In this document: positions 1 through 41,776 of the stretch, piece after piece | How the letters are laid out: every line of letters starts with the position of its first letter | How positions within the stretch are numbered: the stretch's first letter is position 1 | Origin: Bacteroidota bacterium | GTDB taxonomy: Bacteria; Bacteroidota; JABWAT01 | DNA length: 41,776 nt | Assembly: GCA_017303995.1 (NCBI GenBank) | Contig: JAFLBE010000039.1 | Span: forward strand, 1-41,776 | Reading direction: 5' to 3' | Made by a program: the position numbers and the translations under genes | The notes under the pieces: model-generated | What the model was told of the DNA's origin: nothing | Databases searched by the model: none | The model's input: the letters and a program-made list of their open reading frames with translations, nothing else

Positions 1-1
1 C

Positions 2-973
2 TTTGATACAGGTTTTGGTACGAACGGTATTTCACTCCTGGGAGTTGGAACTGTTTATGATAGCGGTTACTTCGTGGAAGTTCAAAGCGACGGAAAAATT
101 ATTGTAGCTGGTTATGGCAATAATGGAATTGATTGGGATTTCATCATTGCCAGGTTTACTGAGCTGGGTGAACCGGATGTTGATTTTGATGAAGACGGGA
201 CAAAAATGATCCCGATCGGCCCGGCAGATGATCTTGGGTTCTCCTTTGCAATACAGGATAATGGAAATATTGTTATGGGTGGATATGCAAATAATGGAAC
301 TGACAACGATTTTGCCCTGGTCCGCCTTTTAGGTTCATCAGGACCCTTGCCCGTTGAACTTTCAACGTTTACAATTTCGGCCGGTGGTGGAAATGTGATT
401 CTGAACTGGCAAACCCAATCAGAAAAGAATAATGCAGGTTGGGAAATCGAGATGAAGAGTGAGGTGCCTGAGGCTCTCGAAGGCACCGCCTCAGGCATCT
501 CAAATCCAAACCCTTCGAGAGCCTCAGTGACAGAAAAATGGGAAACAATTGGCTTTGTCACTGGCAACGGCACCACCACCGAATCCCATTTTTATGAATT
601 TAAGTCACTTGTCCCCAGTCCCTTGTCACCGGTTTTTTACCGTTTGAAACAAATAGATACTGATGGAAAAATTTCCTTTTCGAAAATATTGAGTTTTTCT
701 CCTGTTCCGGCATCATTTGAAGTTTTTGGAAACTATCCGAACCCATTTAATCCGGAAACAAAAATTCAGTTTTCTCTCCCCGAAATCTCAGACGTGAGGG
801 TGAAAATCCATAATTCACTGGGTCAGGAGATTGAGACTTTGTTCAACGGTAACATGAATTCTGGCATCCACATCCTTCCTTTTCAGACCAACAATTTAAC
901 GAGTGGAATCTATTTTTATTCCATTTCTGCAAACGGCAAAACCATCACTAAAAAGATGCTCCTGATGAAGTAA
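2..973 (+). CDS. Delta-60-repeat protein with T9SS C-terminal sorting domain (5' end outside window)
   Basis: The frame is open from base 2, so the gene begins upstream; the GTG at 74 is only an internal valine codon. The N-terminal part carries two copies of the delta-60 beta-propeller-like repeat (QSDGKIIVAGYGNNG, then QDNGNIVMGGYANNG, each followed by a DF..AR/VRL strand). A Fn3-like segment follows, starting LPVELSTFTI and ending in FYRLKQIDTDG. The last 85 or so residues are a Por-type sorting domain (NYPNPFNPETKIQFSLPE, GQEIETLF, SGIYFYSISANGKTITKKMLLMK split over the end). Proteins with this tail are exported by Sec, cross the outer membrane by the type IX system and are anchored or released there. 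The Fn3-like segment contains a palindromic repeat insertion (465-527) and a heptamer run (607-627). Function of the propeller-like part is unknown. Confidence 0.85.
   Translation, partial: FDTGFGTNGISLLGVGTVYDSGYFVEVQSDGKIIVAGYGNNGIDWDFIIARFTELGEPDVDFDEDGTKMIPIGPADDLGFSFAIQDNGNIVMGGYANNGTDNDFALVRLLGSSGPLPVELSTFTISAGGGNVILNWQTQSEKNNAGWEIEMKSEVPEALEGTASGISNPNPSRASVTEKWETIGFVTGNGTTTESHFYEFKSLVPSPLSPVFYRLKQIDTDGKISFSKILSFSPVPASFEVFGNYPNPFNPETKIQFSLPEISDVRVKIHNSLGQEIETLFNGNMNSGIHILPFQTNNLTSGIYFYSISANGKTITKKMLLMK
465..527. repeat. REP-like palindromic repeat pair inserted in frame in a coding region
   Basis: Arms CTGAGGCTCTCGAAGG (468-483) and CCTTCGAGAGCCTCAG (512-527) are perfect 16-bp inverted copies. 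A competing 10-bp inverted pair, TGCCTGAGGC (465-474) and GCCTCAGGCA (488-497), overlaps the first arm. The element is translated in frame as roughly SEVPEALEGTASGISNPNPSRASVT, which interrupts the usual WEIE(M)KS...WETIGFV strand pair of this Fn3-like module. The core resembles the CCCTTCGA..GGCTCAG palindromes common between genes in many bacteria; here it lies inside a gene. Confidence 0.75.
607..627. repeat. Short heptamer run in coding sequence
   Basis: Three consecutive 7-mers ACTTGTC, CCCAGTC and CCTTGTC lie in frame and encode about SLVPSPLS in a loop just before FYRLKQID. The unit is similar to the heptamer of the array at 3888-3956, so both may come from the same repeat family. Confidence 0.5.
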
Positions 974-996
974 AATCATCTTCGTTTTTCTTTAGA

Positions 997-1034
997 AGCC
1001 CTGATGTTTTCGGATGTCAGGGCTTTTTTATTTT
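997..1034 (+). terminator. Rho-independent terminator of the T9SS gene
   Basis: AGCCCTGA (997-1004) pairs perfectly with TCAGGGCT (1017-1024) over a 12-nt loop, followed by a T-rich tract. It lies 24 bp after the TAA of the first gene. Confidence 0.8.
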
Positions 1035-1194
1035 AAACTTATTTGCTAAAAATCGATTGGCTTTTTCACCAAAACAAAACAATTAGATTAACGGTCTAAA
1101 ACCTTACAAAGCTTTACACTCACTGAACATTACTTCTTTGATATTAAGGTTCGTTTTTTCCATATTTATAATCTGAAAATTAAATTCGGTAATT

Positions 1195-2445
1195 ATGAAT
1201 AACCTGATCGAACGCCTTCACGCACTTTCGCATGCAGCCCTTGCCCTGAATTCTTCACTGAATCTGGATGATATTTTAGCGAGAAATCTCAAAATCCTTC
1301 TTGATGTACTGAATGCAGACAGAGGAACGATTTATTTGGTTGATAAAGAAAAATCTGAAATCTGGTCAAAGGTTCTGACCGGTGATGGAATGCGTGAAAT
1401 CCGGCTTCCATTGGGTATTGGTCTTGCAGGTCATGTTGCCCAAACAGGTGAAACCCTGATTATTCCGGATGTTTATGAAGATCCAAGATTTAATAAAGAA
1501 TATGATTTAAAGACGAATTACCGAACCAAATCCATGCTCGTTATGCCCATCCGGAACCAGAAAAGGGAAGTGATCGGGGTTTTTCAGGTTATTAATAAGC
1601 TTGATGGTGTTTTTACTGCCCTGGATGCGGAATTTGCAAATTCACTTGCAGAAATCGCCGGCGTTGCATTCGAAAATGCACTTTTGCACCAAAGAAGTTT
1701 AAAAGCGGTTCAGCTCGAAAAAGAACTGGATATTGCCCGTGATATCCAGCAACGGATTATCCCAAAAGTATTACCTGTCGTTCCGGGATATGAATTTGCC
1801 CTGAAATATCAGGCATGCAGTGAAGTGGGTGGTGATTATGTTGATGTTATTTCAGTGCCAGGCGGGAAAACTGCCTTTTTAATGGCAGATGTCTCAGGAC
1901 ACGGAATTCCAGCAAGTTTGCTGGTGTCTACCATCCAGGCAACTATTCGTGCATACATGGAAACTGGTGTTGATTTTTCTGGTTTGGCAGAACGAATAAA
2001 CCGAACCGTTTTTGCCAACAGTACCGCAGATACCTATGCGACTTTATTTTTTGCGGTTCTGGATTCTGAAAATCATGAAATTCAGTTTTTTAATGCCGGA
2101 CACCCAGCCCCAATTCATGTAGGCATGAAAGAGGGAATTCCTGATTTGGGTTCATCTGGTCCTCCGGTCGGAATGTTTTCATCTTTCGATTATGAAACCC
2201 GTGTCATGAAACTGAACCCAGGTGAATATTTATTCCTTTATACAGATGGAATTACAGAGACATTCAATACTGAAGACGATATGTATGGGGATGACGGACT
2301 TGAAAATACCCTGCGAAACCAACTTCACTTAATGGGAAATGAAGCTATTGAACTTGCCTGGACAACAGTCCACGCCTGGGATGGCCGTGATGATTCTGAT
2401 GATGACCGTGCTGTTCTGGTTGTAAAAAGGAATTTGGTGAATTAA
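1195..2445 (+). CDS. GAF-domain PP2C/SpoIIE (RsbU-like) serine phosphatase
   Basis: 416 residues. An N-terminal GAF sensor domain (about 15-165) is joined by a helical linker (LEKELDIARDIQQRIIP) to a SpoIIE/RsbU-type PP2C phosphatase (about 190-416). The metal-binding motifs are intact: GGDYVDV with D214, MADVSGHGIPASLL with D232, DTYATLFFAVLD, NAGHPAP, YTDGITETFN and the C-terminal DDSDDDRAV. Such proteins dephosphorylate anti-sigma-factor antagonists in partner-switching or related pathways; GAF senses a small ligand. No anti-sigma or antagonist gene is adjacent, so the target is unknown. The gene stands alone between a terminator at 997-1034 and xseA. The ATG at 1195 gives a full-length GAF domain. 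Confidence 0.9.
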   Translation: MNNLIERLHALSHAALALNSSLNLDDILARNLKILLDVLNADRGTIYLVDKEKSEIWSKVLTGDGMREIRLPLGIGLAGHVAQTGETLIIPDVYEDPRFNKEYDLKTNYRTKSMLVMPIRNQKREVIGVFQVINKLDGVFTALDAEFANSLAEIAGVAFENALLHQRSLKAVQLEKELDIARDIQQRIIPKVLPVVPGYEFALKYQACSEVGGDYVDVISVPGGKTAFLMADVSGHGIPASLLVSTIQATIRAYMETGVDFSGLAERINRTVFANSTADTYATLFFAVLDSENHEIQFFNAGHPAPIHVGMKEGIPDLGSSGPPVGMFSSFDYETRVMKLNPGEYLFLYTDGITETFNTEDDMYGDDGLENTLRNQLHLMGNEAIELAWTTVHAWDGRDDSDDDRAVLVVKRNLVN

Positions 2446-2615
2446 TTCATTTCTGAAAGTCACATTTTTGTTTTTTAAAAAATAAACCAATTTCCCCTCA
2501 ATTAAAATAGCAATCAGAGTCCAGTCGTCTTGCAAAATAAAAACAATCCCTGTACCTTTGTTACTATATATTTATGCAGTAGATAAATTCATGCATTAAA
2601 TTGATTCCCGGGCTT

Positions 2616-2623
2616 TAAATTTG
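2616..2623 (+). promoter_or_regulatory. Candidate Bacteroidota-type -7 element upstream of xseA
   Basis: TAAATTTG matches TAnnTTTG exactly, 49 bp before the chosen xseA ATG. No TTG is found at the usual 19-21 bp upstream, so the -33 element is weak or absent. The rest of 2446-2672 is AT-rich with no gene or clear hairpin. Confidence 0.35.
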
Positions 2624-2672
2624 TTTTCAATTCAGTAAAATCCGTCCTTTGGAAGATATTAAAAAAGTGGCT

Positions 2673-3860
2673 ATGGATTTATTTTCCTCAAATGTTCAAA
2701 CAGTTACCCAGTTAACCCGGCAGCTCAAAAAAATTCTGGAACAGGGCTTCCCTGACCTTCAGATTCAGGGTGAAATTTCAAACTGTAAAATGCAGTCGTC
2801 GGGGCACATTTACCTGACGCTGAAAGATGAGGGCGCACAGCTTCCGGGTGTTATCTGGCGGGGTAATGCACAAAATCTCGCTATAAAACCTCAGGACGGA
2901 ATGAAAGTTATTGCTGAAGGTGAATTGTCATTATACGAACCTCACGGCAAATACCAGATGATCATCCGGAATCTTCGTCCGGTTGGAATTGGTGAACTTC
3001 AGCAGGCTTTTGAAAAACTGAAGCAAAAATTACACGCTGAAGGACTTTTCGATTCCATTTATAAAAAAGATCTGCCCGACTATCCCGAAACAATCGGGAT
3101 TGTAACCTCACCGACCGGTGCAGCGATTCAGGATTTGATAACAGTGATTACCCGCAGAAACCCGATGGTGAAAATTCTGCTTTATCCGGCTAAGGTTCAG
3201 GGAGAAGGAAGTGCCGCAGAAGTGGTTGCCGGCATTGAGTATTTCAATAAACATCCGGTCGATGTACTTATTATTGGCCGTGGTGGTGGTTCTCTTGAAG
3301 ATTTATGGACGTTTAACGAGGAAATGGTCGCAAGAGCAATTTTCAAATCAAAAATCCCCTTAATTTCAGCAGTTGGTCACGAAATCGATTTTACCATTTC
3401 TGATTTCGTTGCAGATGTAAGAGCAGCAACGCCAAGTCAGGCGGGTGAGATTGTGGTGAAAGAACGACGTGAAATCATGGATTATATTTCAGGACTTCAG
3501 CAATTCCTGAATGATGAAATTTGGAAGATGATTACTGACCGGAAAAAACGGGTAAATTCTCTCTTAAAAAGCCATGCCTTAAACAGGCCGGCTGATCTGG
3601 TTCATACCAAAATGCAAAGAATCGATGATCTGTCAATCCGGTTAGGTCAGGCTTCCGGAAATTTACTCACTCACAAGAAAATGAAATTGATTCACCTTGG
3701 ACAGACTTTGCAGGCATATAGTCCAAAAGGTGTTCTCGAACGTGGCTATTCAATTGTGTATCATGATGACAAAATTGTAAAATCTGCAGATTCACTTAAG
3801 AAGCCGGATAAGATTAAGATTGAATTTCATAACGGAACCCGATCAGCAGAAATAATTTAA
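2673..3860 (+). CDS. xseA: Exodeoxyribonuclease VII large subunit
   Basis: Large subunit of ExoVII, which degrades single-stranded DNA into oligonucleotides together with XseB. The N-terminal OB fold (QTVTQLTRQLKKILEQGFPDLQIQGEISN, split at ILEQ) is followed by the catalytic domain with ETIGIVTSPTGAAIQDLI, the GRGGGSLEDLWTFNEE loop and ISAVGHEIDFTISDFVAD, and a coiled-coil C-terminus ending in the usual LERGYSIV strand. An alternative TTG start exists at 2649, but the ATG at 2673 gives the normal N-terminal length. xseB lies 116 bp downstream, separated by a heptamer array. Confidence 0.95.
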   Translation: MDLFSSNVQTVTQLTRQLKKILEQGFPDLQIQGEISNCKMQSSGHIYLTLKDEGAQLPGVIWRGNAQNLAIKPQDGMKVIAEGELSLYEPHGKYQMIIRNLRPVGIGELQQAFEKLKQKLHAEGLFDSIYKKDLPDYPETIGIVTSPTGAAIQDLITVITRRNPMVKILLYPAKVQGEGSAAEVVAGIEYFNKHPVDVLIIGRGGGSLEDLWTFNEEMVARAIFKSKIPLISAVGHEIDFTISDFVADVRAATPSQAGEIVVKERREIMDYISGLQQFLNDEIWKMITDRKKRVNSLLKSHALNRPADLVHTKMQRIDDLSIRLGQASGNLLTHKKMKLIHLGQTLQAYSPKGVLERGYSIVYHDDKIVKSADSLKKPDKIKIEFHNGTRSAEII

Positions 3861-3887
3861 GAAAGCTTCTTTTGACAATGGTTTTAA

Positions 3888-3956
3888 ACTTATCACCAAC
3901 CACTTGTAACTTACCACGTATTCATGTCACTTATCACTTGTAACTTGTAACTTATT
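3888..3956. repeat. Degenerate tandem heptamer array (ACTTGTA/ACTTATC)
   Basis: About ten units of 5-8 bp fill the gap between xseA and xseB: ACTTATC, ACCAACC, ACTTGTA, ACTTACC, ACGTATTC, ATGTC, ACTTATC, ACTTGTA, ACTTGTA, ACTTATT. CACTTGTAACTT occurs twice (3901-3912 and 3935-3946). There are no spacers of CRISPR length and no obvious protein-coding role. It ends 20 bp before the xseB ATG. Confidence 0.7.
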
Positions 3957-3976
3957 TATTAACTTAGCAGATAACC

Positions 3977-4198
3977 ATGGGAAAAACAAAACCAGACCCT
4001 CAATCGCAATCTTTTGAAGAACGGCTTCTCCGGCTTGAAAACATCGTTCAAACCCTTGAATCAGGCAATATCGGACTTGAAGAATCGCTAAAACTCTATG
4101 AAGAGGGAATTATTTTATCCAAAAATTGCTTACAGGCGTTAAACCAGGCAGAAGCAAAAGTGGTTACCCTACAAAAGAAATTGAATGAAGAAGTTTAG
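3977..4198 (+). CDS. xseB: Exodeoxyribonuclease VII small subunit
   Basis: 73 residues, all helical, with the family signature SFEERLLRLENIVQTLESG, GLEESLKLYEEG and a QAEAKV-type C-terminus. XseB subunits bind the XseA coiled coil to form ExoVII. The length is normal. The TAG stop is 17 bp before dxs, so transcription with dxs is likely. Confidence 0.93.
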   Translation: MGKTKPDPQSQSFEERLLRLENIVQTLESGNIGLEESLKLYEEGIILSKNCLQALNQAEAKVVTLQKKLNEEV

Positions 4199-4215
4199 TA
4201 ACAGGAATCAGACTT

Positions 4216-6117
4216 ATGAGCATTGAACCCGGTAAGTTGCTGCAAAAGATTAACAACCCTGATGATATAAAAAAACTCGATCCGATCCAGCTTGAACAAC
4301 TTGCAGTTGAACTTCGTGACTACATTCTGGATGTCGTCAGTCAGAATGGCGGTCACCTGGGTGCCAGTTTGGGTGTTATTGAACTTACTATTGCCCTCCA
4401 TTACGTTTACAATACGCCTTCAGACCGGCTGATCTGGGATGTTGGCCATCAGGCTTATCCTCACAAAATTCTTACCGGCCGTCGTGACCGTTTCCCATCC
4501 AACAGAAAAAAAGACGGACTTTCAGGTTTCCCGAAACGGTCAGAATCTGAATATGATACCTTCGGTGTTGGGCACTCATCAACGTCCATTTCCGCTGGAA
4601 TTGGAATGTCAGTTGGAAGTGCAATTCAGAAAACCAACAAAAAAGTAGTTGCCGTAATTGGTGATGGTGCCCTTACGGGTGGAATGGCATTTGAAGCCCT
4701 CAATAATGGCGGATTTCTTCAGAACGACCTTCTGGTAATTCTCAATGATAACCGGATGGGAATCGACCCGAATACCGGAGCCTTAAATGAATACCTGACC
4801 AAAGTCACAACCTCCCAGACTTTCAATAAACTCCGTGACGACATCTGGCAAAAACTTGGCAAATTAAATAATCTGGGTGAGCATCTCAGAATTTTTGCCT
4901 CCAAACTGGAAGATGGTGTAAAAGCAGTTTTAACTCCAGGAATGCTTTTCGAATCTTTCGGATTTAAATATTACGGCCCTATCGACGGTCATGACCTTCC
5001 CAAGCTGATTGAAACCCTGAATGATATGAAGAAAATCAAGGGACCCAAATTCCTTCATATTCTCACAACAAAGGGAAAAGGGTATGCTCCTGCTGAAGAT
5101 GATCAATTAAAATTCCACGGTCCGACGCCTTTCGAAAAATCCAGCGGAATTTTCCCGAAAAAAACGCCGGCACCAATTTCTTATACAGATGCTTTTGGAA
5201 AAGCTGTGGTTGAAATTGCAAGTGTTGATCCTTCAATTGTTGGAATTACGGCTGCTATGCCAAGCGGAACCGGGTTAAAATACCTTGCCGCTGAATTTCC
5301 TGACCGTTTTTTTGATGTGGGAATTGCCGAACAGCATGCAGTTACTTTTGCTGCTGGATTGGCTTGTGAAGGTCTCACCCCAATCACCGCTATTTATTCA
5401 ACTTTTCTTCAGCGCGGATATGATCAGGTCGTTCATGATTGTTGTATCCAAAAACTTCCGGTTGTGCTCTGTATGGATCGTGGCGGATTGGTTGGTTCAG
5501 ACGGACCGACACACAACGGTGTTTTTGATATTGCCTATCTGCGAACCCTTCCAAATATGGTCATTATGTCACCAAAGGATGAACAGGAACTCCGTGACAT
5601 GCTATACACGGCAACACGGTATAAAAAAGGTCCGATTGCCATGCGTTATCCACGGGGAAATGGTATTGGAGTAGAACTCCGTCCTGAATTTACTGAAATG
5701 GAAATTGGTAAAGGGGAAATCCTCAAAAAGGGGACTGATGTTGCTTTTCTTGCCCTCGGAAATATGGTTCAAAGTGCTGAAGAAGCAGCCAGAATTTTAA
5801 GTGAACAGCACATAAGCGCTGAAATCGTAAATATGAGATTCGTCAAACCTTTGGACGAAGAACTTTTACGTGATATATTTAAAAGGTTCAGCAAAATTGT
5901 TACCCTTGAAGATCATCAGGCTCAGGGTGGTTTTGGTTCTGCAGTCGCCGAATTTGCATTGAAAGAACGATATAAGGGTGATATTGAAATTATTGGCATC
6001 ATTGATCAATTTATCGAACATGGAACCCCGGCAGAATGTCATCAAATGGCAGAAATTGATCCGGCTTCCATCGTAAAACGAACGATTCAACTCATCGAAA
6101 TACCGGTACATCACTGA
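4216..6117 (+). CDS. dxs: 1-deoxy-D-xylulose-5-phosphate synthase
   Basis: Thiamine-diphosphate enzyme that condenses pyruvate with glyceraldehyde 3-phosphate, the first step of the MEP isoprenoid pathway. 633 residues, normal length. Visible landmarks are VGHQAYPHKILTGR, GVGHSSTSISAG, the ThDP motif beginning GDGALTGG (G149-D150-G151) with NDNRMGI, the catalytic Glu in GIAEQHAVTFAAG (E372), and RGGLVGSDGPTHNG. The start ATG has an AGGA about 9 nt upstream. The stop TGA overlaps the next ATG (TGATG), so the oxidoreductase downstream is probably translationally coupled. The product would feed quinone and polyprenyl synthesis, including the menaquinone and GGGP-synthase routes in this window. 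Confidence 0.97.
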   Translation: MSIEPGKLLQKINNPDDIKKLDPIQLEQLAVELRDYILDVVSQNGGHLGASLGVIELTIALHYVYNTPSDRLIWDVGHQAYPHKILTGRRDRFPSNRKKDGLSGFPKRSESEYDTFGVGHSSTSISAGIGMSVGSAIQKTNKKVVAVIGDGALTGGMAFEALNNGGFLQNDLLVILNDNRMGIDPNTGALNEYLTKVTTSQTFNKLRDDIWQKLGKLNNLGEHLRIFASKLEDGVKAVLTPGMLFESFGFKYYGPIDGHDLPKLIETLNDMKKIKGPKFLHILTTKGKGYAPAEDDQLKFHGPTPFEKSSGIFPKKTPAPISYTDAFGKAVVEIASVDPSIVGITAAMPSGTGLKYLAAEFPDRFFDVGIAEQHAVTFAAGLACEGLTPITAIYSTFLQRGYDQVVHDCCIQKLPVVLCMDRGGLVGSDGPTHNGVFDIAYLRTLPNMVIMSPKDEQELRDMLYTATRYKKGPIAMRYPRGNGIGVELRPEFTEMEIGKGEILKKGTDVAFLALGNMVQSAEEAARILSEQHISAEIVNMRFVKPLDEELLRDIFKRFSKIVTLEDHQAQGGFGSAVAEFALKERYKGDIEIIGIIDQFIEHGTPAECHQMAEIDPASIVKRTIQLIEIPVHH

Positions 6118-7124
6118 TGGAAAACAAAAACATCAATCTTGGAATCATTGGTTTGGGTCAGGTTGCTCAAACCATTCATTTACCCATTTGGGGTAAAATG
6201 CAAAATGTCGCCGTAAAGGGACTTTTTGATACGAATAAATCTCATGCGAAAGCACTTGCTGAAAAGGTTGGCGCAGAAGCCTACTCAAGCTCAGCAGCAC
6301 TTTTGAATGATCCTGAAATTGATGCCGTTCATATTTGTACGCCAACTCATACACACATGAAGTATGTTCTTGAGGCAATTGAAGCTGGTAAACATGTTTT
6401 AGTTGAGCGACCAATTGCAAAAAACCTCGAAGAAACACTTACCATTTATGATGCCTGGAAAAACTCTGGTCTGGTTGTCATGGTTGGAATGAACCAGCGT
6501 TTTCGTCCAGATGCCATGATTTTAAAAAGCTTTATTGAAAATGGTGAACTTGGCGACATTTATTACATTCGTTCAGGATGGAATAAACCCATTCGTGATG
6601 CGCACTCCTGGCGACTAAAAAAAGGTCAGTCTGGTGGCGGTGTTCTCATGGATTTGGGAATTATCATGGTGGATCTGGCGCTCTGGATGACGAATTTCCC
6701 AAAAATTGAATCTGTTTCTGCCATGACTTTTCACCACAATATTGATTCAGTTGAAGATACAGCCATTTTTCAATCCCGCTTTGAAGGCGGAATGATGAAT
6801 GTGGAATGTTCCTGGTCCCCAATGGCTGAGTCTGATGATCAGTGGTTGCGCATTTTTGGAACCAAAGGCTCTGCCAAACTTTATCCGTTTAACATCCACA
6901 AAATGATGCACGGTAATCTTGTAGATATTACACCGCACACAGCTGATAGTGATAAAGCCAATTACCGGAAATCCTATGAAAATGAGTTGCGCCATTTTAT
7001 TGGTGCGGTAAGAAAATTGCACGTTGCGACCTGTACACCCGCCGATGCAGTTGAACGGATGAAACTCATTGACGCTTGTTACCTGTCGGCAAAACAGGAA
7101 AAAGAATTGAAAGTTAATTCTTAA
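6117..7124 (+). CDS. Gfo/Idh/MocA-family NAD(P)-dependent oxidoreductase
   Basis: 335 residues. The N-terminal Rossmann fold begins LGIIGLGQVAQTIHLPIW and has the family's PTHTHMKYVLEAIEAGKHV segment. The C-terminal alpha/beta domain holds GGGVLMDLGIIMVDLALW. The family oxidises or reduces sugars and cyclitols; the substrate cannot be read from sequence. The usual EKP motif with a catalytic or structural Lys is ERP here (R98), and the expected DLG(x)H is DLGIIMVD, so the active site may be altered. The start overlaps the dxs stop by 1 nt. No terminator is certain after it; a weak inverted repeat (ATCTGAA/TTCAGAT) lies at about 7133-7160. Confidence 0.85.
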   Translation: MENKNINLGIIGLGQVAQTIHLPIWGKMQNVAVKGLFDTNKSHAKALAEKVGAEAYSSSAALLNDPEIDAVHICTPTHTHMKYVLEAIEAGKHVLVERPIAKNLEETLTIYDAWKNSGLVVMVGMNQRFRPDAMILKSFIENGELGDIYYIRSGWNKPIRDAHSWRLKKGQSGGGVLMDLGIIMVDLALWMTNFPKIESVSAMTFHHNIDSVEDTAIFQSRFEGGMMNVECSWSPMAESDDQWLRIFGTKGSAKLYPFNIHKMMHGNLVDITPHTADSDKANYRKSYENELRHFIGAVRKLHVATCTPADAVERMKLIDACYLSAKQEKELKVNS

Positions 7125-7244
7125 TTAGCAAAATCTGAAGGTAGGAATTCCGGCTTTCAGATGATCCTGATCATTTTACCCTTTAAAGTTTGATAATTAT
7201 TTAATATCTTTAGGTAACTATCCATTTATACAGGATTTATCGGG

Positions 7245-8030
7245 ATGCAAAAACCCAAAACTACCCAATTTCTTCTTTCAGTTTTATCTTTTCTAACTTT
7301 TATTCCTCTTACGGGTTTCAGTCAGGGAACTGCCGGCAGTTCAGCTGAAATCGAACCCAGATACCTCATCGATTTCCCGACAGCCGGTGCCATGCGTAAA
7401 GGCAATTATTCTGTAGACTCCCGTCTTGAACCAGGTGGTGGGCTTGTTTTTGGCATGAATGTGGGTATGAGCGACCGGTTCAGTTTTGGCGTTTCTTATG
7501 GTGGCTCCAATGTCGTTGGCAATGGTGACCCGGGTTGGTTTTCTCAACCTGGAATCAATATTCGTTACCGTCTTTATGAAGAAACAGATCAATATCCCGC
7601 AATGACTTTTGGCTTGGATTTTCAAGGCTATGGTGGCTGGATTGATTCTACTAGCCGGTATGTAAGCAAAAGTCCCGGACTCTTTTTTGCTGCTACTAAA
7701 AATTATGACCTGCTCGGATACCTCATTCTGACAGGAGGGGCAAATTATTCCATTGAAAGAAAAGATGGAGATCGCGATCTTAATCTTTATTTCGGTGCCG
7801 AAAAGACAATTAATGCTGAAATCTCAGCCATTGCTGAGTACAATTTCGCTCTGAATGACAACTCCCCCCGATCTGTGGGGAAAGGACATGGCTACCTGAA
7901 TGCAGGTGTCAGATGGTCGGTTGGTTCAGGGCTCACACTTGAGTTGAATTTCAAAAATCTGACTGACAACATAAACTATGTTGAACCAGGCGGAAGAGCA
8001 ATCAGACTTGAGTATACAAACTTTTTCTGA
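7245..8030 (+). CDS. Predicted outer-membrane beta-barrel protein, unknown function
   Basis: 261 residues with a Sec signal peptide (hydrophobic LLSVLSFLTFIPLTGFS, cleavage near residue 27). The mature part alternates short amphipathic beta strands (FGMNVGMSDRFSFGVSYGG, INIRYRLY, LNAGVRWSVGSGLTLELNFKN) and ends in two phenylalanines, the usual C-terminal signal for outer-membrane barrel insertion. The YLIDFPTAGAMRKGNY start resembles barrels of the YjbH/porin-like class, but no firm family can be given. A lipoprotein and another outer-membrane protein follow on the same strand, so an envelope gene group is likely. An AT-rich stretch at 7182-7212 (TTTA, 19 bp, TATCTTTA) is a possible promoter. 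Confidence 0.7.
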   Translation: MQKPKTTQFLLSVLSFLTFIPLTGFSQGTAGSSAEIEPRYLIDFPTAGAMRKGNYSVDSRLEPGGGLVFGMNVGMSDRFSFGVSYGGSNVVGNGDPGWFSQPGINIRYRLYEETDQYPAMTFGLDFQGYGGWIDSTSRYVSKSPGLFFAATKNYDLLGYLILTGGANYSIERKDGDRDLNLYFGAEKTINAEISAIAEYNFALNDNSPRSVGKGHGYLNAGVRWSVGSGLTLELNFKNLTDNINYVEPGGRAIRLEYTNFF

Positions 8031-8081
8031 GTTCCATACATCTAACTTGACGGGAACCTAAACTTACCCGGAGAGGCCATT

Positions 8082-9008
8082 ATGAAAACGATCCTGACGA
8101 TGCTAACCGGTTGTCTGATTTTAACCGGATGTTACACACAGTTCAATGCGGGTTCTTCCTCTTCAGGAACAAGAACTCCTGATTTTTCAAAAGTTGAAAC
8201 TCAGGTTGATGAGTCAACTAAAGTAACAGACTATTATGACAACAGCAGTTATTCCTGGTATCTGAGAAATTTTAATTATGGCTTTGGATCCCGTTATTAT
8301 GATAGGTATGGCTATGATCCTGTATATGATTATTATGGAACGTACAATACCTGGGGCTGGGGAAATCGTGGCTATTTTGACATGAATCCCTACGGTTATG
8401 GATATGGCTACGGATATGATTATGATTATATCGATTATCGCATTCGGTTATGGCACATGAATAACCTGCACTATTACAATGACTGGGGCTTTTATAATCA
8501 GCCTGTTGTGTATTATTACTATCCGTCTGATGGAAATACCGGGCAGGCACCGTCAACCCCACGCAGAAGAAGTTCCCGTGAAAACGTGCTGATTGGAGCA
8601 AATTCAACGCAGTCAAATATGCCGGTTAATGTTTCGTCATCTGGAATTAGTTCTGGCAGCTACAAATCAAACACGTTGTCGAATGAAAGTTTAAATGGCA
8701 GAAAATCAAGAAGTCAGGTTACTGAAAGTCCGGCAGTCATGCAACCAGCTCAGGGTTCAACAGGTGTATCAACTTCTGTGAGTACACAAACTTCCACTGG
8801 GTCAACCGGACAGTCTGAGTCAACTATTCAGTCAGGCAGACGAAATACAAGAGAACAAGTCAGACCTCCGGCCCAGCAACCCCCTGCTCAGCAGCAGCCA
8901 CCCAAAGAGGAAACTCGTCAACCTGAAACCAAACAGGCACCACCGGCAAAGTCAGATCCAGCACCAGCGCCAACCCGCGCCAGATCGAGTAGAACCAGGA
9001 ATAATTAA
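8082..9008 (+). CDS. Tyr/Gly-rich lipoprotein of unknown function
   Basis: 308 residues. The signal peptide ends in a lipobox, LTGC, with acylated Cys17. Residues about 46-146 are very rich in tyrosine (about 29 Tyr in about 100 residues) with Gly, Asn, Asp and Trp, including a run of GY dipeptides and a YYYY block. The remainder (about 150-308) is disordered and Ser/Thr, then Gln/Pro rich, with basic ends (RARSSRTRNN). No catalytic fold is visible. A clear Shine-Dalgarno (GGAGAGG, 8070-8076) precedes the ATG. The composition suggests a structural, adhesive or scaffolding envelope protein; this is inference only. Confidence 0.65.
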   Translation: MKTILTMLTGCLILTGCYTQFNAGSSSSGTRTPDFSKVETQVDESTKVTDYYDNSSYSWYLRNFNYGFGSRYYDRYGYDPVYDYYGTYNTWGWGNRGYFDMNPYGYGYGYGYDYDYIDYRIRLWHMNNLHYYNDWGFYNQPVVYYYYPSDGNTGQAPSTPRRRSSRENVLIGANSTQSNMPVNVSSSGISSGSYKSNTLSNESLNGRKSRSQVTESPAVMQPAQGSTGVSTSVSTQTSTGSTGQSESTIQSGRRNTREQVRPPAQQPPAQQQPPKEETRQPETKQAPPAKSDPAPAPTRARSSRTRNN

Positions 9009-9062
9009 AACTATTTCTGAATTTTTGTTGACGTTACCAAACCTAAATTTAAAGATTCTATT

Positions 9063-10604
9063 ATGAACCGGATCTATTTTTATGTGATTTTTTCACTGAT
9101 TTCATTTTCCGCAATGGCTCAAAATGAAAGCGATCTCATTCGATATTTAACTCCAATTAAAGGGATTGGTGCGCAATCCGTTGGGTTGGGTTATTCAAAT
9201 ACCCTTATTTCAAATGATAACTCTTCTTTATTTTTAAACCCAGCGGCTGTTGGAATGATTAAAAAAACAACTTTAAATGTGAATTTAAATTATGACGGCG
9301 GTTCTGTAAAATCCACATGGCTAAACAATTCCACAGATCTGGATTTTTCAAATACAAAAATCAATCAATTTTCAATGACTTATCCCTATCCTGTTGCTCA
9401 GGGGAGTTTTGTTTTAGCATTTGGGTATGGTCAGACTGATAATTTTGATCAAATTGTAAAAGGCGGTGGATTTAATCCAACCTCAAGTTTTGTGGAGGGT
9501 ATTGGCGGTTATGACCCAAATGACTCCATACCTAAATCAAGAATGAAAAATTATGTGAATGATAGAATTGCCAATGATCTTTTTTATGAATTTGGGTTCG
9601 AAGCATACCTTTTAGATTCGGTTTACACCGGTTCAAACCCAAATCTTGGCAGAATAAGGTCTACCGTTTTTGGAAATGTTCAGCAGTCCTATAAGAGTAT
9701 TTCTGAAGGTGGAATGAATACCTGGTCATTTGCAGTTTCCACGGAAATAACCAAAGGCATTTTCGCTGGAGTTTCTGCTCACTTTCTGAATGGTGATTAT
9801 TACAATCAATATTATTATACAGAAAAGGGGGATGAGGAATTTTATAAAAGTCGATCCGATTCCGGGATTATAGATAGGAATGGTATTAAGCGTGTTTTTT
9901 CTTCGTTTTATATGGAAGAAATTGTGAAAGAAACAATTTCCGGCTACTCTGTTAAATTTGGTCTGATTACTAAGTTTGATGATGAACTATCAGGTGGGGT
10001 ATCGTTTACTTTACCAACGTCATTGACAGTTGATACAAAAAAAACGGTTGACTTGGAATCGCAATTTATCAATGTTAACTCATCCGTTGATAAAATCAGA
10101 ATTGGAACCCAATTCCCTTATGATTATTCTTCAAAATATGAACTTTCTGGAGCATCAAATCTGGAAGTAAATGTTGCCTATTCTGGATTTCCATTTATAG
10201 CTGAAGTTGGATTGAGTACAATGGATTGGAGTAATACCAGAATTAAAAGTTCTGACGACTCAGATCCTTATGACGATATCAATGACTTTTTCCGGTTTGA
10301 TACAAAACGGACTTGGGATGCAAAAGCTGGTGTTCAGTATGCGGTTCCCTTTCTACAATCATTTGTAAGAGCCGGAATTTATTCACAGGATTCCCCATAT
10401 AAGTCAGGTGGTGATCGAATTAATCGTTACAGTTTAGGTTATCAGTTTCTTTCAGCTGATGGGTATTCAATTGATTTTGGTTACCAGTATGTCAATTCTT
10501 CTGAATCTTTTACTCCTTACAAACCAAAATACAAACCATCTGTGGTCAATACAGAAGAAAAAACTTTGTCACTCTTCTCTGTTGCATTCTCAATGAAATT
10601 CTAA
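9063..10604 (+). CDS. FadL/PorV-like outer-membrane barrel protein
   Basis: 513 residues. The signal peptide (MNRIYFYVIFSLISFSAMA) has a cleavage site at AMA-QN. The mature start, KGIGAQSVGLGYSNTLISND followed by SSLFLNPAAV, is the characteristic N-terminal hatch region of the OmpP1/FadL and PorV/UPF0164-like barrels. Alternating beta strands continue to a C-terminal aromatic end (LFSVAFSMKF). Family members take up hydrophobic compounds or serve as T9SS shuttle proteins; which applies here cannot be decided. The next gene begins 18 bp downstream, so the two are probably co-transcribed. Confidence 0.7.
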   Translation: MNRIYFYVIFSLISFSAMAQNESDLIRYLTPIKGIGAQSVGLGYSNTLISNDNSSLFLNPAAVGMIKKTTLNVNLNYDGGSVKSTWLNNSTDLDFSNTKINQFSMTYPYPVAQGSFVLAFGYGQTDNFDQIVKGGGFNPTSSFVEGIGGYDPNDSIPKSRMKNYVNDRIANDLFYEFGFEAYLLDSVYTGSNPNLGRIRSTVFGNVQQSYKSISEGGMNTWSFAVSTEITKGIFAGVSAHFLNGDYYNQYYYTEKGDEEFYKSRSDSGIIDRNGIKRVFSSFYMEEIVKETISGYSVKFGLITKFDDELSGGVSFTLPTSLTVDTKKTVDLESQFINVNSSVDKIRIGTQFPYDYSSKYELSGASNLEVNVAYSGFPFIAEVGLSTMDWSNTRIKSSDDSDPYDDINDFFRFDTKRTWDAKAGVQYAVPFLQSFVRAGIYSQDSPYKSGGDRINRYSLGYQFLSADGYSIDFGYQYVNSSESFTPYKPKYKPSVVNTEEKTLSLFSVAFSMKF

Positions 10605-10622
10605 TTCCTCTGATTTGTCTTC

Positions 10623-12794
10623 ATGCTTAGAAAAATTCTCCTTCTTACCAGCGGTCTTATGATCGCTGGTTTGTTTTTCACCCTTTGGTTTTTTTCCGGA
10701 TTAAATACCCAAACTGCACCTGACTACTCGGGAAATGAAAGTCTGTTTGGTATTTCCTCTAACGCTTCAATAGTGCGAGGAGAATCCGGACTTCCGTTCA
10801 TTTCAACTTCATCAGAAAATGATTTCGCTTTTTCTTTGGGTTACCTCCAGGCGCAGGATCGGCTTTGGCAAATGGTTTGGCTACGAAAGGAAATGAAGGG
10901 GGAGACAGCAGCACTTCTTGGAGAAAAGGCGGTTGAGTGGGACGTACTTATAAGAATGCTCGGAATTGAAACCCGGGCAGCTGAACTTGTAAAATCACTC
11001 TCAGAAGCAGAAAAACAACGTCTTCAAGCCTATACCCGTGGTGTTAATGAATATATTCGAATCCATGAGACCCGGTTGCCATTTGAGTTTGCCCTTCTTG
11101 ACCAAAAACCAGAGCCATGGAAACCGGAACACTCCGCTGGAATCTTTCTTTTGTATAAATGGCGGAATCTGATTCCCGAGTTTAAAAGGAAATTGCTTCC
11201 ATATATTATGAATCAACCAGATTACAGAGCATTTTCATCTGTTCTTCTTCCCGAAAATTCACTTTCCATCAGTGAAAAGTTTAATCCGGATTCAACCAGA
11301 AAAAATGAAATTTATAAATCCCCATTGTGGCTACTTGATGAAAATGGATGGTCATTTTCAATTTCTGCTTTTGGTGAAAATCTAACAGGCACCCACGATC
11401 CCCTGATCATGATTGAACAACTTGGACCCAATGATTTGCCTGTAAGTAATTACCCGGTTTCAGGTCGTGTTGGTGAACAACTCACCGGTTTGCTTTTCGG
11501 GATGCCGGGAACGCCATGGTTTCTGGCAGGAATTCAAAAAGATCAAGCCTGGATTGTTTCTGGGTTTTCTGACTCCCTTGAGGTTGGAACTGTCGCTGTA
11601 CCGCCTCAATCCTTGCGGGTTCCCTTGTCAATTGAAGTTAAAGATCGGTTGAAAATTGATTTACTTGTTCCGATGGTTGCTTCAACTACTCTTTTTCCCG
11701 GAATGATAACAGGTTTGCCGGGTGATTCTCTTCAGATTTATATGCGGGGTATAAATTGGAATGTCAGTAATGACCTGATTCAACTTTCGGGATTGCCTGG
11801 AAAAGCAGGATCCAACAGTAAAGCTGGAAATTTTATTTTCCGTTCCATTTCTACTGATAAAAAATCAACTGCACTTTGGGCTGATAAAATTATTTCGAAG
11901 TCTGATACTCTAACGGTTTCGCAAATAAAAAATAAAGTTAAATCTGTAAAGACAGATTCCTCTTTGTTTAATTTGATTTATAACTTCCGGCAAAATGGTC
12001 ATTTTCAGGTTACTGATTTTCAAAACTTATCTGAACTTCTTGATGGCCTTGAGGGTCTCCAAATTAAATCTAAGATTTTACCAGTTCTTACTCAGGATAC
12101 CAGTAATTCTATAAGACAAAATTTGGTTTATTTAGACTCCTGGCAGGGAGAATTAGATCATAAAAGTATTGGAACTTCAGTCTTTTTTACCTGGAAATAT
12201 ATGTTTCTGAGAAATTGGCTTGAAAGTGATCTCGGAAATGACCTTTTCTCACTCTGGGTTTCAGATTCCAGAAATAGTGATAAAGTACTCAACTCACTAT
12301 TAACTGGATCTGATTCAATTCAGAAGTCGTTACTTCCAGTTACTGAAGACCCGGTTGGACTGACAATTAATCATGCTTTTAAAGATGCAATTGGCTACCT
12401 GCAGGATAATTTGGGCGTAAATAGCTTTAACTGGCGGTGGGAAAATGTAAACCAAATCAACTTTCATCACAAATTAGAACATTTATCTGGCGATTTTTCC
12501 CTAAAAATTGAACTTTCTGATGGCGGAAAACCTTCAAATCCCATATTTAATGCTCCGCTTTTTAGTCAGTTCAGGCAAAAACAGGTTCAGGTCAGTGTCT
12601 TATCTGTTGTTGCAAATTTCCACGAACCCAATCTTGTTCAAATATTATGTCCAACCGGAATAAGTGGTAATCCCAACAGTCCGTTTTATTCTAATCTATC
12701 CCAACCCTGGAGTAATCAGTTGTGGACGATTATAAATACGGGTCCAGTCCAGAATGAAGCTGTACACACTTTTATCCTCAGGCCGGGAAAATGA
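10623..12794 (+). CDS. Penicillin-acylase-family protein, catalytic serine apparently lost
   Basis: 723 residues with an N-terminal membrane anchor or signal (about 5-24). The alpha-chain signature is clear: FAFSLGYLQAQDRLWQM (68-84), GETAALLGEKA, AYTRGVNEYI, LPFEFALLDQKPEPW. The C-terminal NPNSPFYSNLSQPW matches the SGNPxSPHYxDQxxxW end of the family. Active members are Ntn hydrolases that self-cleave in front of a Ser in a G-S-N-N-W motif. By eye the matching segment here is D239-E240-N241-G242-W243, so Glu replaces the nucleophile (codon 11340-11342) and the Gly before it is also lost. The downstream half is diverged. It may be a non-catalytic binding protein. It overlaps the next gene by 4 bp (ATGA). 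Confidence 0.75.
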   Translation: MLRKILLLTSGLMIAGLFFTLWFFSGLNTQTAPDYSGNESLFGISSNASIVRGESGLPFISTSSENDFAFSLGYLQAQDRLWQMVWLRKEMKGETAALLGEKAVEWDVLIRMLGIETRAAELVKSLSEAEKQRLQAYTRGVNEYIRIHETRLPFEFALLDQKPEPWKPEHSAGIFLLYKWRNLIPEFKRKLLPYIMNQPDYRAFSSVLLPENSLSISEKFNPDSTRKNEIYKSPLWLLDENGWSFSISAFGENLTGTHDPLIMIEQLGPNDLPVSNYPVSGRVGEQLTGLLFGMPGTPWFLAGIQKDQAWIVSGFSDSLEVGTVAVPPQSLRVPLSIEVKDRLKIDLLVPMVASTTLFPGMITGLPGDSLQIYMRGINWNVSNDLIQLSGLPGKAGSNSKAGNFIFRSISTDKKSTALWADKIISKSDTLTVSQIKNKVKSVKTDSSLFNLIYNFRQNGHFQVTDFQNLSELLDGLEGLQIKSKILPVLTQDTSNSIRQNLVYLDSWQGELDHKSIGTSVFFTWKYMFLRNWLESDLGNDLFSLWVSDSRNSDKVLNSLLTGSDSIQKSLLPVTEDPVGLTINHAFKDAIGYLQDNLGVNSFNWRWENVNQINFHHKLEHLSGDFSLKIELSDGGKPSNPIFNAPLFSQFRQKQVQVSVLSVVANFHEPNLVQILCPTGISGNPNSPFYSNLSQPWSNQLWTIINTGPVQNEAVHTFILRPGK

Positions 12795-13627
12795 TTGTTG
12801 TTTTTGATGTCGGCCAGAGTAAAACAGTTGCGGGAATTTTCACTGATAGTGGTGATCTGGTAATTTCAAAATTATTTTCAGGTCGTGATAGTTTGTTATC
12901 CGAAAAAAATGGAATTAAATCCTTTCTGGATCACAGGGATCTAAAACATATTATCGTTGGAGTTGCGGGTCTTTCCAGACTACATGAAACATGGAAAACT
13001 GAATTTCTTTCCATAGCTGAAACTGCTGGTGTTCCAATTGGCAGCACTGGTTTTTTTTCAGATGCCGAACTGTTTGGATTTCAGTTATCTCCTGGTTCGT
13101 TGGGTCTTAGTATTGGGACAGGATCTGTCATCCTAAAAAAGGAAAATGATGGAAAAATATCACTTTTTGGTGGATGGGGATATTTGTTTGGTGATGAACT
13201 TTCGGGTGTGTGGTGGTTCCGGGAAACGGTAAGGCAGGCTTTGTGCGAACTTGAAACAAATTCAGGTAATACAAAAGTCTTAGACTGGTTGTGCCGCAAA
13301 TATGAAATAATTCCCGAACGAGGCGTACTCATTAAATCGGTTTACAATTCTGAGAGAAATATCCAGGCTCAAATTGGTTCTGAATCGCTTTCGATGTTTC
13401 AAGCATCCCGATGGATGAAAAATTCGATGAAGACTGGAATTCAGACTTTCTTCGAAAATGTCCCCAATGATTTTAACCATGTCTGCTTTCAGGGCGGACT
13501 GTTACTTTCCTCAGATTGGCTTCAATCTGAAATTATTCAATATGTTAAAGGAATCAATCCTCATGTTTCATTTGAAACGATTGATTCCTTGCTTCCCGGA
13601 GGTTTCCAGTGCTGGAAAAGTCTTTAA
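12791..13627 (+). CDS. BadF/BadG/BcrA/BcrD-type ATPase, N-acetylglucosamine-kinase-like
   Basis: 278 residues of the ASKHA fold. Phosphate-1 loop FDVGQSKTVAGIF lies at the start, HIIVGVAGLSR is the linking strand, LSIGTGSVILKK is the phosphate-2 loop, and GGWGYLFGDELSG is the segment shared by GlcNAc kinases and BadF-type ATPases. QGGLLLSSDWLQ is the adenosine motif. Cytoplasmic; the likely activity is ATP-dependent phosphorylation of an amino sugar. It lies between the penicillin-acylase homologue (4-bp overlap) and the NagZ fusion (19-bp overlap), which supports phosphorylating GlcNAc or a related sugar released by NagZ. Exact substrate is inference. There are no cysteine clusters as in the benzoyl-CoA reductase activators. 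Confidence 0.8.
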   Translation: MIVVFDVGQSKTVAGIFTDSGDLVISKLFSGRDSLLSEKNGIKSFLDHRDLKHIIVGVAGLSRLHETWKTEFLSIAETAGVPIGSTGFFSDAELFGFQLSPGSLGLSIGTGSVILKKENDGKISLFGGWGYLFGDELSGVWWFRETVRQALCELETNSGNTKVLDWLCRKYEIIPERGVLIKSVYNSERNIQAQIGSESLSMFQASRWMKNSMKTGIQTFFENVPNDFNHVCFQGGLLLSSDWLQSEIIQYVKGINPHVSFETIDSLLPGGFQCWKSL

Positions 13628-16533
13628 AATTTGGGTTATTCTTTTTGTTTTTAGGTTCTGTCTCCTGCTCATCTTCAAATCAACCTGGTCAACCTGTTGC
13701 TCAGGTTACTCCTGCAGATTTAACGGGATCTGAGAATATAAGTGCGGGTTTACCTCAACCTGAAGAACGACCCTTTGGCTGGTGGTCTGACAGTGTTTTT
13801 AAAACACTATCCGTCAGACAAAAAGTTGGTCAGCTCATATTCCCGAGAACCAATGCTCATTATTTTGCTGAGGATTCCAAGTCGTACATCCGGATAAAAA
13901 AATTAATCAACTCTGAAGAAATTGGCGGAGTTGTGGTATTTCAGGGTGATGTTATGGAAGAAGCAACGGTTCTGAATGAATGGCAATCTGAAAGTAAACT
14001 TCCGTTATGGGTCATGCAGGACACTGAAAATGGATTGGCGATGCGAACGAGGAATGCAACTTTGTTCCCTCATATCATGTCTTTGGGTGCCATTAATGAT
14101 ACAACACTGACCAGAAAGTATGCAAAAGTTATTGCTCTCGAAAACCGTGCGGTAGGTGTTCACCATGCACTTGCCCCTGTTGTTGATGTGAATAATAATG
14201 CAGAAAACCCGGTAATAAATGTACGTTCTTTTGGTGCAGACCCTGAACTAGTTGGAAACCACGGCCTTTCCTATGTAAGAGGAACAGAACAGGGCGGACA
14301 GATCGCAACCCTTAAACACTTTCCCGGGCATGGAGATACAGGTACAGATTCTCATGTTGATATTCCGGTTTTGCCTTATTTAAAATCACGGTTAGATTCA
14401 GTTGAACTTAAGCCGTATAAAATGATACTTTCAGCATCAAATCCCTCGGTTATGATTGGTCATTTGGCATTACCAAAAATTACCGGGAATTATGAACCTG
14501 CTACCTTATCTGGCAATCTCTTAAATTCGATTTTATTTGGTGAGCTTAGTTTTCGGGGTTTAGTTGTTTCTGATGCAATGGATATGGGTGCAATTGTTAA
14601 AAATTATGGAAATGTCAAAGCTGTAATTAAGTCAATTGATGCAGGAGTTCATTGTATCATTTTACCGGTTGGTGAAGAACAAGTTATCGATGGTGTAGTT
14701 CAGGCAATCGCTGCCGGTGACTTAAATCAGGCCAAAGTTGACTCAGCCTGTCTTCGCATCCTCAGATTAAAAGAACAATTCAGTTTGAATAAAAACCGGT
14801 ATTCTGATATCAGGAATGTTCGAAAGGTTGTTGCAACGGGCGAACATCTTGCATTGGCTGAGGAAGTTGCAAACAGATCCTTGACCCTGCTGAAAAATGA
14901 TAATAAAATTGTCCCCTTTTCTGGAAAAACAAGCCGTCGCTTGCTCATGATCATTCTTTCCGAAAACCAGGATCCGGCAACCGGAGACATTCTCGTAAAA
15001 AGCCTTCGTCAGACGTCCCGAAAAGTTGAGGCCATTTTGTTGGATAAGGGATCAAATTCCTTAGATTATGATATTGCGACTAAACGTTTAAACGCGTATT
15101 CAGAGGTTATATTAGTTAGCCACATGAATACCTTGAGTTCAAAAGGAAAAACATCCTTTGGTCCTGAAATTTCAGACTGGCTGTCCAAAAACAAATCAGA
15201 GCTTATAAAGAAAAAAACAATATCTATCGTCCTGGGAAACCCTTATGTCGTGAATGCATTGGATTTTTCGGATGCTGTTATTTGCACGTATTCGGTTTCT
15301 GATAATTCTCAGCGTGCAGTTGTTGCTGCACTGAATGGTGAAATCCAATTTGAAGGAAGATTGCCTGTTTCACTCATTCGATTCAAGTCTGGTTCGGGTA
15401 TTGTTACAGGTAAAAAGACCGGAAATGAACTCCAGATGGTCGCATGCGAAACAGACCTACCGGAATTCTACAAACTCAAGACCTTTGTTGAAGAATCGAT
15501 TCTTGAGGGTGTTGCACCTGGAATGGCCGTTAGTGTGGTTGGTCTTGAGGGAGTAGTTTTCCAAAAAACATTTGGGAAATTTACTTATGAAACTACTTCG
15601 CCCTCCGTTCAATGTTCTACCCTTTATGATCTGGCCTCGCTCACCAAGGTTTTGGCTACAACACTTTCACTTATGAAACTTTATGATCAGAATCGGCTAA
15701 ACTTAGATTCAAGGCTAACCGACTTTTTCCCCGAAATTTCTGATTCAGCTAAGAAAAAGATTACCCTTCGAAATCTATTAACTCATACCAGTGGGTTTGA
15801 ATCCTGGCGACCCTTCCATCTTTTGGGAGAACCATCAAAAACCGAAATAATTAACACCATTCTTAATGCAAAACTCGCCTATCAGCCAGGTGACTCATCC
15901 ATTTACAGCGATTGGAATTTTATTCTTCTGGCTCAAATTGTTGAAAAAATTTCGGGACTGCCACTTGACCAATTTGCCTACCAGGAAATTTATTCACCAC
16001 TTAATCTTAAAAATACGCTTTTTAATCCGTCTTCGAGAGAATTGACCACAATTGCACCAACTGAAATTGATTCTGTTTGGCGGAAACGATTGGTTCAGGG
16101 GACGGTTCATGATGAAACTGCACAATTACTGGGTGGTGTATCTGGACATGCAGGATTATTCAGCACAATTCAGGATGTTTCAGTTATTGTTCAGATGCTG
16201 CTGAATAAAGGTGAATACAGAAGCTCAAGAGTTTTCTCACCCGAAACAATTGATCTGTTTACAAAGCTTTCAAGTGGTAAAGACCTTCGGGGACTTGGTT
16301 GGGATATTAAATCGCCAAAAGGGTATACCAGTGCTGGAACTCTGATGGGATCAAAAACGTACGGTCATCTTGGTTTTACAGGAACCAGCTTGTGGATTGA
16401 TCCGGAAATGAAAATTGGGGTAGTTGTGTTAAGTAACCGAGTTTACCCAACACGTGCAAACAAGAAAATCTCGGCATTTCGACCTAAAATATATGATCTG
16501 GCCATTGAAGGTGTTAAAAAAATCAGAAAGTAA
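13609..16533 (+). CDS. GH3 beta-N-acetylhexosaminidase (NagZ) fused to a serine beta-lactamase-family domain, lipoprotein
   Basis: 974 residues. A hydrophobic signal with Cys20 (GSVSC-SSSNQPG) suggests a lipoprotein. The GH3 domain (about 60-400) contains KHFPGHGDTGTDSH (K236 onwards, the Asp-His dyad of NagZ) and the nucleophile loop VSDAMDMGAI (D322). A GH3 C-terminal-like domain follows (about 415-600). Residues about 625-974 form a class C beta-lactamase/esterase domain with S677-L-T-K680, Y766-S-D and H920-L-G-F-T-G-T. NagZ removes GlcNAc from muropeptides; the second domain may act on peptide or ester groups. The GTG start is set by GGAGG at 13598-13602, 6 nt upstream and within the preceding gene. 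The same fusion is known in Bacteroidota. Confidence 0.92.
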   Translation: MLEKSLKFGLFFLFLGSVSCSSSNQPGQPVAQVTPADLTGSENISAGLPQPEERPFGWWSDSVFKTLSVRQKVGQLIFPRTNAHYFAEDSKSYIRIKKLINSEEIGGVVVFQGDVMEEATVLNEWQSESKLPLWVMQDTENGLAMRTRNATLFPHIMSLGAINDTTLTRKYAKVIALENRAVGVHHALAPVVDVNNNAENPVINVRSFGADPELVGNHGLSYVRGTEQGGQIATLKHFPGHGDTGTDSHVDIPVLPYLKSRLDSVELKPYKMILSASNPSVMIGHLALPKITGNYEPATLSGNLLNSILFGELSFRGLVVSDAMDMGAIVKNYGNVKAVIKSIDAGVHCIILPVGEEQVIDGVVQAIAAGDLNQAKVDSACLRILRLKEQFSLNKNRYSDIRNVRKVVATGEHLALAEEVANRSLTLLKNDNKIVPFSGKTSRRLLMIILSENQDPATGDILVKSLRQTSRKVEAILLDKGSNSLDYDIATKRLNAYSEVILVSHMNTLSSKGKTSFGPEISDWLSKNKSELIKKKTISIVLGNPYVVNALDFSDAVICTYSVSDNSQRAVVAALNGEIQFEGRLPVSLIRFKSGSGIVTGKKTGNELQMVACETDLPEFYKLKTFVEESILEGVAPGMAVSVVGLEGVVFQKTFGKFTYETTSPSVQCSTLYDLASLTKVLATTLSLMKLYDQNRLNLDSRLTDFFPEISDSAKKKITLRNLLTHTSGFESWRPFHLLGEPSKTEIINTILNAKLAYQPGDSSIYSDWNFILLAQIVEKISGLPLDQFAYQEIYSPLNLKNTLFNPSSRELTTIAPTEIDSVWRKRLVQGTVHDETAQLLGGVSGHAGLFSTIQDVSVIVQMLLNKGEYRSSRVFSPETIDLFTKLSSGKDLRGLGWDIKSPKGYTSAGTLMGSKTYGHLGFTGTSLWIDPEMKIGVVVLSNRVYPTRANKKISAFRPKIYDLAIEGVKKIRK

Positions 16534-16578
16534 CAGGCAAATTCTTGATATCTGTCACTTTAAACCCCTGTACACAAA

Positions 16579-16609
16579 TTGATTTTGGAAAATTAACCGT
16601 CTATTTTCG
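16579..16609 (+). promoter_or_regulatory. Candidate Bacteroidota-type promoter for the ffh-rplS cluster
   Basis: TTG at 16579-16581 and TATTTTCG at 16602-16609 (TAnnTTTG with one mismatch) are 20 bp apart, the spacing used by primary sigma factor in Bacteroidota. It lies 75 bp upstream of the small gene that leads the cluster. The intervening leader holds no hairpin that I could identify. Confidence 0.4.
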
Positions 16610-16684
16610 TAATAGTTTCTAATTCTAGCGGAGGTCTATCGAATCCTGTTGATATCGAGCTTTTAAACCGAAAGGACAAATACC

Positions 16685-16924
16685 ATGCATAATCCGGTTG
16701 CCGATATCTTACCTGATGATCTTTTTGCAAAACTCAGGACACTTGGCCTGATAAATGAAAAGGGAATCCGGGATTTTGAGATCAAAAAGAAGTTTCGTGA
16801 ACTTCGAAACGTAATGACCGCTGCAGAGGTGATCGAATACCTCAGAAACGAATACCCCTATCTGCAGTACGACACCATCCGTAAAATCGTTTATCAAACC
16901 CGTCCCAGATCGTCTAAATTTTAA
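16685..16924 (+). CDS. Small helical protein of unknown function upstream of ffh
   Basis: 79 residues, predicted mostly alpha-helical and basic (RDFEIKKKFRELRN, AAEVIEYLRNEYPYLQYDT, IRKIVYQTRPRSSKF). The helix pattern could form a small helix-turn-helix, but no family is recognised. A GGAC-containing ribosome site lies just upstream (AAAGGACAAATACC). It is separated from ffh by 58 bp on the same strand and downstream of the candidate promoter, so it is likely co-transcribed with the ribosome/SRP genes. An antisense frame covers the same region but has no recognisable product. Confidence 0.65.
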   Translation: MHNPVADILPDDLFAKLRTLGLINEKGIRDFEIKKKFRELRNVMTAAEVIEYLRNEYPYLQYDTIRKIVYQTRPRSSKF

Positions 16925-16982
16925 TTTGCGCTTGGCGCATTTCTTTTCTATTTTTGCAGTTCTCTGAAAAGACTGTGCCAAC

Positions 16983-18317
16983 ATGTTTGAAGACTTATCC
17001 AGTAAATTTGAATCCGTATTTAAAAAAATCCGTGGCGAAAGCAGGATTACCGAATTAAATATTTCGGATTCAATGCGGGACATCCGGCGGGCATTGCTCG
17101 AAGCGGATGTGAACATCCAGGTAGCCCGTGAGTTTACTGAAAAAGTAAAAGTCAAGGCACTGGGCGCTGATGTATTGAAATCGGTTAGTCCCGGTCAGCA
17201 GATTGTAAAACACGTTTATGATGAACTTGTTGATTTGCTGGGCGGAAGTAATGTAGGGATTCATTACAGTACCAAACTTCCTTCTGTGATTTTGGTTTGC
17301 GGTTTGCAGGGATCCGGAAAAACAACGTTTTGCGGCAAACTTGCCAATCAGCTTAAAAAGCAGGGGAAAGTTCCTGCCATTGTTGCTGCCGATATTTACC
17401 GTCCGGCAGCCATTGACCAGTTGAAAAAACTAGGTGCACAAATTTCCGTTCCTGTTCTTTCCTATGATGTTCAGGATGCTGTTGAAGTTGCCCGAAGGGG
17501 TGTTGAAGATAGCAGATTGGCTGGCCGTGGTGTTGTTATTATTGATACAGCAGGCCGGTTGCACGTTGATTCTGAAATGATGGATGAAGTCAGAAGAATC
17601 AAGGAAGCGGTTAGCCCCGCAGAAACACTCTTTGTTGTTGATGCAATGACCGGTCAGGATGCGGTAAATACTGCAAAAGCCTTCTGGGATACGGTTGCCT
17701 TTTCTGGTATTGTAATGACCAAGATGGATGGCGATACCCGTGGTGGTGCTGCGCTTTCAATCAGGTTTGTTGTTGGTCAGCCTATTAAGTTTCTTTCCTA
17801 TGGCGAAAAACTTGAAAGTCTTGACCTTTTTTACCCGGAAAGGCTTGCTCAGCGAATTCTTGGAATGGGCGATGTGGTTTCTCTGGTTGAAAAAGCTCAG
17901 GAAGCCATAAGTGTTGATGATGCAAAAAAACTTCATGATAAAATCAGAAAAAATGATTTTAATCTTGAAGATTTTCTCAGTCAGCTTCAGCAGATAAAAA
18001 AACTAGGTTCAATGTCCAGTATTTTGGGTATGCTGCCCGGAATCGGAAAAGCAATAAAGGATATGCCTGTTGATGATCAGGCAACCAAGAAAATAGAAGC
18101 GATCATTCTTTCTATGACTTTCAAGGAAAGACGGAATCCTGACCTCCTGAACGGAAGCAGAAGATTACGGATCGCAAATGGAAGCGGAACTTCTGTTCAG
18201 GAAGTTAACCGGCTCATGAAGCAGTTTTACGACATGAAGAAAATGATGAAAAACATGTCGAAGCTGGGTAAGGGTGCAATGGCAAACCCAGCGATGATGA
18301 AAAAATTATTACGATAA
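16983..18317 (+). CDS. ffh: Signal recognition particle GTPase (SRP54/Ffh)
   Basis: 444 residues, full length. Binds signal peptides of nascent chains and 4.5S RNA and docks with FtsY. The N domain helical bundle (to about 95) leads to the G domain with P-loop GLQGSGKTTFCGKLA, DTAGRLHVD and TKMDGDTRGGAALS. The methionine-rich M domain includes GMLPGIGKAIKDMPVD, the RNA-binding RRLRIANGSGTSVQEVN and MMKNMSKLGKG. The following rpsP-rimM-trmD-rplS order is the common bacterial arrangement. The SRP RNA gene was not found in the window. Confidence 0.97.
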   Translation: MFEDLSSKFESVFKKIRGESRITELNISDSMRDIRRALLEADVNIQVAREFTEKVKVKALGADVLKSVSPGQQIVKHVYDELVDLLGGSNVGIHYSTKLPSVILVCGLQGSGKTTFCGKLANQLKKQGKVPAIVAADIYRPAAIDQLKKLGAQISVPVLSYDVQDAVEVARRGVEDSRLAGRGVVIIDTAGRLHVDSEMMDEVRRIKEAVSPAETLFVVDAMTGQDAVNTAKAFWDTVAFSGIVMTKMDGDTRGGAALSIRFVVGQPIKFLSYGEKLESLDLFYPERLAQRILGMGDVVSLVEKAQEAISVDDAKKLHDKIRKNDFNLEDFLSQLQQIKKLGSMSSILGMLPGIGKAIKDMPVDDQATKKIEAIILSMTFKERRNPDLLNGSRRLRIANGSGTSVQEVNRLMKQFYDMKKMMKNMSKLGKGAMANPAMMKKLLR

Positions 18318-18345
18318 CTAAGAACATTAACCAGGAGATATAACA

Positions 18346-18726
18346 TTGGCTGTTAAACTGAGACTTAAAAGAATGGGACGTAAAAAATCTCCCGTTTACA
18401 AGTTGATTGCTGCCGATTCCCGCGCAAAACGTGATGGCCGCTTTATTGAATCGGTCGGAATGTATAGCCCGCTTGCAGGGACCGATAACTTTACTTTCAA
18501 CGAAGAACGTGTCATGTATTGGATGAGCGTTGGTGCTCAGCCAACAGATACAGTTCGTAACTTACTCAGCAAATCAGGCCTTCTCATGAAGCACCTGCTT
18601 GTTAAGCGTGTAGGTGCAGAAGCTGCTGCTGAAAAAATGACCAAATGGCATGAAGCTAAAGCTGCTGCCCCGGTTGTTAAAAAGAAAGTAGCGAAAAAAG
18701 CTGAAAAATCTGGAGAAGAGGCTTAA
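18346..18726 (+). CDS. rpsP: 30S ribosomal protein S16
   Basis: 126 residues; the conserved body MAVKLRLKRMGRKKSPVYKL, DSRAKRDGRFIESVGMYSPLA ends near residue 85 and a Lys/Ala-rich tail follows (KKKVAKKAEKSGEEA), as in many Bacteroidota S16 proteins. The start is TTG, not ATG; it is fixed by a strong AGGAG (18333-18337) and by the universal MAVKLRL N-terminus. The gap to rimM is 12 bp. Confidence 0.97.
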   Translation: MAVKLRLKRMGRKKSPVYKLIAADSRAKRDGRFIESVGMYSPLAGTDNFTFNEERVMYWMSVGAQPTDTVRNLLSKSGLLMKHLLVKRVGAEAAAEKMTKWHEAKAAAPVVKKKVAKKAEKSGEEA

Positions 18727-18738
18727 TAAGCCGTTTTC

Positions 18739-19251
18739 ATGGATCCGTTAATTAAAGTCGGGAAAGTTGCTAAAACTCACGGACTTGACGGGTTCCTGAA
18801 ACTCAATTTTGATCTGGGGTCAGCAGATTGGCTGGTTCCCGGGGTCATTTTGTTCATTGGCAAGACTGAAAACTCGTCTGAATTGGTTACTGTTCAGGAA
18901 ATTAAACCGATGCCTGATGCTGTTCTCGTTAAATTTCGCGAACATGAATCTGTCAACACGGTTAAATTACTGATCGGGTTACCAATTTTTATGACTGAAT
19001 CAGATTATAAAGTTCTGGATATTCAGGAGGAAGGGAATCTTCTCATTGGCTACCAGGTTAAAGATACAACCACAGGAATACTTGTTGGAACCGTGATCAA
19101 AACCTGGGAATCTCCTGCTCACCCAATACTGGTACTTGCCGGTTCAAAGGGCGGAGAAATTATGATTCCTTTTGTTGAAGATTGGCTTGTCGGAATATCC
19201 AAAAGGAAAAAACTGATTGAAATGAATTTGCCTGTCGGTTTGGTTGAGTAA
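18739..19251 (+). CDS. rimM: 16S rRNA processing protein RimM
   Basis: 170 residues. RimM binds S19 and assists maturation of the 30S head. The N-terminal domain begins IKVGKVAKTHGLDGFLKL and the PRC-barrel half contains LLIGYQVKDTTTGILVGTV and the conserved IPFVEDWL strand. Its TAA overlaps the trmD ATG by 1 nt (TAATG), which indicates translational coupling. Confidence 0.93.
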   Translation: MDPLIKVGKVAKTHGLDGFLKLNFDLGSADWLVPGVILFIGKTENSSELVTVQEIKPMPDAVLVKFREHESVNTVKLLIGLPIFMTESDYKVLDIQEEGNLLIGYQVKDTTTGILVGTVIKTWESPAHPILVLAGSKGGEIMIPFVEDWLVGISKRKKLIEMNLPVGLVE

Positions 19252-19931
19252 TGTTACGGTTTGACGTTCTTTCTGCAATACCTGCATTAATGACAAGTCC
19301 CTTACAATTTTCAATTCTTAAACGGGCAATTTCAAACAATCTGGTTGATGTAAAACTTCATAATCTTCATGATTATACCCACGATCGGTATAAGACCATT
19401 GATGATTATGCCTTCGGTGGTCAGGCAGGAATGGTTCTGAAACCAGAACCCATATTTGAATGTCTGGATAAGCTTTCAGCCGAACAGCCTTATGATGAGA
19501 TCATTTTTATGACACCTGATGGTGTCAGGTTTACGCAGCAGATTGCCAATGAGCTTTCTTTAAAAAAAAACATTGCAATTATTGCCGGGCATTATAAAGG
19601 TATCGATCAGAGGGTGAGAGATCATTGGGTATCCAGGGAAATTTCAATTGGTGATTATGTTGTCACCGGTGGTGAACTTCCTGCACTTATTCTGATTGAT
19701 GCAGTCACCCGTTTACTTCCTGGAGCTCTTGGAGATTCAGAATCAGCTTTGACAGACAGTTTTCAAACTCATTTGCTTGATTCTCCGGTTTATACAAGAC
19801 CTTCTGTCTATCGAAATATGCCAGTCCCCGATGTTCTGAGAAGCGGGGATCACAAAAAAATTGAAGAATGGCAGCAAGAGCAGGCCATTCAAAAAACAAA
19901 GCAGCGCCGACCGGATCTGCTTGAACCTTAG
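19251..19931 (+). CDS. trmD: tRNA (guanine-N1-)-methyltransferase
   Basis: 226 residues. Methylates G37 next to the anticodon using SAM in a trefoil-knot SPOUT fold. Diagnostic segments are HNLHDYTHDRYKTIDDYAFGG, IIAGHYKGIDQRV, REISIGDYVVTGGELPAL and SALTDSFQTHLLDSPVYTRP. Length is normal. Lies between rimM and rplS as in most bacteria. Confidence 0.97.
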   Translation: MLRFDVLSAIPALMTSPLQFSILKRAISNNLVDVKLHNLHDYTHDRYKTIDDYAFGGQAGMVLKPEPIFECLDKLSAEQPYDEIIFMTPDGVRFTQQIANELSLKKNIAIIAGHYKGIDQRVRDHWVSREISIGDYVVTGGELPALILIDAVTRLLPGALGDSESALTDSFQTHLLDSPVYTRPSVYRNMPVPDVLRSGDHKKIEEWQQEQAIQKTKQRRPDLLEP

Positions 19932-19955
19932 GAAAATTTACTTAGGAGCTGGAAC

Positions 19956-20303
19956 ATGGACATGATTCAATTGGTTGAGTCAACACAACTACGGACCGAT
20001 TTGCCAGAACTTCGCATTGGTGATACCATCAATGTAAACGTTCGGGTAATTGAAGGTGACAAAGAACGTATTCAGGTTTATACCGGAATCGTGATCAAAA
20101 TGAAGGGAAGCGGCATCAGTGCTACTTTTACTGTTCGCAAGATGTCAAATGGCGTCGGTGTTGAGCGGATTTTCCCAATTCATTCCCCACGTATCGCTGG
20201 TATCGAAGTCGTTCGTCACGGTCAGGTTCGCAGAGCTAAACTGTACTACCTGCGTGCGTTAACTGGCAAAGCCAGCCGTATCAAGGAAAAAATAAAATCT
20301 TAA
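19956..20303 (+). CDS. rplS: 50S ribosomal protein L19
   Basis: 115 residues, full length. Recognised by [54 protein letters not shown] and [16 protein letters not shown]19 sits at the 30S-50S interface. A good ribosome site (TAGGAG) precedes the ATG. It is followed 15 bp later by mqnE with no terminator in between, so read-through into the menaquinone genes is possible. Confidence 0.97.
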
Positions 20304-20318
20304 ACAGGATACGAATTG

Positions 20319-21434
20319 ATGTTTAAATTGCCGGATGCCCTTGTTGAACAGCATATTAAGCGTTCTGGACTCGCAGATATCTACGATAAGGTAATCAGCG
20401 GGGAACGCCTGAGAAGAGAAGATGGTATCCGGTTATTTGACACTCCTGATTTTAACGCAGTCGGTTTTCTTGCCAATCTGGTGAGAGAACGCAGACATGG
20501 AAACATTGCTTTCTTTGTTAAAAACCAGAATATCAATTATTCAAATCTTTGTGTGCTCAATTGTTCCTTTTGCGGATTCAAACGTAAACCCGGACAAGAC
20601 GGCGGTTACACCTGGCAGGTTGACGAAATAATTAAAAAAGTTTCTGAAGAAGCTGTTCACGGTGTCAATGAAGTCCACATTGTTGGCGGACTTCATCCCG
20701 ATTTACCCTACTCATACTACCTCGATGTCTTGCGGGGCATCAAAAAAGTAGCACCACAGGTATTCATTAAAGCTTTCACCATGATTGAGATTGACCACCT
20801 GACCCGTATTGCAGGTAAGTCTCATCGTGATGTTTTGGCTGAACTCAAAGATGCCGGTTTAGATTTTATGCCTGGCGGTGGAGCTGAAATATTTGCACCC
20901 CGCGTCAGAACGAAGCTCTGCCCCGAAAAGGAAACTGGAGCAGAATGGCTCAGAATTGCCCGTACCGCTCATGAACTTGGAATTAAAACCAACGCCACCA
21001 TGCTTTACGGTCATATTGAAAACTATGAAGACCGGGTTGATCACATGATTTCCCTGCGGGAACTTCAGGATGATACCAACGGTTTTTTTGCATTTATTCC
21101 TCTTGCCTACCAACCGAACACACCTGGATTTAGTGGTGACTGGACTTCAGGAATTGATAATCTTAAAACTCTGGCCGTTGGCCGGTTGATGCTGGATAAC
21201 TTTCCTCACATCAAATGTTTTTGGATCATGCATTCGACTCAGGTTGCCCAGATTTCACTTTATTATGGTGTTGATGATCTAGATGGAACGGTAACCAATT
21301 ACACCATTACCAAAACTGCCAGTCTGACCGATGAAGTCAGACTCACCCAAAACCAAATGGTGAAGTTAATCAGGGATTCTGGCCGTGAACCGGTTGAACG
21401 TAATTCCAGATATGAAATAATCCAGCGTTTTTAA
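20319..21434 (+). CDS. mqnE: Aminofutalosine synthase (radical SAM)
   Basis: 371 residues from the ATG at 20319 (a TTG at 20316 directly precedes it). Radical-SAM enzyme of the futalosine route to menaquinone; it joins 3-[(1-carboxyvinyl)oxy]benzoate to SAM-derived adenosine. The CxxxCxxC cluster is C78-VLN-C82-SF-C85. Segments that distinguish MqnE from the related cyclase MqnC are GERLRREDGIRLF, VHIVGGLHPDLPYSYY, IKAFTMIEIDHL, MPGGGAEIFAPRVR and NATMLYGHIE. The chorismate dehydratase gene mqnA follows after 10 bp, so the first two pathway steps are paired. mqnB, mqnC and mqnD are not in the window. Confidence 0.93.
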   Translation: MFKLPDALVEQHIKRSGLADIYDKVISGERLRREDGIRLFDTPDFNAVGFLANLVRERRHGNIAFFVKNQNINYSNLCVLNCSFCGFKRKPGQDGGYTWQVDEIIKKVSEEAVHGVNEVHIVGGLHPDLPYSYYLDVLRGIKKVAPQVFIKAFTMIEIDHLTRIAGKSHRDVLAELKDAGLDFMPGGGAEIFAPRVRTKLCPEKETGAEWLRIARTAHELGIKTNATMLYGHIENYEDRVDHMISLRELQDDTNGFFAFIPLAYQPNTPGFSGDWTSGIDNLKTLAVGRLMLDNFPHIKCFWIMHSTQVAQISLYYGVDDLDGTVTNYTITKTASLTDEVRLTQNQMVKLIRDSGREPVERNSRYEIIQRF

Positions 21435-21444
21435 CGGATAACTT

Positions 21445-22287
21445 GTGAATACTCCCCGCCGTATCGGAGCTGCCTGGTTCCTTAATACAAAACCCCTTAT
21501 TTATGGATTCCAAAACGATCCTGTTCTTGCAAAACAGGTTCAAATGGTTTATGATATCCCGGCAATAAATGAAGTTCAGCTTTTTAAAAATGAAGTTGAT
21601 ATTGCACTTGTTCCTTCAATTGAATATGCCAGACATTCTTCTCTTTATGAATTGATTCCTTCAGGCTGTATTTCTTCAGATACAACAGTAAAAAGTGTGA
21701 TGTTGTTTTTTAATAAAAATCTGGATGGTATAAAAAGAATTGCGATTGATGAGAGTTCGAGAACGTCTGTTATGCTTCTGAAAATTCTCATGCAGGAAAA
21801 ATTTGGAATTAATCCTGAATATGTTGTGATGAAACCTGATCTCGGTGCTATGCTCAGTTCAAATGATGCAGCCTTATTGATAGGTGATAACGCACTAAGA
21901 GGAACGCTACAATCACCCAATTATCTCGATTTAGCAGAAGAATGGATTGATATGACTCAATTACCATTTGTATTTGCAGTTTGGGCTGGAAAACGTGGAA
22001 ATGTATCAAAATCTGATATTACACTACTTTCTGAATCCAGAAGGCAGGGAATTGAGAATATTGGTAAAATTGCTTCTGAGTTTGCAACAAATTCCGGTTG
22101 GGGAGCGAGTTCAGATTTTTATGAGTCCTATTTGACTGAAAATATTAAATTTGAACTTACAGATGATCGAATAGAAGGGTTAATGGAGTTTTACCGGTTG
22201 GCGTTTATGCTGGGTTTTCTCGAAACATTTCCTGATATAAAAAAAGCGGGTGAAGAAAGTCAGATTCTTAATCCATCTCATAATTAA
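21445..22287 (+). CDS. mqnA: Chorismate dehydratase (futalosine pathway)
   Basis: 280 residues, starting at GTG. MqnA dehydrates chorismate to 3-[(1-carboxyvinyl)oxy]benzoate, the substrate of MqnE. The periplasmic-binding-protein-like fold is recognised from RIGAAWFLNTKPLIYGF, NEVDIALVPSIEYAR, IAIDESSRTSVMLLKIL and DAALLIGDNALR, ending in LPFVFAVWAGK. There is no signal peptide, as expected for a cytoplasmic enzyme. A bidirectional terminator starts at its stop codon. Confidence 0.92.
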   Translation: MNTPRRIGAAWFLNTKPLIYGFQNDPVLAKQVQMVYDIPAINEVQLFKNEVDIALVPSIEYARHSSLYELIPSGCISSDTTVKSVMLFFNKNLDGIKRIAIDESSRTSVMLLKILMQEKFGINPEYVVMKPDLGAMLSSNDAALLIGDNALRGTLQSPNYLDLAEEWIDMTQLPFVFAVWAGKRGNVSKSDITLLSESRRQGIENIGKIASEFATNSGWGASSDFYESYLTENIKFELTDDRIEGLMEFYRLAFMLGFLETFPDIKKAGEESQILNPSHN

Positions 22288-22316
22288 AAAGGCCGTTAAA
22301 ACGGCCTTTTTTTATT
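22286..22316. terminator. Bidirectional terminator between mqnA and gmhA
   Basis: AAAAAGGCCGT pairs with ACGGCCTTTTT over a short loop, flanked by A-rich and T-rich tracts, so it can end transcription from both sides. It overlaps the stop codons of both convergent genes. Confidence 0.88.
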
Positions 22317-22908
22317 TCATAAAAAGTGTTTCTTCGACAATCTGAACAATGATATGTGCAATGGCAATGTGTGATTCCTGAACATGATTTGAGCTATTCC
22401 ATGGCACAATGATGCTTTCATCGCATAATGGAGGCATTTTCCCGCCGGTTCCACCAAGCAAGCCAATAACTTTCATTCCATTTTTTCTGGAATAATCCAT
22501 TGCACGGATAATATTCTCAGAATTCCCTGAAGTGGATAATCCTAAAAATACATCACCCGGGCGACCATAAGCTTCAACCATTCTGGTAATCGTATTCTCA
22601 AATCCAATATCGTTTGGGCCAGCTGTCATGGCAGAAGAATCAGTTGTGAGCGCAATTGCCGGAAGAGCAGGACGGTCAAATGAACCTCTGTACCTGATGG
22701 TAAACTCGGTTGCAATATGCTGACTGTCAGAGGCTGATCCCCCATTTCCGGCAATGAGAAGTTTTCCCCCATTTTGAAAAGTTGAAATAATCAGCTCTGC
22801 CATCCTGACAATTGTTTCTGAGTCCTTTTCTGCAACCTGTCTTTTAACTTCACATGATTGCAACAGAGAATCTTTCGCTAATTTAACTTTCGCTTCAAAT
22901 GTTGCCAT
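22312..22908 (-). CDS. gmhA: Phosphoheptose isomerase-type SIS domain protein
   Basis: 198 residues from the ATG at 22908 (MATFEAKVKLAKDSLL); a longer in-frame start at 22983 would overlap the upstream gene by 74 nt and is not needed. GmhA converts sedoheptulose 7-phosphate to D-glycero-heptose 7-phosphate for LPS core or S-layer glycans. Family segments are GNGGSASDSQHIATEFTIRY (with the catalytic Glu), ALTTDSSAMTAGPND, GLSTSGNSENII and the catalytic His in QESHIAIAH. It starts 1 nt after the GGGP-synthase stop. DiaA-like SIS proteins are an alternative, but the Glu/His pair favours GmhA. Confidence 0.88.
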   Translation of the reverse strand: MATFEAKVKLAKDSLLQSCEVKRQVAEKDSETIVRMAELIISTFQNGGKLLIAGNGGSASDSQHIATEFTIRYRGSFDRPALPAIALTTDSSAMTAGPNDIGFENTITRMVEAYGRPGDVFLGLSTSGNSENIIRAMDYSRKNGMKVIGLLGGTGGKMPPLCDESIIVPWNSSNHVQESHIAIAHIIVQIVEETLFMK

Positions 22909-22909
22909 T

Positions 22910-23665
22910 TTATTTCCCGTAAGTTTTCTTTTTAATTTCATTTGCGAAAGATTCAACCTGTGAAAACCCGGCTTCTTTTTCAAAATGAGTGCCGACTACA
23001 ATTACAGATGCTCCTGACTCAGCTTTTTGTTTTGCAATCTCTGCCGTCCGGATACCTCCCCCAACCCAAATTGGCATTTCGGTAACTGATCTAGCTGCAA
23101 TAATGACTTCATTGGGAACCGGATCCTGTGCGCCAGAGCCGCCTTCTAAATAAAGTTGTTTCATCCCAAGATAATCAGCTGCCAAAGCATGAGCTGCTGC
23201 AATATCAGGCTTATTCCGTGGAATCGGGAAACTATTACTCATGAAGGATGCTGAAGTCGGAACACCTGAGTCAATAAGAATATATCCGGTTGAAATGGGC
23301 TCGAGGTTTAATTCCCGCAAAATCGGACTCACGATCACATGATTTCCGATCAAATATTCTGCGTTTCTGCCACTGATTAAAGACAAAAATAAAATTGCAT
23401 CGGCTTTTGATGAAACCTGCATAATGGAACCGGGAAAAATAATAACCGGCACATTTGATTTTTCCTTAACTGATGAAATTACCTCAGTCAGTTTATCTGA
23501 AGTCAATAAGCTTCCGCCAATAAGAATAATGTCAACACCGGCCGATTCGGCACTTAATGCAAAGTCACCTGCATCAGCAGTTGAAATTTTATCCGGATCT
23601 AAAAGAACCGCAAGTTGTTTTTCTCCCCGCTGGTGCCGGGCAAGAATACCGTTGTAAACATTCAT
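22910..23665 (-). CDS. Geranylgeranylglyceryl/heptaprenylglyceryl phosphate synthase family protein
   Basis: 251 residues, TIM-barrel prenyltransferase of the GGGPS/PcrB family. It links a polyprenyl diphosphate to sn-glycerol 1-phosphate, the step that begins archaeal-type ether lipids. Landmarks are LAVLLDPDKI near the N-terminus, VDIILIGGSLLTSD, VIIFPGS, ISTGYILIDSG, LYLEGGSGAQDPVP and WVGGGIRTAEIA. The length and sequence style match the group II bacterial enzymes of Bacteroidota. Chain length of the prenyl substrate cannot be read. No glycerol-1-phosphate dehydrogenase gene is in the window. The ATG overlaps the alaS stop (ATGA) and the stop lies 1 nt from gmhA. Confidence 0.88.
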   Translation of the reverse strand: MNVYNGILARHQRGEKQLAVLLDPDKISTADAGDFALSAESAGVDIILIGGSLLTSDKLTEVISSVKEKSNVPVIIFPGSIMQVSSKADAILFLSLISGRNAEYLIGNHVIVSPILRELNLEPISTGYILIDSGVPTSASFMSNSFPIPRNKPDIAAAHALAADYLGMKQLYLEGGSGAQDPVPNEVIIAARSVTEMPIWVGGGIRTAEIAKQKAESGASVIVVGTHFEKEAGFSQVESFANEIKKKTYGK

Positions 23666-26292
23666 CAGTTAAGACCAGATTTTAATATTTCAGAAACTGC
23701 GAGAAGGGCATCATTTAATTTTGCCGTATTTTTTCCTCCAGCAGTAGCCAGATGAGGTTTCCCTCCACCATTTCCGTCAACTATTTTGGCAACTTCACCG
23801 ACGATTTTTCCGGCACTTAGCTTTTTATCCTTAATCAAGTCGTCAGTTAAGACGGCTACCAACATTACTTTTCCGTCTGAGACAGCCGCAAGAACACCTG
23901 CACCGTTTTCCTTCAATTTTAAGCGGAGGTGGTCACCGGCAGATTTCAATTCATCCATTGTTGAAACGTCAAGAATGCCTGTAACTGTTTTGATTGATCC
24001 GGTTAAAACAGCATTGACGAGCAATTGCTCAACTTTACTCTGGGCAAAAGAAATTCTGAGGTCTGAGAGTTGTTTTTCTAAATTCTTTTTTTCGTTGATT
24101 AATGATTCAACTGCAATGGGAAGTTCAGACGGACGGTGATTAACAGTATGAACCATTTTCTTAACGAGATCCCGTTCAGAGTCAATCAAATGATCAGCCA
24201 CGTCACCGGTTACTGCTTCAATTCGTCTCACACCTGCTGCAACTGAGGATTCAGCAATAATTCTGAAATTACCAATTTCCGAGGTATTATTAAGGTGAGT
24301 TCCACCGCAGAGTTCTTTTGAAAAACTGCCAATAGTGATCACTCGGACCTTATCGCCATATTTTTCACCAAAAAGTGCCATGGCCCCTGTTTTTTGGGCT
24401 TCATCAAATTTCATTACATTGGTGCTGAGATTGACAGAAGCTCTGACTTCACGAGTCACAATGGCTTCAAGTTCTGCAAGTTGAGCTTCTGTGACTTTTT
24501 CAAAGTGAGAAAAATCAAATCTTAACCGATCAGGGGCAACCAATGACCCGGCTTGTCTGACGTGTTCTCCCAAAACTTGCCTTAATGCTGCATGGAGGAG
24601 GTGGGTTGCAGTGTGGTTTCTTGCCGTATTTTTTCTGTCAGTGATATTGACAACTGCCGTTATTTTAGATTTCTCAATTCCGGATGGAAAGCTTTCGAGA
24701 AGATGAACAATTTTCTGATCAGCTTTCCGGGTATCAATAACAGGATACTTTTCACCATCAACTTCCAGGTATCCGTTATCACCAACTTGCCCACCAGATT
24801 CAGCATAAAACGGCGTTTGATCTAACACAACTTCGGTAACATTAGGGCCTTTTCTGATTTCACGAATTTCACATCCGGAAACGGTTAAAGCTTCATATCC
24901 TTTAAATTCAGAATCAGAGCCGGAAGAGATTTTTTCAAATGGTTGAGAATTGTCTTCATAAACAAGGGTGAATTTCCCGGCACGCCGTGCTCGTTCACGT
25001 TGTTCTTCCATTAGTTTTGCAAATGTCTCTTCATCGAGAGTTAATCCTTCATCTGATGCAATCAGTCTTGTCAGATCAACCGGGAATCCGTAAGTGTCAT
25101 AAAGTTTAAAAGCTTCCTGCCCCGGGAAAACGGTTTCATTTCTGGCTTTAACATCTTTTGCAATCTGTTCAAATAGTTGGATGCCACGGTCAAGGGCAGC
25201 ATTGAAGGATTCTTCTTCTGATTTAATAACCCGTTCAACATGATTTTGACGGGATTTGATTTCCGGAAAAATATCTCCCATTGTTTCAGAAAGAACACTA
25301 ACAAGTTTAAACAGAAACGGATCACGGAATCCAAGTTTTCGGCCAAATCTGGCAGCGCGCCGAAGAATTCTGCGGATAACGTATCCACGGCCATCATTTG
25401 AGGGGATTACGCCGTCTGCTATTGAAAATGAAATTGACCGGATATGATCGGCAATTACCCGCATCGGGACTTGGTTCTCACCTTGGTAAGGAAGCCCGGC
25501 CAGTTCAGAAACCTTTTCGATTATTGGTGTGAAAACATCGGTATCGTAATTACTTTTTTTACCCTGAAGAACGTTTGTGATCCGCTCAAATCCCATTCCG
25601 GTATCAACATGTTTTGCCGGAAGTTCTTCAAGTGAACCATCAGGTTTACGGTTGTATTGAATAAAGACGAGATTCCAGAGTTCGACATATCGGCCACAAA
25701 CACCATTTACAGTACAAAGGTGATCGAGATGTTTTTTATCGCAGGCATCCGGTCCAAGATCGTAATGAATTTCTGAGCAAGGTCCGCAAGGTCCGGTTTC
25801 GCCCATTTCCCAGAAATTTTCCTTTTCACCAAATTTTGTTACATGGTCATGAGGAATATCTGTTAGCGTTTTCCAGAATTCGAGAGCCTCATCATCAGTT
25901 TTGTAAACTGTTGCGTAAAGTTTGCTTTTATCAAGCTTCCAGATTTCAGTAAATAATTCCCAAGCCCAGGAAATGGCTTCTCTTTTGTAGTAATCGCCAA
26001 ACGACCAGTTCCCAAGCATTTCAAAAAAGGTGTGGTGATAAGTATCCAAGCCTACTTCTTCAAGATCATTATGTTTACCAGAAACCCTGATACACTTTTG
26101 GGTATCAGCAGCACGGGAGTAAGAACGGCTGCCTTTTCCTAGAAAAACATCCTTGAACTGATTCATTCCTGCATTTGTAAACAACAAGGTTGGATCTTCA
26201 AAAGGAACAACTGGAGCACTACCAACAATGGTGTGATCTTTTGAAGCAAAAAAGTCGAGGAAATCCTGACGGATATTTCTGGATGTACGCAT
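23665..26292 (-). CDS. alaS: Alanyl-tRNA synthetase
   Basis: 875 residues, normal length. The class II catalytic domain begins with RQDFLDFFASKDHTIVGSAP and includes LLFTNAGMNQFKDVFLG, EVGLDTYHHTFFEMLGNWSFGDY and GMGFERITNVLQ. The editing domain shows the zinc ligands HTATHLLHAALR and CGGTH, and the C-terminal C-Ala domain ends with KIVDGNGGGKPHLATAGGKN. Charges tRNA-Ala and clears mischarged Ser/Gly. Leads a three-gene minus-strand operon with the GGGP synthase and gmhA. Confidence 0.98.
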   Translation of the reverse strand: MRTSRNIRQDFLDFFASKDHTIVGSAPVVPFEDPTLLFTNAGMNQFKDVFLGKGSRSYSRAADTQKCIRVSGKHNDLEEVGLDTYHHTFFEMLGNWSFGDYYKREAISWAWELFTEIWKLDKSKLYATVYKTDDEALEFWKTLTDIPHDHVTKFGEKENFWEMGETGPCGPCSEIHYDLGPDACDKKHLDHLCTVNGVCGRYVELWNLVFIQYNRKPDGSLEELPAKHVDTGMGFERITNVLQGKKSNYDTDVFTPIIEKVSELAGLPYQGENQVPMRVIADHIRSISFSIADGVIPSNDGRGYVIRRILRRAARFGRKLGFRDPFLFKLVSVLSETMGDIFPEIKSRQNHVERVIKSEEESFNAALDRGIQLFEQIAKDVKARNETVFPGQEAFKLYDTYGFPVDLTRLIASDEGLTLDEETFAKLMEEQRERARRAGKFTLVYEDNSQPFEKISSGSDSEFKGYEALTVSGCEIREIRKGPNVTEVVLDQTPFYAESGGQVGDNGYLEVDGEKYPVIDTRKADQKIVHLLESFPSGIEKSKITAVVNITDRKNTARNHTATHLLHAALRQVLGEHVRQAGSLVAPDRLRFDFSHFEKVTEAQLAELEAIVTREVRASVNLSTNVMKFDEAQKTGAMALFGEKYGDKVRVITIGSFSKELCGGTHLNNTSEIGNFRIIAESSVAAGVRRIEAVTGDVADHLIDSERDLVKKMVHTVNHRPSELPIAVESLINEKKNLEKQLSDLRISFAQSKVEQLLVNAVLTGSIKTVTGILDVSTMDELKSAGDHLRLKLKENGAGVLAAVSDGKVMLVAVLTDDLIKDKKLSAGKIVGEVAKIVDGNGGGKPHLATAGGKNTAKLNDALLAVSEILKSGLN

Positions 26293-26490
26293 ATTTAATT
26301 TGTCCGTTTAGTTCTGTATTTTCAATTGAATCAGGTGATACAGAAGTTGCCAGTGTCTGGCTGAATACAAGTTTTATAACGAAAATAATTTAAAAATAAA
26401 CAGAAAGACAAGATACAAATTTCAATTTTCCTTTACAATCTGAATACCTGATATGTGTTATCGCCATCACCAAATATCCAAGGAGTCAAT
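26293..26490. other. Divergent intergenic region alaS / Yip1-like gene
   Basis: 198 bp of AT-rich sequence between divergent genes. On the minus strand a TTG, 20 bp, TATCTTGT arrangement (about 26412-26442) is a weak promoter candidate for alaS. On the plus strand only AAGGAG (26480-26485) before the Yip1-like ATG is clear. No open frame with recognisable content. Confidence 0.4.
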
Positions 26491-27201
26491 ATGAATGTGT
26501 TTGATCGGTTTACTGCTCTCTTTTCATCGCCATCAGAAGCCTTTGAAGGGCTTATTGAGAATCCACTGCCAACTTCCCAGATTATTATCTCAATTTCAAT
26601 TGCAGTTGTGGTGACAGCTTTGATGTCCTTTTGGATTTATTCCACACCAGAGGTCAGACGTGAAATTTTTGAAATGCAAAAAGATAAAATTGAACAAATG
26701 GTTGCGGACGGAAAAATGTCTCAAAGTCAGGCCGATCAGAGCCTTGCTCAAATGGAGTCATTCTCCGAAGGTTCTTTCGGAACAATTATAACCGTGGTTA
26801 CCGGCGTTATAATGGCTATTGGACTGTTTTTTATTATAGCTGTTTATTACCTGGTAATGGCAAAATTTTTTGGAACGTCCGAAAATTACACCTTTTCGAC
26901 AGCCCTGAGTACACTTGCTGTTTTAACGATATTTAGTTCTTTAATGTCTCTGGTTTCCAGTTCTCTGATCGTGATTGGCGGATCAATGAATACCAATTTG
27001 GGTCCGGTTTTATTACTCGACGAATTTAATTCAAAAGACATGGGGCATAAGTTAATTGCAGCTGCTGATCTTTTGATGTGGTTTTACCTATTTTTAATGA
27101 TGCTGGGATTTAAAATAACCTCCAAATCTTCATGGTTGGTTTCTGTTCTTATTATCCTTGTTCCATATTTACTGGTTAAAGCTTTTCAGCTTTTTATGTA
27201 A
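26491..27201 (+). CDS. Yip1-family integral membrane protein
   Basis: 236 residues from the ATG at 26491, chosen because AAGGAG ends 5 nt upstream; a GTG start at 26455 would add 12 residues without a ribosome site. The N-terminus VFDRFTALFSSPSEAFEGL is the usual start of bacterial Yip1 proteins. Five hydrophobic segments follow (about 32-52, 98-122, 137-163, 185-206, 213-234), with a charged loop EMQKDKIEQMVADGKMSQSQ between the first two. The function of bacterial Yip1 proteins is not established. Transcription ends at the terminator shared with icd. Confidence 0.8.
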   Translation: MNVFDRFTALFSSPSEAFEGLIENPLPTSQIIISISIAVVVTALMSFWIYSTPEVRREIFEMQKDKIEQMVADGKMSQSQADQSLAQMESFSEGSFGTIITVVTGVIMAIGLFFIIAVYYLVMAKFFGTSENYTFSTALSTLAVLTIFSSLMSLVSSSLIVIGGSMNTNLGPVLLLDEFNSKDMGHKLIAAADLLMWFYLFLMMLGFKITSKSSWLVSVLIILVPYLLVKAFQLFM

Positions 27202-27221
27202 ACTGAATATTCTGTAAAAAT

Positions 27222-27254
27222 AAAAAAGCCGGTCAAAAGCCGGCTTTTTTATTT
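27222..27254. terminator. Bidirectional terminator between the Yip1-like gene and icd
   Basis: AAAAAAGCCGG (27222-27232) pairs with CCGGCTTTTTT (27240-27250) over a 7-nt loop, with further T residues after it. It lies between convergent stop codons and can serve both genes. Confidence 0.88.
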
Positions 27255-27274
27255 TTACATTACTTGGATTAAGA

Positions 27275-28528
27275 TCAGAAAGCTTCAACGACTTTTTTTG
27301 CAAATTCAGAGCATTTTACTTCTTTGGCACCATCCATCAATCGGGCAAAGTCGTAGGTTACAGTTCTGTTTGTAATTGCCGTATTTAATCCCTTTAAAAT
27401 CAGATCAGCAGCTTCATTCCATCCAAGATGACGGAACATCATTTCTCCGGAAAGAATAACGGATGATGGATTCACTTTATCCTGACCGGCATATTTTGGT
27501 GCAGTTCCGTGGGTTGCTTCAAAAATAGCATGTCCGGTTGAGTAGTTGATGTTTGCACCGGGTGCAATTCCGATTCCACCAACCTGTGCAGCAAGAGCAT
27601 CAGAAATGTAATCACCGTTCAGATTCAAAGTTGCAATCACATCAAATTCTGCAGGGCGGGTCAGGATTTGCTGAAGGAAGTTGTCTGCAATGGCATCCTT
27701 AACCAGGATTTTTCCTGCAGGCGGATTTCCGTTGCATTCATCCCATGAAATAAGTTTATCAGAAAATTCTTCCTTGGCAAGTTCATAACCCCAATCACGG
27801 AAGGCACCTTCGGTAAACTTCATAATGTTGCCTTTATGAACCAACGTCACTGATGACCGGTTGTTCTCAATTGCATATTCAAAGGCAGCACGGATGAGAC
27901 GTTTTGAACCTTCAGCTGAAACAGGTTTGATACCGATTGACGATGATTCAGGGAAACGGATTTTATTAACTCCCATTTCTTTGGTCAGGAAGTCAATAAC
28001 ATTTTTAACTTCAGGTGTTCCGGCTTTCCATTCAATACCGGCGTAAATGTCTTCTGTGTTTTCACGGAAGATCACCATATTGATCAGTTCAGGATGTTTA
28101 ACGGGGGAGGGAACACCATCAAAATACATAACCGGACGAACACAAGCGTACAAATCAAGCATTTGTCTCAGGGCAACGTTGATGGATCTGATTCCACCAC
28201 CAACCGGGGTTGTCAAAGGTCCTTTGATTCCAATCAGAAATTCTCTGATTGCAACTAAAGTGTCTTCAGGTAACCAGGTATTGGGTCCGTAAACATCATT
28301 TGCTTTTTCGCCGGCATAAACTTCAAACCATTCGATTGATTTTTTACCGCCATAGGCTTTTTCTACAGCTTTATCCAATACAAATCTCGAGGCGTTCCAA
28401 ATGTCCGGACCAGTTCCATCTCCTTCAATAAAAGGAATGATCGGGCGGTCAGGAACCTGAACCTTTCCATCTGCAAAATAAATTTTTTCGCCAGTTTTGG
28501 GAGGAACAAGTTTGGTGTAAGCGCTCAT
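27275..28528 (-). CDS. icd: Isocitrate dehydrogenase, NADP-dependent
   Basis: 417 residues, E. coli type homodimeric enzyme of the TCA cycle converting isocitrate to 2-oxoglutarate. [14 protein letters not shown], the substrate-site [13 protein letters not shown] (Ser115, the residue phosphorylated by AceK in enterobacteria) and [16 protein letters not shown] are intact. The cofactor loop [15 protein letters not shown] has the Lys-Tyr pair that favours NADP. No aceK is nearby. The ATG overlaps the stop of the DUF1232 gene (ATGA), which suggests that it is translated at the end of a long minus-strand run, although an internal promoter is plausible. Confidence 0.97.
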
Positions 28529-28956
28529 GGATTGGTCTCCTGTTTGGTTTTAGTTTCGGGCTTTTCTATTGGTTTTTTACTTATTATATATTCTTTGTAG
28601 GCAGTGAGTTCATCAATCATGTAACTGGCAACCATTGAAAGAATGCCAATGTCATCCAGAAAACCCAGAATCGGTATGGTATCCGGAATGAAATCCAGAG
28701 GGGTGATGAAATAGAGTAATCCTGCCCCAATAATCAGTTTCTTTGCTTTAGATGTATTCGGGTCTTTAAAATAGAGAAACATCAGAAGAACTTTATCAGC
28801 CATTGCTGAATGACGGATCCGGTCAAAAACCGATGTGAATCGGTTGGAAATTTCCTTTTCAGCTTCAGGAGTTCCTGCCTGCTGATAATATTTTGACCGT
28901 TGAAGTTCTTCTAAACTTTCAATTTTTTTGGGTTCAGTCTCTTTGAGTTCAGTCAC
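28525..28956 (-). CDS. DUF1232 (YkvA-like) small membrane protein
   Basis: 143 residues from a GTG at 28956, which lies 4 nt after the stop of the fmdB-like gene; the frame is open further upstream but would overlap that gene. The core is the DUF1232 signature: [34 protein letters not shown] followed by [19 protein letters not shown], in which hydrophobic stretches flank the PxDxIPD motif. The tail is charged ([16 protein letters not shown]). Function unknown; members are small membrane-associated proteins. Overlaps icd by 4 bp. Confidence 0.82.
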
Positions 28957-28960
28957 AATG

Positions 28961-29170
28961 TTAAGATTCAGATTTTGTTTGAGGGGTCGATGATTTTTTG
29001 TTGTCAGTGATGTAAAATCCAGATCCCTTGAAAACAAATCCGCCGCCTGAAATGAGCCGTTCCGATTCATGCCCGCATTCCAGGCAGGATAACACTGAGG
29101 GTTCATTCATTTTTTGAAGAACTTCAAAAATATGACCACATGATTTGCAACGATAATCATAGAGAGGCAT
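28961..29170 (-). CDS. FmdB-family zinc-ribbon regulatory protein
   Basis: 69 residues from the ATG at 29170, which gives the family start MPLYDYRCKSCGHIFEVLQ. Two CxxC pairs, CKSC and CLEC, form a zinc ribbon; the tail, SGGGFVFKGSGFYITD, is the typical C-terminus. FmdB-type proteins are small putative regulators of unknown mechanism. An upstream in-frame ATG at 29206 gives a non-family N-terminus and is rejected. The stop is followed after 4 nt by the DUF1232 gene. Confidence 0.9.
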   Translation of the reverse strand: MPLYDYRCKSCGHIFEVLQKMNEPSVLSCLECGHESERLISGGGFVFKGSGFYITDNKKSSTPQTKSES

Positions 29171-29230
29171 TGAACTTATTTCCTGAAAAATGGATTTTAA
29201 CCACAATTTATAACAAATTTTATGCCGCCA

Positions 29231-30421
29231 TTACTTGAGTGAAGCGAGAGCAGCTGAAAATTGATTCATTGCGTCTTCAAGAACATCCATTCCTGTTGCA
29301 TAACTTATTCTAAGTGAAAGCGGGGCACCAAATGCATCACCAGGAACTGCTGCAATCCTGAAATCACTAATCAGAATTTCGCAAAACTGGTTTATCGTCA
29401 AAATGGGATTTCCCATGTAAATTTTACCGATAATCTGGCTCAGATCGGGAAAAACGTAAAAGGCGCCACCGGGTTCTTTCAGATTGACGTAGGGCATTTT
29501 GGACATCGAGTCAAACACAAAACGACGGCGTTTTTCGAATTCTTTAAACATATAATTTAAAGGTTCAATACCTTTTGTAATTGCTTCTACGGCAGCTTTT
29601 TGGCTTACGGAACAAGCATTACTGGTCATTTGGGATTGAATTTTTGCAGCACCATCAATAATGGCCTTGTCTCCTGCCAGGTACCCGATCCGCCATCCGG
29701 TCATTGCAAAGGCTTTTGAAACTCCGTTTACAACAAATACCCAGGGTTTGAATTCCGATACAGAAGCCGGACAAAAGTGTTTGGTTCCATCAAAAATAAG
29801 ATGTTCATATATTTCATCTGAAAGAATATAAACGTTGTTTTCAACAGCCACTTTACAAAGTGCTTTAATCTCATCGGGAGTATATACGGTTCCAGTTGGA
29901 TTACTTGGAGAGTTCAGAATGAAAACTTTTGTTTTCGGTGTAATTGCAGATTTTAGCTGCTCTGGGCTGATTTTAAAATTGGTTTCCCATGTTGCTGGCA
30001 AGATGACAGGTTTTCCTTCAGCAAGTTTGACCATTTCAGGGTAGGAAACCCAATATGGTGCAGGAATGATAACTTCATCCCCTGGATTCAGGATAGCAAA
30101 AAAGAAGTTTGAAATTGAATGTTTTCCACCATTTGAAACGAGGATTTCTTCCGGTTTATAGTCAACACCATTTTCATCTTTAAATTTTTTTACAATAGCT
30201 TCTTTCAACTCTGGAATTCCATTATTGGGGGTATAATGGGTGAATCCTGAACGGATTGCCTCAAATGCTGCTTCCTGAATATGAGCAGGTGTATCGAAAT
30301 CGGGTTCACCCGCCGAAAGGCTAAGAACCTTGATTCCCTGACGTTTCAGAGCGCCGGCTTTTGCCGTGATGGCGAGCGTTTGTGATTCATGAATCTGGTT
30401 TAAACGGTTTGCAACCTGCAT
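29231..30421 (-). CDS. Pyridoxal-phosphate aminotransferase, aspartate type (class I)
   Basis: 396 residues, fold type I. Transfers the amino group between aspartate (or a related amino acid) and 2-oxoglutarate. Family landmarks are SLSAGEPDFDTPAHI, HYTPNNGIPELKEAI, ILNSPSNPTGTVY, LSDEIYEHLIFDG, the PLP lysine in NGVSKAFAMTGWRIGY and LRISYATGMDVL. It is of the Ib subgroup found in many bacteria and archaea; whether aromatic or Asp substrates are preferred cannot be determined. coaD ends 1 nt upstream of its start and fmdB begins 60 bp downstream. Confidence 0.93.
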   Translation of the reverse strand: MQVANRLNQIHESQTLAITAKAGALKRQGIKVLSLSAGEPDFDTPAHIQEAAFEAIRSGFTHYTPNNGIPELKEAIVKKFKDENGVDYKPEEILVSNGGKHSISNFFFAILNPGDEVIIPAPYWVSYPEMVKLAEGKPVILPATWETNFKISPEQLKSAITPKTKVFILNSPSNPTGTVYTPDEIKALCKVAVENNVYILSDEIYEHLIFDGTKHFCPASVSEFKPWVFVVNGVSKAFAMTGWRIGYLAGDKAIIDGAAKIQSQMTSNACSVSQKAAVEAITKGIEPLNYMFKEFEKRRRFVFDSMSKMPYVNLKEPGGAFYVFPDLSQIIGKIYMGNPILTINQFCEILISDFRIAAVPGDAFGAPLSLRISYATGMDVLEDAMNQFSAALASLK

Positions 30422-30422
30422 A

Positions 30423-30908
30423 TCAACTCCTGGAAAAATTATCTTGTAGACGTTTCAAAACTGAAGGGGGAACAAATTCAGAGACATTGGCACCCAATCG
30501 GGCGAGTTCACGGATAATCGTACTGTTCAAAAAAGTATACTTATCACTTGGCATTAAAAAGACGGTTGAGATTTCTGGTTCGATCTTTCGGTTCATCAGA
30601 GCCATCTGGAATTCATATTCAAAATCGCTGACTTGCCTCAAACCTCTTACAATCGAAATGGCCCCCTTATCACTTGCATACCTGATTAACAAACCATCTA
30701 TTGTATCAACAGAAACATTTGTCAGGTGCGTGGTTGCTTCACGAATCATTTCCTTGCGGGCTTCAACTGTAAATAAAGGCTGTTTTGAGCTATTTATTGC
30801 GAGGGTTACCACAACATGATCGAATATTTTACAGGCTCTTTCAAGAACATCAATGTGACCGTTGGTAATCGGGTCAAACGTGCCGGGATAAATTGCCAGC
30901 TTACTCAT
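30423..30908 (-). CDS. coaD: Phosphopantetheine adenylyltransferase
   Basis: 161 residues from the ATG at 30908, which gives MSKLAIYPGTFDPITNGHID with the nucleotidyltransferase motif TNGH. VRGLRQVSDFEYEFQMALMN and FLMPSDKYTFLNSTIIRELA complete the family pattern. It catalyses the fourth step of CoA synthesis. An open frame extends upstream to 31073, but it runs through rsmD and lacks family similarity. It overlaps the rsmD 3' end by 8 bp, the common rsmD-coaD pair. Confidence 0.96.
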   Translation of the reverse strand: MSKLAIYPGTFDPITNGHIDVLERACKIFDHVVVTLAINSSKQPLFTVEARKEMIREATTHLTNVSVDTIDGLLIRYASDKGAISIVRGLRQVSDFEYEFQMALMNRKIEPEISTVFLMPSDKYTFLNSTIIRELARLGANVSEFVPPSVLKRLQDNFSRS

Positions 30909-31461
30909 TGGAACCCTTTCCTGAAAGGTTAAATAAGCAGATTCGTGTTTTTCCGTATTTTCTGTCCACCATGGGCTCGTACCCCGTTGGTGCTGAAAAG
31001 GTTGAAGAGGCTTCAAATGCAAAAATTGCTTTTGAAAAATGTGTGTTTTTGCTGAGTGCGGTAAAAAGTGCAATAAAGTCTGGCCATTGATAGGGCGGAT
31101 CAGCTAAAATCAAGTCAACATCGGAACCGCGATAGGATTCTGCCCAGTTTAAAGCATCGGCTTTAATGGCTCTGAATGATTCCGTATTAACTTGAAATCT
31201 GGCCAAATTCTCGGAAATGGTTTTAAGGGATGCCGGATGAAGGTCAACAAAATGAACAAACCGGGATCCCCGGCTCAAACATTCAAGTCCAAAAGCACCT
31301 GAACCGCAAAACAGGTCTGCAATCACAGTATCCTGAAAAGAAAGATGATTTTGTAAAAGATTAAAAAGATTTTCTTTAACCCTGTCAGAAGTTGGTCTGA
31401 CATGATCCCCTGGGGGGCATTGAATCTGACGGCCACGGAACCGTCCGGAAATAATTCTCAT
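30901..31461 (-). CDS. rsmD: 16S rRNA (guanine-966-N2)-methyltransferase
   Basis: 186 residues. The start MRIISGRFRGRQI and RPTSDRVKENLFNLL are diagnostic, followed by the SAM motif VIADLFCGSGAFGLECLSRG and the catalytic DPPY in LILADPPYQWPDF. Modifies G966 of 16S rRNA during 30S assembly. Pairs with coaD as in many bacteria. A 27-bp gap separates it from the Roadblock-like gene upstream. Confidence 0.95.
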   Translation of the reverse strand: MRIISGRFRGRQIQCPPGDHVRPTSDRVKENLFNLLQNHLSFQDTVIADLFCGSGAFGLECLSRGSRFVHFVDLHPASLKTISENLARFQVNTESFRAIKADALNWAESYRGSDVDLILADPPYQWPDFIALFTALSKNTHFSKAIFAFEASSTFSAPTGYEPMVDRKYGKTRICLFNLSGKGSNE

Positions 31462-31488
31462 GGACCGGTTCCCCTTAAAGCCGGAAAG

Positions 31489-32010
31489 TTACTTTTTCGG
31501 ATCTTTTTGATTCATAGTTTTATCGAATTGTTCATCGAGTAAACTAGAAAAGTTGTCATCAAAAATATCAGAAATATCAACCATCATGGATTCTGCCTGG
31601 ATAATTTGCTTGAGTGATTCTTTTGCCTTTTTGGCATAGATTCTCACAGTACCCGGGGGAATGGTTGTTTTAAAAATGATTTCCAGAATGTACCGGTCGT
31701 CAATACTCATCAAATAGATTGAGCGCTCTTCACCTTCGTGAAACAGAACTTCAAAACTGGCTTTTTCGCCAATCAGACGGGCCATTTCACTGGTTGCGGT
31801 AAAATTCGATGCAGCCAGAACAGAAAAAACTTCCAGATCACGGTCAAGCAGACCGCCAATCTTTGTAAGGAGCTGACCGGTCATGTCTCCAAGGAGAATA
31901 GCAGTGGCAGCTGTTTTTGTAAACAGGTCTTTCAGAACATTCGTAGCCAGGTCCATTTGGTTTTCACTGAGATAAACCTGTCTGAAATCTTCATTGCCGG
32001 ATTTAGCCAT
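31489..32010 (-). CDS. Roadblock/LC7-like protein with C-terminal extension
   Basis: 173 residues. The body (about 20-135) has the alternating beta-strand and helix pattern of the Roadblock/longin-like fold: TAATAILLGDMTGQLLTKIG, SVLAASNFTATSEMARLIG, FEVLFHEGEERSIYLMSIDD and YILEIIFKTTIPPGTVRI. This resembles the LC7 strand signature, but it is more diverged than the neighbouring gene. The last 40 residues form an acidic tail (MVDISDIFDDNFSSLLDEQF). Such proteins regulate or scaffold small Ras-like GTPases (MglA type). AAGGAA precedes the ATG. It is downstream of a classic Roadblock gene and may act with it. Confidence 0.65.
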   Translation of the reverse strand: MAKSGNEDFRQVYLSENQMDLATNVLKDLFTKTAATAILLGDMTGQLLTKIGGLLDRDLEVFSVLAASNFTATSEMARLIGEKASFEVLFHEGEERSIYLMSIDDRYILEIIFKTTIPPGTVRIYAKKAKESLKQIIQAESMMVDISDIFDDNFSSLLDEQFDKTMNQKDPKK

Positions 32011-32080
32011 GGGTTTCCTTATTTAAAAATTGAAAGGAAATTAATGGTTTATAGGGAAAAAGTCTACTGTAAAATGACTT

Positions 32081-32440
32081 TCATTGCAAAATTTTTGCGA
32101 TTTGATCACCAAACTTGTTCAATTGATATCTGACATTGCCAACAAGAGCCTTGTCAGACGCAACAATCGCAAGAATAGTACCCCCTTCATTGATTACCTT
32201 AGAAAGCAAAATACCGTTATCATATTCAATCATGGATTGATGCAATGCCCCGACGGAAAGGTCTTTTCCCATTTCAGCGGTTGTTCTGATACCACCTGAA
32301 ATAATGCCACCCACAGCTTCAGTATCCAGATCTGTGTTTGCCATTGATTCAATTACAAATCCGTCTTTGCCAATAACCACTGCAGCAAGTATTCCATCAA
32401 TGGAAGTCAGATTGCTAAGAAAAGGTTTGATGGATTCCAT
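32081..32440 (-). CDS. Roadblock/LC7 domain protein (MglB-like)
   Basis: 119 residues, a single Roadblock/LC7 domain: LSNLTSIDGILAAVVIGKDG, FVIESMANTDLDTEAVGGI, ALHQSMIEYDNGILLSKVIN and EGGTILAIVASDKALVGNVR. The closest known bacterial role is that of MglB, which activates and positions the polarity GTPase MglA; other Roadblock proteins have separate targets. GGAG lies just upstream of the ATG. It begins a minus-strand run and is divergent from the MCP across a 401-bp spacer. No mglA-like GTPase is visible in the window. Confidence 0.85.
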   Translation of the reverse strand: MESIKPFLSNLTSIDGILAAVVIGKDGFVIESMANTDLDTEAVGGIISGGIRTTAEMGKDLSVGALHQSMIEYDNGILLSKVINEGGTILAIVASDKALVGNVRYQLNKFGDQIAKILQ

Positions 32441-32841
32441 AATGACTCCGGGCTAAATACAATTCAAACTACTTTGATCTAACATAATTTATCCCATAAA
32501 AATAGGTTCGATCTCAGTTAAATACAAAATAAGAGTCTAAAAGTTTTGAGTTATTAATGGATATTTGTTCCTATAATCAATGAAATCCTGTTTTTAAGTA
32601 ACCAAACTGGAAAAAATATTTTCATTCACCTGATCGGGAAATAAGGAACAAAATCTTCAGATTTGAAAAATATTGATAAAAATGCAGGTATATTTTGTCT
32701 AAACCCCTTTAAAATTAAATATTTTCTTGACAATAATGAATTGATTTTAGTAACTTAAATTCTGAATAAGCCTGAACGAAAAAAGGCGTTTTTTTGATAA
32801 TTTAAGTTTTTCGATACACTTTTTAATGATAGGAGTCAACA
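32441..32841. other. Divergent intergenic region, Roadblock gene / MCP
   Basis: 401 bp, very AT-rich, no recognisable coding frame. A TTGACA at 32726-32731 with TAACTTAA 21 bp after its TTG is the best promoter candidate for the MCP. A short G/C stem (GCCT 32770-32773 with AGGC 32784-32787, or AACG/CGTT) followed by seven T may be a weak terminator or attenuator at 32770-32795. AGGAG at 32831-32835 precedes the MCP start. No large inverted repeat was seen. Confidence 0.4.
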
Positions 32842-35355
32842 ATGGCGGGGACCTTCTTTGATAGCGGGATGTTTGCCACTAATACCGTACGTGGAAAACT
32901 GATCCGGAACTTTGCTCTGGTAGTTGCCATCCCGGTAGGTATTATTGCCGTAGTTCTTCTTTTAACAATTATTTTTATTACTTCCAATCAGGCCGATGAT
33001 TCTGCTGCCCAGCAGTTGTTAAGTGCAAAGGCAGCTATGGAAGAACAGGGTAAAATTCTTACAAAGACGATTTCCACCCTGAATAATGATATTTATTCAA
33101 GAGTTTCAAACACAATCGGGTCATCAGAGTTTGTTGCTTTGATGTCGAAATACAACCGGTCGCCGAATATTCCTGAAAAAGATGCTACCCGGGAGGATTT
33201 GAATAGTGTTGCATTTGACAACATTGTTTCTTACGAACTCAGCTTTTTTACTATTCTTGATAACCGTGGTCGTGTAGTCACCCGTGCTACTGACCCGGCA
33301 GCTTATGGTGATGATGTTTTTAACCGGGATTATTCCGGCCAGAAATCAGTGAGCCCGATTAACCAGTTTGTAGACGCCGCCTCGAAAACCCTAACGAACC
33401 GTACCGGACTCATGATGATCCCGGAAGAAATTCTGAAAAAGGAATTGCTGATTCAGGCAAATCTACCTATGAATGTTCAGGGTTTCCGTCCTGCTGAACA
33501 ACATCTCAGTGATCTTGCTTCTTTTGATGTCGTCAACGAAAAGGGTGAGAAGACCAAGGTTTATGTGGGTGTTGGCGCTGTGGTTGTTCTTCCGATCGTA
33601 GACCGGCTGCAAAATGTTCTTGGAGTTGTCGTCAGTGGTAAAATTCTCGCCCGAAACAATAATTTTCTAACCCAGAATTTTCACTCTATTGTAGAACAAA
33701 ATCGTGCAGCTGCAAGTATTGTGGCAAACGGAGTCCGGATTGCTTCAACAGAATCTGTTTCCTTTGGTGATAATATTAATCAGATTGCACTTGGTATCCC
33801 GGTAAATGCAGAATTCCTGACACAGGCAGATTCAGTTGGGTCAGTTGTTTTAACTGAAGTCAATACCGGTGCAACCGAAAAAGCCTACATGCAGGTATCG
33901 GCTTTAACCACCTCTCTTTCCTTCAAAAAGGATGATCCCGTCCTGGCTTACGGAATCATTTCTACGCCTTATGCGACTTATGGAACAGTAATTGAAGAGC
34001 TTCAGGATTCGGCAAGTACCCTGTTCTGGATTTCGGTTTTTATCTTAATCGTGTCAATTGCTCTTGGTTTTGTTGGTGCTATTTATTTTGCCAGAAATTT
34101 ATCAGGTTCTCTTACAACAACGGTTGATAACCTTCTGGTTACCATGGATCGGGTAGCACACGGAGATTTTAATGCGCGAACCAATATTCACACCGGTGAT
34201 GAATTTGAAGAACTGGGATCAAGATTCGACGAGATGATCAGGCGTCTTTCAGCTCTGATTGAAACGGAAGCCGAGCGGGATTCGATGCAAAAGCAGTTAA
34301 CTAACTTGCTTGTGGTTGTATCCAACTCAGCAGAGGGTGATTTTACCCAGCGAGCTACTGTAACTGAAGGTGCTCTTGGTGCGCTTGCAGATTCATTTAA
34401 CCTCATGGTTGATGACCTTGGCCGCCTTATCCGTGAAGTTCAGTCAGTGACCCGTCAGGTATCTGAATCAGCCAAAGAAATTCTTGCTTCAACGGAAGAA
34501 ATGGCGCATGGTGCTGAAGAACAGTCCATTCAGGTAACGAACGCATCAGCAGCCGTAGAAGAAATGGCAGCATCTATCCGGCAGGTGGCAAACAACGCTG
34601 ACTCCGCCGCAGAAGCTGCATCGAAAGCAGCTGAAGTAGCTCAATCAGGCGGTAACATCGTACTTGAAACGATTGAAGGTATGAGAAGAATCCGGTCTAC
34701 AGTACAGGATTCAGCCCAAAAAATTAAATCACTTGGTGAGTCTTCAAACGAAATCGGTAAGATCGTACAGGTAATTGACGAAATCGCCAGTCAGACGAAC
34801 CTTCTTGCTCTTAATGCAACAATCGAAGCTGCACGGGCCGGTGACGCCGGACGGGGTTTTGCCGTGGTAGCTGATCAGGTTCGTGAACTTGCTGAACGTT
34901 CTGCAAAAGCAACGAATGATATTTCTCAGCTGGTGCAAACCATTCAGGCTGAAACCCAGGAAGCTGTACATGCCATGGAAAAAGGTACCGCGGAAGTGGA
35001 AAAAGGTACCAGACTTGCGGATGAGGCCGCCCGGGCTCTTGAGCAGATCCGATCAGTGGTTCAGCAGTCAACAGAACTTATTCAGGAAATCTCCCTTGCA
35101 GCTAAGCAGCAGGATATTGCATCAGCCGGCGTAGTAATGGCGATGAACGAAGTGTCACAGATTGCGAAGCAGTCTCTGATCGGATCCCGTCAATCTGCTG
35201 CATCAGCTACAGATCTTGTGGAAATCACGAAACGTCTGTCACAGTCAGTAGCAAGATTTAAACTGCCGGGTGGTGGTGAACTTCTTGAAACCGGAGCAGG
35301 TGCTCAGTTCTTTAGTGATTACGGCAGCGGGGAAATGAAAATTACCTCAAATTGA
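32842..35355 (+). CDS. Methyl-accepting chemotaxis protein, HAMP pair, PilJ-like
   Basis: 837 residues. TM1 at about 19-47, a large extracytoplasmic sensor of about 345 residues (Cache-like by length and pattern), TM2 at about 393-416, a HAMP at about 417-470 ([20 protein letters not shown]) and a second HAMP-like unit at about 488-530 ([20 protein letters not shown]), similar to the RATVTED repeats in PilJ-class receptors. The signalling domain (545-837) has the hairpin tip [20 protein letters not shown] followed by [20 protein letters not shown] (about 640-680). A GEM-type methylation region precedes it. Signals through CheW and CheA to control a motor, probably a type IV pilus or gliding apparatus. 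Followed 11 bp later by cheR. Confidence 0.93.
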
Positions 35356-35366
35356 GCATTTAATCT

Positions 35367-36179
35367 GTGACTGATGTTCAGCTTCTGAACAAATTATATT
35401 TTTACGTTAATCTTAAAACCGGACTGGTTCTTACAAAAAACCAGTTCGGAAATTTGAAAATCCGTCTGACCCGTCTTTTGACAGATCAGGCTGTGAATAT
35501 GGAAAATCTGGATTCAGTTCTTGATGGTAATCCGGCTTTGTTTGAATCACTTCTTGAAGAAATTTTGATCAACGAATCATATTTTTTCAGAAATGAAGAT
35601 CATTTCAGGGTACTCAGGGATATTATTTTTCCGGTCATTATTGACAAAAACCATTTTCAGAAGGATAAAAGAATTCGTGCTTTAAGTGTAGGGTGCAGCA
35701 CCGGCCAGGAGCCACTTTCCATCCTGATTGCCTTTGCTGAATCCAATCACACACGGGATAAGATTGATTTTCATATCGATGCAATTGACCTTTCAAGGAA
35801 GGCAATTTTAACTGCACTTTCAGCGGAATATACAAAAATCCAATGCAGGGGGCTTTCTCCGGAACTAAAGGAAAAATATTTTTTTAGAACAAAGGGAGAC
35901 AAACTAAAGCCAACCGCCACCTTTCTTGATAATATTTCCTACTTCCATGGAAATATTCTGAGTCATGAGTTATATGAAGGCTGCTACGATATCATTTTTG
36001 CACGAAATACTTTGATTTATTTCGATGATGTAAACTCTGAACGGGTTAAGCAAAAACTGATCAGAGCAATGAAACCAGGAGGCTATCTTTTCCTTGGCGA
36101 ATCAGAAATCGGATGGGGGCTTGGAGAAAAGGTTCAGTCAATGAAATTCAATCAGTCAATTATATACAGAAAACGGTAA
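35367..36179 (+). CDS. cheR: Chemotaxis protein methyltransferase CheR
   Basis: 270 residues starting at GTG (CTGTGACTGAT). CheR transfers methyl groups from SAM to MCP glutamates for adaptation. The N-terminal helical domain is followed by the conserved INESYFFRNEDHF and the SAM motif LSVGCSTGQEPLSI; HIDAIDLSRKAI and IIFARNTLIYFDDVNS match the substrate and SAM pocket; PGGYLFLGESE ends the fold. Length is normal. The stop lies 3 nt before the Hpt gene. Confidence 0.95.
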   Translation: MTDVQLLNKLYFYVNLKTGLVLTKNQFGNLKIRLTRLLTDQAVNMENLDSVLDGNPALFESLLEEILINESYFFRNEDHFRVLRDIIFPVIIDKNHFQKDKRIRALSVGCSTGQEPLSILIAFAESNHTRDKIDFHIDAIDLSRKAILTALSAEYTKIQCRGLSPELKEKYFFRTKGDKLKPTATFLDNISYFHGNILSHELYEGCYDIIFARNTLIYFDDVNSERVKQKLIRAMKPGGYLFLGESEIGWGLGEKVQSMKFNQSIIYRKR

Positions 36180-36182
36180 ATT

Positions 36183-36587
36183 GTGAGTCTCTCAAAAGTT
36201 GATATTATGGAGTTGTTTCTTGTTGAGGGTTCAGAGCATGCCCGTGATTTGGAACTCTGTCTGGCTTTGCTGGATGGAAAAGCTTCGCAATCAGTTTTTA
36301 ATGACATGCATGTTCATGCTCATACTATTAAAGGCGCAGCCTCAATGGTTGGTTTTATGAATACCAGCCATGTGTCCAGGTTTTTAGAAAGAGTACTTTT
36401 TGAACTTGTTAATGAAAAATTGCCTTTTGATGATGATGTTAGGCAATTTATTGTTGAAGCAACTGGAATCGTGCATAAGTTTATCAGAAACATTACGGTT
36501 GGCGAACTGAATGAAGCCATCATTCTGAAAGATATCGCCGGGAAATACGACCGGATCATTTCAAAATTGGAAGTCCAAAATGCGTAA
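36183..36587 (+). CDS. Stand-alone histidine phosphotransfer (Hpt) protein
   Basis: 134 residues starting at GTG. A single Hpt four-helix domain: MELFLVEGSEHARDLELCLA, then the phosphoryl-accepting H47 in HAHTIKGAASMVGF (HxxKG pattern), followed by amphipathic helices to the end. It would relay phosphate between a kinase and a response regulator. The giant kinase has its own Hpt, so this gene supplies a second, separate one. Its stop overlaps the kinase start by 8 bp (ATG at 36580), which suggests coupled translation. A fragment of a once longer kinase N-terminus is an alternative. Confidence 0.85.
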   Translation: MSLSKVDIMELFLVEGSEHARDLELCLALLDGKASQSVFNDMHVHAHTIKGAASMVGFMNTSHVSRFLERVLFELVNEKLPFDDDVRQFIVEATGIVHKFIRNITVGELNEAIILKDIAGKYDRIISKLEVQNA

Positions 36588-39500
36588 CTGGAAAAAAATT
36601 AATCTGCTTGGAAATCTGAGTTCCAAACAGGAAACCGTTGGTGATGCGGTTCGGAAATTTGTCCAGTCTCTTGTAAATCAGGTTGAAACAACCCATGATG
36701 GAAGTGACCGTGTAAGTCTCCTTGCAGCTGTATTAAAGAAAGCCCTTACTTTTTCAGGAAACGCTCTCCCCCCGGTTTCCAACTCTGTTTTTAATGAATT
36801 TTTTCAATTTCTGACCTCACTTCCTTCCGAATTTAATCCTGAAAATCCGTTTGATGAAAAGTACGACCAACTTGCCTCCCAGATCAAAGAAACTACAGGG
36901 TATTTGATCACAAGTATCCATGAAATTCAGAATGAAACGGAATTAGCTGAATTATACACCTGGGCAGGATTAGTTCTTCCGGAAACTGATCACTCAATCC
37001 TACCTTCTGCAACAAAGTCACCTGTTCAAATTGAAAAGCAGGTTTCAGAAGATCCTGACAATATGTTAAAGGATCTTTTTGAGGAAAATGATTCAACAGC
37101 TATTGAATCAGCCCAGCCTGCCCGTGAGGTAAAACCTGTTAGTTTTGCGACTCAATCTGATTCCGTACGTGCCGAATTCACAGGCCAAACTTCAAAACTT
37201 GAATTTGGTTTTAATCTTTCTAGTCTTTTTACGTCTGAACCTGCAATTGCGACTTCCCAACCTGTTATTCCTGCCGCACCTACTTTTGAAGAAGATTATA
37301 CCAAACATACTTCAACCAGTTTGTCTGAAGAACTTGGAATTGAAACTGAGAATGATGAACAGGTTAAAGGGCTGCAACCCGCTGAAGAAATTTCTGAAAT
37401 TTCATATCAGGAATCTGAGGGTGATCTTGTCATCGAAGAACTTGTTCAAGCAGATACAGATGCTATCGCCGGTGAAGAGTCATTGGAAGAAGATTTGGTT
37501 GCCGGTGAAGAATCAATCGAGCAAGCGTTTGTTGATGCTGAAGAGCCCATCATTGCCGAACAACAAACCGAAGATGAATTTTCTGCTATAGCTGATGAAA
37601 GTATAAATGAACCGTCCCTTCAGGAAGAATTGACTGAATCAGACGCCTTTATTTCTGAAGAAACAGATGAAACTATCCAGGATGAATCTGAAGTTTTGGC
37701 GGAATCCATTGAACAGGAAGCTGAACTAACAACAGAAGCAAGTATTGAGGACGAGGCAACTGAAGATAAATCTGACCTGATTGGCAGTGAAGAAACAGAG
37801 TCTGTGGCAGCTCCACAGGATAATATGGCCTGGGTTCTCCACCAAATTTTAGGTTCCTGGGATGAAAATCTGGCTGAAAACCCCAATTTTTCAATCATTC
37901 ATCAGGGACTTTCAGAACTTTCAGCAATGCCTAATCCAATTCCATCTTTCCGTGAAGTTAGTACTTTACCGGAATATCAGGAATTTATTGATTTTCTTGA
38001 GGCCGTTGACTTGAATCCGGTTTTTGACCGTGATTTGGTTTCCCAGCAAATCGATCAGATTGCAGGCCGGGCATTTGAACTGTTTACTGAAATTTTGTTT
38101 TCCCAAACTCATGATGAACTCGACGAGTTAGTTTCAGCTGAAAACGAAGAAATGGCCATTGAGGATGAAACTGCAGTTGAAGAAACCCCAACACCAGCGG
38201 AAGTTGATGCAATTCAAACTTCAACCGAAATAGAAGAACTGGTAACCGATGAGAGTCAGGAAGAGTTACTTGATTCTGTAGAGGATTCTGATCTTGTTTC
38301 AGATGAAAATGAAATTGAACAAGAATTAACTGAAGGTTCCTTGGTTTCTGAGGGTGTTGAAGAAGAAATTCAGGAAATTTCTGTTGATGAAACTGAATCT
38401 CTGGTTTCTGATAATAGTATTGACTCAGATAACTTAGAAGTTAGTGATGAGGTGACGTCAGAAACCGAACTCATTGAAGATGAGCCAATTTCAGAGGAAA
38501 TGTTTGATCTTGCTGAACCTGAGGGTCTACAAGCCGGAATAAATCTTCATGAACACGATGAATCCATTTCGATACCCGAGGAAAGTTTTGATGAGGGTGA
38601 GGGTAGAGTTGGTGTTGATTCAGTTGATTATTTCAGAGCCATTCAAATTATCTATCAGGATATTAAAAAACTAAATTCCGTTCAGGGAAACACGACAGGA
38701 ATTAATCAGTTTGTCGATTTCAGCTTATCGCTTAAAGATCCCGTTGAAGTTTTAAGAGAACATCTCAATATTCAGATTGCTAAGGATTTTGTTGAATATG
38801 TAGATTATCTGCATGCAAAATTTGATGGCGGCGCAAAAGAAGCCTATGAAGAAATGATGGCTCATCGGATGGAAATTGCCGATCAGCTATATCAGGTTCT
38901 AACAGAAAACCCTGAAATTACGGGTGAAGAGGTTCCGGAAACATTCTCAAAAACAGTTGAAGCGCCTGATCATTTTACACCTTCAACTCTTCATCTGGTA
39001 TCTGATGAAGATATTGAAGAATCACTTGCGTTGATGGATGAACGTGCAGACGTTAAACCTGAAGAAGAAATTACTGAAGAGTTAGATGAAATAATTGAAA
39101 CAGAAGAAGTTGCTTCTGAATCCGACGAAACTGAAATGGAAATGATTTCAGATGAGGAAGAAATTCTAGCTGAAACTGAAAATTTGGATTCTGAGGCGGA
39201 ATTAATAGAAGAAACTATTTCTGAAGAAGTTGCTGAACTGACTGAAGAACTTGCAACCGAACCGGCTGTGGAAGAATTGAGTGCACTTTCTGAAGATGAA
39301 CTTATTTCTGATGCTACTGTTGAGGTTTCAGAAGAACTGGTTGAACCTTTAGAAGAATCTTCTGAGTTGATTGAAGAACCAATTGCTTCAGAAGAAGCAT
39401 TAATTGAAGAAACAATAAGTGAAGAAGAACTCGTAGAAGAATTGTCTGAACTGTCTGAAGAAACCCTTGATGACACTTCACTTCCTGATGGTGAACCTGC

Positions 39501-41776
39501 AATTAGTGAAGAAAATGAACTTTCCGAAATAAAAGATGAACTTACTGAACTTCAGGAAGAAGAAACCCTGGAGTTAAAGGATGAATCGGAACAACTTCTT
39601 GAAATTGCTGATGATTCAACCCAGTTACTCGAACTTGAAGAAAAACCAGTTGTAAAAGAGCAACCTGTTTATCAATCTGAAGCACAGGCAAGAAAACAGA
39701 AAAAAGAACTTAATGAGATTCAGCAGATATTCCTGATTGAAGCTGATGAAAATATTCAGAAAATCAGTGGTGATCTTCTCGAACTTGAAAAAGATTTGGG
39801 TAATATCTCGATAATTGACGGAATTTTGAGATCTGCTCACACCCTTAAAGGCTCTGCAGCCATGATGAAGTTTGCCAATATGAGCAAACTTGGTCATAAG
39901 ATGGAAGATGTGTTTACTCTGTTGCGGGATGAAAAAATTCCTGCTGACCGTGATCTCATTGATATCATGTTAAAAGGAACTGACATTCAGTCATTGATGC
40001 TCACCTCTTTGAGGGAAGAAGGTCATGATGAAGTTCCGGGCCTTGAAGAAGCCATTTTCAAATTAGCGCAATATCTAAAAAAATTAGAAGCAAAATCTGA
40101 AGGTAAAGAGTTTGTTGCAGATAAATTCGTTGCAACGGAACCTGCCGTAAAAGAAATTGTACCGGTTCCTGCCGGTGGAAAATCCGAGCTGCAGCAAGCC
40201 GAATCCCGTGCCCCTCAAATGGTAGACGGCCGGCCAAAGGGTGTGGTTGCCGAGCAGACACTCCGGATTAATATCACAACCCTGAATAACCTGATCAATC
40301 TTGCTGCGGAACTTCTTATTTCGCGTAACCGGATGAATAATCAGCTTGGGTTTATGGAAGGAACTCTTCTGAAACTTCAGAAGGAAAAACTGCTTTTAAA
40401 TTCTATTATGAAGAAGGTTTCCCTTTTTGCTGGAAAGACAACCGATTCTGCATCAGGGTATTTCTCATCTGAAGAGCAGGGAATTCTGCAGGATTTCGCT
40501 GAGACTGAATTTGACCGGTTCAGTGATCTGGATATTATCCTCAGAGATATGAAGAGCAACCTTTCGAACTTCGAAGATTTGAGTTCTGAAATCCGTGGAT
40601 TCTCAGATGCCTTCCGTCAGTCGATCATGTCAGTATCATCCATTGCGAATGAATTGAACGTTGAAATTATGTCGATGCGGATGGTGCCTGTAAAACACAT
40701 GTTTATCAGGTTCCAGCGGTCTATCCGGGATATCGGCCGTGAAGAAAGTAAAGACGTTGACCTGAAAATTGAAGGTGAAGATACCCGCCTTGATAAAACT
40801 GTAATGGAAGAAGTTATTGAGCCGATTATGCACTGCGTTAGAAATGCAGTTTCGCATGGTATCGAACTTCCCGAAAACCGGAAAAATAAAGGGAAGAGCG
40901 AAACCGGACTCATTACTCTGCGAGCCTATCAGGACGGAAATCAGGTAGTTCTTGAAGTTGAAGATGACGGAAATGGAATTGATGCCCAGCGTTTAAAAGC
41001 TGCTGCGATCAATAAACGTATTGTTTCTCCCGAACGGGCAGAATCAATGACCGATTCTGAAGCTATGGAACTCATGTTTATCCCCGGTTTTTCAACTGCT
41101 GAAAAAGTAACCTCACTTTCTGGTCGTGGTGTTGGAATGGACGTCGTGAAAAACGTCGTTACCAAGTTCAAAGGAAATATTTCAGTCAAATCAACTTTAG
41201 GTAAAGGATCCTGTTTTACCATCCGGTTGCCATTGACACTTGCCATTAATCAGTCTCTTCTAATCCAGGCAGCTGGCCGTACTTTTGCATTCCCGTTAAG
41301 TTCAGTTGATGAAACTGTTGAACTGGTTCTTGAAAATATTCAGAGAATCGGGGAGCAGGAATTAATTACTGTTCGTGATCAGACAATTCCATTGATCCAT
41401 TTGAGTCATGTTATCGGAGTTGAAGAAGATCCTGCAACGATGAAGTTGAAATATCCGGTAGTAATTCTTTCTGATAGTGACCAGAAAATTGCGATCCGTG
41501 TTGACCGGCTTATCGGTAAAGAAGAAATCGTTGTAAAAACTTTGGGTTCCCACCTGAAAAACGTAATGGGTGTTATGGGAGCTACCGTTTTGGGTGATGG
41601 ATCTGTAATTTTAATTCTTGACGTTTCGTATCTCTTCCGTTACTGGCAGGGTGGAAAAACTGCTGGTGTCAGCGCACTACGAAGTAGTTACAGCTCATCT
41701 CCAAGAATGGATACCTCTGAATTCATGATGGATGAAGTTGAAACAGAAGAGGCACCAAAACGACCTGAACAGCAAA
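36580..41776 (+). CDS. Giant CheA-type histidine kinase (ChpA/PilL-like), 3' end outside window
   Basis: Open without a stop from ATG 36580 to the end of the window (1732 complete codons). Order: three helical modules (about 21-114, 415-508, 684-780) separated by acidic linkers; Hpt (1047-1160) with H1087 in SAHTLKGSAAMM; a basic linker; dimerisation domain from about 1225 (LRINITTLNNLINLAAELLI) with the TEFDRFSDL helix typical of ChpA/PilL kinases; ATPase domain with N box HCVRNAVSHGIE (1418-1429), DDGNGID (1462-1468) and GRGVGMDVV (1515-1523); CheW domain (about 1555-1690); low-complexity tail. A receiver domain probably follows, as in ChpA. It should phosphorylate a CheY-type regulator for twitching or gliding control. 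The long N-terminal extension is not part of known CheA proteins. Confidence 0.9.
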   Translation, partial: MRNWKKINLLGNLSSKQETVGDAVRKFVQSLVNQVETTHDGSDRVSLLAAVLKKALTFSGNALPPVSNSVFNEFFQFLTSLPSEFNPENPFDEKYDQLASQIKETTGYLITSIHEIQNETELAELYTWAGLVLPETDHSILPSATKSPVQIEKQVSEDPDNMLKDLFEENDSTAIESAQPAREVKPVSFATQSDSVRAEFTGQTSKLEFGFNLSSLFTSEPAIATSQPVIPAAPTFEEDYTKHTSTSLSEELGIETENDEQVKGLQPAEEISEISYQESEGDLVIEELVQADTDAIAGEESLEEDLVAGEESIEQAFVDAEEPIIAEQQTEDEFSAIADESINEPSLQEELTESDAFISEETDETIQDESEVLAESIEQEAELTTEASIEDEATEDKSDLIGSEETESVAAPQDNMAWVLHQILGSWDENLAENPNFSIIHQGLSELSAMPNPIPSFREVSTLPEYQEFIDFLEAVDLNPVFDRDLVSQQIDQIAGRAFELFTEILFSQTHDELDELVSAENEEMAIEDETAVEETPTPAEVDAIQTSTEIEELVTDESQEELLDSVEDSDLVSDENEIEQELTEGSLVSEGVEEEIQEISVDETESLVSDNSIDSDNLEVSDEVTSETELIEDEPISEEMFDLAEPEGLQAGINLHEHDESISIPEESFDEGEGRVGVDSVDYFRAIQIIYQDIKKLNSVQGNTTGINQFVDFSLSLKDPVEVLREHLNIQIAKDFVEYVDYLHAKFDGGAKEAYEEMMAHRMEIADQLYQVLTENPEITGEEVPETFSKTVEAPDHFTPSTLHLVSDEDIEESLALMDERADVKPEEEITEELDEIIETEEVASESDETEMEMISDEEEILAETENLDSEAELIEETISEEVAELTEELATEPAVEELSALSEDELISDATVEVSEELVEPLEESSELIEEPIASEEALIEETISEEELVEELSELSEETLDDTSLPDGEPAISEENELSEIKDELTELQEEETLELKDESEQLLEIADDSTQLLELEEKPVVKEQPVYQSEAQARKQKKELNEIQQIFLIEADENIQKISGDLLELEKDLGNISIIDGILRSAHTLKGSAAMMKFANMSKLGHKMEDVFTLLRDEKIPADRDLIDIMLKGTDIQSLMLTSLREEGHDEVPGLEEAIFKLAQYLKKLEAKSEGKEFVADKFVATEPAVKEIVPVPAGGKSELQQAESRAPQMVDGRPKGVVAEQTLRINITTLNNLINLAAELLISRNRMNNQLGFMEGTLLKLQKEKLLLNSIMKKVSLFAGKTTDSASGYFSSEEQGILQDFAETEFDRFSDLDIILRDMKSNLSNFEDLSSEIRGFSDAFRQSIMSVSSIANELNVEIMSMRMVPVKHMFIRFQRSIRDIGREESKDVDLKIEGEDTRLDKTVMEEVIEPIMHCVRNAVSHGIELPENRKNKGKSETGLITLRAYQDGNQVVLEVEDDGNGIDAQRLKAAAINKRIVSPERAESMTDSEAMELMFIPGFSTAEKVTSLSGRGVGMDVVKNVVTKFKGNISVKSTLGKGSCFTIRLPLTLAINQSLLIQAAGRTFAFPLSSVDETVELVLENIQRIGEQELITVRDQTIPLIHLSHVIGVEEDPATMKLKYPVVILSDSDQKIAIRVDRLIGKEEIVVKTLGSHLKNVMGVMGATVLGDGSVILILDVSYLFRYWQGGKTAGVSALRSSYSSSPRMDTSEFMMDEVETEEAPKRPEQQ

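Follow-up and report, generated by a model that had tools for sequence, protein, structure and literature searches.

A CheA-type kinase with an N-terminal array of related helical modules in a chemosensory gene cluster with MglA

The window analyzed here, a stretch of DNA of 41,776 nucleotides, ends within a chemosensory gene cluster. The genes and features of this cluster that lie in the window are as follows:

32842..35355, plus strand: methyl-accepting chemotaxis protein, upstream in the cluster (Pfam HAMP, MCPsignal)
35367..36179, plus strand: CheR methyltransferase (Pfam E=2e-41)
36183..36587, plus strand: stand-alone Hpt protein of 134 aa, overlapping the start of cheA (Pfam E=2.4e-9)
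36580..41775, plus strand: CheA-type kinase, 1732 residues in the window (open reading frame; Pfam Hpt, H-kinase_dim, HATPase_c, CheW)
36580..36618, plus strand: conserved N-terminal stretch MRNWKKINLLGNL, residues 1-13 (orthologue comparison)
36643..36972, plus strand: module M1, residues 22-131 (profile-profile comparison, AlphaFold helices, dN/dS)
36973..37815, plus strand: acidic linker 1, residues 132-412, predicted disordered
37201..37230, plus strand: short linear motif EFGFNLSSLF, residues 208-217, between M1 and M2
37816..38121, plus strand: module M2, residues 413-514 (profile-profile comparison; AF2 at pLDDT 93.6 on the 38-module alignment)
38122..38625, plus strand: acidic linker 2, residues 515-682, 37% D+E, predicted disordered
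38626..38931, plus strand: module M3, residues 683-784 (conservation, dN/dS, helix plan)
38932..39699, plus strand: acidic linker 3, residues 785-1040
39718..39984, plus strand: Hpt (P1), residues 1047-1135, phosphorylatable His1087 (Pfam E=1.2e-12; AHTLKG at 1086)
40252..41640, plus strand: dimerisation 1225-1260, HATPase 1414-1553, CheW-like 1559-1687 (Pfam)

All four core domains expected of a CheA histidine kinase score above the Pfam cut-off, the N, G1, F, and G2 boxes are intact, and the Hpt histidine is present. The reading frame runs off the end of the window, and contig C53 of the same genome opens in frame with the tail of the protein, a C-terminal receiver domain of 127 residues at the end of that contig, which also closes the CheA orthologues. 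The contig break (window 41776/G000:C53 end) falls just before this receiver, and both the gene and the cluster continue on C53. Between the Hpt and dimerisation domains, no Pfam match to a P2/CheY-binding domain was found at E<=1. Similarly, a Pfam search of the protein returned nothing before residue 1047, which bears out the original prediction that the first 1040 residues are not a recognized part of CheA. Two further open frames, of 161 aa (38991-39476, minus strand) and 148 aa (37145-37591, plus strand), overlap the acidic linkers and are most likely artefacts, namely a Ser-rich antisense and a Leu-rich frame-shifted linker reading. Elsewhere in the window, positions 13609-16533 encode a glycoside hydrolase family 3 protein fused to a beta-lactamase-like domain (974 aa).

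The first 1040 residues contain three copies of a helical module of ~100 residues, set in fast-evolving acidic linkers. Three diverged repeats on acidic linkers had been predicted from the segments NEFFQFLTSL, QEFIDFLEAV, and KDFVEYVDYL, which begin exactly as given, at residues 72, 467, and 735. The FD pairs proposed as a common landmark do occur at 91, 482, and 748, but they are unaligned between modules and absent from the Chlorobia modules, and the proposed helix match of ‘6 of 17’ positions is shifted by about three residues against the profile alignment. The repeats themselves are borne out by profile-profile comparison, in which each module was compared with all other modules, itself left out, with 60 column shuffles as control: M1 gave p=70% (E=4e-5), M2 p=95% (E=7e-8), and M3 p=83% (E=9e-6), and none of the three scores was reached by any shuffle (0/60 each). 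An HMM built from Chlorobia modules alone picks up the window family’s M2 (i-E 3e-4 in L009 and 1e-4 in a second run), outscoring all 1500 shuffled sequences; in single-sequence HMM searches, M1 and M3 match weakly (1.7-13 bits), yet are correctly placed in four of four orthologues. Within the window family alone, none of the direct comparisons M1-M2, M1-M3, and M2-M3 reaches significance (p 1-7%); thus, the homology is visible only through relatives and would be unprovable for a reader with the window alone. At the level of sequence profiles, M1, M2, and M3 are confirmed as homologous members of one family. A global alignment of whole N-termini across classes placed M2 against M3 and was not used for folding.

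AlphaFold run on an alignment of 38 modules predicts six helices at a mean pLDDT of 93.6, spanning positions 2-17, 24-35, 40-47, 51-65, 71-76, and 78-98 (16, 12, 8, 15, 6, and 21 residues, respectively). To guard against circularity, a second prediction covered residues 1-822 and drew on just four orthologues, with no cross-module alignment. M2 reappeared at pLDDT 78-89; in M1 and M3, the helices were spaced alike, with low confidence (about 40-64), and the linkers were mostly below 40. In this run, helices start at relative positions 0/22/38/49/69 in M2, 0/22/37/47/69 in M3, and 0/23/-/48/73 in M1, whose low-confidence helices lie at residues 20-38, 43-58, 68-84, and 93-112; helix 3 is missing from the window family’s M1 in the AlphaFold models. 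Comparing predicted structures of the three segments had been proposed as a check, and the predicted helix plans agree. In these models, M1-M3 share one helix plan, a claim that rests on the plan together with the profile homology.

The module resembles no catalogued domain in the libraries searched. Foldseek searches with the module model gave no match in the PDB at E below 1 and nothing in BFVD, a viral fold library. Weak Pfam matches are scattered over 43 families with almost no agreement among module members; RsbU_N, matched by one of the 38 modules, and Phage_TAC_19, matched by two, were not taken as identity. The best PDB sequence matches, a designed helical protein (E 4e-4) and ArpC5 (E 8e-3), were read as helix composition. 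Of the identities originally offered, that of an unknown module is the one that fits, and the modules may, as was also suggested, bind proteins. Separately, a ~260-residue protein family of Bacteroidota (L144, L145, L147, L150, and others) shows weak hits to the module, with scores of 16-25 bits over positions 25-106 in several of its homologues. These are probably chance or a distant helical likeness; the family may consist of heme-oxygenase-like helical proteins.

A scan with the CheA core recovered close orthologues in two MAGs (L009, L010) and distant ones with equally long N-termini in Chloroherpetonaceae and Thermochlorobacteraceae (L011-L013). The window’s own class comprises four genomes, all with the module-bearing CheA (4/4), and its orthologues keep three modules. 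The conservation among orthologues that the original prediction called for is found. Residues L9, L10, and G11 of the N-terminal stretch are also kept in Chlorobia L011-L013, and STLHLV (38983-39000), near the start of acidic linker 3, is likewise conserved. In the class Chlorobia, a strong match to the CheA core occurs in 12 of 98 genomes, i.e., in all 12 outside family f8, and in 0/86 genomes of that family, whose size and gene content lead us to read it as Chlorobiaceae. Wherever cheA is complete in non-Chlorobiaceae Chlorobia, it has four or five modules; in G132, G271, and G279, the gene is split over contigs, and only the modules seen were counted. A Chlorobia-only module profile finds four modules in Thermochlorobacteraceae and five in G086. 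G007, which we take to be probably Chloroherpeton thalassium, gave five matches, one of them partial. Its cheA reading frame (L123, G007:C1 around 2829500) is broken inside M2, with M1 and half of M2 in another frame (313 aa) upstream of an ORF of 2433 residues; the break may be a sequencing error or a real frameshift.

Among 80 CheA loci from the genome scan, the module occurs only in L009-L013. Across 394 genomes of the phylum, full-length modules were found only in these CheA proteins and in one copy on another contig, in the contaminated genome G389; the profile used includes the window modules, so matches in the window’s own class arise by construction. The window’s genome encodes a second CheA-like protein (G000:C40:47178-48962, open frame 1074 aa), in which the module search found none.

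Between the window and L010, dN/dS is 0.08 for M1, 0.09 for M2, 0.04 for M3, 0.29-0.34 for the linkers (0.34 for linker 1), and 0.012 for the kinase core, ratios that are rough since synonymous sites are near saturation. Judged from these substitution rates, the modules are under purifying selection. M3 is the most conserved, being 95/78/58% identical to L010/L009/L121. Linker 1 has only 11-38% identity between orthologues outside its linear motif, whose consensus, xFGFxLxxLF, occurs in the M1-M2 linker of 11/11 readable orthologues, as well as in the broken frame of the twelfth, and in just 10 of 20000 shuffled linkers. No surface position is conserved in every module; each of them could accordingly bind a partner of its own, or no partner at all.

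The gene order of the window’s own class is MCP-CheR-Hpt-CheA(REC)-CheB-CheW-CheW-REC/PATAN/roadblock-roadblock-MglA, where the portion from CheB through the two CheW, REC/PATAN(DUF4388)/roadblock, and roadblock genes to MglA was read in L010 and in the window’s genome. The GTPase of the cluster matches solved MglA (PDB chains) at E 1e-67 to 3e-74. The MglA of this class (L010:16148-17071; also C53 of the window’s genome) extends past the match to solved MglA in a long C-terminal tail rich in Pro, Ala, and Gln. In Chlorobia L013 and L123, REC-PATAN and roadblock genes follow cheA in the same order, then MglA. MglA and roadblock genes adjoin cheA in most Chlorobia, with mglA about 136 kb from cheA in G136. 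A close MglA accompanies the CheA core and its modules in all 12 non-Chlorobiaceae genomes (12/12), and a remote MglA is present in 1/86 Chlorobiaceae. Chlorobiaceae are reported to be nonmotile, and Chloroherpeton to glide (PMC9318685).

From gene order and co-occurrence, a functional link between the pathway and MglA is most likely, although the co-occurrence lies in one clade and may represent one or few evolutionary events. Because the kinase shares an operon with MglA, a gliding and polarity GTPase, and has relatives in gliding green bacteria, the module-bearing CheA probably steers gliding. Type IV pili and GldL gliding were considered as the motor and set aside for want of a match above cut-off. 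PilT has none in nine genomes (four of the window’s class, five Chlorobia), with weak sub-cut-off matches to PilT-family proteins in the window’s class; GldL has none in 98 Chlorobia, where a divergent GldL may escape the model. SprA is present in 8/8 genomes tested.

The closest functional parallel is the Frz system of Myxococcus xanthus, a chemosensory system that sets polarity through MglA (PMC4316618). FrzE is likewise a CheA-receiver fusion, and the Frz-MglA/MglB pathway acts on MglA polarity (PMC4316618, PMC12632253). A link to MglA and a roadblock protein, as in Frz-type systems, is found in the gene cluster. In contrast to Frz, the che genes and mglA here lie in one cluster together with a REC-PATAN-roadblock regulator, and in contrast to FrzE, the window-family CheA bears new modules in an array at its N-terminus. 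ChpA of Pseudomonas aeruginosa, of the Tfp class, is likewise a very long CheA with pre-kinase domains, a C-terminal receiver, and a part in surface motility (PMC12632253). The Tfp class is marked by several phosphotransfer domains and a C-terminal receiver. At our locus, the receiver lies on C53, and the number of Hpt domains varies in step with the architecture, with one Hpt in CheA plus one stand-alone gene in the window’s class and two or three within CheA in Chlorobia; the locus may or may not belong to this class. No PilT scores above cut-off in the window’s genome or the Chlorobia tested.

We tentatively favor, at somewhat less than even confidence, a reading in which the window protein serves as the kinase in a chemosensory pathway acting on MglA and the module array is a multivalent docking platform. 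The N-terminal 1040 residues would form a flexible acidic tether with helical modules and short linear motifs, and the array would concentrate pathway partners near the phosphorylated Hpt. Candidate partners are the REC-PATAN-roadblock regulator, the roadblock protein, MglA, or a polar hub. Receptor signals may thereby reset cell polarity and gliding reversals. The array would take over the role of P2 in E. coli CheA. The P2/CheY-binding domain of classical CheA is likewise an auxiliary domain on flexible linkers, and the proposed docking role is alike; P2 sits between the Hpt and dimerisation domains and is not all-helical, whereas the window protein lacks P2 and has its modules ahead of the Hpt.

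Nearly as likely as docking is that the modules are self-association or localisation domains, which would cluster the kinase or anchor it at the pole or another structure with no docking of MglA or response regulators. The copy numbers of three, four, and five on long linkers are as expected of multivalent clustering, and FimL of P. aeruginosa, a relative of the ChpA N-terminus with Hpt-like domains that lack the histidine, is polar (PMC3019171); against this, the modules differ in conservation, which suggests distinct partners. We consider it unlikely that the array serves chiefly as an entropic spacer, with small domains that do no more than maintain the solubility of a long tether. The linkers are indeed long, acidic, and variable, but a spacer accords poorly with the strong purifying selection on the modules (dN/dS 0.04-0.09), with the 58-95% identity of M3 between orthologues, and with a short motif conserved inside a linker.

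Still less probable, to the point of being rejected, is the original suggestion that the modules are degenerate Hpt domains, as at the N-terminus of ChpA. The modules are all-helical and lie upstream of a true Hpt, and ChpA does bear Hpt-like domains without the histidine (PMC10782961); however, profile comparison with 21 Hpt domains of the same proteins gives p 0.1-1.8%, i.e., below 2%, and the scores of the window modules against Hpt profiles are reached by column shuffles. The confident six-helix model (pLDDT 93.6) takes the place of a long four- or five-helix bundle, and no Hpt is found among the 48 PDB matches listed by Foldseek at E up to 10. Likewise, Pfam Hpt matches none of the modules, and the HxxKGxx phosphorylation motif is absent from M1-M3, its only occurrence in the window protein being at 1086. 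The extra domains of ChpA are phosphotransfer domains (Xpt), whereas the window modules are not. FimL, a polar protein akin to the first 563 residues of ChpA and unlikely to be phosphorylated (PMC3019171), is set apart by its description as Hpt-like domains in a separate protein. Finally, that the three segments are unrelated helical stretches alike by chance is scarcely credible: the window-only comparisons fell short of significance, but the leave-one-out profiles with relatives (p 70-95%, 0/60 shuffles) and the equal helix spacing predicted with no cross-module alignment speak against it.

The auxiliary domains named in a survey of thousands of CheA proteins (PMC10782961) are P2, receiver, and CheC/CheX only; the module is absent from that list and therefore appears unreported. 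It is apparently a CheA auxiliary domain not described before, present in an array and with no PDB fold match; the kinase itself belongs to a known kind. Returning to the docking platform, its boldest form, in which a new domain with a fold not in the PDB, in three to five copies on CheA, plugs receptor signals directly into the MglA switch as the gliding-steering unit of Chloroherpeton and its kin, is rather doubtful as a whole. Neither PilT nor GldL scores above cut-off in these organisms among the Chlorobia tested, and our literature search found no paper naming MglA together with Chloroherpeton. The whole candidate circuit is present in all sampled non-Chlorobiaceae Chlorobia and in 0/86 sampled Chlorobiaceae. 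A che cluster whose last genes encode a PATAN regulator, roadblock proteins, and MglA offers a concrete candidate gliding-control circuit for the Chloroherpeton clade.
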